Positions 1-64,000 of a DNA stretch of 64,000 nt are shown piece after piece. Made by a program: the position numbers and the translations under genes. Position 1 is the first letter of the stretch; every line of letters starts with the position of its first letter. Source of the DNA: Tenacibaculum sp. MAR_2009_124 (GTDB lineage Bacteria > Bacteroidota > Bacteroidia > Flavobacteriales > Flavobacteriaceae); contig NZ_FNSF01000001.1 of the NCBI RefSeq assembly GCF_900105455.1, forward strand, positions 1,307,001-1,371,000, in the 5' to 3' direction. The notes under the pieces are model-generated. The model was not told the origin of the DNA, ran no database searches, and saw nothing but the letters and a program-made list of their open reading frames with translations.

Positions 1-2270
1 GATGTTTTCACATCTTTAACAATATTATGGATAACGAAGCTATACTTCTTTTCTTGAGAAGTATACTTCTCTCCAATTTCTGTATTCATCTCTATTTTTA
101 GCATATGCTGATTAGAAGTACTTGAAAACTTGATCAATTCAAACATTCCTTTTTCTAAAGCGTTGGCAGTTTCACCATCATCGTTAAATAAACTACTCTT
201 ACTCGATTCGATAGTACTATCGTGATAATAATGAATCGTTAACAGATTCGCGTCATATTCTTCCGTATTCTGAATACTTTTTGTCATCGGAATAAAACTC
301 CCTGCTCTCACTAACGTAGGAATACTATTTTCTCTTTTTGGACGAATTACTTCTTCATCATTTCCTACTATTCTCTCTTCGGAATAAAAATCAAACCAAA
401 TGGTAGATTTAGGTACAAAAATTGAATGATTCGTTACTTGACCATCTAATTGTGGGCTTATTAAGAAATCTTTTCCCCATAAATAAGTAGTTCCTAATTT
501 TTCCGTTTTAGCAGATTGAAAATCGAAGAAAAGTGGTCTCATTAAGGGAATACCGTTCGCATTATTTTCATAAACTAAATGATAATTATAAGGCAAAAGT
601 TTGTAACGCAATTCAATAGCTATCTTGGCTCTTTCTTTCGCTTTTTCAGATCTAAAAACAGGCTCTGAAGGAACTTGTTCTTGAGCATGTGGGCGATAAA
701 TAGGCTGAAAAACTCCGTATTGTAGCCATCGAGCATACAATTCATCGTTTAAATTATCACCTGCAAAACCGCCTAAATCCGAATGCATATATCCTAAACC
801 TTGCATTCCCATTTGAAGAGCAATTTCTGGTTGCCTTCTGAGCCCTCCCCAAGTTCTGCTTACATCACCAGACCATGGAATTAATCCATAACGTTGTGAT
901 CCGGAGTATCCAGCTCGCATCAAAATAAATGGTCTCGTTTCTGAAAAATACTTTTCATAGCCTTTTGCTATCAATCCTGCCCAATCATGTCCATAGATAT
1001 TATGAACCTCATTCGCAGAACCAGTTTCATGCTCTACCCAATCAGGATGTACCTCAGGTTCACCTAAATCTCCCCAAACTCCTGCAACACCTATATCTGC
1101 GAGATTTTTATAAATACTCCAAAACCATTCTTGTCCGTCTTTATTATAGATATCAATGATTCCTGTATTCCCGAAGTAAAAATCATATGTAGCTGGCTTG
1201 CCTTCTTTTGTTTTCGCTAAAACATTTTCTTTAACTGCCTCTTTCCATTTCTTGGACGTTGTTAAAATAAAAGGCTCTGTAATGGGAATGGTTTTTATGT
1301 TTTTATTCTTTAACCTATTCACCATTCCTTTTAAATCGGGAAAAGAATCTTTGTGTGCTTCTAAATTTCCCATAGTACCTTTAATCTCCTTTCCAAACCA
1401 AAATAGGTCTAAAATAACAGCATCTACAGGGATTTTATCTTCTTTAAATTTTTCGATAGTATGTTCAACTTCTTTTTCAGAATGATATCCAAATCTACTT
1501 GAAAAGTTACCCAATGCCCACCTTGGAAGCATTGGTTGTTTCCCTGTTAATTCGGTATAATTATCTAGAATATCATACCATGTATTTCCAGCAATTATCT
1601 GATAGGTTTTTCTTCCTGAAATAGTTTCGTACAAAAGTATATTGTTCTTTTTACTATCTAAATCTAAAAATCCAATTGGGGCGTTATCAAAATGTACCAT
1701 GTATTTTTTTGAAGACATTACAATAGGCATCGTATAATTCATTAATTCCGAATGATCTTCATATCCATAATGTGCCTTGTTGTAAAGCTCTAAGCGATAT
1801 CCTCTTCTGTTCATTCCTAAAGCCCTAGCTCCACCTCCATATAAAACCTCCTCTTTATCTAAATTTAATTCTATGGATTCAAATGTATCAGCTTTCACAT
1901 ATCCTCTTTTTTCTGAAATCAATTCTTTATCCTCATAGAAATATGAAATTTTAAAAGGTATTTTTTGAATGATCACCTTTAATTGCTTCGATTCAAAGTA
2001 GATAAAATCAGCTTTATTTTTGAGTTTAGTCTTGACTTCTTCAGGAGTTAGAATCACTGCATGCGATTTTTCCGAATAGACTTCTCCTTCTGGAATAAAG
2101 GACGTTTCAACTACTTCTGATAAATAGAACTGAAATCTATACTCACCATCACTCATTTTTAATCGAAGCATTCCTTTATTTTCTTCAATAATCCTATTGT
2201 AAACTCGATTGGTATTTTGCGCATTTATTTTAAAACACAGAAATAATACTAAAATATAAAGTTTCTTCAT
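1..2270 (-). CDS. GH31 family alpha-glucosidase (C-terminus beyond window)
   Basis: Exo-acting glycoside hydrolase of family 31, expected to release glucose from alpha-glucans in the periplasm or at the surface. The 756 codons visible begin with a signal peptide (MKKLYILVLFLCFKINAQ). Family landmarks are clear: the nucleophile block GVWGDLGEPE with Asp401, and RAGYSGSQRY followed by PWSGD with the acid/base Asp469. The reading frame runs off the window start, so the C-terminal beta domain is incomplete here. Its ATG overlaps the stop of the upstream GH13 gene by 4 bases (ATGA), which indicates translational coupling. Substrate (maltose, isomaltose or another alpha-glucoside) is inferred from the neighbours only. 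Confidence 0.93.
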   Translation of the reverse strand, partial: MKKLYILVLFLCFKINAQNTNRVYNRIIEENKGMLRLKMSDGEYRFQFYLSEVVETSFIPEGEVYSEKSHAVILTPEEVKTKLKNKADFIYFESKQLKVIIQKIPFKISYFYEDKELISEKRGYVKADTFESIELNLDKEEVLYGGGARALGMNRRGYRLELYNKAHYGYEDHSELMNYTMPIVMSSKKYMVHFDNAPIGFLDLDSKKNNILLYETISGRKTYQIIAGNTWYDILDNYTELTGKQPMLPRWALGNFSSRFGYHSEKEVEHTIEKFKEDKIPVDAVILDLFWFGKEIKGTMGNLEAHKDSFPDLKGMVNRLKNKNIKTIPITEPFILTTSKKWKEAVKENVLAKTKEGKPATYDFYFGNTGIIDIYNKDGQEWFWSIYKNLADIGVAGVWGDLGEPEVHPDWVEHETGSANEVHNIYGHDWAGLIAKGYEKYFSETRPFILMRAGYSGSQRYGLIPWSGDVSRTWGGLRRQPEIALQMGMQGLGYMHSDLGGFAGDNLNDELYARWLQYGVFQPIYRPHAQEQVPSEPVFRSEKAKERAKIAIELRYKLLPYNYHLVYENNANGIPLMRPLFFDFQSAKTEKLGTTYLWGKDFLISPQLDGQVTNHSIFVPKSTIWFDFYSEERIVGNDEEVIRPKRENSIPTLVRAGSFIPMTKSIQNTEEYDANLLTIHYYHDSTIESSKSSLFNDDGETANALEKGMFELIKFSSTSNQHMLKIEMNTEIGEKYTSQEKKYSFVIHNIVKDVKT

Positions 2271-4192
2271 TCCTCAATTATTGTCGTTAGTAGTATACTT
2301 CCTTCTTCTTTGAGCTCTATCGTATTGTTCCATATAAAACTTTCGTTAGTTATTATATTTTTAAAAGTTCTCCCTTTCAATTTCATTTCTTCAAATCGTT
2401 CCAAATCAAGCGTAATTGGCGTTTTGTTCTTATTCATTATATGAACAACTACTTCGTTATTATACGTTCTAAACAAAACATAAACACCGTCAATTGGAGC
2501 AAAATGCACTGTTTTACCTTCTTGAATTGCTTTGCTTCGTTTTCGATAATTTAATATTTTAGTTAAGAAACTTTGCATTTCAATTTGTTCAGAGCTTAAC
2601 CCTTCTTTGGTAAACGCGTTAATAGAATCACCTTTCCAACCTCCGGGAAAATCAGAACGAATTAAACCATGATCTCCTGGTTTTTCGAAATCGTTCATAA
2701 GGATTTCCGTTCCGTAATAGATTTGCGGTATTCTTGGCAGTACAAGCATATAACTCAATGCCATTTTAGTGTTTATAATATTTCCTTTTAATTGGGTGAA
2801 AATTCGACTCATATCGTGGTTATCAGGAAATATCATAATGTCTTTGGGCTTTGCATAATGAAAATCATTCGCCAAACCTTCATAGATCTTTATCAAACCT
2901 TTGTCCCAACTTTCTTCTTCATTTAAGGCTTCTACAATATTTCTTTGCATGGCAAAATCCATGGTAGATTTTAAGTTGGATTGATAACCATCTTTATTGT
3001 TAGCTCCCTGCTGCCAATAGCCAATTAACAGTGGATTGTAACTCCACTCCTCACCTACAATCGTAAAATTTGGATATTCCTCAGTAATGGCTTTCGCCCA
3101 ACGAGACATAAACTCTTTATATGCATATGGATAAGTATCTTGACGAATACCTGCCAATCGTAACGTTTCTATCCACCAAATACTATTTTGAATTAAATAG
3201 GTTGCCATGAATGGATTTCGTTGGTTTAAATCGGGCATTTGAGGTACAAACCAACCGTCAGAATTTAACTTTTTATCCTTTTGGGAAGCATACCTATCTT
3301 GATTCGTTGTTCTCCTGTGATTGGATGTAATGACTGTTTCCCAATTCCAAGTAGCTTTATTCTTTATATAATGCTCTTGAAAATTTATCCAATCTTTAAA
3401 AGGTAGGTCTTCCATCCACCAATGATTTAACCCGCAATGATTCACTACTTGATCCATGATTAATTTCATGTTTCTATCGTGAAGTTCAAGTGACAATTCT
3501 TTATAGTCTTCCAAAGAACCAAATCTTGGATCAACTTGATAATAATCAGTGATAGCATATCCATGATATGAACTTTCGGGCATATCATTTATTAACAAAG
3601 GAGTCGGCCAAATACTGGTAAAACCAAGTTTTTCTATATAATCTAAATGTTTAGTAATGCCTTTAATATCACCTCCATGCCGTTTATAGTTATGAGTCCT
3701 ATCTATCTCTGTTTCCAGTAACTCCTTAACAAAATCATTGGTTGTATCACCATTTGCAAATCTATCCGGAGTTATTAAGTAAACTGCATCCGAACTATTA
3801 AAACCAATTAATTCGTTAGTATTAACCTCTCTTTGTTTGAGCTCATAAGTATGTTTCTTAGTAGTTTGCCTATATTTAAAAACAATATCAAACGTACCAG
3901 GTTGCGTATTTTTATCTATATGTATATTTAAAAATACATAATTAGGACTCTCCGCTTTTATCGTTTGTATCAAATGAACGCCTGGGTAGTCAATTTCAGC
4001 TTGATAGTTAGTAATCCTATCTTCTTTTACTAAAAGTTGTAAATCTTGATTATTGAATCCTATCCACCAATTTGGAGGGGCTACTTTTTCTAAGTAAGAA
4101 TTGCTCACTTCTAATTGTAAAGAAGTAGTGTTACTTTTTTCTTCACAGGAAAAAAATAAAATTAAACTCATGATGGATAGTAGTTTTCTCAT
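2267..4192 (-). CDS. GH13 alpha-amylase family lipoprotein (neopullulanase/SusA-like)
   Basis: A 641-residue GH13 enzyme that should cut alpha-1,4 (perhaps alpha-1,6) bonds in maltodextrins. It begins with a lipoprotein signal ending in FFSC (Cys16), so it is probably membrane-anchored in the periplasm or outer membrane. Residues about 25-120 resemble the beta-sandwich N-domain of cyclomaltodextrinases. The catalytic barrel shows all four GH13 blocks: DQVVNH (247-252), GIRQD with nucleophile Asp352, VGEEW with acid/base Glu381, and FPDNHD with Asp460. It lies 80 bases downstream of the GH65 gene and overlaps the GH31 gene by 4 bases. SusA-type neopullulanase is the best analogy; exact specificity cannot be read from sequence. 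Confidence 0.93.
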   Translation of the reverse strand: MRKLLSIMSLILFFSCEEKSNTTSLQLEVSNSYLEKVAPPNWWIGFNNQDLQLLVKEDRITNYQAEIDYPGVHLIQTIKAESPNYVFLNIHIDKNTQPGTFDIVFKYRQTTKKHTYELKQREVNTNELIGFNSSDAVYLITPDRFANGDTTNDFVKELLETEIDRTHNYKRHGGDIKGITKHLDYIEKLGFTSIWPTPLLINDMPESSYHGYAITDYYQVDPRFGSLEDYKELSLELHDRNMKLIMDQVVNHCGLNHWWMEDLPFKDWINFQEHYIKNKATWNWETVITSNHRRTTNQDRYASQKDKKLNSDGWFVPQMPDLNQRNPFMATYLIQNSIWWIETLRLAGIRQDTYPYAYKEFMSRWAKAITEEYPNFTIVGEEWSYNPLLIGYWQQGANNKDGYQSNLKSTMDFAMQRNIVEALNEEESWDKGLIKIYEGLANDFHYAKPKDIMIFPDNHDMSRIFTQLKGNIINTKMALSYMLVLPRIPQIYYGTEILMNDFEKPGDHGLIRSDFPGGWKGDSINAFTKEGLSSEQIEMQSFLTKILNYRKRSKAIQEGKTVHFAPIDGVYVLFRTYNNEVVVHIMNKNKTPITLDLERFEEMKLKGRTFKNIITNESFIWNNTIELKEEGSILLTTIIEE

Positions 4193-4272
4193 AATTACAT
4201 CTTTTCTAATCGTATTTTAAATCGTAAGTTTTACACTGTTTACCTTACCACGAAAAATGATTGTATGGTCTT

Positions 4273-6579
4273 TTAAACCATTGTCATATTATTTGGACTA
4301 AGCAGTACTTCTTCTCCATTGACTATGATATTTAGTTCTTCTCCATTATTCAACTCGAACGTTGTTTTATCTTGACCTATACTTACTTTTACTATTTGAT
4401 TTCTAAAGTTCACTTTAAATGAATAGGCTTCCCACTCCTTTGGTATTTTAGGAGAAAAATTAAGCTTGTCATTTTTAATTCTCATTCCACCAAAGCCTTC
4501 AACAATACTCATCCAAGTTCCCGCCATAGAAGTAATATGAAGTCCCTCTTCTACCTCTTTATTATAGTCATCTAAATCCAATCGTGACGTTCTTAAATAA
4601 AATTCATAGGCCTGTTCCATTCTATTTAGCTTTGCTGCTTGAATACTATGAACGCAAGGTGACAAAGAACTTTCATGAACTGTAAATGGTTCATAAAAAT
4701 CATAGTGAGATTCTAATTCCTCAGTTGTAAAATCTTCTTCGAAAAAATAGAACCCTTGAAGTGTATCTGCTTGTTTTATATAAGGAGACCTTAAGATTCT
4801 ATCCCAACTCCATTTTTGGTTAATGGGTCTTTGTGATGAATCCAATTCAGCCACGGATATTAATTCTTTATCTAGGAAACCATCTTGCTGCAAGAAAACA
4901 TTATGTTTTGGTGAATATGGAAAATACATAGTATCGGCAACTTTTTTCCATTTTGAAAGTTCTTCATCATTCAAATTCACTTTTGTAATAATTCTCTCAT
5001 AATCATCTGAGAAATCCTTTTTCAGAATTTCAATATTCTCAATGGCGTATTCAATACACCATTTGGCAGAATAATTCGTGTACCAATTGTTATTTATATT
5101 GTTTTCGTATTCATTAGGTCCTGTTACGCCAAGAATTACATATTTATTTTTATCTGTTGAATATGTGGCTCTTTGATGCCAGAAACGAGCTATCCCAATA
5201 AGAACTTCCAATCCTTTTTCTGGAATATAACTGTAGTCGCCCGTATAGCGATGGTAGTTAAAAATAGCAAATGCAATAGCTGAATTCCTATGAATTTCTT
5301 GAAACGTTATTTCCCATTCATTATGGCACTCTTCTCCATTCATTGTTACCATTGGATATAAGGCTGCTCCGTTTGAAAAACCTAATTTTCCAGCATTTTC
5401 AATGGCTTTTTCAAGGTGGTTATAACGATATTCTAACAAGCTTCTTGCTACGTTTTCGTCTTTAGTCGCCATATAAAACGGTAAACAGTACGCTTCCGTA
5501 TCCCAATAGGTACTACCTCCATATTTTTCTCCAGTAAATCCTTTAGGTCCAATATTTAATTGCGCATCGGTACCTAAATAGGTCTGATTTAATTGAAAAA
5601 TATTGAAACGAATTCCTTGTTGTGCCTGCACATCACCTTCTATAGTGATGTCAGCCCGATCCCATATTTTTTCCCAGGCTTTCTTTTGAAGATTTAATAG
5701 TTCTTCAAAACCTAACGTTAATGCCTTCACCAACACCGATTTTGCGGCAATCAGTAATTCTTCTTTTTTATGGTTTCTGTCAACAGTATATCCAGCAAAC
5801 TTGTGTATTGTTGCTTTTTGACCTTTCGTAACATCTAGAGTATAGCTATACGATACTTTTGTATCAGAAACTGTCTCTTGTAATGGGGTTTGTATTTTTT
5901 TATTTTCTAAAAAGAGCTGAGACTCCATAAAAGTACACACATGAAATGCTGTTTTCATAGTGTGAGAATAAATAAAAGCTTGATTATCGATAGAGGATAC
6001 ATCGAGTATATTCCAAAATTTGTCATCCCAATTACTGTCTTCATTTGTAATGCCTGCGTCTAAGTAAGGGGAAAATTCAATTGTCACAGACTGACTCATA
6101 GGGGTTACGGAATACTCGATTGCTCCGACCTCATCAATATCTAAACTTAACAAACGTTTTGTTGATACTGAAATTTCGATACCATTCTGTAAAACAGCTT
6201 CGAAGGATCTCGATAACCAACCTTCTTTCATATTTAATTCTCGTCGGAAATTTTTAACCTCTTTACAAATGGCTAAATCCAACACCTCATCATTAACTTT
6301 TACATGAATACCTATCCAATTCGGTGCATTCAATACTTTTGCAAAATATTCAGGATATCCATTTTTCCACCATCCAACTCTCGTTTTATCTGGATAGTAA
6401 ACTCCAGCGATATAACTTCCTTGAAACGTGTTTCCTGTATAGTCTTCTTCAAAATTAGCTCTTTGCCCCATGGCTCCATTACCAATGCTAAAAAGGCTTT
6501 CTGAAGATTTTACACGGTTTTTATCAAATCCTTCTTCTATAATACTCCATTCATTCGATAGGATATAATTTTGATTCAT
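4273..6579 (-). CDS. GH65 glycoside phosphorylase, probably maltose phosphorylase
   Basis: A 768-residue family 65 enzyme, predicted to split maltose with inorganic phosphate into beta-glucose 1-phosphate and glucose in the cytoplasm. There is no signal peptide. The (alpha/alpha)6 barrel contains VTGPNEYENN with Glu490, which corresponds to the catalytic acid Glu487 of Lactobacillus brevis maltose phosphorylase (recalled family knowledge). The block around GEECHNEWE (415-423) is also typical. The length matches bacterial maltose phosphorylases. The gene directly upstream is beta-phosphoglucomutase, which uses exactly this product, so maltose is a better guess than kojibiose, nigerose or trehalose. 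A 231-base gap separates the two genes. Confidence 0.93.
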   Translation of the reverse strand: MNQNYILSNEWSIIEEGFDKNRVKSSESLFSIGNGAMGQRANFEEDYTGNTFQGSYIAGVYYPDKTRVGWWKNGYPEYFAKVLNAPNWIGIHVKVNDEVLDLAICKEVKNFRRELNMKEGWLSRSFEAVLQNGIEISVSTKRLLSLDIDEVGAIEYSVTPMSQSVTIEFSPYLDAGITNEDSNWDDKFWNILDVSSIDNQAFIYSHTMKTAFHVCTFMESQLFLENKKIQTPLQETVSDTKVSYSYTLDVTKGQKATIHKFAGYTVDRNHKKEELLIAAKSVLVKALTLGFEELLNLQKKAWEKIWDRADITIEGDVQAQQGIRFNIFQLNQTYLGTDAQLNIGPKGFTGEKYGGSTYWDTEAYCLPFYMATKDENVARSLLEYRYNHLEKAIENAGKLGFSNGAALYPMVTMNGEECHNEWEITFQEIHRNSAIAFAIFNYHRYTGDYSYIPEKGLEVLIGIARFWHQRATYSTDKNKYVILGVTGPNEYENNINNNWYTNYSAKWCIEYAIENIEILKKDFSDDYERIITKVNLNDEELSKWKKVADTMYFPYSPKHNVFLQQDGFLDKELISVAELDSSQRPINQKWSWDRILRSPYIKQADTLQGFYFFEEDFTTEELESHYDFYEPFTVHESSLSPCVHSIQAAKLNRMEQAYEFYLRTSRLDLDDYNKEVEEGLHITSMAGTWMSIVEGFGGMRIKNDKLNFSPKIPKEWEAYSFKVNFRNQIVKVSIGQDKTTFELNNGEELNIIVNGEEVLLSPNNMTMV

Positions 6580-6810
6580 TTTATTATTTTTTCTTTAATT
6601 GTTTGAGCTCAGCTCTTTTATCTTTTGTTAGATTGCTCACAAAGTGAGTCTCTTTCTAATGAACTCATTTAAACTTTTATGATTTCGTACCATTGATGGT
6701 TCTATAGTACCGTAATAAAACGTTCTTCTTTTCTATTACAGAAATTTCAAACACCAATTGGTATTACTTGCAGTTTAAAAATCTAAAGGAATTCAATTTG
6801 TATGTACTTT

Positions 6811-7467
6811 CTAGTTATTCATGAGTTGTATGATAAACTCGGTAGACATTTCTCTAAAGTCTCTAAAAACATAATCAGCTTCATGAAGGATGCTTTTTTC
6901 ACCTATTCCAATCGCCAACATATTCGCTTTTTTGGCTGCTTGCACTCCCGCAACGGAATCTTCGAAAACCACACATTTGCTAGGATTAATCTTTATTTTC
7001 TCTGCAGCATTTATAAATACTTCAGGATCAGGTTTTGCCTTGGAAACATCATTACCATCAACAATTGCGTTGAACTTATTAAGTAGATTAACTTTTTGAA
7101 GTATTGCTCGGGCGTTTTTACTGGCAGACCCTAGTGCCACTGGAGAATTATTAGCGAGTAATAGTTCTAAAACCCTTGGAACATCAGGTAAAATTTCTGA
7201 CTCATCCATATTTTCGATATACTTTAAGTACTCTTCGTTTTTCTCGTGTAATAATGAATCAAACTCTTCTTGGGAGATCGTTTTGTTCCCCCAACTTAAA
7301 ATCTTTTCTAAAGATCTAATACGACTCACTCCTTTTAATTGTTCGTTTTGCTCATTTGAAAAATCTATTCCTAAACTATTTGCAAGATTTTTCCAAGCTA
7401 AAAAATGGTATTTAGCGGTATCGACCATAACACCGTCTAAATCAAAAATAAACCCAACTGTATTCAT
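6811..7467 (-). CDS. pgmB: Beta-phosphoglucomutase (HAD superfamily)
   Basis: Converts beta-glucose 1-phosphate to glucose 6-phosphate in the cytoplasm. The 218-residue protein opens with the HAD motif FDLDGV, giving nucleophile Asp9 and acid/base Asp11. A C1-type cap follows, then SAS (motif II), the KAKPDPE Lys region and VVFEDSVAGVQAA (motif IV metal site). The length is normal for the family. It sits between the sugar transporter (70 bases upstream) and the GH65 phosphorylase, the classical maltose phosphorylase arrangement. A generic HAD phosphatase is possible, but the context strongly supports the mutase. Confidence 0.92.
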   Translation of the reverse strand: MNTVGFIFDLDGVMVDTAKYHFLAWKNLANSLGIDFSNEQNEQLKGVSRIRSLEKILSWGNKTISQEEFDSLLHEKNEEYLKYIENMDESEILPDVPRVLELLLANNSPVALGSASKNARAILQKVNLLNKFNAIVDGNDVSKAKPDPEVFINAAEKIKINPSKCVVFEDSVAGVQAAKKANMLAIGIGEKSILHEADYVFRDFREMSTEFIIQLMNN

Positions 7468-7537
7468 TTGATTCTATGTTAAATAATTCATTTTTAATGG
7501 ATTAATATACTAAATATTAAAATCTATTATTAGAATT

Positions 7538-8917
7538 TTAGCTATTATCCTCTGATTGATAGCTAATTGCATTTTTATTGGTTATTAAAAAGTTAGATAA
7601 ACCAGCAAGTATTAAGCTTATTCCCGCTACTGTCATGGCATTAATAGCTTCATTTCCAAATAAGCCAGAAATAAAATTAACACCACCAAGAGCTGCAATA
7701 ATTTGAGGAATAACAATAAACATGTTAAAAATTCCCATGATAACTCCCATTTTTTTAGGGTCTACGGAACTGGAAAGCATTGCGTAAGGCATGGAAAGAA
7801 TACTTCCCCAAGAAATTCCAATAAGTATGAATGATATTGCTAAATACTCTGGAGAAAGAATAAACTTCATCATCATAAAACCAATCCCTCCTAAAATTAA
7901 AGATATCATATGTACATACTTTCTGTTAATTCTTTTTCGAGAAGTATAAAGCACTAACAATAAAGCAAAAGCCATAGAAGAGAGTCCATATACTCCCATA
8001 TATGAACCAACAGCATTTGATGATTTTTGGAAAGCAGTATTGGCAATATCAAATGCCTGTTTATCCTCTGCAGAATCCATGTTGAAATTGATCTCTTCAG
8101 GAGCTGGAGTTTTGAAAACATGCTCGGTTAATGCTGGGTTGGCCATACTCCACATTGTAAAGAAAGCGAACCAACTAAAAAACTGTATAATCCCCAGTTT
8201 TTTCATTGTCATTGGCATATTGCCAATATTATTTAAGATATCGGGAATAAATTGATTTTTCTTTGACCTTTCTTTCTCAAACTCTTCCATATCCTCTGGA
8301 GGATATTCAGATGTTGTAAATACCGTATATAAAATACTTAATAAAAAGACAAAGGCACCTATAGCGAATGCTATTTTTACAGACATTGGTACTACTCCTA
8401 ATGCTGCGGAATCACTAACGCCTAACTTTGATATAAACCATGGTAAATTACTGGCCACCCAAGTACCGATACCTATAATTAAAGTTTGAACAACAAAGCC
8501 GTATGATCGTTGAGATTCTGGTAATTTATCTGCAACCAATGCTCTGAATGGTTCCATTGATATATTAATTGAAGCATCTAGTATCCATAAAAATCCAGCA
8601 GCACCCCACAATACGGGTGAGTGAGGTACAAAAAACAGGGCTAATGAACTTAATACAGCTCCAATTAAAAAGTAAGGTTTTCTTCTGCCCCATTTGACAC
8701 TCCATGTACGATCACTCAAATAACCAATAATAGGTTGTACTATTAATCCAGTAAGAGGTGCAGCAATCCACAGCAAAGGGATTTCTTCTTTCCCTGCTCC
8801 TAGAGTTTGAAAAATTCGTGACATAAAGCCCCCTTGCAAGGCAAAACCGAATTGAATTCCAAGAAAACCAAAACTCATGTTCCAGATTTCCCAAAAACTT
8901 AATTTACGCTTATTCAT
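7538..8917 (-). CDS. MFS sugar transporter (maltose/oligosaccharide, SLC45/GPH-like)
   Basis: A 459-residue inner-membrane permease with about 12 hydrophobic segments. The loop after helix 2 carries GYLSDRTW and WGRRKPY, the RxGRRKPY signature of the SLC45 and sucrose/maltose symporter branch of the major facilitator superfamily. It is the first gene of the minus-strand operon that continues into beta-phosphoglucomutase and maltose phosphorylase. It therefore probably carries maltose or short maltodextrins from periplasm to cytoplasm. The proton-symport mechanism is family knowledge; the substrate is inferred from gene order. Confidence 0.9.
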   Translation of the reverse strand: MNKRKLSFWEIWNMSFGFLGIQFGFALQGGFMSRIFQTLGAGKEEIPLLWIAAPLTGLIVQPIIGYLSDRTWSVKWGRRKPYFLIGAVLSSLALFFVPHSPVLWGAAGFLWILDASINISMEPFRALVADKLPESQRSYGFVVQTLIIGIGTWVASNLPWFISKLGVSDSAALGVVPMSVKIAFAIGAFVFLLSILYTVFTTSEYPPEDMEEFEKERSKKNQFIPDILNNIGNMPMTMKKLGIIQFFSWFAFFTMWSMANPALTEHVFKTPAPEEINFNMDSAEDKQAFDIANTAFQKSSNAVGSYMGVYGLSSMAFALLLVLYTSRKRINRKYVHMISLILGGIGFMMMKFILSPEYLAISFILIGISWGSILSMPYAMLSSSVDPKKMGVIMGIFNMFIVIPQIIAALGGVNFISGLFGNEAINAMTVAGISLILAGLSNFLITNKNAISYQSEDNS

Positions 8918-8973
8918 TTATCGTAATTATTAATTAATACTACGATAAGCGCTATGACTTATCTAATTTTAGT

Positions 8974-8995
8974 TGTGGAAGAAAATTATTGATAA
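8974..8995. promoter_or_regulatory. Motif shared with the lacI/susC intergenic region
   Basis: A 22-base stretch (TGTGGAAG then AAAATTATTGATAA) that reappears at 13537-13559 with a single inserted C. It lies 57-78 bases upstream of the transporter start. Read on the minus strand it contains TAATTTTC, one base off the Bacteroidota -7 box TANNTTTG, without a TTTG box at the usual distance. It is probably the promoter core and/or a common regulator site of the maltose operon. Confidence 0.5.
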
Positions 8996-9129
8996 GTCGT
9001 TTTCTAGGTGGCTAATATATTAATTTTTCTCAATTATTGTCGAAAAAAGACTTTTTTTAACCATTTACCTTTCAAAATTACTCAATACCTCTTTCATTTC
9101 TCCTCTCTCCTTGTTTGTAAACATAGAAA

Positions 9130-9157
9130 AAGGTCATCAAAATTAATTGATGACCTT
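9130..9157 (-). terminator. Rho-independent terminator after the T9SS GEVED protein
   Basis: Perfect 11-bp stem (AAGGTCATCAA with its complement) and a 6-base loop, just past the stop of the 9180-12194 gene. On the minus strand the stem runs into a T tract (CCTTTTTC). It separates that gene from the transporter operon. Confidence 0.8.
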
Positions 9158-9179
9158 CTTTAAAAAGTTTAAAAGCTTA

Positions 9180-12100
9180 TTACTTTTTAATAAATCGTTT
9201 TGTTACCGCTTTACCATTTGAAACAAACTTTACAAAATAATTTCCTGTTGCAAACTTAGAAACGTCTATCACAGATTTATTTTGTATCCTTTTTTCATAG
9301 CTATAAACTATTTTACCTGTAATAGAATAAATTGTCATTTGCTCAAAGTCTCCATTAATAACTTCAATATTTAAATCATTTGTAGCTGGGCTAGGATATA
9401 ATTTAATATTATCTAAAGAGTTTTGTGTAAATGTTTTTAAGTCTTCACCTGGCGTTGAAGCTTTACTAAGATTTACTAAGTAATCTTCAACTTCTCCATA
9501 TGTAAATGATTCACAGGCAGTAGGTACGCCATTATATTTTAAAGAAACACGCATTCTTGTTGCCCCAGCCTGTGCAGACGCGGGAACGGTAAATGTTCCT
9601 GAATTCGTAGCATCAGTCGAAGGAGCTTTAGACCAAACAAGCTCTCCAGCATCTAAGAAATCACCATCTCTATTATAATCAATCCAAACAGCATATCCTT
9701 CTCTATAAACCGTTCCTGTCCAAGTTGGCGTTATGGTAAGTGTATGTGTTCCGCTTAAGTTTGCCGAAAGATTAGTATAATCTCCATATCCTCCAGTTTC
9801 AGCTCCAGTGGTATTATCAATTCCTTCTAATTGAAACCTAGAAATATATTCATCTGATGTATTATTCCCGTTCGAATTACAATACCCTGTTGGAGGTTCA
9901 GGATCTCCTCCTCCATTACCTATTTGCAAATTAATTGTATAATCTTCAACCTCGCCATAGGTAAAGTTTTCACAAGAAGTAGGAATTGCATTATATTTCA
10001 TAGAAACCCTCATTCTTACTGAGGTCTGAGCAGTTCCAGTAGGAACCGTAAAAGTTCCACTATTGCTCGTTGCTTTTGTCGGAGCTTGCGACCATACTAA
10101 TTCTCCAGTATCTGTAAAAACACCATTATTATTATAATCAATCCAAACAGCATAACCTTCACTATAAACTGTTCCTGTCCAAGTAGGTGTTACTGCTATT
10201 GTATATTGTTGTCCTTCTTTTAAATCTGTAGAAATACCTGTAAAGTCCGAATAAAACTGTGCTCCAGAACTATTATTTATAGTATTTAATTTTACATTAC
10301 CAATAAACTCATCATTTACATTACTACTTGCTGAAGTACAATATGAAATTTGCGCCGTAGTTGTTGTAAACGTTGCACTCACACTTCCAGATGTATTTCC
10401 TGCCGCATCTTGCGCTACAACAGAAGCAGTATATTGAGTAGTTGGTGATAAACCTGTTACGTTAAAAGAAGTTGTTGCTGATGTTCCTACTTGAGTTCCA
10501 TCTATAGAAATTAAGTACCTAGCTACCGCAATATTATCTGTGGAAGCCGTCCAGTTTAACGTTGCTCCTGTTCCTCCAATATTTGATGTTGTTAAGTTTG
10601 CTGGATTGGTTGGCGCTTCCGTATCTGGTGGTCCTACAGGTTGCATTTCAAACGTACCAACGACACCTTTTCTTCCATTATTCATATATTCGGTTATAAA
10701 CCAAAAAGTACTGTTGTCTGAAGGGTCTACATCTATTTTACTATAATCTCCATAACGAGTTCCTGGAATATTTTGATTCCCATTTGCAATCAATCCCTCC
10801 ACAGCGGTCATCGCTCCTAAAGGGTCACCAGCTAATCGTCCTGTAAAATATGAACTAACTCTTGTAGTAGCAGAACTGGTAGAACTTGATAAAGAGGAAT
10901 AGCCCATTCCAATGTTTCCACTCGCATCCATTGCCAAACTAGCATTCCATGCATGTCTTGAATCTGGAGCATTATAGGTACCCTCTTGATATAAAGACCA
11001 TGGTTGATTGTCTGCACTTTGACGGAATTCCATCCAACGAATACCTGCTAATTTTCCTGAAGAAGCATCCGTATCAACAACAAAGTTAAACACAGCAGAA
11101 TTGTAGGTATTGAATTTTCTAAACTGTGCTTGATTCATAATTGTTGCTTGTAAAGCATCAATAGACGCCCCTCCATTAGGTTGCGCTAAATTAGAGAAGC
11201 TTCCACCATCAAATACACCAATAAAGGGTGTTATATTGATTTCTTGTGGATTAGAAACCGTTGAACTCGCTGTATTACTCCAGTTTACATCAATAGTCCA
11301 TACTTTAACGTGATCTGTAGAAACGCCTGTCCAAGCATTATCTTGCATATAAACTACTGTTGCTCCTCCTGATGCTGGTAAGTTACCATCTGTAACATTT
11401 AATACTTGAGGGCTATAAAATCCGCTTGTTTTAATGTTAGGTAGATTAAAACCTAAAATTCCTGCATTCGTATTTCCTGCAAGCATAGCAGTTCTATCTA
11501 AAGCCCAAACTCTATTTGAACTGTTGGTATTATCGGTAATATAATAACCATCACTCCAAATAGATAATTTTTGATAATCATTAATTTGAGATACATTATA
11601 AATATACCATCCAGAAGTTAAAGGGTTTGGTCCATCTGAAACTGCAACTTGAGCGCCAGCTCCTCCTCCATTTAAAAATGATAACACCCATCTGTCTGCA
11701 GCATTGTCATATGATGCCGTTAAATCACAACAGCCCCCTGATGGAAAAATAGCGGGATTAGGAGCCGTTTCTCCTAATAATTGGTTTCCTTGTTTGTCAT
11801 AGATCATAAAACCTGTGTTAAATACAACTACGACATGGTTTGGTCCAACAGCTAAAGAAGGATCTGTTGGTTGTGAGTTTGAAGAATACGTGTCAAAGAC
11901 TAAACTTGCATTGGCCATTTGAACACTTTGTTCTTGTGGATGTCTATTTCTTTTAAAAAAGTCATCTTTGTTTTGAGGATCTTTGCCAGAAATAATAATA
12001 TTCCCCATTGATCTTTTGTCTTTAGCTTCCTTCTTTACATTTTTAAAAGGAACTAAATCGGCTGATCTATTAGATATAGGGGAAACATACTCAACTGATG

Positions 12101-12194
12101 ATATTTTTCCTCGATAAAATGGTTGGTTTTTGGTTTCTTGTGCCATTACAACAAACGACACCAAGAAGAAAACAATAGATAATTGTTTTTTCAT
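9180..12194 (-). CDS. Large secreted protein with FN3 and two GEVED domains and T9SS sorting domain
   Basis: A 1004-residue exported protein of unknown function. It starts with a signal peptide (MKKQLSIVFFLVSFVVMAQ). The first about 530 residues are a repetitive beta-rich region that I do not assign to an enzyme family. Next come a fibronectin type III domain (about 535-620) and two copies of a GEVED module, each ending in a version of FTYGEVEDY. The last about 75 residues are a type A T9SS sorting domain, with LYPSPATNDLNIE and ending in AVTKRFIKK. Secretion through T9SS and surface attachment or release are therefore expected. It lies inside the starch locus between the operon and its regulator, so a glucan-related adhesive or binding role is possible but unproven. 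Confidence 0.85.
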   Translation of the reverse strand: MKKQLSIVFFLVSFVVMAQETKNQPFYRGKISSVEYVSPISNRSADLVPFKNVKKEAKDKRSMGNIIISGKDPQNKDDFFKRNRHPQEQSVQMANASLVFDTYSSNSQPTDPSLAVGPNHVVVVFNTGFMIYDKQGNQLLGETAPNPAIFPSGGCCDLTASYDNAADRWVLSFLNGGGAGAQVAVSDGPNPLTSGWYIYNVSQINDYQKLSIWSDGYYITDNTNSSNRVWALDRTAMLAGNTNAGILGFNLPNIKTSGFYSPQVLNVTDGNLPASGGATVVYMQDNAWTGVSTDHVKVWTIDVNWSNTASSTVSNPQEINITPFIGVFDGGSFSNLAQPNGGASIDALQATIMNQAQFRKFNTYNSAVFNFVVDTDASSGKLAGIRWMEFRQSADNQPWSLYQEGTYNAPDSRHAWNASLAMDASGNIGMGYSSLSSSTSSATTRVSSYFTGRLAGDPLGAMTAVEGLIANGNQNIPGTRYGDYSKIDVDPSDNSTFWFITEYMNNGRKGVVGTFEMQPVGPPDTEAPTNPANLTTSNIGGTGATLNWTASTDNIAVARYLISIDGTQVGTSATTSFNVTGLSPTTQYTASVVAQDAAGNTSGSVSATFTTTTAQISYCTSASSNVNDEFIGNVKLNTINNSSGAQFYSDFTGISTDLKEGQQYTIAVTPTWTGTVYSEGYAVWIDYNNNGVFTDTGELVWSQAPTKATSNSGTFTVPTGTAQTSVRMRVSMKYNAIPTSCENFTYGEVEDYTINLQIGNGGGDPEPPTGYCNSNGNNTSDEYISRFQLEGIDNTTGAETGGYGDYTNLSANLSGTHTLTITPTWTGTVYREGYAVWIDYNRDGDFLDAGELVWSKAPSTDATNSGTFTVPASAQAGATRMRVSLKYNGVPTACESFTYGEVEDYLVNLSKASTPGEDLKTFTQNSLDNIKLYPSPATNDLNIEVINGDFEQMTIYSITGKIVYSYEKRIQNKSVIDVSKFATGNYFVKFVSNGKAVTKRFIKK

Positions 12195-12374
12195 GATAAG
12201 AAGGGTATTTTGGTTAGTGAACCGAAACTAATAAAAAAAAACATAAACCACTGAATATTATCAGTTTATTTTATCACTTTCGAATTAAAATCCAAAACGT
12301 TATCCTTAAAAACAAGTTCGTATTTCAAATAAAACCTAAGCAATTAGTTAAACTATTTCCTTTTGTAAATGGGA

Positions 12375-13400
12375 TTAGTTTTCTACTTTTTTACTAGATT
12401 CTCTAATTTTCAAATTGCTTGATATTACTTTGGTTTTAGTTACCTCATTCTCTTTATTTCCTTCAATACAGTCGATCAATAATTCTGCCGATTGTTCTCC
12501 CATAGTAAACCCGTGCTGTACCACAGTGCTTATGGATGGGGAAGCGTATTGAGATATGAGTCCATCAGTAAAACCAATTATCGAAATATCATTTGGAATG
12601 TTTAGGCATTTTTCCTTTGCAATTCGAATGGCAATAGCTGCATATATTTCATTGACAGCAAAAATAGCATCAATGGGTTCTTCAAATAGCTTTTCTGCTT
12701 GAGCTTTTATCTCATGTTCTTCATTCACTCTAGTAATTAATTTATGATTGATGGTTTTACCAGAATCTTTTAAAGCTTTCTCATATCCTAGTAACCTATC
12801 AAGACCAACAGTTACGTGCGTTGGTGTTGTTAAAATTCCAATCGTATCACATCCTGAATCTAACAAATACTTGGTGGCTTTATACCCTGCTCCTACATCA
12901 TCAACAATTACTTTATCACATTTTAAAGATTCATGAGTCCGGTCAAATAAAACCAAAGGAATATTATTATCAATTAATCGATTAAAATGTTTAAACGTCC
13001 CTTTTTCTAATGTTTCTTTAGCAATAGAAACTAATAAACCATCAACACTACCATTTGTTAGTACATCAATTGTTTCAGCTTCTTTTTTTTCTAAATCATT
13101 GGAAAAGCAAACCATAATATTGTAACCTCTTTCTGAAGCCACTTTTTCAATACCTTTGATAACAGTTGAAAAAAAATGATGTACAATTTGAGGTAAAATA
13201 ATACCAATTACTTTAGTTTTCTGATTTCGTAATTGTAGTGCTAAATTATTCGGTCTGTAATTGTAATAATCAGCATACGCCTTTATCCTTTCTTTAGTTT
13301 CTTTACTAATTTCGGAGCTATCTCTTAAAGCCTTTGATACTGTGGAAGTTGCTACGCCCAATTCTTTAGCAATTGTCTTAATAGTAATTTTAGTTTTCAT
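12375..13400 (-). CDS. LacI-family transcriptional regulator of the maltodextrin locus
   Basis: A 341-residue LacI/PurR-type regulator. The helix-turn-helix is at the N-terminus (ITIKTIAKELGVATSTVSKA), followed by the hinge containing YRPN and a periplasmic-binding-protein-like sugar-sensing domain with GIILPQIVHHFF and GFTDGLISQYASPSISTV. The frame could open 18 bases earlier at a TTG, but the ATG at 13400 fits the family start better. It is transcribed away from susC and lies beside the transporter/phosphorylase operon. It probably controls both arms and its own promoter in response to maltose or a maltodextrin. Whether it activates or represses cannot be told. Confidence 0.9.
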   Translation of the reverse strand: MKTKITIKTIAKELGVATSTVSKALRDSSEISKETKERIKAYADYYNYRPNNLALQLRNQKTKVIGIILPQIVHHFFSTVIKGIEKVASERGYNIMVCFSNDLEKKEAETIDVLTNGSVDGLLVSIAKETLEKGTFKHFNRLIDNNIPLVLFDRTHESLKCDKVIVDDVGAGYKATKYLLDSGCDTIGILTTPTHVTVGLDRLLGYEKALKDSGKTINHKLITRVNEEHEIKAQAEKLFEEPIDAIFAVNEIYAAIAIRIAKEKCLNIPNDISIIGFTDGLISQYASPSISTVVQHGFTMGEQSAELLIDCIEGNKENEVTKTKVISSNLKIRESSKKVEN

Positions 13401-13473
13401 CTTTTGCAAAAATGACAATTTTCTTCGGTTAGTTTTATTAAACCGTTAATATATGCCATAAAAACTTATCAAC

Positions 13474-13489
13474 ACGAAATCGTTTTCGT
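13474..13489. promoter_or_regulatory. Putative LacI-family operator
   Basis: The 16-base near-palindrome ACGAAATCGTTTTCGT (7 of 8 positions pair) has the central CG typical of LacI-family operators. It lies in the intergenic region between the regulator gene and susC, within the expected regulator leader. Confidence 0.55.
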
Positions 13490-13536
13490 AGCATTTACAG
13501 TAGCTGAGCAGCTATTTTTCTTTCTATCTTCACCCC

Positions 13537-13573
13537 TGTGGAAGCAAAATTATTGATAATTCTTTATATCAAA
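13537..13573 (-). promoter_or_regulatory. Promoter of the LacI-type regulator, containing the shared motif
   Basis: On the minus strand a TTTG box (13573-13570) is followed after 17 bases by TAATTTTG (13552-13545), a full match to the Bacteroidota -7 consensus TANNTTTG. The predicted transcript start lies about 138 bases before the regulator ATG, so the leader would include the operator-like palindrome. The box is embedded in the 23-base sequence (13537-13559) also found at 8974-8995. Confidence 0.5.
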
Positions 13574-13597
13574 TTTATATGTATTTAACCTAAACAA

Positions 13598-16500
13598 ATG
13601 AAGTATATAAACATAGTTATATTCGGAATTTTATTACTGACATCTTCTCAATTATCTGCTCAACAGAATTTTAGAGGAACGGTTATAGAAAAAACTACCG
13701 GTTATGGAATTCCAGGAGTTAATGTAGTTATTAAAGGAACTACAAAAGGAACATCTTCAGATTTTGACGGAAATTTCCAAGTAGGAAACGTTAAATCTGG
13801 AGATGTTCTTGTTTTTAGTGCTATTGGTTTTATAGTACAAGAGTATACAATTGGGGCAAGCTTAAAGGGTACTATTCAACTTCAAGAAGATTCTCAACAA
13901 CTCGATGAGGTTGTTGTTGTTGGATATGGAACTACTACAAAAAAAGACGCAACTGGATCCGTTACCTCAATTAGCTCAAAAGATTTTAATAAAACACCTG
14001 TGGTAGGTGCTGAACAATTACTACAAGGGAAAGTTCCTGGTGTTCGAATCACTTCGGTTGGTGGTCAGCCGGACGCAGCACCCAATATTAGAATTCGTGG
14101 AGGTGCTTCTTTAAACGCTAATAATTCTCCTTTGATTGTTATCGATGGAGTTCCTATTGATACTACGAATCCAGCTGGTGTAAGTAATCCGCTTACCTTA
14201 GTAAATCCAAATGATATTGAAAACTTCTCAATATTGAAAGATGCTTCTGCTACCGCTATCTATGGTTCAAGGGCTTCTAATGGAGTTATTTTAATAACAA
14301 CGAAAAAAGGAACTAATAGCGGTGTAAAGTTTAACTTTTCAAGTGATGTTTCTATTGGTATCGTTGGTCGTACTCTCGATGTGATGGATGGTACTCAGTT
14401 TACGAAATTTATTCAGACATATCATCCTACTCAGACTAATCTTTTAGGAATTGATGATCCAACAACTACTGCTACTGACGATTTAAGTACACCAGAGATT
14501 GAGGGTCGTATTTTATCCAATACTAACTGGCAAGAAGCTATTTATAGAACTTCCGTTTCTACAAATAATAATTTTAGTGCAAGAGCATTTTTATTTGATA
14601 AAGTTCCTGCTCGTTTTTCTTTTGGCCATACGAAAAGTGAAGGTATCGTTAAAACTAATGATTATGAACGTTATTCGTTATCTTTAAGGCTAACACCCAA
14701 ATTTTTAAACGATCAATTAAAAGTTGATGTAAATGCTAAAGGTATTTATGCAGATAAAAATGTAATAGATGAAGGTGGCGCACTTGGAGGAGCTATTAAT
14801 ATGGATCCTACCAAACCTATTTATGATAGCAGCACTAATGGTTTTGGAGGTTTTTACCAATCAACTAGATTTAATGATGAAGATCCAAGTCAAGCAACAA
14901 AACTTTTATTAGATGGACAATTCAATCCTGTAGCTTTATTATTGCAAAGGACTAGACCAGAAAGAGTCTATAAACTTTTAGGGAATGTAGAGTTAGATTA
15001 TACCATGCCTTTTTTATCGGAGCTTAGAGGTGTTTTAAATTTAGGATTGGAAACATCAAAAACAGAAATAAAGGAAGAGTTTATAGAAAATGCAATCGCC
15101 ACTCGACAATTCAATGCTAGTGATACAAACCCCGAAACAAGTGCAGTTTTTAATCCGGGTATTAACTATACCGAAGATCAAAACATTACGAATACAACCT
15201 TGGATGCTTATTTAGTTTACAATAAGCAACTTGAAGGATTTCTATCGAAAGTCGAGCTTCAAGGAGGATACTCTTATCAAAATTTCCGAAACGAAGGAAG
15301 TAAAGAAATTTTTAGATATAATACAGAAACAGGATTAAGGGAAATAAAGCCAAACCCTCAGAACCCTACAAATAGATACTTCAATGAATTAAACCTACAG
15401 TCGTTTTTTGGTAGGGCTAATCTTAACTTTGACAATAAGTATTTAGTAACTTTATCATTAAGAGCCGATGGATCTTCTTTGTTTAGACCTTCAAAGCGCT
15501 GGGGCTATTTCCCCGCTGCTGCCTTAGCATGGAAAATTGAAGAAGAAGATTTCCTTAAAAATGTAGATTTTGTAAATACATTAAAATTACGACTAGGATG
15601 GGGTAAAACTGGGCAACAAGATATTACAGGTGCCGTTGGTTTTTATCCTTCAACTCCATTATTTTCGCAAGGAGATGCCTCTAGTCAATATTTAGATGGC
15701 GTTAATATCTATTCTGCTATTGCATTTAACGAGAACTTAACTTGGGAAAAATCAACCACTTATAATTTAGGTGTAGATTTTGGTTTTTTAAACGATGTTA
15801 TTTCTGGTTCATTTGATATTTTCCAAAGAAATACAACCGATTTACTTGCTAGAGTACCTGTGGCTCCTGGACAAGGATTAGGGAGTTCATTCATTAAAAA
15901 TGTTGGAGAAACCGAAAGTAAAGGTTTTGAACTTGCTCTAAATGCTACTCCATACGAAAACGATAACTTCAGATTCGATGTTAATACCAACGTTGCTTAC
16001 AATAAAACTGAAATCACAAGCTTGCAGGACATTACAAGAATTGTTTCTTCCGATGGTGGCCTACCAGTCGGTACTGGAGTTAATCTAGCCTATTCGCCTG
16101 TTGGTTTGCAAGCACATTCAGCATGGGTATTTAAGCAGTTATATGATAGTTCAGGCAACCCAATTTGGGGAGCTCATGCCGATTTAAACGATGATGGAAT
16201 CATCGATAATGATGATCGTTTTTACAGACCATTGCGCCCCAATTGGACATATGGTTTTGGGTTGAACTTTAGCTATAAAAATTGGGATTTAACGTCAAAC
16301 TTCAGAGGACAGATTGGAGGTTTAGTATACAATGCTAAAAAATTAACCAATGGATGGCGTGATAATGCTATTCCAATAAATTCAAATAGTTTAACCAATG
16401 TATTAGATTTCTATAATGGAGCTTCAGATGTTAATTTTATCAATACCAACGGAAACGTTCGTTTCTCAGATTATTATCTAGAGGATGCTTCATTCTTACG

Positions 16501-16696
16501 TTGTGAAAATATTGTTTTAGGCTATCGTTTTGATCAGTTATTGAAAAATGGAATGGTACGATTATATGGATCGGTAGCAAATCCTTTTATCATAACGAAT
16601 TATTCTGGTCAAGATCCTGAAAACTTTAACTCAATTGACAATAACTTCTATCCTAGACCAAGAACCTATACAATTGGTGTTAATGTAGATTTTTAA
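13598..16696 (+). CDS. SusC-like TonB-dependent outer-membrane transporter
   Basis: A 1032-residue SusC/RagA receptor that moves glycans across the outer membrane using TonB energy. It has a signal peptide (to about residue 21, ending QLSAQ), then a carboxypeptidase-regulatory-like domain (RGTVIEKTTGYGIPGVNVVI, about 24-110). The conserved TonB-box region is EVVVVGYGTTTKKDATGSV. A plug domain follows with GKVPGVRI, IRIRGG and SPLIVIDGVP, and then a long beta-barrel ending in a C-terminal aromatic-rich strand. It is followed 12 bases later by susD, the invariable partner. Maltodextrin as cargo is inferred from the surrounding GH13, GH31 and GH65 genes. Confidence 0.95.
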   Translation: MKYINIVIFGILLLTSSQLSAQQNFRGTVIEKTTGYGIPGVNVVIKGTTKGTSSDFDGNFQVGNVKSGDVLVFSAIGFIVQEYTIGASLKGTIQLQEDSQQLDEVVVVGYGTTTKKDATGSVTSISSKDFNKTPVVGAEQLLQGKVPGVRITSVGGQPDAAPNIRIRGGASLNANNSPLIVIDGVPIDTTNPAGVSNPLTLVNPNDIENFSILKDASATAIYGSRASNGVILITTKKGTNSGVKFNFSSDVSIGIVGRTLDVMDGTQFTKFIQTYHPTQTNLLGIDDPTTTATDDLSTPEIEGRILSNTNWQEAIYRTSVSTNNNFSARAFLFDKVPARFSFGHTKSEGIVKTNDYERYSLSLRLTPKFLNDQLKVDVNAKGIYADKNVIDEGGALGGAINMDPTKPIYDSSTNGFGGFYQSTRFNDEDPSQATKLLLDGQFNPVALLLQRTRPERVYKLLGNVELDYTMPFLSELRGVLNLGLETSKTEIKEEFIENAIATRQFNASDTNPETSAVFNPGINYTEDQNITNTTLDAYLVYNKQLEGFLSKVELQGGYSYQNFRNEGSKEIFRYNTETGLREIKPNPQNPTNRYFNELNLQSFFGRANLNFDNKYLVTLSLRADGSSLFRPSKRWGYFPAAALAWKIEEEDFLKNVDFVNTLKLRLGWGKTGQQDITGAVGFYPSTPLFSQGDASSQYLDGVNIYSAIAFNENLTWEKSTTYNLGVDFGFLNDVISGSFDIFQRNTTDLLARVPVAPGQGLGSSFIKNVGETESKGFELALNATPYENDNFRFDVNTNVAYNKTEITSLQDITRIVSSDGGLPVGTGVNLAYSPVGLQAHSAWVFKQLYDSSGNPIWGAHADLNDDGIIDNDDRFYRPLRPNWTYGFGLNFSYKNWDLTSNFRGQIGGLVYNAKKLTNGWRDNAIPINSNSLTNVLDFYNGASDVNFINTNGNVRFSDYYLEDASFLRCENIVLGYRFDQLLKNGMVRLYGSVANPFIITNYSGQDPENFNSIDNNFYPRPRTYTIGVNVDF

Positions 16697-16708
16697 TTCT
16701 TATTAATT

Positions 16709-18265
16709 ATGAAAAAATTTCTAATACTTATACTTATCATATCAGCATCATTTTCGGGATGCCTAAGTGATTTAGATACAAAACCTGAAGTTGAATTAAC
16801 GTTGGAAGAATTATTAAAACAAGATCCAAATGCTATTTCAGGTATTTTATCCAGACTTTACGCATCATATGCCTTATCTGGCGTTCAAGGTCCAGGAAGT
16901 TCAGACATTGATGACGATGCTGGAGAATCTCCTTTTTTAAGAGGTATTATTAACCTACAAGATTTCACTTCTGATGGAATGAAAAATAGATGGGGAGATG
17001 ATGGTTTAGATCAATTAACGACGACTTCTAACTGGGATGAAAACAACAAGTTCTTTCGTTATTTATATAATAGAATATATTATACGATTCCGCAGGCTAA
17101 CAATTTATTATCGGTAATGAGAAATGTTACCGTCAATGATCAAGAAAATATAATCAGTGAGGTTCGTTTTTTAAGAGCCTTAGCCTATTATTACTTAATT
17201 GATGCTTTTGGAAACGGTGTATTGGCTACCGAAGAAAACATTGGAACTTCTCAGCCTTTACCTCAAGCTTCACGACAAGAGATTTTCAACTATATTGAGT
17301 CAGAGTTATTGGCTATAGAATCAACCATTGCTGCGTCAAATGGCTATGGTAGAGCGAATAAAGCTGTTGTTCAAATGTTACTCTCTAAACTTTACTTAAA
17401 TGCCGAAGTGTATACTGGTACGGCTCACTATAACGAAGCCGCTAGTTTTATTAAAAAAGTAATTGACAATGGTGGTTATTCTTTGGCTCCTGAGTTTGTC
17501 AATAATTTTTCAGGAGACAACGACACTTCTCCTGAAATCATATTTCCATTAATTGCCAATGCTGTTAATAGCCAAAGTTATGGGAACACGACATATATAA
17601 TTAATGGAAGTTTATCTTCTGACACCATGAATTTAGATGATTATGGAGCTACAGGTGGCTGGGGTGGTCATAGAGCTAGTTCAGGCTGGTATGGAAAATA
17701 CTGCGGAGGGGTAACTGATGTTTCTGCTTTGATAGCCTGCTCTGATGAAAGAGCGAAACTATTCTGGACGGAAAATCATGCTTTTGACATGAGTGACTAT
17801 AAAAAATGGACTGACGGATTTCCTTCTATAAAATTTAGAAACACGAACGTAAATGGTTCAACAACTTCAACAGAATTCGCTAATACAGATTTCCCTTTAT
17901 TTAGATTAGCAGATGCTTACTTAATTTACGTGGAATGTGCTATTAGAGGAGCAAGTTCAGCCGATATGTCAACTGCTTTAAACTATGTAAATATGGTTAG
18001 AAGTCGATCAAATGCCAGTACTGTTAGTCTATCAGAATTAACCTTAAATTTTATTATTGACGAAAGGGCGAGGGAATTAAACCTTGAAGGACATAGAAGA
18101 TCTGACCTCATTCGTTTCGGAATGTTTACAGGTGGAAATTACTTATGGCCTTGGAAAGGAAATACAGCTAATGGAACGGCAATCCCTGATACCTACAAAT
18201 TATTTCCAATTCCTTTAACGGCTCTTGAAGCGAATCCTAACTTAACTCAAAACCCTGGTTACTAA
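16709..18265 (+). CDS. SusD-like starch/glycan-binding lipoprotein
   Basis: A 518-residue RagB/SusD family surface lipoprotein that forms a hinged lid on the SusC barrel and captures glycan. The signal peptide ends in SFSGC (Cys18). The alpha-helical TPR-like region contains ISEVRFLRALAYYYLIDAFG, and the C-terminal part has INDERARELNLEGHR-like residues (IIDERARELNLEGHRRSDLI in this protein). The length is typical. It sits between susC and a SusE-like gene, all close together on the plus strand, so co-transcription is very likely. Confidence 0.95.
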   Translation: MKKFLILILIISASFSGCLSDLDTKPEVELTLEELLKQDPNAISGILSRLYASYALSGVQGPGSSDIDDDAGESPFLRGIINLQDFTSDGMKNRWGDDGLDQLTTTSNWDENNKFFRYLYNRIYYTIPQANNLLSVMRNVTVNDQENIISEVRFLRALAYYYLIDAFGNGVLATEENIGTSQPLPQASRQEIFNYIESELLAIESTIAASNGYGRANKAVVQMLLSKLYLNAEVYTGTAHYNEAASFIKKVIDNGGYSLAPEFVNNFSGDNDTSPEIIFPLIANAVNSQSYGNTTYIINGSLSSDTMNLDDYGATGGWGGHRASSGWYGKYCGGVTDVSALIACSDERAKLFWTENHAFDMSDYKKWTDGFPSIKFRNTNVNGSTTSTEFANTDFPLFRLADAYLIYVECAIRGASSADMSTALNYVNMVRSRSNASTVSLSELTLNFIIDERARELNLEGHRRSDLIRFGMFTGGNYLWPWKGNTANGTAIPDTYKLFPIPLTALEANPNLTQNPGY

Positions 18266-18281
18266 CACAAAAGAAAACATC

Positions 18282-19637
18282 ATGAAAAAAATAATCTCAC
18301 TAATGGTAACTTTCGTTTTCGTTTTAGGTTTTATTGCCTGCGAAGACAATGATAATCTGGAGTTTACAGTGCAAGCTCCGCAAGATAGTGTTGCTTTTAC
18401 CAACACCTTATTAAATGAATATATTATTACCCCTCAAACTTCAGGTAATATAGCAGAGCGCTTTGTTTGGAATTCAGTTGTTTTTATAGGTACTGCCACT
18501 GAAGTAACTTATGACCTACAAGTTTCAATTACTCAAGATTTCGCTTCCTTCGAATCTCTTGGAACTACCAACGATACGCATATGAGTGTAACCGTTGATA
18601 AATTATTAGCACTTGCTGAAACTGCTGGATTAGATAATGATCCAACCACTGATGATAAACCAAACATGGGGTTAGTATACTTTAGAGTAAGAGCTTTTGT
18701 CGGCAATGGAGGAACGGATGCCCCAGAAAGTATTTCAGACATTATGGTAATGAATATTACCCTTCCAGAAATCACTCAAGGTTCTGGAATAGAAATTTCT
18801 TCATGGGGAATTGTTGGTTCTGGATACAATGATTGGGGAAATGCTGGACCAGATGCTCCATTTTATACTACGAATACAGCCAATGTTTTAGTAGCTTATG
18901 TTACGTTATTAGATGGTGAAATAAAGCTTAGAGAAAATAATGAATGGACTAATAACTTAGGTGATGACGGAGCCGATGGAACGTTGGAAGTTGGAGGTGC
19001 AAATATTGTGTCTTCAGCAGGAACCTATAAAATAACCTTAGACTTGAATACTAACACTTATACCATAGAAAGTTATTCATGGGGAATTATAGGTTCAGGA
19101 TTTAACGACTGGGGTAATGATGGTCCTGATGCTGAGTTTCATTATGATTACACAACCGATACCTTCAAAGTTGGAGTGAAATTATTAGACGGTGAAATAA
19201 AATTCAGACTAAACAATAATTGGACAACAAACTATGGAGGAACGGATGGTAACTTAGCTGCTGGAGGCGATAATATTGTTTCTACTGCCGGGTTTTACCA
19301 AGTAACTATCGATTTCAATAATAATACCTATACAATAGAAGCTAATGATGTTTGGGGAATTATTGGATCGGGATACAATGATTGGGGTAATAACGGCCCC
19401 GACTTCAATTTTACTCAGGTAAACCCAGGAATTTACATAGCCAACAACGTTACTTTACTAGATGGTGAAATTAAATTTAGATTAAATGAAGACTGGACCA
19501 CTAATTTCGGAGACGATGGAAATGATGGTACACTAGAAGCTGAAGGCGCCAATATTCCTTCAACGGCTGGTAAATTCAGAATAACCATGGACTTGTCCGA
19601 TAATAGTAATCCTACATACACTATAAGTTCGTTATAA
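18282..19637 (+). CDS. SusE-like outer-membrane lipoprotein with three tandem modules
   Basis: A 451-residue lipoprotein (signal ending GFIAC, Cys20). The N-terminal about 150 residues resemble the SusE/SusF Ig-like domain (VWNSVVFIGTATEVTYDLQV). Then come three modules of about 91 residues starting near residues 174, 266 and 357. Each opens with W-G-I-[VI]-G-S-G-[YF]-N-D-W-G-N and ends with a strand like GTYKITLDLNTNTYTIES. They match the starch-binding modules of SusE/SusF in general layout, with Trp residues suited to stacking on glucose rings. It is the third gene of the susCDE unit and is followed by a strong terminator. Confidence 0.88.
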   Translation: MKKIISLMVTFVFVLGFIACEDNDNLEFTVQAPQDSVAFTNTLLNEYIITPQTSGNIAERFVWNSVVFIGTATEVTYDLQVSITQDFASFESLGTTNDTHMSVTVDKLLALAETAGLDNDPTTDDKPNMGLVYFRVRAFVGNGGTDAPESISDIMVMNITLPEITQGSGIEISSWGIVGSGYNDWGNAGPDAPFYTTNTANVLVAYVTLLDGEIKLRENNEWTNNLGDDGADGTLEVGGANIVSSAGTYKITLDLNTNTYTIESYSWGIIGSGFNDWGNDGPDAEFHYDYTTDTFKVGVKLLDGEIKFRLNNNWTTNYGGTDGNLAAGGDNIVSTAGFYQVTIDFNNNTYTIEANDVWGIIGSGYNDWGNNGPDFNFTQVNPGIYIANNVTLLDGEIKFRLNEDWTTNFGDDGNDGTLEAEGANIPSTAGKFRITMDLSDNSNPTYTISSL

Positions 19638-19645
19638 TGCCTACC

Positions 19646-19686
19646 AAAGTCTGTGATTATAAAACGTCACAGACTTTATTTTTTTA
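19646..19686 (+). terminator. Terminator after the SusE-like gene
   Basis: Perfect 11-bp stem (AAAGTCTGTGA with its complement), 10-base loop, then a T-rich tail ending near 19686. It could end the susCDE transcript or reduce read-through into the secreted amylase gene 37 bases further on. Confidence 0.85.
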
Positions 19687-19722
19687 ACAGTAAATAAAAC
19701 ATTCAATATTAAACCTATTCAT

Positions 19723-22452
19723 TTGAAAAAACTACTCCTACTCTTTTTTTTAGCTTTTAGTTATATTTTAAAAGCACAAGTAGCTACATCACCCGGAACA
19801 CCGACCGTTAGTGACGAAATAACTATTTCGTTAAATACTGCTGGTACCGAACTTGAAAATTACAATGGAGATATTTATGCTCATACAGGTGTTACGGTTG
19901 ATGGGGCTCAATGGCAAAATACTATTGGTAGTTGGGGAGATAATAGCACACAACCTAAATTTACCAAAGTAACATCAAATTCCTACGAATTAATTATTAC
20001 AACTAATGTATATAGCTATTACAGCGTTGATGACTCAAAAGTAATATCTGAACTAAACTTAGTTGCTAGATCTGCTGACGGATCTCAACAGACAAGACCA
20101 GATTACCATATTACTATTTTTTCGAATGACTTAAATATTCAAATTACAGCACCAAATGCTGATTCAGTTTTCGATTTAAATACTATTGTGTCCATTTCAG
20201 CTGAGACTACATTAAATGCAGATTTAGAATTGTTTGTTAATGATACATCAATCGAGATTAATAACAATGCCACCTCGATTAGTAAAGATTATACATTCTC
20301 TACTTCTGGACATCATATAATAAAAGCAGCAGCCATTGCTGGTAATACTCGAAAGGAAAGTATTATTAATGTATATATAAAAACACCAACTGTATCAGAA
20401 ACCAGGCCTAATCAGATAAAAAATGGTGTTACTTTTAATTCAGATAATTCTGTAAATTTTGTCTTATTAGCACCTCAAAAATCTGATATTTTTTTAATTG
20501 GAGAATTTAATAATTGGGCATTGCATGAAGATTATCAAATGAAAAAAGATGGTGATTATTTCTGGATAACATTAGATGGGTTTGATCAAAATAAAGAATA
20601 TGCATATCAATATTTTATTGATTATGAGAAAAAAATTGCTGACCCCTATGCCGAAAAAGTTTTAGATGAATCGAATGATCAATACATCTCGGCATCTAAT
20701 TATCCTAATTTAAAAGAATTCCCTAGCAATGCCTCTGGAATTGTTTCTACATTTAACATAAATGAAACCAATTATACTTGGCAAAACACTTCTTTTACAA
20801 AACCATTAAAGGATAAATTAATTATTTATGAATTATTAGTTCGAGATTTCTCTGAGGACGACAGTTTTCAATCGGTCATTAATAAACTGGATTATTTAGA
20901 ATCTTTAGGTATTAATGCTTTAGAACTAATGCCAATAAATGAGTTTGAAGGAAATGATAGCTGGGGATATAATGTATCTCACTTTTTTGCATTGGATAAA
21001 GCTTATGGGACTAAAAATAAATTTAAAGAACTCGTAGATAAATGTCATCAAAAAGGAATAGCAGTTATTGTTGATGTGGTTTTTAATCATTCTTACAGCC
21101 AATGTCCTTTATTGGAAATGTACAATTTTGATACTTCAAACGGAACCACCAGTAATAATCCTTTCTATAATGACAATCATAATTTTGAGAACGGAGCGTT
21201 ACGTTTTGGATTTGATTTTGATCATGAATCTACTTATACCCAGCAATATTTTAAAGATGTTATGTCTTATTGGATCACAGAGTATAAAATAGATGGTTAT
21301 AGATTCGATTTTACAAAAGGCTTTACCAATACCTTCTACCCTACTTCAGGTGATCAATGGGGAAATGACTATAATCAAAATCGCATCGATCGTTTAACGG
21401 ACTATGCTAATTATGTTTGGAATGCACATGGAAATGACTTTTATGTCATTTTAGAACATTTAGCTGATAATTCAGAGGAAAAAACTCTTGCTAATGCAGG
21501 AATGATGCTTTGGGGAAAAATGACTCATAATTACAACCAAAACACTATGGGATATGACAGCGATGCTGATATATCTTGGGGATATTATAAAAGTAGAGAT
21601 TTTAACTCTCCGCACTTAGTAACTTATATGGAAAGTCATGATGAGGAACGGTTGATGTATAAAAATATTCAATATGGAAATTCCAATGGAGATTACAGTG
21701 TTAAAGACTTGAATACCGCGTTAAAAAGAGAAGAATTGGCGGGTCTTTTCTTTTTTACCATTCCAGGTCCCAAAATGATATGGCAATTTGGTGAACTTGG
21801 ATACGATATTAGTATTGACGAAAATGGTAGAACTGGCAGAAAACCTGTGAGATGGGATTACTATTCGAACGCAGAAAGAAAAAGCATATACAATACTTGG
21901 GCGACTTTAATTGCTTTAAGAAAAGAACATGATGTTTTTTCCACCAATGATGTCGACATGGATGTTTCTGGGCTTTCTAAACGAATAAATTTAAATCATA
22001 ATTCTAATAATGTTGTTATTATCGGTAATTTCGATGTAGTTGAAAAAAGCATAAACCCTAATTTCACGAATACAGGAACTTGGTACGAGTACTTTACAAG
22101 TTCTAGCATAACTGTTAATAATGTATCGGAAGCAATTACCTTACAACCTGGAGAGTACAGGCTTTATAGTACTACTGCCTTTGAAAATCCATTATCAATT
22201 TCTCCAGATATTGATCTTCCTACTGAACTCATTGTTTTGTATCCTAATCCTAGTACTACTGAGTTTTCAATAAACCAAGAAGCCTTAAATGTTCTTATTT
22301 ATGACCTATCGGGAAAACTCATAAAACAGTTTAAAGGAGATTTTAATAAGTACGCAAACTATTCAATAGAAGAGCTAAATTCAGGACTATATATTGTAGA
22401 AATAGAATCAAAAATGAAAAAAAGAGTTGTAAAGAAACTTATAAAGAGGTAA
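19723..22452 (+). CDS. Secreted GH13 alpha-amylase with T9SS sorting domain
   Basis: A 909-residue extracellular GH13 enzyme. The start is a TTG, chosen because it places a clean signal peptide (KKLLLLFFLAFSYILKAQ) at the N-terminus. After two beta-rich N-terminal domains (about 20-125 and 135-225) comes a CBM48/isoamylase-like domain (FLIGEFNNW near residue 260). The catalytic barrel has VDVVFNH with Asp451, YRFDF with nucleophile Asp529, ILEHLA with acid/base Glu578, and MESHDEE with Asp640. The last about 75 residues are a type A T9SS sorting signal (VLYPNPSTTEFSINQE, ending VVKKLIKR). It should start polysaccharide breakdown outside the cell. Confidence 0.93.
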   Translation: MKKLLLLFFLAFSYILKAQVATSPGTPTVSDEITISLNTAGTELENYNGDIYAHTGVTVDGAQWQNTIGSWGDNSTQPKFTKVTSNSYELIITTNVYSYYSVDDSKVISELNLVARSADGSQQTRPDYHITIFSNDLNIQITAPNADSVFDLNTIVSISAETTLNADLELFVNDTSIEINNNATSISKDYTFSTSGHHIIKAAAIAGNTRKESIINVYIKTPTVSETRPNQIKNGVTFNSDNSVNFVLLAPQKSDIFLIGEFNNWALHEDYQMKKDGDYFWITLDGFDQNKEYAYQYFIDYEKKIADPYAEKVLDESNDQYISASNYPNLKEFPSNASGIVSTFNINETNYTWQNTSFTKPLKDKLIIYELLVRDFSEDDSFQSVINKLDYLESLGINALELMPINEFEGNDSWGYNVSHFFALDKAYGTKNKFKELVDKCHQKGIAVIVDVVFNHSYSQCPLLEMYNFDTSNGTTSNNPFYNDNHNFENGALRFGFDFDHESTYTQQYFKDVMSYWITEYKIDGYRFDFTKGFTNTFYPTSGDQWGNDYNQNRIDRLTDYANYVWNAHGNDFYVILEHLADNSEEKTLANAGMMLWGKMTHNYNQNTMGYDSDADISWGYYKSRDFNSPHLVTYMESHDEERLMYKNIQYGNSNGDYSVKDLNTALKREELAGLFFFTIPGPKMIWQFGELGYDISIDENGRTGRKPVRWDYYSNAERKSIYNTWATLIALRKEHDVFSTNDVDMDVSGLSKRINLNHNSNNVVIIGNFDVVEKSINPNFTNTGTWYEYFTSSSITVNNVSEAITLQPGEYRLYSTTAFENPLSISPDIDLPTELIVLYPNPSTTEFSINQEALNVLIYDLSGKLIKQFKGDFNKYANYSIEELNSGLYIVEIESKMKKRVVKKLIKR

Positions 22453-22539
22453 TTTAACAAAATAAATCTTCAGATTAAAACCGGTGTCTGAGATTTTATG
22501 TTTTAACTAATCAGTTAATTAATTATTTATTATAACCGT

Positions 22540-22580
22540 ATGGAGTCTCATATTTAATTAATAAGAGACTCCATTTTTTT
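22540..22580 (+). terminator. Terminator after the secreted amylase
   Basis: Perfect 10-bp stem (ATGGAGTCTC with its complement), 15-base AT-rich loop and a run of seven Ts. It closes the plus-strand half of the glucan locus. Confidence 0.88.
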
Positions 22581-22678
22581 ATCGTTTTTTGTTTTAAATT
22601 TTATACTTTGTATAAAGAAAAAACATCATTTTCTTCTACAGTAATTTCAAATAAAAAAAGAGATAAATTCTTTATTCA

Positions 22679-23566
22679 ATGAAGCTAAGTTTAACTTACT
22701 ATTTAATCATCTCCGTTCTTAAACTAAAAGGAATAAAAAAGATTTTCAGCGCAGACCCTATCGATTATCATAGGCTTAGAAAAGAAGATCTTTTTATTCC
22801 AAAAAGCAACTTCTATAAAAGCAAACACGTATCGCGGTTTACTATTTTAAACTCAGAAATCACAAAAATCACTTAAAGTGAATCTAAAAAATTATTGATA
22901 TTTATTCATGGAGGAGCTTTCATATCGGGGCCAGCTAAACATCATTGGGATTCCATAAAATCTATTTATGAACAAACCAATTATACAATTTGGTTATGTA
23001 ATTACCCTAAAGCTCCTGAAAACAATATAAAAATTATCTCGGAAAATATAGACGCTGTATATCAAAAAGCTTTGGAGTTTTATGATTCACAAAACATTGT
23101 TTTAATTGGAGATTCGGTGGGAGGAACATTAACTACTTCACTTACCCAACGACTAATTAAACTCAAGAAACCTATTCCTTCACAAATTATATTAATTTGC
23201 CCTGTAATGGATTCTTCAATGACCAATAACGAAATAGATGAAATCGATCTTAAGGATGTTATGCTATCAAAAAAAGGGGTTTTAAGTTCAAAACTATTAT
23301 GTGCTCAAGGAATAGATTTAAAAGATCCCATAATATCTCCGCTATATGGTAGCTTTAAAGGGTTTCCAAAAACCACAATTTTCATTGCCGAGTATGATAT
23401 TGTTTATCCTGACCAAAAACTAGCTATTAAAAAGCTTATTAATGCCAATATCAATTTAGAGGTTATTCAAGGTAAAAGTATGCCGCATAATTGGCCTTTA
23501 CTACCTATTATGAGAGAAGCAAAGCTTGCTTTGCAAAAGGTTATTAACATTTTAAATGAGCAATAA
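22679..23566 (+). pseudogene. Alpha/beta hydrolase (HSL-like) interrupted by an in-frame stop
   Basis: Two open stretches, 22679-22876 and about 22877-23566, are in the same frame and are separated by a single TAA at 22874-22876. Read through, the product is about 295 residues. It resembles hormone-sensitive-lipase-type esterases: the oxyanion motif HGGAF follows shortly after the stop, then GDSVGG with the catalytic Ser, EYDIVYPD with the likely Asp, and MPHNW with the likely His. No base gain or loss is needed, so a nonsense substitution is the simplest explanation. A second start at TTG 22895 would leave a protein lacking the cap region. Loss of function is likely, though a sequencing error cannot be excluded. 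Confidence 0.75.
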
Positions 23567-23582
23567 CTTCACAAATTAAACT

Positions 23583-23765
23583 TTAGCATTCATTGAAGGA
23601 TTAAACCATATAGATACTTACTTTCAATCTACAGAAAACTGGGATGATTCTCCAATTGTTGTTAATGGCGCTTCTGATCTTTTCTTAAAAGTACTTGAAG
23701 ACAAAGGGAAACACTCAAGAGCTATTTTTGGAGTTCATAAATTACCAAGAAACTTTAGTGAATAA
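23583..23765 (+). pseudogene. RidA-family (YjgF-like) C-terminal fragment
   Basis: A 60-codon open stretch, with a stop three bases upstream and no start codon, encodes sequence matching the C-terminal half of RidA-family enamine/imine deaminases. The key match is VVNGASDLFLKVLEDKGKHS followed by RAIFGVHKLPRN; family members usually read INGASDL..VFGEAGKHARSAVGV..LP.N. It ends early in two stops, before the usual VEIEA strand. It lies 16 bases after the broken hydrolase, so both appear to be remnants of one decaying region. Confidence 0.7.
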
Positions 23766-23778
23766 TAGCTTCTAGATT

Positions 23779-24939
23779 TTATTTTAAATTATCTAAGATA
23801 AAATCTAGGGTTTTATTAGTGTTTTTATTTTCACTATATGAATCTGTAATAAACTTTGAATTTAAAGCAAGTCCCTTATCGATTAAGTATTGAATATCAT
23901 CTGCATATTTTAAGGTTACCTTCCCTGTAAGTAAAATACTTAAATCTTTTCCTGCTTTATAATAATCATATACTTGCTTTAATCCTGTTAAGTACAAGTA
24001 ATCTTTAGTTAAACCTCCTCCTCTGTGCACTCGAGTTGTAATGTGAAAAGCCTTCTCTCGATCTAAATCATAAAAATTATGAAGTAATCTAAATGTTCTA
24101 GAGAAAGAATACCCTTTCGCTAAACTATCAACTGCTATTACTCTATATGCCAATTCTTTTAAACGCTTTATGGTTAAGTTTCCCGACATGTATTCGCTAA
24201 AAACAGCCAAACCTTCTTGAGTTTCTACATTATTTGGCAATCCATGTGAAAATATTTTCAATTTATGTGACAAACCATTGATCGTGGTTACCATATGTAC
24301 GCCTATTTCATGATTGGTTAAAATCGCCATTTCATTTTCTGAATAAGTATGTCTACTATTGAGCACCAAGGTTTGACTACTATTTAGTACCATAGCAATT
24401 GCTCCCATTACAGAAGATTCTTTTATATTGTACTCAAAATCATAGCGTTCATCATATTCTCTAAAAATACCTTCCGCTTCTTTAGAAGAATATTTTGGTT
24501 CAAAAACTGAATCATTGTCATCTTCTTCTTCAAAATGTAAAATGAACTTGGCATTTTCTACATCTAACTCAGTTGGAGTTCCAAAGGACTGCAAACTATT
24601 GTAATAAAATTTTTTTCCCTCTCCAATCGTTTCTATACAACGAACAATACCAGAATAATAGTAAATTATTTCCTCATATAGATTTCGAATTTTTTCATCT
24701 CTGATCAATTCTATTGGTTGTGTAAAAAACTTCTGATGGATTTTAAATTTATCAAAATCCTTTTCTGGATAATTAAAATTAGGGTCGGTTAGATACTTCG
24801 ACTTGAAAAAAGAAGCCTTTTCTTCTTCAATATTAATAGGATTTATATAACTTAAAAGCTCTATTTTTTTTACTAATTTATCAATCTTTCTATCAATTTT
24901 AAAAAGTATATCTTTTTCAACTTTTATACAATTCTGCAT
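23779..24939 (-). CDS. DUF1704 / QEGLA-motif zincin-like metallopeptidase
   Basis: A 386-residue member of the family called flavohemoglobin expression-modulating QEGLA motif protein (DUF1704). The zinc-binding motif is NHEIGVHM (HExxxH with the preceding AILTNHE), and the hallmark TQEGLAVFSEY follows about 40 residues later. Eukaryotic relatives include the MATCAP tyrosine carboxypeptidases, so a peptidase that trims a C-terminal residue is a reasonable but unproven function. There is no signal peptide. It is the last gene of a tight minus-strand run, 19 bases after the formylglutamate-hydrolase-like gene. A perfect 11-bp stem (23772-23808) overlaps its 3' end. Confidence 0.85.
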   Translation of the reverse strand: MQNCIKVEKDILFKIDRKIDKLVKKIELLSYINPINIEEEKASFFKSKYLTDPNFNYPEKDFDKFKIHQKFFTQPIELIRDEKIRNLYEEIIYYYSGIVRCIETIGEGKKFYYNSLQSFGTPTELDVENAKFILHFEEEDDNDSVFEPKYSSKEAEGIFREYDERYDFEYNIKESSVMGAIAMVLNSSQTLVLNSRHTYSENEMAILTNHEIGVHMVTTINGLSHKLKIFSHGLPNNVETQEGLAVFSEYMSGNLTIKRLKELAYRVIAVDSLAKGYSFSRTFRLLHNFYDLDREKAFHITTRVHRGGGLTKDYLYLTGLKQVYDYYKAGKDLSILLTGKVTLKYADDIQYLIDKGLALNSKFITDSYSENKNTNKTLDFILDNLK

Positions 24940-24958
24940 ACAACTACTCTTAATTATA

Positions 24959-25789
24959 TTATTTTTTGTGCTTTTTGTAAAAGCTCTCAGCGTGTTCTGG
25001 TAAAACCAATTTTAAATATTCTTCAACGGACGAAACTACTTCAGGATATAAGATTTGTTCCAATTCATTACAATAAACCTTTGCTATTTCGGTAGCTAAA
25101 ACCAATGTATTTTTAAAATTAGTAGTAATATACTTTAGAAAATATCCATTTCCTTGGAATGTATCGTTTACTTTTGAAGAGCTCTCAATTTCATTTGGAA
25201 ACGGTGTTTTCCCAAGAATTTTTCGCCAAGATTCGATATCATCAGAAAATCTATAGTTATCAACATTTATTGTCCCTAGATTCCATGTTGGGACTTTTCT
25301 ATCCCAACGTTGCCAATTGTAAGAATGCATATCATAAACTATACAAGTAGAAAATTTCTCTTCTAGTTTCCCTATCAAGGCGTGAACTACTTTATAGAAA
25401 TTAGCATGTTTTTCTAGACTCTTCTTCCGCTGATCATAACTTAAAGATGATTTCCATAACCTTACTTTCCAAGCATCCTTATAAATCGCTGTTTGAGGAG
25501 GTCTATTTAAGTCATATTCAAAACGAGAATCCATTCCCGCTATTACAATTGGGTGCGATTGAATCATTTGTTTAGTAGCGGGATCTTCTTCATACCAACG
25601 TTCATATTCAGTATGTAAACAATTATCCCATAACTCTTTTCTAAATTGATGACCATCATGCACAGCGGCACAAACATATGGTAAATAAGAGTCAATTTTT
25701 AAAGTAAAAGAATAGTCCTCGCTCACCGCTTCAAAAAGTTCTTGCTTTTCAATTTTCAGAATGATATCATGAATACTTAATTTTTCCAT
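24959..25789 (-). CDS. N-formylglutamate amidohydrolase-like protein
   Basis: A 276-residue cytoplasmic protein of the FGase family, which is related to zinc-dependent amidohydrolases. The metal-site context is visible: HDGHQF near residue 43, PIVIAGMDSRFEYDLNRPP, and IVYDMHSYN with the conserved DxHS. Classical members hydrolyse N-formyl-L-glutamate in histidine breakdown, but no hut genes are nearby. It lies between a TerB-like gene and the DUF1704 peptidase in an operon that also has an ATP-grasp ligase. It more likely acts on the same amide or peptide as those enzymes. Substrate unknown. Confidence 0.82.
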   Translation of the reverse strand: MEKLSIHDIILKIEKQELFEAVSEDYSFTLKIDSYLPYVCAAVHDGHQFRKELWDNCLHTEYERWYEEDPATKQMIQSHPIVIAGMDSRFEYDLNRPPQTAIYKDAWKVRLWKSSLSYDQRKKSLEKHANFYKVVHALIGKLEEKFSTCIVYDMHSYNWQRWDRKVPTWNLGTINVDNYRFSDDIESWRKILGKTPFPNEIESSSKVNDTFQGNGYFLKYITTNFKNTLVLATEIAKVYCNELEQILYPEVVSSVEEYLKLVLPEHAESFYKKHKK

Positions 25790-25816
25790 TCAAATCAAAA
25801 TTAGTGTAACAGCATA

Positions 25817-26146
25817 CTAACTTAATATTTTAACTAAATAGTTAAACACTTTTTTCTCAGAATTATCAACAGTACCATCTGCAAATATTACATTTTTAAT
25901 GTCATTGAGTAATTCCTTTTTCTCTCCATGATTATACTTATTCTGATCTAAATAATCTTTAATTTTATTGAGTTTTACTTTCTCATCAATATCCATCACA
26001 ATCTCCGTGTGTATTTTGTTGTATAAATCCTCATCTATTTTAGATATAATATAATCACTTTCTTCTTCTGTTTCAATATAATTGCAATGTGCAACATATA
26101 GTAACACGTAAGTTGTAAACTCTTCTTTAGTCCAAATATTAATCAT
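25817..26146 (-). CDS. TerB-like small helical protein
   Basis: A 109-residue all-helical acidic protein. The segment IKNVIFADGTVDNSEKKVFN resembles the tellurite-resistance TerB fold, whose conserved ADG..D.SE motif binds metal. It starts one base before the end codon of the sulfurtransferase gene region and is followed 27 bases on by the FGase-like gene, so it is part of the same transcript. No other ter genes are in the window. Role unknown; a regulatory or metal-sensing partner of the neighbouring enzymes is possible. Confidence 0.7.
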   Translation of the reverse strand: MINIWTKEEFTTYVLLYVAHCNYIETEEESDYIISKIDEDLYNKIHTEIVMDIDEKVKLNKIKDYLDQNKYNHGEKKELLNDIKNVIFADGTVDNSEKKVFNYLVKILS

Positions 26147-26992
26147 TTATTTCTTTTCAATTGGTAAATTAGGTGTGCTTGCCCATTCAGTCCATGAACC
26201 ATCATACACACTCACATTAGTAATTCCAACAATATTCGCTCCTAATGCTAAAATACAAGCCGTTATGCCAGATCCACAAGTAAATACTAATGGTTTTTCT
26301 TTTTTTAATTTACTTCTAAAAATATCTTCGAGTTCTTCTTCGGTCTTCATTTTACCTTCTACTAATAATTGGGTGTAAGGTAAACTCAACGAGGTAGGAA
26401 TATGACCTCCTTTTAAATCTATTCGAGGTTCTGGTTGTGTTGCATTAAACCTGCCTGCCGATCGAGCATCGAGAATATAATTTTTCTTATGCGCTATACT
26501 ATCCAGAACATCATTCGTAAAACGAATATTGTTAGCTTGATAGTCCGATTTAAAATCCCCTATTACTCTTGAATGGCTAACCTCATTTTCAACTGGAAAA
26601 CCATCTATTTGCCAAGCAGGAAATCCCCCATCCAATACAGCTACATTATCGAATCCAAATGTTTTGAAAAGCCACCAAACTCTAGCAGCTGAATAAATTC
26701 CTAAATTGTCGTATACTACAATACAACTATCTTGATTGATTCCTATTTTTCTTGCTTCTTCTTGAAATTGTTGTGCAGAAGGTATTGTACTTGGAAACTC
26801 AGAGCTTGTATCTGAGAAATTCTTCTTGATATCAAAAAAGATAGCATTGGGAATCTGTTTTTCTTCAATATTACTTTCAATATTTCCTCCTACTTTTTTA
26901 ATTGTACCATTTAATACTACTAGATTTTCAGCGTATAAATGATGATTTAACCAAGACGTTACAACTAACGGAGACTTCACTTTAAGCTTCAT
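26147..26992 (-). CDS. Two-domain sulfurtransferase (thiosulfate/3-mercaptopyruvate type)
   Basis: A 281-residue tandem rhodanese. The inactive N-terminal domain (about 1-145) has VVYDNLGIYSAARVWWLFKT and the active C-terminal domain (about 150-278) carries ILDARSAGRF and the catalytic loop TCGSGITA with the cysteine. CGSG-type loops favour 3-mercaptopyruvate as donor over CRKG-type thiosulfate enzymes (family knowledge). The gene overlaps the ATP-grasp gene by 11 bases and abuts the TerB-like gene with no gap, so co-translation is likely. Confidence 0.88.
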   Translation of the reverse strand: MKLKVKSPLVVTSWLNHHLYAENLVVLNGTIKKVGGNIESNIEEKQIPNAIFFDIKKNFSDTSSEFPSTIPSAQQFQEEARKIGINQDSCIVVYDNLGIYSAARVWWLFKTFGFDNVAVLDGGFPAWQIDGFPVENEVSHSRVIGDFKSDYQANNIRFTNDVLDSIAHKKNYILDARSAGRFNATQPEPRIDLKGGHIPTSLSLPYTQLLVEGKMKTEEELEDIFRSKLKKEKPLVFTCGSGITACILALGANIVGITNVSVYDGSWTEWASTPNLPIEKK

Positions 26993-28013
26993 TTACCCTT
27001 CTTTTTAAATCAGTCATTCTTTTGAAAGCTGCATTTTTTTCCAAAATTTTACTTTCTAAAAAGTCAATCACCTTCTCTTGTAATTTTACCTTCGAAACTT
27101 TGTTAATATATGTAATACCACCAGGACTCATAACATTTACTTCTACTAATTTCCCTCCAATTACATCAATTCCTACAAAATATAACCCATCTTTTACGAG
27201 TTTAGGACCTATTTTATTACAAAGTATTTTTTCGGCTGGAGTTAATTTATGTTTTTCAACTCTTCCACCGGCAGTGATATTCGATCTATGGTCTTTGTCT
27301 CCAGGAATTCTTTTCATTGCACCAATCGGAACACCATTTAACAATAATATTCTAACATCTCCTTTATCGGCACCTTCAATATATTCTTGTAAAATTACAT
27401 AATCAGATGCTCCATCACTTTTACTAATATAAAAATCAAGTAAAGAATTGATATTACTCATAGCCGTTTTCTCTATCAAAATTACCCCTGACCCACCATA
27501 ACCATTCAATGGCTTTAGTATCATTTTTTCGGACTCAGATTCTTCAATAGTTTTTATCAAATAATTCTTATTCTTGGAAACATGAGTAACGGGAATAATT
27601 TCATTATTAGGGTCTTCAAATACCGCCGTATATAATTTATTATTTGCTTCTCGCATCCCTTCAACCGAGTTAATTACAAAAACATCATCTTTAACAGAAT
27701 CAAGAAAGTTTAACATTAAAGGATCCAATGGTGGATTTCCTCTCATGAATATTGCATCAAACCCCGCTAAGGGAAGCATTTCCTCCCTTAAAGTAGCTTT
27801 TTTATAATACGACTTAACACTCGTTGGAACCTTATCCATTCTTTCCAAAATAGAACAAAATGCATTTGTTACACTATTTCTAATTGTCAAATTAGAAGGT
27901 GAGCATAAAGCAACTCCATGTCCTCTTTTCGCACATTCATGTATTAATGTTAGCGAAGAATCTTTCTCAGGGTTAATCTCATCCCATGGATACATCAAAA
28001 AACAAATATTCAT
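26982..28013 (-). CDS. GshB-like ATP-grasp ligase
   Basis: A 343-residue ATP-grasp enzyme similar to prokaryotic glutathione synthetase. Visible blocks are MILKPLNGYGGSGVILIE (ATP-binding lysine and glycine loop), LQEYIEGADKGDVRILLLNG, RRIPG-like KRIPGDKDHRSNITAGG and the metal site FVGIDVIGGKLVEVNVMSPG. It should form an amide or peptide bond using ATP. No gamma-glutamylcysteine ligase (gshA) is in the window, so true glutathione synthesis is not established. The operon context (FGase-like enzyme, DUF1704 zincin, sulfurtransferase) suggests ligation and removal of an amino acid on a thiol metabolite or a peptide. Confidence 0.85.
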   Translation of the reverse strand: MNICFLMYPWDEINPEKDSSLTLIHECAKRGHGVALCSPSNLTIRNSVTNAFCSILERMDKVPTSVKSYYKKATLREEMLPLAGFDAIFMRGNPPLDPLMLNFLDSVKDDVFVINSVEGMREANNKLYTAVFEDPNNEIIPVTHVSKNKNYLIKTIEESESEKMILKPLNGYGGSGVILIEKTAMSNINSLLDFYISKSDGASDYVILQEYIEGADKGDVRILLLNGVPIGAMKRIPGDKDHRSNITAGGRVEKHKLTPAEKILCNKIGPKLVKDGLYFVGIDVIGGKLVEVNVMSPGGITYINKVSKVKLQEKVIDFLESKILEKNAAFKRMTDLKRRVNEA

Positions 28014-28071
28014 TTAAAATCTAATAAGTATGTTAATAATTTTATGTCCTAATTAATATCGAATTTCACTA

Positions 28072-29397
28072 TTATTTAACTTCATCGTAATGATCATCCC
28101 AATTTTTAGGTTTGGGAGTTCCTAATTTTCCAACCGATTTCGCTACTAACGATGCAACAGTAGCATCTCCAGTTACATTAATAACTGTTCTACACATATC
28201 TAATGGGCGATCTACAGCAAAAATTAGTGCTAATCCGATAGCTAATTTATCCGCTGGAAATCCTACAGCTTCCAATACAATAACCAACATAACCATTCCT
28301 GCACCAGGCACAGCAGCGGAGCCAATAGACGCCAATAATGCCGTTAAAATTATAGTCAATTGATCTCCAAAAGTTAAATCGAAACTTAAAGCCTGAGCTA
28401 TAAAAACAGCCGCAACCGCTTGGTAAAGACTGGTTCCGTCCATATTAATTGTAGCACCTACAGGTAACACAAAACTCGATACTTCTTTATCAACCCCCAC
28501 ATGCTCTTCTACTCTTTCCATGGTAACTGGCAAAGTTGCAGCACTAGAACTTGTTGAAAATGCTAATAATTGTGCTGGGCTAATTTGTTTAAGAAACCAT
28601 AATGGGTTCTTTTTTACAACCAATCCGACTAAAATCATATAAAAAACAACCATTAATAATAAACCACCAACTACAGTAAAGGCGTATTTTAATAAAGCAA
28701 GTAACAAATCGGGATCGTTAGATGATACCACAACATTTGCCAATAAAGCAAATACAGCATATGGTGCGAAAAGCATTATAAGGTCTACCATTTTTAAAAT
28801 AACTTCATTCAAAGAATCGAAAAATTTCTTTAATGGGTCAGATTTTTTTTCACCAATCAATAGCATTGATATACCTAGAAAAATGGTAAAAAATATTACT
28901 TGTAACATTGATTTATTGCTTCCCATTGCTTTTATAGCATTATCAGGCACCATGTCCACCATAAATTGTAATGGTCCACTTGATTTTTGCTTGGTAGCCT
29001 CTGCTATTTTGGCTTGAACACTACCACTATTCGCATATGTTTCTGTTAATTTATTAATGGTTTCTTCAGAAATACCATCACCAGGTTTCACAATATTTAC
29101 CAATAGGAGTCCTAAGGTTATAGCAATTACCGTTGTTCCAACATAAATACCGATTGTTCTAAATCCTATATTCTTAAATTTAGAAATATCTTTTAAGTCC
29201 GATATTCCTTTTATAAGTGATGCTATAATTAAAGGAACCGCTATTAACTTTAAAAGTTTTACAAAAATTGTACCTAATGGTTTTATCCAGTTTCCTACAA
29301 ATGTGCTCCCGCCTTCTACAGAAGTCATTGTTAAACCGAACAAAATACCAACAAGCATTCCTATTAAAATTTGCCAATGAAGTGCTAATTTTTTCAT
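28072..29397 (-). CDS. Dicarboxylate/amino acid:cation symporter (DAACS family)
   Basis: A 441-residue membrane transporter of the glutamate/aspartate/C4-dicarboxylate family. Diagnostic motifs are STSSSAATLPVTMERV (serine-rich HP1 loop), GATINMDGTSLYQ (NMDGT motif of TM7) and the C-terminal AVDRPLDMCRTVINVTGDA. There are about eight transmembrane segments plus two re-entrant loops. It lies 58 bases upstream of the ATP-grasp gene in the same direction. It could feed glutamate, aspartate or another acidic amino acid into that pathway; this link is inferred. Confidence 0.92.
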   Translation of the reverse strand: MKKLALHWQILIGMLVGILFGLTMTSVEGGSTFVGNWIKPLGTIFVKLLKLIAVPLIIASLIKGISDLKDISKFKNIGFRTIGIYVGTTVIAITLGLLLVNIVKPGDGISEETINKLTETYANSGSVQAKIAEATKQKSSGPLQFMVDMVPDNAIKAMGSNKSMLQVIFFTIFLGISMLLIGEKKSDPLKKFFDSLNEVILKMVDLIMLFAPYAVFALLANVVVSSNDPDLLLALLKYAFTVVGGLLLMVVFYMILVGLVVKKNPLWFLKQISPAQLLAFSTSSSAATLPVTMERVEEHVGVDKEVSSFVLPVGATINMDGTSLYQAVAAVFIAQALSFDLTFGDQLTIILTALLASIGSAAVPGAGMVMLVIVLEAVGFPADKLAIGLALIFAVDRPLDMCRTVINVTGDATVASLVAKSVGKLGTPKPKNWDDHYDEVK

Positions 29398-29530
29398 ATA
29401 ATTAGTTTGTTATTTTCAGAATGATAAAAGTATAAATAATAATTTAAAAAAAGTGTGACCTAAAATTTGTAACTTGTGTCTCATATAATGTATATGTAAT
29501 TTACTAACCTCTAATAATTAAATCAAAAAC

Positions 29531-30181
29531 ATGGCAGGAATTTTAGACTTATTGAACAGCGACCTAGGAAAAACAATTATATCAGGAGTAGCTGGATCGA
29601 CTGGACAAGACTCAAATAAAACAGGAAATGTGCTTACTATGGCATTGCCCGTTCTAATGAAAGCAATGCAAAGAAATGCTTCAACACCAGAAGGTGCGGA
29701 AGGTTTAATGGGTGCTTTATCTAACAAACATGATGGAAGTATTTTAGATAATCTAGGAGATTTATTTAAAGGTGGAGTGAATACAGATGTTATTCAAGAT
29801 GGAAGTAAAATTTTAGGACACGTTCTTGGAAACAAACAACAAGGCGTTGAGCAAGTTATTAGTCAAAAATCTGGTGTTGATGCTGGTTCTGTGGCTAACA
29901 TATTAAAAACAGCAGCTCCTCTTTTAATGGGAGTTTTAGGTAAACAATCTAGAGATAATGGCGTTAATAGTTCAGGAGACTTAGGTGGTTTACTTGGTGG
30001 TTTACTTGGTGGTAACTCAACTCAAAAGGAACAAAGTTTTTTAGAGCAAATTTTAGATGCTGATGGAGACGGAAGTGTTATTGATGACGTCGCTGGAATG
30101 GTTTTAGGCGGAGGAAATCAAAAATCTTCAGGAGGAGGTCTTTTAGGAGGTCTTTTAGGAGGTTTATTTGGAAAGAAGTAA
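29531..30181 (+). CDS. DUF937 family protein with glycine-rich tail
   Basis: A 216-residue protein without signal peptide or membrane segments. Residues about 1-150 fit DUF937 (MAGILDLLNSDLGKTIISGV, NVLTMALPVLMKAMQRNAS). The C-terminal third has GGLLGGLLGG blocks twice (around residues 157-165 and 201-214) flanking LDADGDGSVIDDVAGMVLGG, which looks like a dockerin or EF-hand-type calcium loop. The function is unknown. It stands alone, divergent from the symporter, and ends at a strong terminator. Confidence 0.82.
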   Translation: MAGILDLLNSDLGKTIISGVAGSTGQDSNKTGNVLTMALPVLMKAMQRNASTPEGAEGLMGALSNKHDGSILDNLGDLFKGGVNTDVIQDGSKILGHVLGNKQQGVEQVISQKSGVDAGSVANILKTAAPLLMGVLGKQSRDNGVNSSGDLGGLLGGLLGGNSTQKEQSFLEQILDADGDGSVIDDVAGMVLGGGNQKSSGGGLLGGLLGGLFGKK

Positions 30182-30200
30182 CCAACTCTATAAAATATAT

Positions 30201-30225
30201 AAAACCTGCTGAATCAGCAGGTTTT
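30201..30225. terminator. Bidirectional terminator between convergent genes
   Basis: Perfect 11-bp stem (AAAACCTGCTG with its complement) with a 3-base loop and T-rich flank on both strands. It lies 20 bases past the DUF937 stop and 22 bases past the stop of the opposing lipoprotein gene, and can serve both. Confidence 0.88.
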
Positions 30226-30246
30226 ATTATTTATTATTAAAATTAT

Positions 30247-30969
30247 TTATTTACCAAAACCTCCACCTCCTGAATCACAAGGATAAATTACCTTAGAAAC
30301 TTTCTTGGTACAGTTTCCTTCTTTAATAGTTGCTGTTAATGTAAACGGATGAAGACTTGCGGCCGCAACATGAACTTGAACTGCTCCACTATCTAAAAGA
30401 ACCGTACCATAATTAACTGACCAAGTTACATTATTACTAGGTCCAGAATAATTAGCCAAGTTATACCTTCCATATGGATGAGATGCTGGATAACATGCGG
30501 GTATAGTTTCCTGTATATAAGCTGAAGGATAAATACTGCAAGGATCATATGTACAATTTTGATAAGGGAGATAAAGAATATCATCACATTGCACATTACT
30601 ATTTGGAGCATTTGACGTGATATCTACTCTTAAATTACCTCCCGTGAAATTCGAACCGTACTTTATTGTCACCGTTTGCCCAGAAGAAGCTCCAATGATA
30701 CTCATTTGAGCAGAGGAAACACTCCAAGAAAACATTGCATTCGGTAAGTCTGTAGAAACCCTAAATGTTTCAATACTATTTCTACAATTCTTAACGTTTG
30801 TTGTAGAATAAACATTACAACTTGTTTGAATTCCTCTTGTTGTAGTTTCTATCACCTCCTTGTCTATGCCCTTCTCATAAGAATCTGGTGCGTTAATATT
30901 CGACTCTTCCGAACAAGAGGCAAATGAAATGATTAAGCATAATAATGTAAGTTTGATTAAGTTTTTCAT
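30247..30969 (-). CDS. Hypothetical lipoprotein with PKD-like domains
   Basis: A 240-residue lipoprotein; the signal ends IISFASC (Cys at about residue 20). The rest is beta-rich and cysteine-rich (about 10 Cys), with a PKD-like strand pattern FSWSVSSAQMSIIGASSGQ near 75-130 and a second repeat including NVTWSVNYG near 170-230. It ends in GGGGFGK. I do not recognise a specific family. The exported location suggests disulphide-stabilised Ig-like folds. It is transcribed alone between two terminated units. Confidence 0.7.
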   Translation of the reverse strand: MKNLIKLTLLCLIISFASCSEESNINAPDSYEKGIDKEVIETTTRGIQTSCNVYSTTNVKNCRNSIETFRVSTDLPNAMFSWSVSSAQMSIIGASSGQTVTIKYGSNFTGGNLRVDITSNAPNSNVQCDDILYLPYQNCTYDPCSIYPSAYIQETIPACYPASHPYGRYNLANYSGPSNNVTWSVNYGTVLLDSGAVQVHVAAASLHPFTLTATIKEGNCTKKVSKVIYPCDSGGGGFGK

Positions 30970-31158
30970 AATAATTAGAATTATTGATTAAACATTATGT
31001 CTATTTGGTTAAATTATTAAAGAAAACTTAAAAACGTTAAATTTATTTTATATCATTATACATTATTTACTAAATTCATTTGAGTTAGAATAAGGCAAAA
31101 AAAAAACACCCAGATTTTAATTCTAGATGATTTTTATATGTGGATATCTTTATATTTT

Positions 31159-31902
31159 TTATAACATTCCTCCGTCAACAGATAAGGTTTGTCCGGTAAT
31201 ATAAGAACTCATATCTGACGCTAAAAACACACAAGCATTTGCAATATCTTTAGGTTGTCCTAATTTCTTCAATGGAATAGAAGCACTATACTCTTCAATT
31301 ACTTTTTCATCTAATTTAGCCGTCATTTCTGTAGCGATAAAACCAGGAGCAATTACGTTACTTCTAATATTTCTAGACCCTAATTCTAAAGCAACTGATT
31401 TAGAAAAACCGATAATACCAGCTTTAGAGGCTGCATAATTCGCTTGCCCAGCATTTCCTTTTAATCCAATTACAGAACTCATATTAATAATAGACCCTGC
31501 ACGTTGTTTCATCATTGGACGAATGACTGCTTTAGTTAAATTGAAAACAGATTTCAAGTTTACTTCTATTACTTTATCAAAATCTGATTCTGAAATACGC
31601 ATTAAAAGGTTATCCTTTGTAATACCTGCATTATTTATCAAAACATCAATAGTTCCAAACTCTTCTAATACACTTTTTGCCAAATCTTGAGCCGCTTCAA
31701 ATTCAGCCGCGTTTGATTGATACCCCTTTGCTTTAACTCCTAAATCTGTTAATTCCTTTTCCAAAGCATTCGCTGCATCTACAGATGAATTATAGGTAAA
31801 TGCCACATTACATCCTTGCTCTGCAAACTCAATTGCGATTCCTCTTCCAATTCCTCTAGTAGCTCCAGTTATTATGGCTGTTTTATTTTCTAAAAGTTTC
31901 AT
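31159..31902 (-). CDS. fabG: 3-oxoacyl-[acyl-carrier-protein] reductase FabG
   Basis: A 247-residue short-chain dehydrogenase that reduces 3-oxoacyl-ACP with NADPH in fatty-acid elongation. It has the nucleotide-binding TGATRGIGRGIA, NNAGITKDNLLMRI, the catalytic Ser in INMSSVIG and the YAASKAG motif with Tyr and Lys. The sequence and length fit FabG closely; other SDR activities are less likely. It is a single-gene unit with its own consensus promoter. Confidence 0.92.
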   Translation of the reverse strand: MKLLENKTAIITGATRGIGRGIAIEFAEQGCNVAFTYNSSVDAANALEKELTDLGVKAKGYQSNAAEFEAAQDLAKSVLEEFGTIDVLINNAGITKDNLLMRISESDFDKVIEVNLKSVFNLTKAVIRPMMKQRAGSIINMSSVIGLKGNAGQANYAASKAGIIGFSKSVALELGSRNIRSNVIAPGFIATEMTAKLDEKVIEEYSASIPLKKLGQPKDIANACVFLASDMSSYITGQTLSVDGGML

Positions 31903-31928
31903 GTAATTAGTTGTTTTTTAACAAAGGG

Positions 31929-31958
31929 CAAATATAAGATAATAGCTAGTACTTCAAA
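31929..31958 (-). promoter_or_regulatory. Bacteroidota-type promoter of fabG
   Basis: Minus-strand TTTG (31958-31955), 18-base spacer, TATATTTG (31936-31929), a full match to TTTG / TANNTTTG with near-ideal spacing. The predicted start is about 20 bases before the fabG ATG. Confidence 0.65.
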
Positions 31959-31984
31959 AGATCTTGCTAAGATTTAAAAAATAA

Positions 31985-32016
31985 AAAACTCATGAAAGTT
32001 GTATTTCATGAGTTTT
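31985..32016 (-). terminator. Terminator after the M16 protease gene
   Basis: Perfect 13-bp stem (AAAACTCATGAAA with its complement) and 6-base loop, 29 bases after the protease stop, with T-rich sequence following on the minus strand. Confidence 0.88.
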
Positions 32017-32044
32017 ATAATTGGTAAAGAAATTTAGCGATAAA

Positions 32045-35014
32045 CTATTGCTTTACTTCTTTTTTATCAACATAATTAAATAAATAATCAACATCTAATT
32101 CTGTAATTTTACCTAATTTCTTAAGTGAATTAACATCTAGATCTTTTTTATTACCTATTACCATTACATTATAAGATTCTCCTTTAATATTTTGATCAAA
32201 GAATCCTTTTAAATCTTTAATGGTCATGTTTTTAATGGTATTGTACATTTCCTCGCGGTTATCATTATCAATACCTAATTTTTTTAATCGTTCATACGAC
32301 CAAAAAATACTAGACTTCGTAATTCTTTGAGCAGCAATTTTTTTAAGAGTAGCTTCCTTCGCCGCTTTAAATTGCTTTTCTGCCTCTGGCATATTATTCA
32401 TTAAATCCATCATAGCATCAACCGCTTGTGATAGTTTGTTCGCTTGAGTTCCCACATACGCCAATACATAATTAGGATCATCTTTCTTATTAGCGTCATC
32501 ATAGGCAGCAAATGCAGAATAAGCTAATGATTTACTTTCTCTTATTTCTTGAAAAACGATAGATGACAATCCACTTCCAAAATACGTATTGAATAAACGA
32601 GAAGCTGCCAAATTTTTAGGATCAAATGGCTTTCCCTTCGCTAAGAATAGTAACTCCGTTTGAACCATATCGTAATTTGTAAAAAATACATTACCTCCTG
32701 TTTCTGTATGCTCATAATTTTTAGCCTCAGGATACTCTTTTAATTCACCATAAATTTTATGATGTGTGTTTAGAGCTGCAATGGCTTTATTAACTTCCTT
32801 TCCATAATAAAATACACGTTGCTTATAATTTTTCATGTCTTTTACTAAGTTCACTAAGTCTTCCGGATTTATACCTTTTAATTCATCAATTTGCATAATG
32901 TCTCTTAAACGAGAATTTTCACCATACATACCATAATTCATTAATCCACCCCAAAGAATGTTTCCTTTTTGTGTTTTACCATCCTGACGTCCTTTATAAA
33001 TTTTTTCAACGTACTTATCATAAGCTTCTTGGTCAGCCTTTGCGTTATCCCATAAATGCTCTAATAACTCTAATCCTTTAGGTAAATTCTCTTTTAATCC
33101 TCTTAATCCAACATACGTTTTATCATTTTGAGCACTCACATAATAGTCTACACCAAGCTTATAGAACTCCTTCTTAATATCTTCGGCAGAGTATTTATCT
33201 GTTCCTAAGTACTCTAAATATCCAGCAGCCAAACTTAACTTCTTATCGTTATCGCTTCCCATATCAAAAATGATATTCAAGTCGAACAAATCATTCTTTT
33301 CATTTAGAACGTAAGAAACTTCTATGTCGTTAGATGTTTTACTAGTTTTAATAGCTGTTTTATAGTCAATAAATTTTGGTTGTAATAATGAAGACTCTTT
33401 TTTATTAAAAGACTTTAAGAAATCAGAACTTTTTCCTCTATTTAAATTTACAGGAGTTATTCCAGGGTTCTCTACCTTTACAATACTTTTATCTTCTCCT
33501 TTTCTTTTGTAGGTAAGAACGTAATTATTTTTGTAGAAATTATTAGCAAATTCCACTAATTCTTTCTTGCTGATTTTCTTTAAATCTTCTAAAAATTTAA
33601 CTTTACTTTCCCAATTTTCATGGTGTATAAAAGCGTTATAATAAGCACCTGCTAATGCTGTATTATTTTCATATTCGCGAGTTTGGCTTAACTTTAAGTC
33701 GTTAATAACGGCATCTATCATCCATTCATCAAACTCTCCCTTTTTAAGCTTTTCAATTTGCTCTAGTAATAATTCCTTTACTTCATCTAACGTTTGGCCT
33801 GATTTAGGGCTTCCACTAAATGAATGATATCCATAATCATTTAAAAATGTTGGAGAGCAAGAGGCTCTTTGAATTAATTGTTTTTGATTTAAGTTTAAAT
33901 CTATCAATCCAGCATTACCATTTGACATGATCATGTCACATAAAGTAACAAATTTCTCTTCTTCTGTATTTACTCCGTTCGAGCGAAAAGCTATAGATAC
34001 ACTTTCAGCTGTAGGCCCAAAAACTTCTGAAATAATCGGTTGGTTAATTGGCTCTTCTTTAGGTAAAGTTGGATGGCTTAATTCTTTCTTTTCCATTTTA
34101 CCAAAAGTTTCGTTTACTTTTTTAATAGTCGCATCAAAATCTAAATCACCAACTAATACTACCGCCATATTATTTGGCACATAATATTTATCAAAATAAT
34201 TATGAATATCCACTAATGATGGGTTCTTTAGGTGTTCAGAAGTCCCAATAGTTCTTTGCTGACCATATGGATGATTTGGGAATAGACCTTCTAATTTTCT
34301 GTAGTGGCGTTTCCTGAAATCACTGTCTTGCGTTCTATTAAACTCTTCAAAAACCGCTTCCAATTCTGTATGAAATAATCGTAATACTAAAGTTCCGAAA
34401 CGCTCAGCTTCTAAGTCTAACCACTTGTTTAACTCATTCGCTGGGATTTTGTTTTTATATACTGTTTCCTCAAACCATGTATGCGCATTTGTACCAGTAG
34501 CTCCTAATGAAGCTGTCATTTTATCATATTCATTGGCTACAGAAAAGTTTGAAGCTTCTAATGAAACCTTATCGATTTCCTTATAAATATCCTTCTTTTT
34601 TTCAGGATCCTCCTCTGTTCTGTGTTGCTCATACAAATCAGATATCTTTTTTAGGTATTCCTTTTCTTTTTCCCAATCTAAGGTTCCAATTTTATGAGTT
34701 CCTTTGAACACCATATGTTCTAAATAATGAGCTAATCCCGTTGAGTTTTTAGGATCATAATTAGAACCAGCTCTCACAGCAATGTAAGTTTGAATTTTAG
34801 GTTCATCAGTATTTTTACTTAAATATACTTTTAATCCATTTTCCAAAGTATATAAACGTAATCCTGTTGGGTCATTTGAAACAGTTTCATAGGCTAAACC
34901 GCTTGCATCAGTTTTTTTCTCTGTTTTAATAATATTAGTTGAAGTACCTGATTGCTTACAAGAAGCAATTACAACAACTAACAAACATAAAAACAGAACT
35001 TTAATGTTTTTCAT
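32045..35014 (-). CDS. M16 family zinc metalloprotease, lipoprotein
   Basis: A 989-residue pitrilysin-type peptidase made of two M16 halves. A lipoprotein signal (ending VVVIASC) places it in the periplasmic or outer-membrane envelope. The inverted zinc motif HYLEH (HxxEH) is at about residues 92-96 with a downstream glutamate in the ELEAVFEEFNR region. The second half lacks an HxxEH motif, as expected for the inactive partner domain. It is monocistronic, bounded by terminators on both sides. It probably degrades peptides in the envelope; substrates unknown. Confidence 0.92.
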   Translation of the reverse strand: MKNIKVLFLCLLVVVIASCKQSGTSTNIIKTEKKTDASGLAYETVSNDPTGLRLYTLENGLKVYLSKNTDEPKIQTYIAVRAGSNYDPKNSTGLAHYLEHMVFKGTHKIGTLDWEKEKEYLKKISDLYEQHRTEEDPEKKKDIYKEIDKVSLEASNFSVANEYDKMTASLGATGTNAHTWFEETVYKNKIPANELNKWLDLEAERFGTLVLRLFHTELEAVFEEFNRTQDSDFRKRHYRKLEGLFPNHPYGQQRTIGTSEHLKNPSLVDIHNYFDKYYVPNNMAVVLVGDLDFDATIKKVNETFGKMEKKELSHPTLPKEEPINQPIISEVFGPTAESVSIAFRSNGVNTEEEKFVTLCDMIMSNGNAGLIDLNLNQKQLIQRASCSPTFLNDYGYHSFSGSPKSGQTLDEVKELLLEQIEKLKKGEFDEWMIDAVINDLKLSQTREYENNTALAGAYYNAFIHHENWESKVKFLEDLKKISKKELVEFANNFYKNNYVLTYKRKGEDKSIVKVENPGITPVNLNRGKSSDFLKSFNKKESSLLQPKFIDYKTAIKTSKTSNDIEVSYVLNEKNDLFDLNIIFDMGSDNDKKLSLAAGYLEYLGTDKYSAEDIKKEFYKLGVDYYVSAQNDKTYVGLRGLKENLPKGLELLEHLWDNAKADQEAYDKYVEKIYKGRQDGKTQKGNILWGGLMNYGMYGENSRLRDIMQIDELKGINPEDLVNLVKDMKNYKQRVFYYGKEVNKAIAALNTHHKIYGELKEYPEAKNYEHTETGGNVFFTNYDMVQTELLFLAKGKPFDPKNLAASRLFNTYFGSGLSSIVFQEIRESKSLAYSAFAAYDDANKKDDPNYVLAYVGTQANKLSQAVDAMMDLMNNMPEAEKQFKAAKEATLKKIAAQRITKSSIFWSYERLKKLGIDNDNREEMYNTIKNMTIKDLKGFFDQNIKGESYNVMVIGNKKDLDVNSLKKLGKITELDVDYLFNYVDKKEVKQ

Positions 35015-35040
35015 AAGTAATATAGTATTTGATTAAAATA

Positions 35041-35076
35041 AAAAATCCGTCGAATTTAATCATTCAACGGATTTTT
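35041..35076 (-). terminator. Terminator after sucD
   Basis: 15-bp stem (AAAAATCCGTCGAAT against its complement, one G-U wobble) with a 6-base loop and T tract on the minus strand, 50 bases past the sucD stop. Confidence 0.82.
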
Positions 35077-35125
35077 AAGAGTTAAATTATGTTAATTTAA
35101 CGTATTTTATAAAATAGTTAATGGC

Positions 35126-36001
35126 TTAAGCTAATACTTTAGCTACCATTTCTCCAATTTTTGCAGGAGATTCAACAACGTGAACACCATTTTCAGCTAA
35201 TATCTTCATTTTTGCTTGTGCAGTATCATCGGCCCCACCAACAATCGCTCCAGCATGCCCCATTGTTCTACCAGCAGGTGCTGTTTGTCCAGCGATAAAA
35301 CCAACAACGGGCTTACGATTACCGTCAGCTTTAATCCAGCTAGCAGCTTCAGCTTCTAGGTTACCACCAATTTCACCAATCATTACAATGGCAGCCGTTT
35401 CGTCGTCATTCATTAATAACTCTACTGCTTCTTTTGTAGTAGTTCCAATAATTGGATCTCCACCAATACCAATTGCAGTAGTAATACCAAATCCTTGCTT
35501 CACTACTTGGTCAGCAGCTTCGTAAGTTAAAGTACCTGATTTAGAAACTATACCAACTTTTCCTTTTTTGAAAATGAATCCTGGCATAATTCCAACCTTC
35601 GCTTCTTCTGGAGTAATAACTCCTGGGCAGTTAGGTCCAACTAAAGTACAGTCTTCTTTTGCGTCGATATATGCTTTTACTTTTACCATATCAGCTGTAG
35701 GAATTCCTTCAGTAATACAAATAATTACTTTAATTCCAGCTTCAGCTGACTCCATGATAGCATCAGCAGCAAATGCAGGTGGTACAAAAATAATAGATGT
35801 ATCAGCTCCTACTTTTTGAACAGCGTCATCAACTGTATTGAAAACAGGTTTTCCTAAATGCTCTTGTCCTCCTTTTCCTGGAGTTACTCCTCCAACTACG
35901 TTAGTTCCGTAGTCTATCATTTGACCAGCATGGAAAGTTCCTTCACTACCAGTGAAGCCTTGCACTATAATTTTTGAATCTTTATTTACTAAAACACTCA
36001 T
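35126..36001 (-). CDS. sucD: Succinyl-CoA synthetase alpha subunit
   Basis: A 291-residue TCA-cycle subunit that binds CoA and carries the phosphohistidine; with SucC it makes succinate and ATP/GTP from succinyl-CoA. Landmarks: VQGFTGSEGTFHAGQMIDYG (CoA-binding Rossmann), IPTADMVKV, VGPNCPGVITP, and the active His in MGHAGAIVGG. Length and sequence are standard. sucC is not in the window, as is common in Bacteroidota where the two genes are separated. Confidence 0.97.
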   Translation of the reverse strand: MSVLVNKDSKIIVQGFTGSEGTFHAGQMIDYGTNVVGGVTPGKGGQEHLGKPVFNTVDDAVQKVGADTSIIFVPPAFAADAIMESAEAGIKVIICITEGIPTADMVKVKAYIDAKEDCTLVGPNCPGVITPEEAKVGIMPGFIFKKGKVGIVSKSGTLTYEAADQVVKQGFGITTAIGIGGDPIIGTTTKEAVELLMNDDETAAIVMIGEIGGNLEAEAASWIKADGNRKPVVGFIAGQTAPAGRTMGHAGAIVGGADDTAQAKMKILAENGVHVVESPAKIGEMVAKVLA

Positions 36002-36033
36002 TGGTTTGTTTTTTAAATTTTTAAAAAGTCAGA

Positions 36034-36064
36034 CAAAAATAATCTTTTAATTGAGTTTTTCCAA
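36034..36064 (-). promoter_or_regulatory. Promoter of sucD
   Basis: On the minus strand TTGG (36064-36061), 19-base spacer, TATTTTTG (36041-36034), matching TANNTTTG. The sucD ATG is 33 bases downstream of the -7 box. Confidence 0.5.
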
Positions 36065-36075
36065 TTAAATTTATG

Positions 36076-36996
36076 TTAGTTTTTGTCTCTATTAGTTACA
36101 TTTTTTAAGTGAATTATTTCTCTTAAAGTTTGTCTGTATTCTCTTTGTGGAGTTCCATAATAAGTACCTTTTTTTAAGGATTTCGAAACTCCTGTCTGCG
36201 CCATTAATACCGAACCTTTTTCAATTGTTATTCCACTTACGATACCAACCTGTCCCCAAATGGTTACTTCATCTTCAATTACGGTACAACCAGCAATTCC
36301 TGTTTGAGCTGCTATTAAACATTTTTTACCGATTACTGTATCATGTCCAATATGAACTTGATTATCAATTTTGGCTCCTTCTTTAATGGTTGTATCACCT
36401 GTAACACCTCTATCAATTGTACAAGAGGCTCCAAGTTCTACTCCATTTTCAAGAACAACTCTACCCCCTGATATTAATTTATCAAAACCTTCTGGTCTAT
36501 TTTTATAATAAAAGGCATCACTTCCTAACACAGTATTTGAATGAATAATTACATTGTCTCCAACAATGCAATTATTATTGATAACAACATTGGCATGAAT
36601 AATACAATCTTTACCAATTATGACATTATCGCCAATAAAAGCATTAGGCTGAATAGTGGTATTCATTCCTATAACTGCCGTATCAGATATACTTTGCTTT
36701 GAAGCAATAAATGGGTTAAAATGTATGGTTAGTTTATTAAAATCTCTAAACGGATCCTCAGAAATTAATAGAGTTTTACCTTCTGGGCATTTAACTTTTT
36801 TATTGATTAACACCGTGGTTGCCTTTGAATTTAAGGCCTTATCATAGTACTTAGGATGATCAACAAAAACAATATCTCCTTTTTCAACTACATGAATTTC
36901 ATTAATCCCAGTAATTTCAAAGTTTTCATCTCCTACATATTCTGCATCGATTAAAGATGCTATTCCTTTTAAGTTTTGGGCTTTGCTAAATCTCAT
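36076..36996 (-). CDS. LpxD-like N-acyltransferase, second paralogue
   Basis: A 306-residue left-handed beta-helix acyltransferase related to UDP-3-O-acylglucosamine N-acyltransferase. The N-terminal LpxD uridine-binding domain (about 1-100, [16 protein letters not shown]) precedes hexapeptide repeats including [20 protein letters not shown] and the catalytic-type [21 protein letters not shown] full lpxD lies 3 kb upstream in the same gene cluster, so this is a paralogue that may acylate a different sugar or use a different acyl-ACP. It follows efp after a small hairpin. Confidence 0.85.
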
Positions 36997-37006
36997 ACAA
37001 ATTAAA

Positions 37007-37027
37007 ATTCCCGCTATTCGCGGGAAT
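37007..37027 (-). terminator. Hairpin between efp and the lpxD paralogue
   Basis: Perfect 8-bp GC-rich stem (ATTCCCGC with GCGGGAAT), 5-base loop, followed on the minus strand by TTTTAATTT. It looks like a terminator or attenuator just before the paralogue's ATG at 36996. Confidence 0.55.
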
Positions 37028-37035
37028 CATAAATT

Positions 37036-37602
37036 TTATTCTTTAATACGTTCTGTATAGGCACCTTTTTCGGTATCTATTTTTATTTTATCACCTTCGT
37101 TGATAAATAAAGGAACATTTATTCTTGCTCCTGTTTCAACGGTAGCTGGTTTTGTTGCGTTTGTTGCTGTATTTCCTTTAACACCTGGCTCGGTATGTGT
37201 TATTTCTAAAATCACATGAGAAGGCATTTCTACAGATAAAGGAGATTCGTCTTCTGTGTTAATTAACACAGTTACAATTTCACCTTCTTTCATTAAATCT
37301 GCTGCATCCAATACCGATTTCTGTAAGGTAATTTGATTATAATCAGCAGTATTCATAAAGTGATAATCTTCACCTTCCGCATATAAAAATTGAAATTTGT
37401 GAGTTTCTACTCTTACCTCTTCTATTTTATGTCCAGCTGAGAAAGTGTTATCAATTACCTTCCCTGAGGTAACACTTTTTAATTTTGTTCTTACAAAAGC
37501 AGGACCTTTTCCTGGCTTTACATGTAAAAACTCAATAACTTTAAAAATATCGTGACTATACTTAATGCATAATCCTTTTTTTATATCTGATGTTGTTGCC
37601 AT
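37036..37602 (-). CDS. efp: Translation elongation factor P
   Basis: A 188-residue elongation factor that relieves ribosome stalling at polyproline. It has the KOW-like domain I with the modifiable lysine loop KPGKGPAFVR, then two OB domains (GEIVTVLINTEDESPLSVEM, and the C-terminal GARINVPLFINEGDKIKIDT). Length is standard. It is embedded in the lipid A cluster, 11 bases after lpxA. Confidence 0.97.
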   Translation of the reverse strand: MATTSDIKKGLCIKYSHDIFKVIEFLHVKPGKGPAFVRTKLKSVTSGKVIDNTFSAGHKIEEVRVETHKFQFLYAEGEDYHFMNTADYNQITLQKSVLDAADLMKEGEIVTVLINTEDESPLSVEMPSHVILEITHTEPGVKGNTATNATKPATVETGARINVPLFINEGDKIKIDTEKGAYTERIKE

Positions 37603-37613
37603 TATATATTTTT

Positions 37614-38399
37614 TTAACTTGCTTTAAAATAACCTTTCATAATTCCTCTGTGAGAATCCTTTACAAATTGTAAAATTTCGTCTCTTTCTGAAGTCGCTTC
37701 CATTTCAGCTTCTATTATTGCTACAGCCTGAGTGTTATTATAATTCTTTTGATATAATATTCTATAAATATCTTGAATCTCTCTAATTTTATCAGTATCA
37801 AATCCTCGTCTTCTTAATCCAACGGAATTTATTCCTACGTATGATAAAGGTTCTCTAGCGGCCTTAACATATGGTGGTACATCTTTTCGAACTAGAGAGC
37901 CTCCTGTTACAAAAGCGTGACTTCCTACTGATGCAAATTGATGTACGGCTACCATACCAGCTAAAACTACATTATTTCCGACATTTACATGCCCAGCAAG
38001 TGTTGTATTGTTTGAGAAAATACAATTATCACCGACCATACAATCATGTGCAATATGACTATATGCCATAATTAAACAGTTATCACCAACTACCGTTTTC
38101 ATTCTATCCGTAGTTCCTCTGTTAATGGTAACACATTCTCTTATTGTTACATTGTTACCAATAATTACTGAAGTATCCTCTTCATTATATTTTAAATCCT
38201 GAGGTATAGCAGAAACAACTGACCCAGGGAAAATTCGACAATTTTCTCCTATTCGTGCTCCTTCCATAATAGTAACATTAGACCCTATCCAAGTACCTGA
38301 ACCTATTTCTACATTTGCATGAATAGTTGTAAAAGGTTCGATTACCACGTTCCTCGCTATTTTAGCTTGAGGATGAACGTACGCTAAAGGTTGATTCAT
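37614..38399 (-). CDS. lpxA: UDP-N-acetylglucosamine O-acyltransferase LpxA
   Basis: The 261-residue first enzyme of lipid A synthesis; it transfers a 3-hydroxyacyl chain from ACP to UDP-GlcNAc in the cytoplasm. Hexapeptide repeats run from residue about 10 to 180 (for example IEPFTTIHANVEIGSGTWIG), with MAYSHIAHDC carrying the catalytic-type His and VAVHQFASVG. The helical C-terminus (RRRGFDTDKIREIQDIYRIL) is characteristic. It sits 6 bases after lpxC-fabZ. Confidence 0.97.
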   Translation of the reverse strand: MNQPLAYVHPQAKIARNVVIEPFTTIHANVEIGSGTWIGSNVTIMEGARIGENCRIFPGSVVSAIPQDLKYNEEDTSVIIGNNVTIRECVTINRGTTDRMKTVVGDNCLIMAYSHIAHDCMVGDNCIFSNNTTLAGHVNVGNNVVLAGMVAVHQFASVGSHAFVTGGSLVRKDVPPYVKAAREPLSYVGINSVGLRRRGFDTDKIREIQDIYRILYQKNYNNTQAVAIIEAEMEATSERDEILQFVKDSHRGIMKGYFKAS

Positions 38400-38405
38400 A
38401 GAGTT

Positions 38406-39797
38406 TTATTTTACTTTTGATATTTGAGCCATCAATTGTGCTTCACAGACTAACTTTCCATTTGCATAACCATACGATTGCATATGACATATACCTCTTC
38501 TGATTGGAGCTATTAAATCAGCTTTAAAAATTAAAGTATCACCAGGTAATACTTTTTGTTTGAACTTAACATTATCCATCTTCATGAAATATGTTAAATA
38601 ATTTTCAGGATCTGGAACAGTACTTAAAACTAAAATACCTCCACATTGCGCCATTGCTTCTACTTGTAAAACACCTGGCATAACTGGAGCACCTGGAAAA
38701 TGACCTACAAAGAAATTTTCATTCATAGTAACATTTTTCATTCCGACAACGTGGGTATCGGAAAGCTCTATTATTCTATCAACCAACAAAAATGGAGGTC
38801 TGTGTGGAAGAATACTCATAATTTTATGAATATCCATTAAAGGCTCTTGATTCAAATCATATACAGGAACATTATTTCTTTTTTCCTGCTTGATTATCTT
38901 TGCTAATTTTTTTGCGAACAGAGTATTCACTGCATGCCCTGGTTTATTCGCTATAACTTTTCCTCTTATTTTGGTTCCAACCAAGGCTAAATCTCCAACT
39001 ACATCAAGTAATTTATGACGTGCTGCTTCATTTGCCCAATGTAAAGTTAAGTTGTCTAAAATACCATTAGATTTCACCGAAATCTTGTCTTTCTTAAATG
39101 CTTTCTTTAAACGTTGCATTGTTTCATCGGATAATTCCTTATCTACATATACAATAGCATTGTTCAAATCTCCTCCTTTAATCAGATCATTCTCTAATAA
39201 CATTTCTATTTCATGCAAAAAACTAAATGTTCTTGCTTGAGAAACTTCTTCTTTAAAATCTGAAATAGAATTTAACGTAGCGTTTTGAGTACCTAAAATT
39301 TTAGTCCCAAAATCAACCATGGTAGTCACCTGATACTCATCAGCTGGCATCAAAATAATTTCACTTCCAGTTGTTTCGTCCTTGTATGAAATTATTTCTT
39401 TCACCACATACTCACGAACCTCGGCTGTTTGCTCTACTATTTCAGCTTTTTCAAGTGCATCAATAAAATACTTCGATGATCCATCCATAATTGGAGGCTC
39501 TGATGCATTCATCTCAATAATAAGGTTGTCAATTCCTAAACCTACGGCAGCGGCCAAAACATGCTCAGATGTTTGAATTTGCACACCATTCTTTTCTAGG
39601 TTAGTTCCTCTTTGAGTGTTTGTTACATATTCTGCCCTTGCTTCAATTGTTGGCTTTCCTTCTAAATCTACTCTAACAAAGGCAAACCCATTGTTTTCTG
39701 GAGCTGGTTTAAAAGTCATTGTAACATCATTACCTGTATGTAATCCTACACCTGATAATGTAATCTCAGTTTTAATTGTTGTTTGCTTTTTACTCAT
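38406..39797 (-). CDS. lpxC-fabZ: Bifunctional LpxC deacetylase / FabZ dehydratase
   Basis: A 463-residue fusion typical of Bacteroidota. Residues 1-about 310 are UDP-3-O-acyl-GlcNAc deacetylase, the committed lipid A step, with zinc ligands in SEHVLAA and ARHKLLDVVGD. Residues about 318-463 are 3-hydroxyacyl-ACP dehydratase FabZ, with LPHRPPFLLVDR and GHFPGAPVMPGVLQVEAMAQ containing the catalytic His and Glu. The fusion couples lipid A and fatty-acid synthesis. It overlaps lpxD by 8 bases. Confidence 0.97.
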   Translation of the reverse strand: MSKKQTTIKTEITLSGVGLHTGNDVTMTFKPAPENNGFAFVRVDLEGKPTIEARAEYVTNTQRGTNLEKNGVQIQTSEHVLAAAVGLGIDNLIIEMNASEPPIMDGSSKYFIDALEKAEIVEQTAEVREYVVKEIISYKDETTGSEIILMPADEYQVTTMVDFGTKILGTQNATLNSISDFKEEVSQARTFSFLHEIEMLLENDLIKGGDLNNAIVYVDKELSDETMQRLKKAFKKDKISVKSNGILDNLTLHWANEAARHKLLDVVGDLALVGTKIRGKVIANKPGHAVNTLFAKKLAKIIKQEKRNNVPVYDLNQEPLMDIHKIMSILPHRPPFLLVDRIIELSDTHVVGMKNVTMNENFFVGHFPGAPVMPGVLQVEAMAQCGGILVLSTVPDPENYLTYFMKMDNVKFKQKVLPGDTLIFKADLIAPIRRGICHMQSYGYANGKLVCEAQLMAQISKVK

Positions 39798-40830
39798 TTT
39801 TGTTTCGTTGAGTATTCAACTCTTTTTCAATTTTATGAATTGTTGTTGCTATATTCGGTAAATTTTTAAAGTGCACATAAGACTTATTGTAGTCTGAGTA
39901 CCCAAAAGCAGGAGATCCTTGAACAACGTCTCCATCTTTTAAACTTCTTCCTATTCCGGATTGGGCTTGAATCCTCACATTATTCCCTATAATAATATGT
40001 CCAACAATTCCAACCTGACCTCCAATCATACAAAACTCTCCAACTTTCGTTGAACCAGCAATACCCGTTTGAGACGCTATTACCGTGTTTTTTCCGATTT
40101 CTACATTGTGAGCTATTTGAATTTGATTATCCAATTTAACTCCTTTTCTAATAACTGTTGACCCTAATGTTGCTCTGTCAATAGTACAATTGGAACCAAT
40201 ATCAACGTTATCTTCAATGATAACATTTCCTATTTGAGGAACAGCCTTATAATTACCATTTTCATCTGGAGTAAACCCGAATCCATCAGAACCTATAACG
40301 CTTCCTGAGTGAATTTTACAATTGTTCCCTATTTGTGATTCAGAATATATTTTCACTCCAGCAAAGAATGTGCAATTGTCTCCTATAGTTACATTATCTC
40401 CTATATAGGAATTAGGATAAATTTTAACGTTATTTCCAATGGTAACGTTGTCACCTATATATGAAAAAGCCCCTATATATTCACTTTCGCCGATTTTAGC
40501 TGAATCTGATATACTGTGAGGGTTTTCACGTCCTGATTTATTATTCTTAACTTCATTATAAAACGCTAGCAACTTCGAAAAAGCTTTATAAGCATCTTCC
40601 ACCTTAATTAAGGTTGCGCTAACCTCTTTTTCTAAAGATAAATCTTTATTAACTATGGCTACACTCGCTTGTGTTGTATATATATACGGTGTGTATTTCG
40701 GATTTGACAAAAAAGTTAATGATCCTTCTTCACCTTCTTCTATTTTAGATAATTTTGAAACCTCAGTTTCTGGACTTCCTACAACCTCTCCTTCTAAAAT
40801 CTCTGCTATTTGTTTTGCTGTAAATTTCAT
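39790..40830 (-). CDS. lpxD: UDP-3-O-acylglucosamine N-acyltransferase LpxD
   Basis: A 346-residue third-step lipid A enzyme. The N-terminal domain (MKFTAKQIAEILEGEVVGS and GSLTFLSNPKYTPY) is followed by hexapeptide repeats from about residue 105 and the active site IAHNVEIGKNTVIASQTGIA. I start it at the ATG at 40830; the frame also opens at a TTG nine bases upstream, but MKFTAKQ is the usual family start. It leads the lpxD, lpxC-fabZ, lpxA, efp run. Confidence 0.95.
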   Translation of the reverse strand: MKFTAKQIAEILEGEVVGSPETEVSKLSKIEEGEEGSLTFLSNPKYTPYIYTTQASVAIVNKDLSLEKEVSATLIKVEDAYKAFSKLLAFYNEVKNNKSGRENPHSISDSAKIGESEYIGAFSYIGDNVTIGNNVKIYPNSYIGDNVTIGDNCTFFAGVKIYSESQIGNNCKIHSGSVIGSDGFGFTPDENGNYKAVPQIGNVIIEDNVDIGSNCTIDRATLGSTVIRKGVKLDNQIQIAHNVEIGKNTVIASQTGIAGSTKVGEFCMIGGQVGIVGHIIIGNNVRIQAQSGIGRSLKDGDVVQGSPAFGYSDYNKSYVHFKNLPNIATTIHKIEKELNTQRNKNE

Positions 40831-40888
40831 TAATGGCAAAAGTAGTTATTTTTGTTTAATTACATTCTATCAACTAAAAGTTCATAGA

Positions 40889-42139
40889 TTACACATGCAT
40901 CTTAGGATAACACATGAAATATTTGGTTACTTGTTTGGTTAAAACTTGTACATTTAATTGATCCGATGCTTTGGCTATATCTTTAAGCTTTCCTTTTTTC
41001 GTGTAAATCACTATCGGTTTCTCTGTATTGTATGCTTGATTACGGATTCTACCAGAAAACACAAAATATTCTAATTCATTATCAGCAAGCCCAAGTTCTT
41101 CCTTAAACCTTCCTTTTATTTTATTTTGATAGGCCTCCGTAAAAGGTTTTTCTTGCAACTCTATTTTTAACAAATCTCTGTGGATAATCATTTTTGACAA
41201 ACTTGATAAAACAAAATCATCATGGCTAATCCACTCTTTAATAGATAATAGAACATCATAGTCATCTAATCTAGCAAAAACCTCTAGTGTATCTTCGGTA
41301 AAATTGTCTTCAGTTATTTCTGTATACAAAAAATGTTTAAGTGCCTTACTGGCAAATAACTCTACTCCTTTACTAGCTAGCTCCTTTGCTCTTTTTAAGA
41401 GACTTACTAAGATGTTTTCAGCTACAAGTCCTGTTTTATGCAAGTACACCTGCCAATACATCAAACGTCTTGCTATTATAAACTTCTCTACAGAGTAAAT
41501 ACCTTTCTCTTCTATGACAAGCTCATCATCCACCACATTCATCATCGTTATTATTCGTTCTGATGAAACATTACCTTCGGCTACACCTGTATAAAAGCTA
41601 TCTCTTTTTAAGTAATCTAAGCGATCAATATCTAACTGACTCGAGATAAGCTGACATAAAAATTTCCTAGAATACTTTCCTTCAAAAATTTCAATAGCCA
41701 AATCAAGTTTCCCTTCAAATTCTACATTTAAAGCTCTCATAAATTTTAATGAAATTTCTTCATGAGAAATACCACTGACAATACTATGCTCTAATGCATG
41801 AGAAAATGCTCCATGACCAATGTCATGCAATAAAATAGCAATACATGTGGCATTACATTCATCTTCAGAAATTGATACATTTTTTGACTGTAGAACGCGT
41901 ATTGCCTTCTCCATAAGATGCATACATCCAATAGCATGATGAAACCTTGTATGGTTCGCTCCTGGGTAAACCAAGTTCGAAAGTCCCATTTGAGTAACCC
42001 TTCTCAATCGTTGAAAATATGGGTGCTCAATAATGTCAAAAATTAAAGTGTTTGGTATTGAAATTAATCCGTAAACCGGATCATTTAATATTTTTAATTT
42101 GTTCGTGTATATCTTAGTCAAAATAGTTAAATCCTTCAA
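40889..42139 (-). CDS. HD-domain phosphohydrolase (dGTPase-like)
   Basis: A 416-residue metal-dependent phosphohydrolase. The N-terminal part holds the HD metal site: RFHHAIGCMHLMEKA, then ILLHDIGHGAFSHALEH and later QLDIDRLDYLKRDS, which is the H...HD...D pattern. It resembles the deoxynucleoside triphosphate triphosphohydrolase/SAMHD1 fold, but the substrate is unknown. No ATG is available: the frame opens at TTG 42139, and TTG 42121 (giving TKIYTNKLKILND) would fit related proteins equally well. It lies upstream of lpxD, perhaps as first gene of that operon. Confidence 0.9.
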   Translation of the reverse strand: MKDLTILTKIYTNKLKILNDPVYGLISIPNTLIFDIIEHPYFQRLRRVTQMGLSNLVYPGANHTRFHHAIGCMHLMEKAIRVLQSKNVSISEDECNATCIAILLHDIGHGAFSHALEHSIVSGISHEEISLKFMRALNVEFEGKLDLAIEIFEGKYSRKFLCQLISSQLDIDRLDYLKRDSFYTGVAEGNVSSERIITMMNVVDDELVIEEKGIYSVEKFIIARRLMYWQVYLHKTGLVAENILVSLLKRAKELASKGVELFASKALKHFLYTEITEDNFTEDTLEVFARLDDYDVLLSIKEWISHDDFVLSSLSKMIIHRDLLKIELQEKPFTEAYQNKIKGRFKEELGLADNELEYFVFSGRIRNQAYNTEKPIVIYTKKGKLKDIAKASDQLNVQVLTKQVTKYFMCYPKMHV

Positions 42140-42269
42140 TTTTAAGCAAAAGAATTACAATTAATTAATAAAAACAAATTACTATCGGTATTATTAACTT
42201 ATTTTTAGCTTTTATACATACAAGAAAACTGAATTTAAACGTTTATTTAGCACATATTAAACATTCTTT

Positions 42270-43817
42270 ATGCGAAAAATTGATATTCTTTGGGTTGACG
42301 ATGAAATAGATTTACTAAAACCTCATATTTTATTTTTAGAAAAAAAAAATTACCAGGTAACTTCATGTACCAATGGTGCTGATGCCATAGATTTGGTAGG
42401 TGAACAAAATTTTGATATCGTTTTTCTTGATGAAAATATGCCTGGAATTACAGGTTTAGAAACGTTGTCTTCTATCAAACAAATTAATTCAAATCTTCCA
42501 GTTGTTATGATTACAAAAAGTGAGGAAGAATATATTATGGAAGAAGCCATTGGATCTAAAATTGCAGATTATTTAATAAAACCTGTGAATCCTAATCAAA
42601 TACTATTAAGTTTAAAAAAGAATCTCGATCATTCAAGATTAATCTCTGAAAAAACAACCTCTAATTATCAACAAGAATTTAGAAAAATAGCCATGGACTT
42701 AGCTATGGTTAATTCTTATGAAGATTGGATTGACATGTATAAAAAACTTGTTCATTGGGAATTAGAACTTGAAGATATTGATGATAGCGGTATGTTAGAG
42801 ATTTTGAAATCTCAAAAAACAGAAGCGAATACACAGTTTTTTAAATTTATTAAGAAAAATTATCAAAATTGGCTAAACGGTGATGATAGCCCTACTTTTT
42901 CGCATACTTTATTTAAAGATTATGTGGTTCCTAACCTTTCAAGTGATCAAGGTGTTTTGTTAGTCGTTATTGACAACCTGCGTTACGACCAATATAGAAT
43001 TCTAGAACCTTTTATCAATAACTATTATAAAAAGGAAGAAGAAAACTCGTACTTCAGTATATTACCAACGGCGACTCAGTATGCTAGAAATGCATTATTC
43101 TCTGGTTTAATGCCTTCGGAAATGGAAAAAAGGTATCCGCAGTATTGGAAAAATGATACTGATGAAGGTGGAAAAAATTTATTTGAAGCAGAGTTTTTAG
43201 AATCTCAAATAAAAAGACTAGGATTAAATATTAAGCATAGTTTTCATAAAATAACAACTTTAAAAGCCGGTAAAGATCTTGCCGATAATTATAACACCAC
43301 AAAACAAAATGATCTAACGGTTATTGTTTATAATTTTGTAGATATGCTATCTCATGCCAAAACGGAGATGGAAGTTATTAAAGAATTGGCTGGAGACGAC
43401 AAGGCTTATAGATCATTGACAGTAAGCTGGTTTAAAAACTCTCCTTTGTTTGAAATGATTCAGAAAGCCCAAAAACTTGGTCAAAAACTGATCATCACAA
43501 CAGATCATGGAACTATTAACTGTAAAACGCCAACAAAAGTAATTGGAGATAAAAACATAAGCTCTAACTTACGTTATAAAACAGGTAGAAGTTTATCATA
43601 TGAAAATAAAGATGTGTTTGCCGTTAAAAATCCTAAAGATATATTTTTACCTGCGGTAGCTATTAATAGCCCTTTTATTTTTACAAAAGAAGATTTATTC
43701 TTTGCCTATCCAAATAACTACAATCACTTTGTCAAATACTATAAAAACACTTATCAGCACGGAGGAGTATCGTTAGAAGAAATTATTATTCCTTGTAGTA
43801 TTTATTCACCTAAGTAA
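42270..43817 (+). CDS. porX: PorX: response regulator with PglZ/alkaline-phosphatase-like effector
   Basis: A 515-residue two-domain regulator. Residues 1-about 120 are a CheY-like receiver (ILWVDDE, phospho-acceptor Asp54 in VFLDENMPG, switch Thr in VMITKSEE, Lys in YLIKP). After a helical linker, residues about 200-515 form a PglZ/alkaline-phosphatase superfamily domain (VLLVVIDNLRYDQ, ILPTATQYARNALFSG, IITTDHGT, HGGVSLEEIIIP). This is the architecture of PorX, which controls T9SS genes in Porphyromonas and flavobacteria. Two T9SS cargo proteins occur earlier in the window. The partner kinase PorY is not here. Confidence 0.93.
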   Translation: MRKIDILWVDDEIDLLKPHILFLEKKNYQVTSCTNGADAIDLVGEQNFDIVFLDENMPGITGLETLSSIKQINSNLPVVMITKSEEEYIMEEAIGSKIADYLIKPVNPNQILLSLKKNLDHSRLISEKTTSNYQQEFRKIAMDLAMVNSYEDWIDMYKKLVHWELELEDIDDSGMLEILKSQKTEANTQFFKFIKKNYQNWLNGDDSPTFSHTLFKDYVVPNLSSDQGVLLVVIDNLRYDQYRILEPFINNYYKKEEENSYFSILPTATQYARNALFSGLMPSEMEKRYPQYWKNDTDEGGKNLFEAEFLESQIKRLGLNIKHSFHKITTLKAGKDLADNYNTTKQNDLTVIVYNFVDMLSHAKTEMEVIKELAGDDKAYRSLTVSWFKNSPLFEMIQKAQKLGQKLIITTDHGTINCKTPTKVIGDKNISSNLRYKTGRSLSYENKDVFAVKNPKDIFLPAVAINSPFIFTKEDLFFAYPNNYNHFVKYYKNTYQHGGVSLEEIIIPCSIYSPK

Positions 43818-43821
43818 TTTT

Positions 43822-44400
43822 ATGAAGAAGATAAAGATAGTTTTCATCGTACTTTTTATGAGTTCTTTTTGTTATTCGCAAAAAGATGAAGTAACCTTAA
43901 GCGATGCAGCTATTTCAATAACAAAAGATGAAGTAACTTATGATCCTAGCTATTTTTCTATAACGTATCCAAACGGGGACATCCCTTTAAATAAAGGGGT
44001 GTGTACCGATGTTGTTATTCGATCATTTCGAAAATTAGGTATTGATTTACAGAAACTAGTCCACGAAGAAATGAAACATAACTTTCATTTATATCCTAAC
44101 ATATGGGGATTAAAAAGGACTGACACTAATATTGACCACAGAAGAGTTCCTAACCTTATGATTTTCTTTAAAAGAAAAGGACTTGTAAAAAAAATTACGA
44201 AGAACTCATCAGACTATAAACCTGGTGATATTGTTTGCTGGAATTTATATGGTGGCGTAACTCATATTGGTATTGTAATAAACAAAAAATCAAAGGATAA
44301 AGAGAGATATTTAATCGTTCATAATATTGGCAGTGGACAAGTAATTGCCGATTGTTTATTTGACTATAAAATTATTGGGCATTACAGATATCCAAACTAA
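43822..44400 (+). CDS. DUF1287 exported protein
   Basis: A 192-residue protein with a signal peptide (MKKIKIVFIVLFMSSFCYSQ). It matches DUF1287: GVCTDVVIRSFRKLGIDLQ, HRRVPNLMIFFKRKG, KPGDIVCWNL and THIGIVINKKS. The Cys-Thr-Asp near the front and the later GGVTHIGIV suggest a NlpC/P60-like cysteine hydrolase fold, possibly acting on cell-wall peptides; no function is established. It starts 4 bases after porX, so it is co-transcribed with it. Confidence 0.85.
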   Translation: MKKIKIVFIVLFMSSFCYSQKDEVTLSDAAISITKDEVTYDPSYFSITYPNGDIPLNKGVCTDVVIRSFRKLGIDLQKLVHEEMKHNFHLYPNIWGLKRTDTNIDHRRVPNLMIFFKRKGLVKKITKNSSDYKPGDIVCWNLYGGVTHIGIVINKKSKDKERYLIVHNIGSGQVIADCLFDYKIIGHYRYPN

Positions 44401-44438
44401 ATTTTTATTACATAGTTAAGTTATTTATTTTTGTTCTT

Positions 44439-44855
44439 ATGAATAAAAACTATTCTTTAAATGAGCTTCATTCAATAGCTAAAATGGTTATTGAAAATGC
44501 TAAGAGTAAAACACTTTTATTTTATGGGGAAATGGGTGTTGGTAAAACAACTCTAATCAAAGAACTTTGTAAGTTACTTGGAGTTGAAGATGTTACGAAC
44601 TCTCCTACATTTTCTCTTGTAAATGAATATAAAACGAATCAAGACTCTTCTGTTTTTCATTTTGATTTCTACCGAATCGAAAATGAAGAAGAAGCGTATG
44701 ATATAGGCCTTGAAGATTACCTTTATAGTAACCATTGGTGCCTTATCGAGTGGCCACAGAATGTAAAAAATTTACTACCTTTAGAATCAGTTATTGTTGA
44801 AATTACCCAATTAAGTGATGGTCAGCGTAACATTCAATTAAAAACCAACTCATGA
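44439..44855 (+). CDS. tsaE: tRNA threonylcarbamoyladenosine biosynthesis ATPase TsaE
   Basis: A 138-residue P-loop protein needed with TsaB, TsaC and TsaD to make t6A37 on ANN-decoding tRNAs. It has Walker A GEMGVGKTT, the family motifs VTNSPTFSLVNEY and FHFDFYRIENEEEAYDIGLE, and WCLIEWPQNV. The length is normal. Its stop overlaps the ald start (ATGA). Confidence 0.95.
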   Translation: MNKNYSLNELHSIAKMVIENAKSKTLLFYGEMGVGKTTLIKELCKLLGVEDVTNSPTFSLVNEYKTNQDSSVFHFDFYRIENEEEAYDIGLEDYLYSNHWCLIEWPQNVKNLLPLESVIVEITQLSDGQRNIQLKTNS

Positions 44856-46051
44856 GTTCAATATCATCTCCATTTACAAAGGAACAATTAATACCGCAAC
44901 CCGAAATGCTTGAAATAAAAAAGCAAAAGGGGGAGTTGTTTATTGGAATACCTAAAGAAACTCATTTCGAGGAAAAGCGAATTAGTCTAACACCTGATGC
45001 TGTTTCTGCCTTAGTCGCACATGGACACAGAATTGTTATAGAAACTGGTGCCGGTGATGGTGCTAACTATAGTGATAAAGAATATTCTGATGCAGGTGCA
45101 AAAATTTCTTATGATACTAAAGAGGTTTTTGGATGTAATATTGTACTCAAAGTTGAGCCACCTTCATTAAACGAAATTAAAATGTTAACTCCACAGTCCG
45201 TTTTAATTTCTGCTCTTCAATTAAAAACTCAAAAGAAGAAGTATTTCGAGGCGTTAGCAAAGAAAAGAATTACTGCAATAGCTTTTGATTATATAAAAGA
45301 CGAACTGGGAACTTATCCGATAGTAAAATCTTTAAGCGAAATAGCAGGGATTGCTACCATGCATATTGCTTCGGAATTAATGTCGAACGCAAATGGAGGA
45401 AACGGATTGTTATTAGGGAATATAGGAGGTGTTCCTCCTAGCGATGTTGTTGTTATTGGAGCTGGAACTGTTGGAGAATTTGCAACCAAATCTGCAGTGG
45501 GATTGGGTGCGAGAGTTAAGGTATTTGACAACTCCATATCACGTTTAAGGAAACTACAAAACTGTATACATTCTCCTATTTACACGTCAACCATTCAACC
45601 TAAAACACTTCTTAAGGCACTTAGAAGATGTGATGTTGCTATTGGAGCTTTAAGAGGTGAAGATCGATCTCCTGTTGTTGTAACAAAACAAATGATCGAA
45701 CAAATGAAAGATGGAGCCGTTATTGTTGATGTAAGTATTGATAGAGGTGGGTGCTTTGAAACCTCACAAGTTACAACACATAGCAATCCTACTTTTATTG
45801 ATAATGGTGTTATTCATTACTGTGTTCCTAATATACCTTCTAGGTATGCAAGAACCGCCTCTTTTTCTATTAGTAATATTTTCACACCTTATATCCTTCA
45901 AATAGCCGAAGATGGTGGCTTCGAAAATGCCGCTAGATTTGATAAATCCTTAAGAAATGGCATGTATTTTTATCATGGAATTCTTACAAACAAAACCGTA
46001 GCGGATTGGTTTGATCTACCTTACAGAGATATTAACTTATTGTTTTTATAA
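44852..46051 (+). CDS. ald: Alanine dehydrogenase
   Basis: A 399-residue NAD-dependent enzyme of the alanine dehydrogenase/transhydrogenase fold. It interconverts L-alanine and pyruvate plus ammonia. Landmarks: IGIPKETHFEEKRISLTPDAV with the pyruvate-binding Arg and Lys region, the SALQLKTQKK region, the Rossmann loop VVVIGAGTVGEFATK and VDVSIDRGGCFETS. The first about 28 residues form an extension also seen in flavobacterial homologues. It is the last gene of the porX-DUF1287-tsaE-ald unit and ends at a terminator. Confidence 0.93.
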   Translation: MSSISSPFTKEQLIPQPEMLEIKKQKGELFIGIPKETHFEEKRISLTPDAVSALVAHGHRIVIETGAGDGANYSDKEYSDAGAKISYDTKEVFGCNIVLKVEPPSLNEIKMLTPQSVLISALQLKTQKKKYFEALAKKRITAIAFDYIKDELGTYPIVKSLSEIAGIATMHIASELMSNANGGNGLLLGNIGGVPPSDVVVIGAGTVGEFATKSAVGLGARVKVFDNSISRLRKLQNCIHSPIYTSTIQPKTLLKALRRCDVAIGALRGEDRSPVVVTKQMIEQMKDGAVIVDVSIDRGGCFETSQVTTHSNPTFIDNGVIHYCVPNIPSRYARTASFSISNIFTPYILQIAEDGGFENAARFDKSLRNGMYFYHGILTNKTVADWFDLPYRDINLLFL

Positions 46052-46055
46052 AATA

Positions 46056-46088
46056 AATAGGTGTGTACTATTAAGCTACACACCTATT
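46056..46088. terminator. Terminator between ald and the convergent operon
   Basis: Perfect 12-bp stem (AATAGGTGTGTA with its complement) and 9-base loop, 5 bases after ald and 31 bases past the stop of the opposing gene. It probably serves both directions. Confidence 0.85.
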
Positions 46089-46118
46089 ATCAAAATTCAT
46101 TAAATTGTTGGCTTTACT

Positions 46119-46850
46119 TTAGAAAGGTATAAAGGCAGACACTTTGTAAAACTCATCACTTTGCGATACATCTGTATTTAATACTGATCCTCCCGACATT
46201 CTGAAAACAATTCCATTATCAAGCTTTAGCTTTAACGATCCTCCTAACCATTGATATATTTGAAGGTTTTCAGCTCCCTCGTTTCTTGTTATATCCAAAG
46301 TTTCATAAAATGCTCCTACTACTACGCGATCACTCACCTTAATTCCAGGTGCTAACCAATTTAAAACGTAATCTTTTGTCAAAATATTTGCATTATCTCT
46401 TATGGATTTATAATACGCTATATATCCTTCAAAATCTATAATAGAATCACCATAATTTACGTAAAGACTAGGTATAATTCCTTCACCTAACCTAGTTCCT
46501 GTACTATTTGATAAAAACTTACCACTGGCAAATCCGATAGACGGATTTAAGTATAACTTATCATTAAATGCTTTGAATCCAATACCTGCAGCTACTTCCA
46601 ATAAAAGGTCACTTCCAGAATTTAAATTCCCAAAAGCTCCATTTGTCCAAAAAATGCTATACATGGTAATATCAAACTTTTTGTTGGTTTCAAAGTTTGC
46701 GAAAAATATTGGGTAAAACCCTGCTGCACTGTTATGAATAATTTTAGCGGCAAAACTAGTTTTATTCTTTTTCTCTTTTGTATTATCTTGAGAATATGCT
46801 ACACTTGTTATTAAAAATACTATTACTAAGGTTACGATTGATTTTTTCAT
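46119..46850 (-). CDS. Outer-membrane beta-barrel-like protein (resembles DUF6733)
   Basis: A 243-residue exported protein: signal peptide MKKSIVTLVIVFLITSVAYS, then alternating hydrophobic strands with aromatic residues (FDITMYSIFWTNGAFG, KLYLNPSIGFASGKFL, IIPSLYVNYGDSIIDFEGYI) and a terminal strand FYKVSAFIPF ending in Phe, typical of outer-membrane barrels. I think it resembles DUF6733, but am not certain. It begins 11 bases after the alpha/beta hydrolase stop and so is probably the last gene of the ligase/ACP/decarboxylase operon. It might help export or receive the product; that is speculation. Confidence 0.7.
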   Translation of the reverse strand: MKKSIVTLVIVFLITSVAYSQDNTKEKKNKTSFAAKIIHNSAAGFYPIFFANFETNKKFDITMYSIFWTNGAFGNLNSGSDLLLEVAAGIGFKAFNDKLYLNPSIGFASGKFLSNSTGTRLGEGIIPSLYVNYGDSIIDFEGYIAYYKSIRDNANILTKDYVLNWLAPGIKVSDRVVVGAFYETLDITRNEGAENLQIYQWLGGSLKLKLDNGIVFRMSGGSVLNTDVSQSDEFYKVSAFIPF

Positions 46851-46861
46851 AATTATAAGGT

Positions 46862-47740
46862 TTAGTTTAAAAATGAGTTGATTAATTCCGAAACATGTCC
46901 ATGTTCTTTTTCAAGATGTATATGATGTCCACCTTCAATCCATTGAATGTCGACGTTTCTAAAGTTTTCGATTCTTGAACTGAATAAGCCAGTAGAAAAG
47001 AGTCCTTGTTTACCTAAAATAATTCTAGTTTTACATGTAATTTTTTTGATAAACTGCACTACTTGCTCTTCGGTTATTCTATAATATTCTGGAAGAACAA
47101 CTTTAGGGTCATGTGACCATCTAAAGCCCCCTGACACTTTTTTTAGTCCGCGTTCAATAAGTATAGAAGCTGCTTTATATGAAATAGGGCTTATTCTATT
47201 ATCTACTCTATTTTGAATGGCTTCTTTTCTATTAATAAATGTTACCGAATCCTGTTTCGAAAAACCATACAATTGGGCTTTTTGTGCCATTTTAAATTGC
47301 TTATATGCCCTTGTGAAATTTGTTACGATTTCATTTTTATTATTAATAAATGGTGGCCCTAGCCCATCAATAAAAATTAATTTATTAATGCGATTTGGAA
47401 AAGCGCCAGAAACTAATGACGCAACCCCAGAACCAAGTGAGTGAGCAATTAATGTGCAGGTTTTCCACTGCAATGCATCTAGGCAATTAAGAACATCGAT
47501 AGCATGGTCCCATAAATAATAATTAGCATTTGTACTTCGATGATCAGAAATACCATGTCCAGCCAAATCAATAGCGATAACATAATGATCTTTAGAAAGT
47601 TCTGGAGCTATTTTATCAAAAGTATTTGCATTATCTAACCATCCATGAATAGCTAAAATTCGATTTGAGCAATTTGCATCTCCCCAACTCTTACCTCTAA
47701 AAGTAAAGTTGTTTACTTCAATTTCGATATAGTTACTCAT
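46862..47740 (-). CDS. Alpha/beta hydrolase, operon partner of the AMP-ligase
   Basis: A 292-residue cytoplasmic alpha/beta hydrolase. The fold markers are IHGWLDNANTFDKIAPEL (oxyanion), IDLAGHGISDH, nucleophile Ser in IAHSLGSGVA, and the likely catalytic His in EGGHHIHLEK. It starts one base after the ligase stop, so expression is coupled. In carrier-protein pathways such hydrolases act as type II thioesterases or release enzymes, a plausible role here. Generic esterase activity cannot be ruled out. Confidence 0.85.
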   Translation of the reverse strand: MSNYIEIEVNNFTFRGKSWGDANCSNRILAIHGWLDNANTFDKIAPELSKDHYVIAIDLAGHGISDHRSTNANYYLWDHAIDVLNCLDALQWKTCTLIAHSLGSGVASLVSGAFPNRINKLIFIDGLGPPFINNKNEIVTNFTRAYKQFKMAQKAQLYGFSKQDSVTFINRKEAIQNRVDNRISPISYKAASILIERGLKKVSGGFRWSHDPKVVLPEYYRITEEQVVQFIKKITCKTRIILGKQGLFSTGLFSSRIENFRNVDIQWIEGGHHIHLEKEHGHVSELINSFLN

Positions 47741-47741
47741 A

Positions 47742-49328
47742 TCACGAAATTTTCACTTTTCCTTCCATTTGCTCAACTTCGCTCAAGGCTCTTTCTTTTA
47801 AACCTATAAGATCGAATTTTCCGTTAATGGTTTTCGGCAAACTTGATATAATTGAAATATATTCTGGAACTTTGAATGCTTCAAGGTTATTTTTACATAT
47901 ACCTTTTATATGGTCTTCACTTATCTCCATTCCATCTTTCAGAACAACGAATGCATATAAAACATCACCATAACTACTATGAGGCACTCCTACGATAGCT
48001 ACAGAATTTACCTCCTCAATAGTTCCTATAAAATCTTCAACCTCTTTTGGACTCACTTTTATCCCTCTAGATTTTATGATATGATCCATTCTACCTTTAA
48101 AGTACAAATACCCATCTTCATCTAAAGAGCAGTAATCTCCAGTATATAAAACTTTTTCCCCCATAATAGGGCCGTCTTTTAATTTTTCCGCAGTCTTTTC
48201 AGGTTTATTCCAATACCCTCTCATCACTGTTGCTCCTCTAATTACGAGCTGGCCGATAGTATTTGCTTCTTCAATTTTATGGTCATTTTCATCAACTAAC
48301 CACAATTCAGTATTAGGAATGGCTATCCCCACACTATTTAGCTTTTTATCAATATCTTCTGGTGGTAAATACGTACACCTTTTGCACTCTGTAAGTCCAT
48401 ACATTGAGAAAATTTCTGCATTTTCAAAAATATGTTGCACCATTTTTATATTGGTTCTAGTAAGTGCTGCACCAGTATTGGTTACTTTACGAATACTTGA
48501 TAAATTGAACTTTTTATTTTTGTCCTGATCATGTAGTAACGTTACCAAAGTAGGAACTGCCGGAAGAATTGTAGCTTTTTCTTTCTCAATTTTTTTCAAT
48601 AAGAAAATAGGCCAGGTAGATTCTTTTTCAAGAAGAAGATTGGCTCCAGTGGATATTGACATAATCATTTGATACAAACCATAATCAAAAGACAGTGGCA
48701 ATACACATAACACTTTATCATTACTATTGTATCCTAAATACGTATTTAATGAATGCGTTGCTGTGATCATATTTTGATGAGTTAGCATAACCCCTTTCGG
48801 TTCTCCTGTTGAACCAGAAGTATATATAATTGATGCCAAATCAACACTTAAATTACCTACAGGGTTAAAGCTTTTGCTTGCATTTGAAATTGCAGACTCA
48901 AATCCTTCAACAAAATTACTTCTTAGGCTTTCAGGCAATTTCGGTACGATTACTTTTTCCAAACTACCATTCCCTAGTAATTCTAAATTTTCTTCTAGAA
49001 TAATCTGATTCGTAAACAGAACTTTAGCTTGAGAGTCATTAATAATATAGTCTATTTTATCGGGTTTTAACTCTGCACTTAAAGGAATAACAATTGCTCC
49101 TGCTTTTAAAATACTCCAAAACGAAATTACCGTTTCTATTGTATTTCCAAATAGTATAATTATTCTATCCCCTCTTTTGACTCCAATACTTTGTAAGTAT
49201 GCTGTCAGTTGATTCGATTTCTCTTCAATGTCTTTAAAAGTGAACTTAGTGTCACCATAAGTTACTGCTGTTTTATTAGGTAAATTCGCAGCACTACGAT
49301 CTAATAATTGGTATAACTGTGTTATCAT
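47742..49328 (-). CDS. AMP-forming acyl/aminoacyl ligase (ANL superfamily)
   Basis: A 528-residue adenylate-forming enzyme that activates a carboxylic or amino acid and probably loads it on the nearby acyl carrier protein. Core motifs: A3 YTSGSTGEPKGVMLTH (preceded by SII), A5 MYGLTECKRCTYLPPEDI, A7 YTGDYCSLDEDGYLYFKGR and A10 PKTINGKFD with the catalytic Lys. The TEC..TYLPPE segment recalls ligases associated with exosortase A loci and prolyl-AMP-type ligases. The frame opens at a GTG 30 bases upstream; the ATG at 49328 is preferred because MITQLYQLLDRSA matches the family start. A 347-base gap separates it from the ACP gene. Confidence 0.88.
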   Translation of the reverse strand: MITQLYQLLDRSAANLPNKTAVTYGDTKFTFKDIEEKSNQLTAYLQSIGVKRGDRIIILFGNTIETVISFWSILKAGAIVIPLSAELKPDKIDYIINDSQAKVLFTNQIILEENLELLGNGSLEKVIVPKLPESLRSNFVEGFESAISNASKSFNPVGNLSVDLASIIYTSGSTGEPKGVMLTHQNMITATHSLNTYLGYNSNDKVLCVLPLSFDYGLYQMIMSISTGANLLLEKESTWPIFLLKKIEKEKATILPAVPTLVTLLHDQDKNKKFNLSSIRKVTNTGAALTRTNIKMVQHIFENAEIFSMYGLTECKRCTYLPPEDIDKKLNSVGIAIPNTELWLVDENDHKIEEANTIGQLVIRGATVMRGYWNKPEKTAEKLKDGPIMGEKVLYTGDYCSLDEDGYLYFKGRMDHIIKSRGIKVSPKEVEDFIGTIEEVNSVAIVGVPHSSYGDVLYAFVVLKDGMEISEDHIKGICKNNLEAFKVPEYISIISSLPKTINGKFDLIGLKERALSEVEQMEGKVKIS

Positions 49329-49675
49329 TTGTATGCTTTTTACAAAGCACTTTTTCACTTCAAATTAGGCATAGATATCCCATGAACCTTTTTTGATAAA
49401 AGATTTTATGATACTAACAAGGCAATAATATCCCTGCTCTACCATTTATGATTTCAAATTACTGTAAAAGAAAATCTTTGTTTTTTATTCCTTATACACC
49501 TTATAAACAACCTTAGTTTATCTTTCTTTTTCTACTGAAGAAGAAATGAAAAAAAGGCATTTTAATGGGGTAATTTCAGATTGTAAATGGTATAGTATAT
49601 TGAACTCGTTTAAACGAATTCATTTAGTATTACACTAACTTAAAAGTGAAAAAGTGTTTTATTAATTAACCTTAT
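49329..49675. other. Gene-free gap within the ligase/ACP operon, with a palindrome
   Basis: No coding frame of note. At 49602-49621 there is a 20-base near-perfect palindrome centred on CGTTTAAACG (one G-T mismatch pair). The gap may hold a second promoter or an operator for the ligase half of the operon. Confidence 0.45.
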
Positions 49676-49951
49676 TTATTCAACTTCAGTAGTTACAAGA
49701 CTCAATGAACCCATTACATAATCATAAATAGTTTGTAATGTATTAAAATGTCTTGCTTCAATTGTATCTGGATTCACTTCGAATCCTTGAATATTATCTT
49801 CTAAATAAGTTAAAAAAAACATAGATGACAAAGAATCTATTCCTAGGTCATTCTTTAAGTGAGAATTTAACTTTATGGCATCATAGTTCAAGTTAGGAAT
49901 ACTATCCATTAAACCATCTTTAATTATATTTAGTATATCTGAATTACTCAT
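49676..49951 (-). CDS. Acyl carrier protein
   Basis: A 91-residue acidic four-helix carrier protein. The phosphopantetheine site is Ser40 in LGIDSLSS, the standard DSL motif. It is distinct from a housekeeping AcpP (longer tail, atypical helix II FFLTYLEDNIQGF) and lies 23 bases after the PLP decarboxylase gene. It probably carries the activated substrate for that decarboxylase. Confidence 0.92.
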   Translation of the reverse strand: MSNSDILNIIKDGLMDSIPNLNYDAIKLNSHLKNDLGIDSLSSMFFLTYLEDNIQGFEVNPDTIEARHFNTLQTIYDYVMGSLSLVTTEVE

Positions 49952-49974
49952 TTTTGCTTAGTTTTAATTGTATT

Positions 49975-51255
49975 TTATTTGTCTAATACTGGGGTTTGAA
50001 CATTGAAATTTACCAGAACCTGTCTCTCTATCATATCCTTAGGTTTATCTTTCTTTCTGATAAGGTGCATTTCATCGTTATAAACTAATATTTCAGCAGG
50101 AAACCCATGACTATGAAACAATCCTGGAGAAGAAGTAGGTCCATAGGCTCCTGATGATTTTACAACCAAAATATCAGAAACATTCACTTCTTTTAATTTT
50201 ATATTCCTACCTAAAATATCATCAGGACTACATAATGGCCCTGATACCTGGTATTCAAACTCTTTAGCGTCCACATCAGCAGAAATATTCTCCATTGGGA
50301 AGTTTCTCTTTACAACACGTCCTGAACCAGCAGCTGCTGAATGACAGTTGGTTCCCCCATCTGTAATAACAAAAGTTTTATTATGGTTTACTTTTATGTT
50401 ATTTACCTCCACAGCCAAATAACCAGCTGTTCCTAAGATAAATCGACCAGATTCCATAATAATTCTAGTTTCAGGGTATGTTGCATGAAATTCCTCAAAC
50501 AAAGGCTTCATCAAGTCTTCAAACTTCTGAATATCTAAAGGTGTTTGATTTGCGAAATAAGGAATTCCCATTCCACCTCCTACATCAACCATACTGAATT
50601 TCGTTCCGTATTTTTTAGTTATGGTATCATATAAATTCAAAATGTATCTGGTGTTTTGGAATACAGATTCTGCATCTAAAATACTCGTGCCATTGTATAC
50701 ATGTATCCCTCTAATGTTTATATTAGGTACCTGTAAATACGTTCCGAAATTTTCAACTGCGTGTTTTTCATCGATTCCAAATTGAGTAGGCCTTCCTCCC
50801 ATTTTCCATGGAGATCCATCTGCGGAAAAATCAGGGTTCAATCGAATCGCTACGTTTGCGGTAACTCCCATTTCCTTTGCTAAGTTTGAAACACGTTCTA
50901 ATTCTGTTTCAGACTCAATTACTAAAGCAAAAATGTTTAATTCTAACGCTCTTTTAAGTTCATATTCCTTTTTACAAGGACCTAAGAAGATAATATCTTC
51001 CGGTATAGATCCTGCTTTTAAGGCAATTTCCATTTCTGTTAATGAACACACTTCGGTACAAGCTCCCTTAGTTCTTAGTAAATGTACTAATGATACATTT
51101 GGGTTTACCTTAAGCGCGTAAAATACATCCACAAATTCAGGAAGAGCGTTCTTTAAACTTTTATAATTTTTGATAATTTGTTCACCATCGTAAAGGTATG
51201 ATGGCGTGCCATGCAGTCTTGCGGCTTTTAGAAGCCTTAAGTTATTTATATTCAT
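49975..51255 (-). CDS. PLP-dependent decarboxylase of the LysA/ornithine (fold III) family
   Basis: A 426-residue alanine-racemase-fold decarboxylase. Lys49 in VFYALKVNPN should bind PLP; other marks are GIHVYNGTSILDAES, DVGGGMGIPYF, the MESGRFILGTAG phosphate loop and the Cys-containing GPLCSPDDILG. Diaminopimelate decarboxylase (LysA) is the nearest well-known enzyme. The position next to an acyl carrier protein and an AMP-ligase recalls BtrK of butirosin synthesis (acting on an ACP-bound glutamate) and the decarboxylase of exosortase A loci. It is therefore likely to act on an ACP-bound or free amino acid in a specialised pathway rather than in lysine synthesis. Confidence 0.88.
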   Translation of the reverse strand: MNINNLRLLKAARLHGTPSYLYDGEQIIKNYKSLKNALPEFVDVFYALKVNPNVSLVHLLRTKGACTEVCSLTEMEIALKAGSIPEDIIFLGPCKKEYELKRALELNIFALVIESETELERVSNLAKEMGVTANVAIRLNPDFSADGSPWKMGGRPTQFGIDEKHAVENFGTYLQVPNINIRGIHVYNGTSILDAESVFQNTRYILNLYDTITKKYGTKFSMVDVGGGMGIPYFANQTPLDIQKFEDLMKPLFEEFHATYPETRIIMESGRFILGTAGYLAVEVNNIKVNHNKTFVITDGGTNCHSAAAGSGRVVKRNFPMENISADVDAKEFEYQVSGPLCSPDDILGRNIKLKEVNVSDILVVKSSGAYGPTSSPGLFHSHGFPAEILVYNDEMHLIRKKDKPKDMIERQVLVNFNVQTPVLDK

Positions 51256-51295
51256 AAAAGGGTTTTTAAATGAATTCTATTATTATAATATTTTC

Positions 51296-51841
51296 TTATT
51301 TGTCCGAGTTAAACATATCATACTCGATTAACCATTTGCCATTTTCTTTTTTCCAAAGGATGATATAAGACCCTTCAAAAATGTGCTCTTTTTGAGTGTT
51401 TACATATCCAAGCATATGACATCTTTGAAATGCTACATCCATATCACCAAAGAATTCTAATTCGTCCTGAAAAAATGCCACTCTGTCAACACCTTTAACA
51501 CTTTCTTTAAACTCTTTTTCGATATCAGCTCTACCCAATCTAGGCTTTTTACCTGGCTTCATGAATACAGCACCAACCGTTGTATATTCTTCAGAAATAC
51601 CTTTTGGATCTTTGTTTACCCACTTTGTTTCAAACCGTCTATCCGCTATGTCAATAAGTTTCGCATTTACTAACAGATCTTGTTTGGAAAATTGGTTTGA
51701 GCCATAATAGCTAACGACGGAATTTTTGTACTTAATCTCGATGTTTCTTAGTGATTTAGACTCTTTAAACGAATAAATCATGGTTCCGATTAGCACGGAT
51801 AAACCTACAAGGATAATGACTCTTGCTTTTTTTGTTTTCAT
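51296..51841 (-). CDS. Membrane-anchored NTF2/SnoaL-like protein
   Basis: A 181-residue protein with one N-terminal membrane segment (RVIILVGLSVLIGTMIYSF) and a soluble domain. That domain looks like an NTF2/SnoaL or DUF4440 cone: RRFETKWVNKDPKGISEEY, FMKPGKKPRLGRADIEKEFK, GSYIILWKKENGKWLIEYD. Such folds are often small enzymes or ligand binders. It starts the operon 40 bases before the decarboxylase. Function unknown. Confidence 0.72.
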   Translation of the reverse strand: MKTKKARVIILVGLSVLIGTMIYSFKESKSLRNIEIKYKNSVVSYYGSNQFSKQDLLVNAKLIDIADRRFETKWVNKDPKGISEEYTTVGAVFMKPGKKPRLGRADIEKEFKESVKGVDRVAFFQDELEFFGDMDVAFQRCHMLGYVNTQKEHIFEGSYIILWKKENGKWLIEYDMFNSDK

Positions 51842-52901
51842 GGTAATAAATTTTAATTAATAAATTGGTTTTAGATCCTTAAAAAGAAACTTATGAGGAA
51901 GAAAAAAAGGTTAAAAAAAGACAATAGAATAGCTTTCTATCGAATGTTAATTGATAGTTGTTTTTATTTCCCCGTAAAATCTTTTTATAGAATTGTAATT
52001 GTTGTCGTTGTAATTTTTTAGAGCTTACATTTTATTAACACTTTTTTTGTATTTATCACACTAATAAAGGTTAATTAATTACACTTTTGCTTCATAACCC
52101 TATAATTTCTTAATAAGAACACAGAGAGTTAAGCACCTAAGTTACGGCTCTGAAATAGAGCTAACAAGCTTCTAATTTACAGTTGAAAAATATGATAATT
52201 TAAACTTTAATTGGAGCGTATTGACACCAAATATAATTCCCTAAAAACGTTTGGAATAAATAGTGTGATTTCCCCCTAAAGTATCTCCCTAAACTCTTTA
52301 AATACTCAGTCAAGAAGACCAAATTCTTTTTTACTTTTCGCATATTATTTAAATATTTTTTATTGATTTAATCACTAATAGTTTTACCGAAATTATTAAC
52401 TCATTTCTTCTTTATAGAATTAAAAAAGTCAATAAACAATTACAAGGGGGAGTACAAAAGGTTATTTAGACTACTGTTTTTTACTTAAAAAAATAGATTC
52501 ATTAAAAAAATTAATGTCTCAATTACAAGTAGCTTATTGTAAAACAATTAAGTCCGGCAAACATAATTAGGTAAAATTCTCAAAAACTTTGGTGACGTAT
52601 GTTTGAAGTATTGATTAGAGCAAAAACAACATAATATGTCTAGTTTGAGACATATACAATATTAAAATTAATTAAAGATCATATAAACATTAATTAATAG
52701 TTAAAAAACAGACTATTAAATACCACTCATTATCTATATTAAAGGCTATATTTTTGAATATATAGATGCATTAATATATTTGCTAATCGTAAAATGTAAA
52801 AATTTCACCAAACAGAAAAACAACAAAACAATACAATTCTTCGATTTATTTGTTAGTAGAACATTATATTTATCTCTACTTTTGCCCAGTAAATATAAAT
52901 T
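51842..52901. other. 1.06-kb gene-free AT-rich region
   Basis: I find no convincing coding frame and no tRNA. It contains the divergent upstream regions of the NTF2-like gene and of the 52902 gene, a small hairpin GCTCTGAAATAGAGC near 52150, and AT-rich sequence. It is long for this otherwise compact genome; a small RNA or a decayed gene could be hidden here. Confidence 0.4.
52753..52782 (+). promoter_or_regulatory. Putative promoter of the 52902 gene
   Basis: TTTG (52753-52756), 18-base spacer, TATATTTG (52775-52782), matching the Bacteroidota promoter consensus, about 120 bases before the ATG. A second -7-like box TACTTTTG at 52877-52884 has no correctly spaced TTTG but would give a very short leader. 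Confidence 0.4.
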
Positions 52902-53273
52902 ATGCAGTTACTAAAACGTTTTGGTTATTATTTTATCGGTGTGGCTCTTGGATCAATGGCTGTTCTCTACTTTTGGAAAAATAAAAAAGTAACATTCGAT
53001 TACGGAATGGATGCTAGAACATTAAAATCAATTCGAATAAAAAAGCGTATTTATTCGAATAACGCTAAAGAAGTATTACAATTAAAAAACATCGATACTT
53101 CTTATATAACTGCCGTCCTTACAAGAGGCGATGTCGACTTTTCTAAAAGCAAACCTAGGCAAAAACCTTGTGCTGAGTATTATATTACAGGAAAAGACAG
53201 CTTAGAGTCTATGAGTGTTTACGTGGTTCGTTGTGACTCTACAGCTACCATTAAAGATATATTTTTAAAGTAA
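52902..53273 (+). CDS. Small DUF4258-like membrane-anchored protein
   Basis: A 123-residue protein with one N-terminal membrane segment (RFGYYFIGVALGSMAVLYFW) and a soluble basic domain. I associate it with the flavobacterial DUF4258-type family from the RTLKSIRIKKRIYS and PCAEYYITG pattern, but no function is known. It is alone between long non-coding stretches and followed by a hairpin. Confidence 0.7.
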   Translation: MQLLKRFGYYFIGVALGSMAVLYFWKNKKVTFDYGMDARTLKSIRIKKRIYSNNAKEVLQLKNIDTSYITAVLTRGDVDFSKSKPRQKPCAEYYITGKDSLESMSVYVVRCDSTATIKDIFLK

Positions 53274-53362
53274 GGCAAGACTATTGTCTTTTTATAATTT
53301 CTGATGTTTTTTTTATCATGGAATATTAGTTCGCGTGGTTTTTACGAAATAAAATATTCATA

Positions 53363-53397
53363 GAACTCTTTTAAACTTTTTGAGTTTAAAAGAGTTC
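53363..53397 (+). terminator. Perfect 15-bp hairpin downstream of the 52902 gene
   Basis: Perfect inverted repeat (GAACTCTTTTAAACT with its complement) with a 5-base loop, 90 bases past the stop. It may be a terminator, although no clear T tract follows. The rest of 53274-53634 holds no gene. Confidence 0.5.
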
Positions 53398-53570
53398 ACA
53401 GAAAGCAGTATTCAGTTATAAAAAATTTCATACAGCGTGAATTTTAATACTTAGCCGTAACCTAACTTCAAGTTACCATTTTAAGTATACAAGATCAATA
53501 TTTTAAAAAATTCAATACAAATCCCAGAGCATTTTAATCTCATTCAATGAGTTAAGCTATTCTAAAAAAC

Positions 53571-53608
53571 AACAAGGCTGCAAAGAAATACTTCTTTACG
53601 GCCTTGTT
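53571..53608 (-). terminator. Terminator after the aspartyl protease gene
   Basis: 17-bp stem with two wobble pairs (arms 53571-53587 and 53592-53608, ending CCTTGTT) and a 4-base loop, 27 bases past the stop of the minus-strand protease gene. T-rich flank on that strand. Confidence 0.75.
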
Positions 53609-53634
53609 ATTTATACATAACCAGTTTTAAAGGG

Positions 53635-54810
53635 CTATAACAAATCCCGTAAAACTAATGATATTATTTTTTTCTGCCCTTTTTGGTTAATATATTCTAT
53701 TGTTACTCTGCTACCTTTCTTTGTTAGAAGTTCGTTGTATTTCGATAGAGTCCTGTTTTCATCATTTATTCTCAGAATTTTATCACCAATTCTTAGCCCT
53801 TTTTTGTAAGCAGGAGTACTTTTATCTACTCCAGCAACTAGAATATCTTTTCCGTCCTTTTTTAGCTTTATTCCTGTTAATGGAAATTTGAACTGTTCTG
53901 AATAAAGCTTATTTGGTTTTAAGTAAAGTTCTTTTTTATCATAATCTAAAACTATCGTAAATCTTTTTATGATTTTAGCCCCCATAATCCCCATAAATTC
54001 AGGCATGGCTGTAACACCACCTTTACTATTTGACAAAGAAATAGCTAGATCTTCAAAAGTATATTCTCCTATAGTAAGTGATTTTATTCTAATAATTTCA
54101 GAAACTGACGAACTACCCAGACCTTGAGATTCATTACGAATAATTTTATCCACTTTATTTCTAATACCGTTCTCGGTTACAAATGGAGTGTTTACCAATA
54201 AAGTTAACCCTGCTCCACTATCGAAAAGTATTGAGCCTGTATAACTTTCACCGTTTGTTAGTGTATAATTGATATTGAACTGAGGAATGGGAATGCCACG
54301 ATTAAAAGAAAATGGAATTTTAGTAAAACCATCTAAATCAACATTTCTTAATTTATTATAAAGTATCAATTTGTTGTTTTCATAATCTATTTTTGTAATG
54401 TATTTTGATAGTATAGAATAGCCCATAATCCCATCCAAATGTTTCCCAAATACATTATTTAAATTGGATAAATCTTTCAATACTAAATTCGTATTATCAA
54501 ATTTAACCCTGTTCGTTAAGTGTAACGTTTGATTAAGAGCAATATCATAGCTTTCAACACCCGAAGCTCCATCTATTTTTTGCTGGTAATTTCCTTTTAT
54601 TCCAATTTCATCTGCAATTTTCTTATCAATTAAATCAGCTGTAGCCCCAGTATCGAAAACAAAATCTAACTCTCGATCCAAATTATTGACTTTTACTTTA
54701 ATAAAAGTATGTCCGCCTGGTTCAATATCCATGGGGATTTCCACAACTTGACTAAGTAATTTTGTGGTACCTACAAAAACGAGAAGTAAAAGAAAACTGT
54801 ATTGTTTCAT
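53635..54810 (-). CDS. Exported retropepsin-like aspartyl protease with PDZ domain
   Basis: A 391-residue exported protein (signal MKQYSFLLLLVFVGTTKLLS). It has two retropepsin-like half-barrels: FVFDTGATADLID near residue 50 and ILFDSGAGLTLLV near 195, giving two catalytic DTG/DSG motifs in one chain. A C-terminal PDZ domain follows (AGVDKSTPAYKKGLRIGDKI, about 320-390). Clan AA proteases of this layout are common in Bacteroidota; substrates are unknown. Monocistronic. Confidence 0.88.
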   Translation of the reverse strand: MKQYSFLLLLVFVGTTKLLSQVVEIPMDIEPGGHTFIKVKVNNLDRELDFVFDTGATADLIDKKIADEIGIKGNYQQKIDGASGVESYDIALNQTLHLTNRVKFDNTNLVLKDLSNLNNVFGKHLDGIMGYSILSKYITKIDYENNKLILYNKLRNVDLDGFTKIPFSFNRGIPIPQFNINYTLTNGESYTGSILFDSGAGLTLLVNTPFVTENGIRNKVDKIIRNESQGLGSSSVSEIIRIKSLTIGEYTFEDLAISLSNSKGGVTAMPEFMGIMGAKIIKRFTIVLDYDKKELYLKPNKLYSEQFKFPLTGIKLKKDGKDILVAGVDKSTPAYKKGLRIGDKILRINDENRTLSKYNELLTKKGSRVTIEYINQKGQKKIISLVLRDLL

Positions 54811-54900
54811 GCTAACTTATTTATATTACAAATTAACAAAAGTAAAAAACACTAAAAAGTTACTCGATGCAAAAAAATGTTAATTAATGTTAATCCATTT

Positions 54901-55491
54901 TTACTTTCGGTATTTATCATGCAAACCGATTCCAGCTACAATTAAAGGAATAATTTTTTCAATTCTCTTTAGTTTTGTGTTCTCTCTTTTAGCTTCAGAA
55001 ATATAGTCCGTGAATTCCCTTTTTTTACTTAAAGTAAACGCTTCAAATTTTATTTTAACTTCAGCATTTTCTATAAATAATTTCTCCAATTCTTCTGGAA
55101 CTAGTAAAGGCTTAGTATTTCTTTGGGCTTTCATTACTTTTCCTTCTTCGGAATTTTTCATCGCTTCAAGGACGTACTCTTTAACCAAGTCAACATCAAT
55201 TTCGGTTATATTATTAAACCTCCATTGCCTCATGGCTTTTGTCTTTCCTTCCTGGGCATTTATTAAAACTTTATGATCATCTTTTAAAAAGACTCCTTGA
55301 TGAAACCAAATACCAATATAACCTTTAAAGGCTGACATCCCCATGATGTTTTTCTCTTTATGAATATATGCTGGAATTCCCCATTTCACATCCTCTTTCA
55401 AGCCTAATTCCAATAAAACAGAACGCAGGAGATTTAACTCCTGCGTCCAGTTCATATTTTTATTTATGTAATCGGTTATTCTTGCATCCAT
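54901..55491 (-). CDS. YdeI/OmpD-associated family protein with DUF1801 domain
   Basis: A 196-residue soluble protein. Residues about 1-115 fit DUF1801 (LRSVLLELGLKEDVKWGIPA, IGIWFHQGVFLKDD). The C-terminal part has the YdeI/OmdA motif VPEELEKLF and the helical KREFTDYISEAKRENTKLKR. Relatives have been linked to antimicrobial peptide resistance in Salmonella, but the biochemical role is unknown. It follows the VOC gene after 3 bases. Confidence 0.85.
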   Translation of the reverse strand: MDARITDYINKNMNWTQELNLLRSVLLELGLKEDVKWGIPAYIHKEKNIMGMSAFKGYIGIWFHQGVFLKDDHKVLINAQEGKTKAMRQWRFNNITEIDVDLVKEYVLEAMKNSEEGKVMKAQRNTKPLLVPEELEKLFIENAEVKIKFEAFTLSKKREFTDYISEAKRENTKLKRIEKIIPLIVAGIGLHDKYRK

Positions 55492-55494
55492 TAT

Positions 55495-55923
55495 TTATGC
55501 ATGAGAATTATCATTTAATGAAAGCATCCAGTTAACGCCAAATTTATCACACAACATTCCAAATTTACCTCCCCAAAAAGCAGGCTCTAATGGCATTAGT
55601 ACTTTTCCTTCTTCTGAAAGACCATTAAAAATGGCTATAGCCTCATCTTCATCATCAGTATTTATACTTACTGCAAAATTATTTCCATTATTAAATGGCT
55701 CTTTATCACTTACAAAATCGGAAGCTAAAATAGCTCTATCACCAATTTCAAGAGTTGAATGCATAATCAATTCATAAACAGACTCTGGTAAGTCCTTTCG
55801 AACTTCTTCTGGAGCATCTTTAAAAGGCATCATCATCGTAATATCTCCTCCTAAAACATCTGCATAATAGTTCATCGCTTCCTCGCAATTACCATTAAAA
55901 TGAAGATAGGTATTTAATTTCAT
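55495..55923 (-). CDS. VOC family protein (PhnB-like)
   Basis: A 142-residue vicinal-oxygen-chelate protein of the PhnB/3-demethylubiquinone-like group. It has the typical opening LNTYLHFNGNCEEAMNYYAD, then MHSTLEIGDRAILASD and the closing FWGGKFGMLCDKFGVNWMLS. Such proteins form dimers and may bind a metal or a small molecule. It lies 17 bases after recQ in the same direction; function unknown. Confidence 0.88.
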   Translation of the reverse strand: MKLNTYLHFNGNCEEAMNYYADVLGGDITMMMPFKDAPEEVRKDLPESVYELIMHSTLEIGDRAILASDFVSDKEPFNNGNNFAVSINTDDEDEAIAIFNGLSEEGKVLMPLEPAFWGGKFGMLCDKFGVNWMLSLNDNSHA

Positions 55924-55940
55924 AATAATAAAGTTACATG

Positions 55941-58138
55941 TTAATTTGCTATATCACTGGTAAATTTTATTCTCATTAATCGAAGTTCTTCATCATCATA
56001 GTCTCCGTCAAATTCATCCATTGCTTCTTGAATTTTATCGGTTTCAGCCTCCATGAAGTAATCATATATTTCTTCCTGCTGATCCTCATCAAACAAATCA
56101 TCTATAGCATAGTCTATGTTTAATTTCGTTCCAGAAAACACAATTGCTTCCATTTCTTTTATCAGCTCTGACATTTGAAGCCCTTTTGAACTTGCTATAT
56201 CTTCTAAGGGAAGTTTTCTATCAGTATTCTGAATAATATATAATTTCAATCCAGAATTAACTCCAGTACTCTTCACAATTAGGTCGTCAGGACGAACAAT
56301 TTCATTTTCATCTACATAAGCTAAAATTAACTTTATAAAGTCATTCCCATATTTTTTAGCTTTCCCCTCACCTACTCCATGAACTTTTGATAACTCTTCC
56401 AGTGATATTGGATATTTTAAAGCCATATCATCAATAGAAGGATCTTGAAAAACAGCAAAAGGAGGTACTCCCAACTTTTTACCTACTTTTTTTCTTAGAT
56501 CTTTTAACATTGCTACCAATTTGGCATCAACACCGCCTCTAGAAGATTTTGTATTCGTTATAATCGTACCATCATCATCGGTTGCATATACATGATTTTC
56601 TGTCATTAAGAAAGAAGAAGGATTCTTTATAAACTCTTTTCCTTCTTTCGTTATTTTCAATACACCGTATTGTTCAATTTCCTTTCTAATAAAATCAGTT
56701 ACTAATACTTGGCGTATTAAGGCATTCCAATAATGTACATCCTTATCTTTCCCTATTCCAAAGAAAGGCTGAGAAGGTGTTTTGTGCGATTTTAATAAAG
56801 CGTTTTCGTTACCAATTATAGTATTTACTACTTCTTTTGGTTTATACATTTCATTAGTATCAACGATCACAGATAATAGTTTGACAACTTCATCTTGCGC
56901 TTCCGATCTTTTCTTTGGGTTACGCATATTATCATCCATATCCGCTCCTTCCCCTTTTACTTCATCAAATTCTTCTCCAAAATAATGAAGTAAATACTTT
57001 CTTCTATTCATGGACGTTTCCGCATAACCAACAACTTCTTGCAGTAATGCATGTCCCACTTCCTGTTCGGCAACGGGCTTATTCGCCATGAATTTCTCTA
57101 ATTTTTCAATATCTTTATATGAGTAGAAAGTTAAACAGTAACCTTCTCCTCCATCTCTTCCAGCTCTTCCTGTTTCTTGATAATAACTTTCTAAACTTTT
57201 TGGAATATCATGATGTATAACAAATCGAACATCGGGTTTATCTATTCCCATACCAAAAGCAATGGTAGCTACTACAACATCACAATCTTCCATTAAGAAC
57301 ATGTCTTGATGTTTTGCTCTTGTTTTTGCATCTAAACCTGCATGATATGGAACCGCATTAACACCATTTACCTGAAGTACTTGGGCTATTTCTTCCACCT
57401 TTTTTCTACTCAAACAGTAGATAATTCCAGATTTGTTGGTGTGCTGTTTTATAAATTTTATAATATCTTTTTCAATATCTTTCGTCTTTGGCCTCACTTC
57501 ATAAAATAAGTTAGGTCTATTAAACGAAGCTTTAAAGACACTCGCATCAGACATTCCTAAGGTTTTCAGAATATCTTCCTGAACCTTTTCAGTTGCTGTT
57601 GCTGTTAATCCGATAATGGGAACATTATCTATTTGTTTTATAATACTTCTTAAATTTCTATACTCAGGTCTGAAATCATGCCCCCATTCCGAAATACAAT
57701 GCGCTTCGTCAATGGCTACAAAAGAGATTTTTTGAGCTCTTAAAAACTCTACATATTCCTCTTTAATTAATGATTCAGGTGCTACATATAGCAATTTTGT
57801 GATACCGTTTTCAATGTCCGTTTTTACTTGATTTACTTCCGTTTTATTTAACGAAGAGTTTAGCACATGCGCAATACCATGATTCTCAGATATACCTCTT
57901 ATGGCATCTACCTGATTCTTCATCAAAGCTATCAAAGGAGAAATCACAATAGCGGTTCCCTCTTTCATAAGCGCTGGCAATTGATAACAAAGTGATTTTC
58001 CGCCCCCGTTGGCATTATCACAAAAGTATTTTTGTTATTTAAGATGTTATTCACAACACCTTCTTGTAAACCTTTGAATTTACTGAATCCAAAAATTTTC
58101 TTTAACGATTTATACAAATCCGACTGCTCTATATCCAT
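55941..58138 (-). pseudogene. recQ: RecQ DNA helicase with one-base deletion in Walker A
   Basis: A 3'-5' DNA helicase for recombination and repair. From 57980 the frame is intact: DEAHCISEWGHDFRPEY box, SF2 motifs with QETGRAGRDGG, zinc/RQC region and an HRDC domain near 500-575. The true start is upstream: ATG 58138 gives MDIEQSDLYKSLKKIFGFSK and continues to VIMPTG. There the frame breaks in a C5 run (58003-58007); one extra C would give MPTGGGKSLCYQLPALM and a 732-residue protein of normal length. Without it the product stops early or starts at 57980 without a P-loop, and so could not use ATP. Homopolymer sequencing error is the main alternative. Confidence 0.85.
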
Positions 58139-58276
58139 CTTTTTTAGAACAAAATTAAAAACTAAAACTAATTTATAAAAAAATCCCGATAAAAAGGGAT
58201 AATCTTTATTTTATGAGAAATGATAGCTAAAATATTTCTATTTTTACAACTTCATTCGACATTTAAATTTTACACC

Positions 58277-59248
58277 TTGAAAAATTATAATGATATCCTT
58301 TCATCCGCTAAAGAGACTATCCTTTTGCAAAGTAATGCTGTTGCTAATTTAGTAAATTTATTAGACAAATCATTTGCTGAAGCGGTTAACTTTATTCTAA
58401 ATTCCAATGGTAGAGTTATCGTTACTGGAATTGGTAAAAGTGCAAACATCGGAACAAAGATCGTAGCCACCTTAAACTCAACGGGAACGCCTGCCGTTTT
58501 TATGCATGCAGCCGATGCAATTCATGGAGATTTAGGGAACGTTCAAAAAAATGATACTGTTATATGTATTTCTAAAAGTGGAAACACTCCTGAAATAAAA
58601 GTGTTGGTTCCTTTGATAAAAAATTCAAGCAATAAAATTATTGCTATCACTGGAAATCCAGATTCTTTTTTAGGTAAAAATGCAGACTTTCTTTTAAATT
58701 CTTATGTCGAAAAAGAGGCTTGCCCTAATAACTTAGCACCTACTACAAGTACTACGACACAATTGGTTATGGGAGATGCTTTAGCTGTATGCTTATTGCA
58801 ATTAAGAGGTTTTTCTAGCAGTGATTTTGCTAAATATCATCCTGGTGGAGCTTTAGGGAAGCGTTTATATTTACGTGTTTCAGATTTAATAGAAAACAAT
58901 GAAATTCCGAAGGTTTCTTCTTCAGATACCATTACCAAAGTAATTATTGAAATTTCTGAGAAGAGATTGGGTGTCACGGCTGTTGTAGATGATAAAAATA
59001 AAGTGATTGGTATTATTACCGATGGCGATATTAGACGTATGCTAAGTAAAACAACCAAAATAGACGAACTTACAGCTAATGATATTATGAGTAAAAACCC
59101 TAAATCTATTCATGTAGATGCCATGGCTGTTGATGCTTTGGATACCTTAGAAAATAATAGTATTACTCAAATATTGGTTACTGATAATACTGATGAATAT
59201 GTAGGTGTTGTTCATTTACACGATTTAATTAAAGAAGGAATATTTTAA
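58277..59248 (+). CDS. kdsD: Arabinose-5-phosphate isomerase KdsD/KpsF
   Basis: About 323 residues. It converts ribulose 5-phosphate to arabinose 5-phosphate for KDO, the inner-core LPS sugar. The N-terminal SIS domain has VIVTGIGKSANIGTKIVATL, MHAADAIHGDLG and CISKSGNTPEI; HPGGALGKRL leads into two CBS domains (about 205-323). Alignment with the family favours the TTG start at 58277; an ATG at 58220 would add 19 hydrophobic residues not usual here. It is divergent from recQ and followed 2 bases later by tatC. Confidence 0.92.
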   Translation: MKNYNDILSSAKETILLQSNAVANLVNLLDKSFAEAVNFILNSNGRVIVTGIGKSANIGTKIVATLNSTGTPAVFMHAADAIHGDLGNVQKNDTVICISKSGNTPEIKVLVPLIKNSSNKIIAITGNPDSFLGKNADFLLNSYVEKEACPNNLAPTTSTTTQLVMGDALAVCLLQLRGFSSSDFAKYHPGGALGKRLYLRVSDLIENNEIPKVSSSDTITKVIIEISEKRLGVTAVVDDKNKVIGIITDGDIRRMLSKTTKIDELTANDIMSKNPKSIHVDAMAVDALDTLENNSITQILVTDNTDEYVGVVHLHDLIKEGIF

Positions 59249-59250
59249 AT

Positions 59251-60072
59251 ATGGCGACAAAAGAAATGTCCTTTTTAGATCATCTTGAAGAATTAAGATG
59301 GCATTTGGTTAGAAGTTTTGCTGCTATTTTTATTATAGCCATTGCAATTTTTGCGAATATCAATTTTGTGTTCGACAAAATTTTATTGGCTCATTTACAG
59401 CCTGATTTCTCAACCTATCAGTTTTTTTGCAAAGCTTTTAGTGCTATTAGTATTGATAGTAGCTTTTGTAATATCACTTTTAAACAAACGCTTCAAGCGC
59501 TTAATCCAACGCAACAATTAATGACCGCTATTTGGTCGTCATTAGTTTTGGGCTTTGTTATTTCTTTCCCTTATATGTTATGGGAATTTTGGCGTTTTGT
59601 GGCTCCTGGATTACATACTACTGAACGTAAAAAATCAAGAGGTTTTATTTTTACGGCATCGTTATTATTTTTCTTAGGTGTTTTGTTTAGTTATTATGTT
59701 ATTCTTCCAATGTCTGTGTATTTCTTTTATAATTTTGAAATCTCAACGGCAGTTGAAAACAACTTTAAACTCGACGCTTATATTAGTTTAATAACAAATA
59801 CCATTTTAGGTGTCGCTGTTTTTTTTGAGCTACCAGTTGTTATCTTTTTCTTAGCACGAATAGGACTCGTAACACCACAATTTTTACGAAAATATCGCAA
59901 GCATGCCTTGGTTGTTGTCTTAATATTATCAGCTATTATTACTCCACCAGATGTGGCCAGTCAAATTATTGTTTCAGTACCTATTATGATTTTATATGAA
60001 CTAAGCATTTATGTAGCGAGTTTTGTCTTAAAAAAACAGCTGAAAAATGCCCCAAAAAGTCCAAGAGTTTAA
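59251..60072 (+). CDS. tatC: Sec-independent protein translocase TatC
   Basis: A 273-residue inner-membrane receptor for twin-arginine signal peptides. It opens with SFLDHLEELRWHLVRS (the conserved Glu and Arg motif), has six hydrophobic segments, and contains FVAPGLHTTERKKSR and FFLARIGLVTPQFLRKYRKH, ending with ITPPDVASQI, all typical of TatC. tatA is not in the window. It follows kdsD closely. Confidence 0.95.
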   Translation: MATKEMSFLDHLEELRWHLVRSFAAIFIIAIAIFANINFVFDKILLAHLQPDFSTYQFFCKAFSAISIDSSFCNITFKQTLQALNPTQQLMTAIWSSLVLGFVISFPYMLWEFWRFVAPGLHTTERKKSRGFIFTASLLFFLGVLFSYYVILPMSVYFFYNFEISTAVENNFKLDAYISLITNTILGVAVFFELPVVIFFLARIGLVTPQFLRKYRKHALVVVLILSAIITPPDVASQIIVSVPIMILYELSIYVASFVLKKQLKNAPKSPRV

Positions 60073-60276
60073 TGGATTTCGTTCAAAAACAATCTGACTA
60101 GATCAAAACTGAACTCTAACGATTGTAATATTGTTATTACCAATTAACAAGAACTTTCGAGTTTTAGTTATCTTTAAAAAGAAGTAATTACCAATGTTTA
60201 AGAGTATTTTAAGAGGTCGTTATCACATGAATACGTAATTTTAAATACTTAAAAAAACAAGACAGATTTTAACTAT

Positions 60277-61011
60277 ATGAAATTAAGAGCCAACGACATA
60301 CAAAAATTTTACGGAAAGAGAAAAGTAGTAAAAGGTATTTCTTTAGAAGTAGAGCAAGGTGAAATTATTGGGCTTTTAGGACCTAATGGTGCTGGAAAAA
60401 CGACTTCTTTTTATATGATTGTAGGAATGGTTAAACCTAATGGTGGTTCAATTTTCTTAGATGATGAACAAATTACCGAAGATGCTATGTATAAACGTTC
60501 TCAAAAAGGAATTGGTTATTTGGCACAGGAGGCTTCGGTTTTCAGAAAATTATCGGTAGAAGATAATATCATGTCTGTTTTAGAGTTTACAAACAGAACA
60601 AAAAACGAACGAAAACAGCGTTTAGAAGAGCTTATTGAAGAATTTAGTTTGGGACATGTTCGAAAAAATCGTGGAGACCTATTATCGGGTGGTGAGCGCA
60701 GACGTACAGAAATTGCTCGTTGTTTAGCTTCAGATCCTAAATTTATTTTGTTAGACGAACCTTTTGCGGGAGTTGATCCAATTGCTGTGGAAGATATTCA
60801 AGGAATTGTAGCTCAATTAAAAAATAAGAACATCGGAATTCTTATTACCGATCACGATGTGCAAGCTACCTTGGCTATTACGGATAGAACCTATTTGATG
60901 TATAACGGCGGAATCTTAAAAGAAGGTACTCCAGAAGAACTGGCCGAAGATGAAACTGTACGACGTGTATATTTAGGAAAAGACTTCGAGCTTAAAAAGA
61001 AGAAGTTCTAA
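60277..61011 (+). CDS. lptB: LPS export ABC transporter ATP-binding protein LptB
   Basis: A 244-residue ATPase that powers extraction of LPS by LptFG. Walker [20 protein letters not shown], signature [17 protein letters not shown], Walker [20 protein letters not shown] and H-loop ITDHDVQAT, plus C-terminal RVYLGKDFE, are all canonical for LptB. It lies 204 bases after tatC, and its function joins the LPS theme of kdsD and the lpx genes. Confidence 0.96.
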
Positions 61012-61029
61012 CTACTAGTCCGAAGTCTA

Positions 61030-61113
61030 AAGTTGAAAGTATGAAGTCTAAAGGCGATAGTCTGAAGTTGAAAGGCGATAGTCTGAAGTTGAAAGGCAAA
61101 AGTCTAATGCTGA
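61030..61113. repeat. 21-bp tandem repeat after lptB
   Basis: About four units of 21 bp; the two best (61051-61071 and 61072-61092) are identical and contain GATAGTCTGAAGTTGA. The flanking units differ at several positions. Such AGTCTGAAGT-type repeats look like degenerate intergenic repeats; no coding frame is supported. Confidence 0.75.
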
Positions 61114-61165
61114 AAGTTGTTGATTTCCCGAAGTCGATAATCTAAAGTTTTTAGTATGTATTCAC

Positions 61166-61466
61166 TTCAGTGATGCCACTGATCAAAATTCACAACCTTC
61201 ATTCTCTTCAGCGATGTCGCTAATCAAAATTCAGAGCTTACATTCCCTTCAGCGATGTCGCTAATCAAAATTCACAGCTTACATTCCCTTCAGCGGTGTC
61301 GCTAATCAAAATTCAGAGCTTACACTCCCTTCAGCGATGTCGCTAATCAAAATTCACAGCTTACACTCTCTTCAGCGATGTCGCTGATCAAAATTCACGG
61401 CTTACATTCCCTTCAGCGGTGTCGCTAATCAAAATTCATAGCTTACATTCTCTTCAGCGATGTCGT
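61166..61466. repeat. 41-bp tandem repeat array, about 7.3 units
   Basis: Units start exactly every 41 bp at 61166, 61207, 61248, 61289, 61330, 61371, 61412 and 61453 (last truncated). Each has the core TTCAGCGATGTCGCTAATC with a small inverted repeat (AGCGA, TG, TCGCT) and then an AT-rich half with CTTACATTC. Units vary at a few positions (A/G in the core, CACAG/CAGAG). The period is not a multiple of three and there are no unique spacers, so it is neither coding nor CRISPR. Confidence 0.92.
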
Positions 61467-61611
61467 GGAAACTTTTACGGTTCCCTTACATCTCCTCTAT
61501 TCAATTTATTGTTTTTTCTCTTTAAACATAGATAATTGATCCCTGATAATTGATAATTGAATTCCTGTACGTCTCTGATATAAGTTGACCACTTTAAAAA
61601 AGAGATTATCA

Positions 61612-62004
61612 ATGAAAGCAAATTTAAGACGGATTCAAAAGCAACGGACTTACAGTGATGAATTTAAGAAACAACTTGTTTCGGAATTTGAATCGGGTAA
61701 GTATAGTGTACTAGAATTGGATCAACTTTATGGGGTTAGTTATCAATCGATTTACAATTGGATTTATAAATTTTCTATCTTTAACAAAAAAGGATATCGT
61801 ATAGTGGAACATCAATTAAGCGGTCAAAAGAAAGTAAAAGAGTTAGAAGCTAAAATTAAGAATTTAGAAGCCTCGCTAGGTCGTAAACAGATTATGATTG
61901 ATTATTTAGAGGCAATGATGGAAGTCGCTAAGGAAGAACTCGATATCGATATCAAAAAAAACTACGCCACCCCACCATCCAAAGGTTTGTCAAAAAAGAA
62001 GTAG
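61612..62004 (+). CDS. IS3-family transposase OrfA
   Basis: A 130-residue DNA-binding subunit. The N-terminal helix-turn-helix (YSDEFKKQLVSEFESGKYSV, GVSYQSIYNWIYKF) is followed by a leucine-rich coiled coil (KVKELEAKIKNLEASLGRKQ). I start at the ATG at 61612; the frame opens at a TTG 27 bases earlier within the terminal repeat. Its end contains the A6G slip site leading into orfB. Confidence 0.92.
   Translation: MKANLRRIQKQRTYSDEFKKQLVSEFESGKYSVLELDQLYGVSYQSIYNWIYKFSIFNKKGYRIVEHQLSGQKKVKELEAKIKNLEASLGRKQIMIDYLEAMMEVAKEELDIDIKKNYATPPSKGLSKKK
61992..61998 (+). promoter_or_regulatory. Programmed -1 frameshift site between orfA and orfB
   Basis: The heptamer AAAAAAG is exactly in the X XXY YYZ phase of orfA (codons AAA at 61993 and AAG at 61996). 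After a -1 slip the frame stays open through GAA GTA GGG into the orfB ATG at 62007, giving an OrfAB fusion transposase. This matches the known control of IS3 elements. Confidence 0.8.
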
Positions 62005-62006
62005 GG

Positions 62007-62855
62007 ATGACTTATAGTTTAAATAAATTATATAAAACTATAGGCATTAGTAAACAATCTGTTTATCAATATCAAAAGCGTCAAGAAGTTTTTGAGGATA
62101 AGCTTTTACAGTTGATCACTGAAGCAGATGTGTTGCGTAAAGAACATCCGGGTTGTGGGGTTGAGAAGATGTATTATAGTTTAGCTCCTGATTTTATAGG
62201 TAGAGATCGCTTTATTGAAATAATGATGAAGCTGGGATATCGTTTAAAGCGAAAGAAAAATTATAAGCGCACTACCATTGCCAGTAAAATATATTATCCA
62301 AATTTGATTAAAGGGATAACGGTAAGTGCTCCCAATATAATCTGGCAAAGCGATATTACTTATATCTTAGTAGATGGTAAGTTTTATTATGCAGTCTTCA
62401 TTATTGACGTCTATAGTAAAGAAATAGTAGGCTATAGTATTGCAGACCATATCAGAGCTACTGCAAATGTAAAGGCTTTAAGGATGGCCTTAAAAATTCA
62501 TGGGCCACCAAGATTTCATCATTCTGATAGGGGTAGCCAATATATTTACAAAGAATATATCCAGATTCTAAAGGCTAACAATATACAGATTAGTATGGCT
62601 ACAAGCGCACAAGATAATGCCTATGCAGAACGTATAAATAGAACTATTAAAGAAGAATACTTGGATCATTGGAAACCTAAAAACTTTTTTCAGTTAAAGC
62701 AAATGACGAAAAAAGCTATTAAGAATTACAATGAAAAAAGGATCCATAACAGCATAGATAGAAAAAGACCATCTATGTTTAGAGCAAATTTTTCTTTGTT
62801 GACTAGTCAACAAAGAAAATCAATTACTATTTTTAACAATGAAGTATTAACCTAA
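62007..62855 (+). CDS. IS3-family transposase OrfB (DDE integrase core)
   Basis: A 282-residue catalytic subunit. After an HTH_21-like region (HPGCGVEKMYYSLAPD), the rve integrase core has the DDE residues in WQSDITYI, HHSDRGSQY and NAYAERINRTIKEEYL. The C-terminus has YNEKRIHNSIDRKRPSMF. The length is full. It is in the -1 frame relative to orfA and is probably made mainly as an OrfAB fusion. Confidence 0.95.
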   Translation: MTYSLNKLYKTIGISKQSVYQYQKRQEVFEDKLLQLITEADVLRKEHPGCGVEKMYYSLAPDFIGRDRFIEIMMKLGYRLKRKKNYKRTTIASKIYYPNLIKGITVSAPNIIWQSDITYILVDGKFYYAVFIIDVYSKEIVGYSIADHIRATANVKALRMALKIHGPPRFHHSDRGSQYIYKEYIQILKANNIQISMATSAQDNAYAERINRTIKEEYLDHWKPKNFFQLKQMTKKAIKNYNEKRIHNSIDRKRPSMFRANFSLLTSQQRKSITIFNNEVLT

Positions 62856-62986
62856 AAAACGGTCAACTATGTTTAGGGAAGTACATCCTCCAAATGTCAG
62901 TTCTAGTATTTTTTACAGAGTGCTAACGACGTAAAAAATGTATAGAGAACTACATTCAATGCTAGCAATAACCAAACACAAAACAT

Positions 62987-63021
62987 TGATAACTGATAAC
63001 TGATAACTGATAACTGATAAT
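62987..63021. repeat. 7-bp microsatellite (TGATAAC)5
   Basis: Five direct units of TGATAAC (last ends T). Related TGATAAT units occur just left of the IS (61544-61557), so the element may have inserted into or next to a simple repeat tract. Confidence 0.85.
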
Positions 63022-63081
63022 TAGTCATTAAGAAACTTATCATTTAAAATTCAATACTTAAAATTAAAATAAAGAGGTTAC

Positions 63082-63577
63082 GGGAAACCGTAAGGATATT
63101 TCCATTCTTTTTTATAGGTTAGCATCATAAAGAAAAAGCAACCTGAAAGATTAACCAAATACTACGAATCTGGAGAGATATACGTGCTTTAACCGTATAC
63201 TTCATTCTCTCTTTTCTAATTGTAAAAATTTTCACTTTTTAGCGAGGCTTTTTGAATGATTAACCAAAAGGATAACAAAACCCAAAAGGTCTGGTTATCC
63301 GGAAATATATAACGGATAACGATTATATTTGTATGGATATAACTAGTTGTATTTAATATGCTCAGCCTTTTGGATACCGAATATTCATTTTGGGTTTGTT
63401 AAAATTTCTTTCTAAGGGCAATTTTTAAAATACTAAGGAAAGAGACTTTAATGAAGTTTCGTCTCAAACTGTACGATTGACATCGTTGAGAGTTTCACTA
63501 TCAAAACGTTGGTAACGTAAAACAGTTTGACGAAGTTATCGGAAAAATTTGACAATGTCAAGTTTTTCCGATAACTT
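63082..63577. other. Hairpin-rich non-coding region, possible structured RNA
   Basis: No coding frame is supported in 62886-63840. Between 63082 and 63577 several inverted repeats follow one another: TTACGG-GAAA-CCGTAA near 63079-63094; TATACG/CGTATA near 63179-63199; GTTATCCG/CGGATAAC (63294-63301 and 63313-63320) enclosed by a 13-bp outer pair (63274-63287 with 63388-63400); and a branched set at 63458-63534 followed by a 21-bp hairpin (63533-63577, one wobble, 3-base loop). This is more stem structure than expected by chance, but no known RNA family is recognised. Confidence 0.35.
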
Positions 63578-63773
63578 ACTGTATTATAAATAATTGCTAC
63601 AATATTAGTTAAATTTTAAGGGACCTTTTTTTATAACAGAACCTTATCAGTCAGTGGTTGATAAAGTTTATAATAAAAAAATAAAATGAAAATTGGAAAG
63701 GTTTTAAAGTAGCGACTGACAGACTACGTATTTTATAAATTGTATATTTACTATTGTATAAAATACTAAAAAC

Positions 63774-63821
63774 AACACCCCATATACGCCATTAAAACGG
63801 CGCATATAGGATACGTTAGGC
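63774..63821 (+). other. attC-like hairpin upstream of the last gene
   Basis: An imperfect hairpin (ATATACGCC, 63782-63790, with GGCGCATAT, 63799-63807) is framed by AAC (63774) and GTTAGGC (63815-63821), the pattern of integron attC core sites (AAC...GTTRRRY). The left core does not fit RYYYAAC well, so this is suggestive only. Confidence 0.3.
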
Positions 63822-63840
63822 ATAATGAAGAACAACAACT

Positions 63841-64000
63841 ATGGAAGAACATATTATTTTTGAGAAAATTGATTTAATTCAAAAAATTATTAAGGAAAAA
63901 GATGTAAAAAAAATCCTTACCAGTGAAGATTTGAGCTTTTATCAAACTGCAATTGATTACATAAAAGAAAAATTAAATAACACCATTCCTTCGTTAGTTC
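63841..64000 (+). CDS. Hypothetical protein, N-terminus only
   Basis: The first 53 codons of an open frame from ATG 63841 to the window end: charged and probably helical (EEHIIFEKIDLIQKIIKEKD, ILTSEDLSFYQTAIDYIKEK). I do not recognise a family. It directly follows an attC-like hairpin and hairpin-rich DNA, so it may be an accessory or cassette gene. Confidence 0.5.
   Translation, partial: MEEHIIFEKIDLIQKIIKEKDVKKILTSEDLSFYQTAIDYIKEKLNNTIPSLV

What the first reader, a model, noticed from the sequence alone, without database searches (positions are those of the whole stretch)
46119..51841. Compact operon for carrier-bound amino acid activation and decarboxylation
Six minus-strand genes are ordered as NTF2-like membrane protein, LysA-fold PLP decarboxylase, acyl carrier protein, AMP-forming ligase, alpha/beta hydrolase and beta-barrel-like protein. 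The ligase, carrier, fold III decarboxylase and hydrolase combination is known from exosortase A loci, and the carrier plus fold III decarboxylase logic from butirosin (BtrI/BtrK). No exosortase or glycan genes are nearby, and the operon includes an envelope protein at each end. Inference: an amino acid is adenylated, loaded on the ACP, decarboxylated and released or passed on as an amine building block. The product is unknown, and a flavobacterial version of this kind may be undescribed.
Basis: partly seen in the sequence, partly recalled or inferred. Interest (0 to 1): 0.72.

Follow-up and report, generated by a model that had tools for sequence, protein, structure and literature searches.

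The report
Flavobacterial carrier-bound amino acid decarboxylation operon
Six genes found side by side in the same order in several marine flavobacteria encode enzymes predicted to hook aspartate (or a close relative) by its side chain onto a small carrier protein and likely cut off its other acid group there, next to two envelope-type proteins that would handle or export the still unknown product.

Summary
Six intact ORFs lie at 46119-51841; the same six, in order, occur in L001-L005 (Tenacibaculum, Aquimarina, two other Flavobacteriaceae) at four different sites. The decarboxylase is not the lysine enzyme: a separate lysA exists, BtrK is the nearest solved relative and the active-site motifs are BtrK-like. 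In 32 of 120 listed relatives an ACP is fused to the decarboxylase, which points to a carrier-bound substrate. The ligase's pocket region is nearest VinN and reads D/Y/T/K/R against VinN's D/F/S/K/R. VinN loads 3-methylaspartate, and weakly aspartate, by the side-chain carboxyl, so the sharper prediction is aspartyl-ACP to beta-alanyl-ACP. The genome has no exosortase or glutamate-mutase match. One genome with the full cassette has no NRPS condensation domain; all six cassette genomes checked have panD. The substrate, the order of steps, the end product and the roles of hydrolase, NTF2-like protein and barrel are inferred; nothing was assayed. New variant of a known kind.

The parts
51296..51841 (-). 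NTF2-like (DUF4440) protein with N-terminal helix; first gene of the cassette, predicted membrane-anchored outside the cytoplasm
   Evidence: Pfam DUF4440 33.6 bits, cut-off 25.2; model pLDDT 90.4 with helix 4-26 then an NTF2-like fold, best Foldseek match a putative ketosteroid isomerase; many invariant polar residues in 16 aligned sequences
49975..51255 (-). fold-III PLP decarboxylase of BtrK type, predicted to act on an aminoacyl-ACP
   Evidence: BtrK 274.4 bits against 189.3 for the best DAP decarboxylase; ESGR, GPLCSPDD and SGAYG motifs of the BtrK side, not of LysA
49676..49951 (-). stand-alone acyl carrier protein with serine in GIDSLSS
   Evidence: PP-binding 23.6 bits, cut-off 20.8; 47-60% identical over 54-76 residues to the C-terminal ACP of four fused decarboxylases compared
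47742..49328 (-). AMP-forming aminoacyl ligase of VinN type
   Evidence: AMP-binding 290.3 bits; pocket region nearest VinN among solved structures; pocket D/Y/T/K/R in 6 of 6 cassettes
46862..47740 (-). alpha/beta hydrolase with likely intact Ser-Asp-His triad; thioesterase or acyl transferase, predicted
   Evidence: Abhydrolase_1 79 bits; S101, D125 and H272/H273 invariant in 9 of 9 aligned sequences; triad assignment from the motif, not from a structure
46119..46850 (-). DUF6733 protein, predicted outer-membrane beta-barrel

Best explanation
The operon is a six-gene cassette predicted to load an aspartate-type amino acid by its side-chain carboxyl onto its own carrier protein and likely decarboxylate it there, giving a beta-alanyl-type group that would be passed on by the hydrolase-fold protein and handled at the cell envelope. 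Shown: the six genes, their families and their conserved linkage. Inferred: (1) the VinN-type ligase adenylates the side-chain carboxyl of L-Asp (less likely 3-substituted Asp or Glu) and loads the holo-ACP, from pocket residues; (2) the BtrK/VinO-type decarboxylase removes the free alpha-carboxyl from the ACP-bound residue, from motifs, tree and ACP fusions; (3) the alpha/beta hydrolase releases the group or transfers it to an acceptor, the weakest enzymatic step; (4) the membrane-anchored NTF2-like protein and the DUF6733 barrel modify, bind or move the product across the envelope, from fold and linkage only.
For: Cassette: six of six genes, same order, in window and L001-L005. By a proxy (same longest-contig length), 42 of the 53 closest decarboxylases, the window's own included, lie with a listed NTF2-like or hydrolase relative (80 of 80 NTF2 rows and 34 of 41 hydrolase rows were given). 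Not LysA: separate lysA; BtrK nearest; 25 of 25 BtrK-side rows carry LC.P.D where 9 of 9 LysA-side rows carry CE. On-carrier step: 32 of 120 listed relatives, of 804 found, have PF00550 as well as the decarboxylase domains. Ligase: VinN 94.2 bits in the pocket region, next kind 51.4; the positions named in PMC11253843, mapped by motif, are D/Y/T/K/R in 6 of 6 cassettes while a control ligase from a sister genome reads D/M/V/T/I. VinN loads VinL before VinO decarboxylates, and FlvN uses Asp (PMC11284099). No glutamate mutase match in the genome, which favours Asp over 3-methyl-Asp.
Against: No activity was measured. The decarboxylase just passes the lysA model cut-off (298.2 against 297.9). IdnL3, a PLP decarboxylase of a related pathway, decarboxylates the free amino acid before loading, so the order could be reversed. 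VinN itself takes L-Asp with low efficiency, and two of five pocket residues differ from VinN, conservatively. The glutamate mutase control rang in only 1 of 14 genomes and below cut-off. All six cassette genomes checked have panD, so free beta-alanine would be redundant. No acceptor or second ligase is among the six genes. Over its full length the ligase scores higher with LgrA (323.2 bits in two stretches) than with VinN (249.4 in one). The barrel model is uneven (five models 77 to 37 pLDDT). In the tree BtrK is a long branch of unsure place.
Confidence: 0.58

Rival explanations
1. The residue is glutamate: gamma-glutamyl-ACP is decarboxylated to 4-aminobutyryl-ACP, as in the BtrI/BtrK route, and the product is a GABA-derived group.
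For: BtrK is the nearest solved decarboxylase; one listed relative is named L-glutamyl-[BtrI acyl-carrier protein] decarboxylase (P0088).
Against: The ligase pocket follows VinN, which takes 3-methyl-Asp and, weakly, Asp; Phe-to-Tyr and Ser-to-Thr at two pocket positions leave doubt.
Confidence: 0.2
2. The carrier-bound amine is a building block for NRPS lines elsewhere in the genome.
For: 60 condensation domains in this genome and 14 to 71 in four of five other cassette genomes.
Against: G549 (99% complete, complete cassette in L051) has none; no ORF over 905 aa lies in L001-L005 and none over 1032 aa in the window, so no NRPS stands beside the cassette.
Confidence: 0.12
3. It is a variant of the exosortase A-associated ligase/decarboxylase/ACP/hydrolase set, acting on an extracellular polymer or its building blocks.
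For: The best NCBIfam models for ligase and decarboxylase are the exosortase A ones.
Against: Both below curated cut-off (415.6 of 592.35; 335.3 of 478.45); decarboxylases and ligases from Streptomyces, Rahnella and Rhizobium plasmids also score best with these models below cut-off, so the models catch the wider family; no exosortase in the genome; none of the 24 NCBIfam families matched by the hydrolase is named for exosortase (that such families exist in NCBIfam is recalled).
Confidence: 0.08
4. The decarboxylase is a second diaminopimelate (lysine) decarboxylase and the neighbours are unrelated acyl metabolism.
For: Passes the lysA model by 0.3 bits; sources often name relatives diaminopimelate decarboxylase.
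Against: Canonical lysA elsewhere, BtrK-side motifs and tree position, ACP fusions, conserved six-gene linkage.
Confidence: 0.03

Closest known systems
VinN / VinL / VinO (vicenistatin starter unit) and FlvN (fluvirucin B2)
   Same: Stand-alone VinN-type adenylation enzyme, stand-alone ACP and PLP decarboxylase acting after loading; matching pocket
   Different: No second ligase, dipeptidyl transferase or PKS among the six genes; an envelope-type protein at each end; marine Flavobacteriaceae, whereas mining for macrolactam clusters found 435 genomes, all Actinobacteria (PMC10662134, passages seen).
BtrI / BtrK (butirosin side chain)
   Same: BtrK is the nearest solved decarboxylase, with the same motifs
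   Different: Butirosin uses glutamate and another type of ligase (recalled)
Exosortase A-associated ligase and decarboxylase (TIGR03098, TIGR03099)
   Same: Best-scoring curated models for both enzymes
   Different: Below cut-off, no exosortase in the genome, hydrolase outside those families
ACP-decarboxylase fusions, named Pseudomonas or Acinetobacter where the source gave an organism
   Same: Decarboxylase 54-60% identical; fused ACP related to the cassette ACP
   Different: One polypeptide; their gene neighbourhood could not be read here

Membership tests
BtrK/VinO-type aminoacyl-ACP decarboxylase | Closer to BtrK than to DAP decarboxylases | tested here: met
   274.4 against 189.3 bits; LysA-side rows set apart at 100/100, with a long-branch warning for BtrK
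BtrK/VinO-type aminoacyl-ACP decarboxylase | LysA CE motif replaced by LC.P.D | tested here: met
   LC.P.D in 25 of 25 rows of the BtrK side, CE in 9 of 9 of the LysA side
BtrK/VinO-type aminoacyl-ACP decarboxylase | Works on ACP-bound substrate | not testable with these tools
   ACP fusions in 32 of 120 listed relatives are indirect support
VinN-type beta-amino acid adenylation enzyme | Pocket D230, F231, S299, K330, R331 and VinN's loop length | tested here: met
   D/Y/T/K/R, no gap against VinN in that loop; three identical, F to Y and S to T conservative
VinN-type beta-amino acid adenylation enzyme | Accepts Asp or 3-methyl-Asp by the side-chain carboxyl | not testable with these tools
   needs a loading assay
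Macrolactam beta-amino acid starter system | Second ligase, dipeptidyl transferase and type I PKS with the set | tested here: not met
   None among the six genes; no ORF over 905 aa in L001-L005 or over 1032 aa in the window; flanking ORFs were not all run through Pfam
Exosortase A-associated system | TIGR03098 and TIGR03099 over cut-off | tested here: not met
   415.6 of 592.35 and 335.3 of 478.45 bits
Exosortase A-associated system | Exosortase in the genome | tested here: not met
   PF09721, 0 matches in the 99.99% complete genome; control rings in 1 of 14
Diaminopimelate decarboxylase LysA | Over the lysA model cut-off | tested here: met
   298.2 of 297.9 bits, marginal; 4 of 7 BtrK-side relatives tested also pass, so the model does not separate the groups
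Diaminopimelate decarboxylase LysA | LysA-side motifs EPG[KR] and CE | tested here: not met
   ESGR and LCSPDD instead
DUF6733 (PF20507) | Over Pfam cut-off, full length | tested here: met
   289.5 of 27 bits, 1-243 of 243

The most novel reading that the evidence does not exclude
A dedicated beta-alanyl-carrier pathway, free of any polyketide or peptide assembly line, that decorates an envelope component or makes a small secreted compound in marine Bacteroidota, with DUF6733 as a family of small outer-membrane exporters for such adenylation products: at the same chromosomal site two sister genomes carry a DUF6733 gene beside a different, unrelated adenylation cassette.
Probability: 0.3. Interest if true: 0.75.

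Novelty: new variant of a known kind. Interest (0 to 1): 0.58.

Why it matters
Carrier-bound decarboxylation of amino acids is known from antibiotic pathways (vicenistatin, fluvirucin, butirosin). Here the same core stands with envelope-type proteins and no assembly line beside it, at several sites in marine Flavobacteriaceae, and its decarboxylase is often named diaminopimelate decarboxylase in databases. If right, it gives a directly testable substrate (Asp on a 91-residue ACP), a likely function for part of a misnamed decarboxylase group including the ACP fusions, and a first handle on DUF6733.

Tried and rejected
LysA reading rejected. Exosortase A membership rejected. NRPS supply as the general role rejected: G549 holds the full cassette but no condensation domain. 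A panD substitute is unlikely: panD in 6 of 6 cassette genomes checked. No Rfam match at gathering score in the window. The ACP-ligase gap shows no conserved block over six cassettes (mean column identity 41%, 15 invariant columns). DUF6733 does not mark the cassette: 8 of 395 order genomes at E up to 0.001, 4 over cut-off, the window's own included, and in the other three over cut-off the cassette is not beside it; the four weak ones (20.8-22.8 bits) have an unrelated neighbourhood. Plasmids: 268 records, all under 60% identity, best 44%; of four neighbourhoods fetched, three (Streptomyces, Rahnella, Rhizobium) hold a ligase, ACP and decarboxylase together, the fourth had no annotation. Rarity: close ligase (E up to 1e-80, best three candidates per genome scored) in 3 of 397 family genomes including the window's, the other two being the L002 and L003 genomes; close decarboxylase (E up to 1e-65) in 1 of 395 phylum genomes, the window's own; among 59 genomes, the window's included, 48 match but all others at 31% identity or less. 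Literature: searches; no listing showed a paper on this operon, and DUF6733 gave none. Seen: passages of PMC11253843 and PMC10662134, passages and section 5 of PMC11284099; the other papers only as listings. Only that library was searched.
Full report
The six ORFs named in the finding are present, intact and in the stated order. Pfam gives DUF4440, Orn/DAP/Arg decarboxylase, PP-binding ACP, AMP-binding ligase, Abhydrolase_1 and DUF6733, all over cut-off. The ligase most likely starts at the ATG 49328. The genome is 5.52 Mb, 99.99% complete, and the window is C8:1307001-1371000. Close named relatives with the decarboxylase are an uncultured Tenacibaculum (L001) and Tenacibaculum xiamenense, both 91% identical.

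The cassette is a real unit. All six genes in the same order occur in L001 (Tenacibaculum), L002 and L003 (Flavobacteriaceae), L004 and L005 (Aquimarina). L001 shares the window's flanks; L002, L003 and the Aquimarina pair have others, so four sites are seen, judged from flank ORFs without a close match to the window and from their N-termini. G549 and G597, found by the ligase search, are the genomes of L002 and L003. Spacing is tight except for the ACP-ligase gap, 165-421 bases and the widest in all six, and 169-288 bases before the decarboxylase in L003-L005. Within the genus the cassette lies between ald and the DUF4258 gene at 52902. Of 29 other same-genus loci held (the best of 56 other genomes with an ald match), 19 have these two genes 41-491 bp apart, 9 of them 41-45 bp; in 10 the second gene was not seen in the 1.2-1.5 kb held. 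In sampled genomes the unit is rare: 3 of 397 family genomes, 1 of 395 phylum genomes and 1 of 59 genomes, the window's own counted each time.

The decarboxylase. BtrK is the best solved relative (274.4 bits), ahead of any DAP decarboxylase (189.3). In a 34-row tree the 9 LysA-side rows stand apart at 100/100 from the 25 rows with the window and BtrK; the program warns that BtrK is a long branch, so its place is unsure. The motifs do not depend on the tree: E[SLA]GR and LC.P.D in 25 of 25, EPG[KR] and CE in 9 of 9. The genome has its own lysA at C8:881083-882270 with 370.7 bits. Against this, the window enzyme passes the lysA model by 0.3 bits, as do 4 of 7 BtrK-side relatives tested, so that model does not separate the groups. 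Of 804 relatives the best 120 are listed: 53 at 63-100% identity, and 32 further down with an ACP domain as well. In the five fusion proteins read (P0054, P0071, P0077, P0088, P0091) the ACP is C-terminal, and in the four compared it is 47-60% identical to the cassette ACP over 54-76 residues. Where the sources name an organism for a fusion, it is Pseudomonas or Acinetobacter, or a compost metagenome.

The ligase. In the pocket region VinN is the nearest solved structure (94.2 bits, next kind 51.4). Over the full length LgrA scores higher (323.2), as the sum of two stretches; VinN has 249.4 in one. The review PMC11253843 (passages) names D230, F231, S299, K330, R331 and a shortened loop as VinN's means of holding 3-methyl-Asp as a beta-amino acid. 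I placed these by motif in the printed chain, at a constant offset of 16. The window reads D, Y, T, K, R with no gap in the loop, as do 6 of 6 cassettes and a Streptomyces plasmid ligase; Rahnella and Rhizobium plasmid ligases read D, Y, T, H, R; the control ligase of a sister genome reads D, M, V, T, I. PMC11284099 (passages and section 5) states that VinN loads 3-methyl-Asp but not its decarboxylated form, takes L-Asp with low efficiency, that VinO then decarboxylates on VinL, and that FlvN uses Asp. The glutamate mutase family has no match in this genome (its control rings in 1 of 14, below cut-off), so Asp is the likelier substrate. IdnL3 decarboxylates before loading, which keeps the other order open.

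Where the product goes. No exosortase. The genome has 60 NRPS condensation domains, all between C8:31282 and 175176 or C4:61666 and 270065, far from the window, but G549 has the cassette and none. panD is present in this genome and in 5 of 5 other cassette genomes, so free beta-alanine for pantothenate is not the likely point. A conjugate made or exported at the envelope is the reading I commit to, as inference.

An unexpected comparison: G106 and G240, same genus, hold at the same site, between the ald and 52902 orthologues, a DUF6733 gene beside an enoyl-CoA hydratase, a 437-residue protein without Pfam match that reads as a membrane protein, and a different AMP ligase. DUF6733 therefore goes with two unlike adenylation cassettes at one site, which is why I suspect it is a transport partner. 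A third relative, in G235, has neither cassette beside it.

Novelty: the core chemistry is known; a stand-alone, envelope-linked form in Flavobacteriaceae showed up in none of my listed searches (Tried and rejected). I file it as a new variant of a known kind.

Noticed in passing
G000:C8:31282-175176 and C4:61666-270065 (outside the window): 60 NRPS condensation domains, with one open frame of 17,172 residues; the related L001 genome has 71. A very large NRPS load.
   Followed up: partly
L053:7963-15881 and L060:7489-15404: At the same chromosomal site two sister genomes carry lipocalin-like, DUF6733, enoyl-CoA hydratase, 437-residue protein, AMP ligase and a likely two-component pair instead of the cassette (Pfam run on L053 only).
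   Followed up: partly
window 55941-57980: RecQ helicase ORF starts at TTG with 679 residues while the 96% identical relative in L001 has 732; the N-terminal part of the DEAD domain is missing in this frame. Truncation or sequence error.
   Followed up: no
window 61585-62855: Transposase pair (HTH_Tnp_1 and rve).
   Followed up: no
window 42270-43817: Response regulator receiver fused to a PglZ domain.
   Followed up: no
L054:8941-18085 (Streptomyces plasmid): Decarboxylase, ligase and ACP of the same type stand beside ectoine genes and a cytochrome P450, suggesting another product of this logic.
   Followed up: no
P0126 (Shewanella sp. D64), P0125 with P0096: Relative of the cassette NTF2-like protein with the domain doubled; P0125 shares its contig length with decarboxylase P0096, so part of the cassette may reach Gammaproteobacteria.
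   Followed up: partly
window 49329-49675: Gap between ACP and ligase, 165-421 bases in all six cassettes, without a conserved block.
   Followed up: partly
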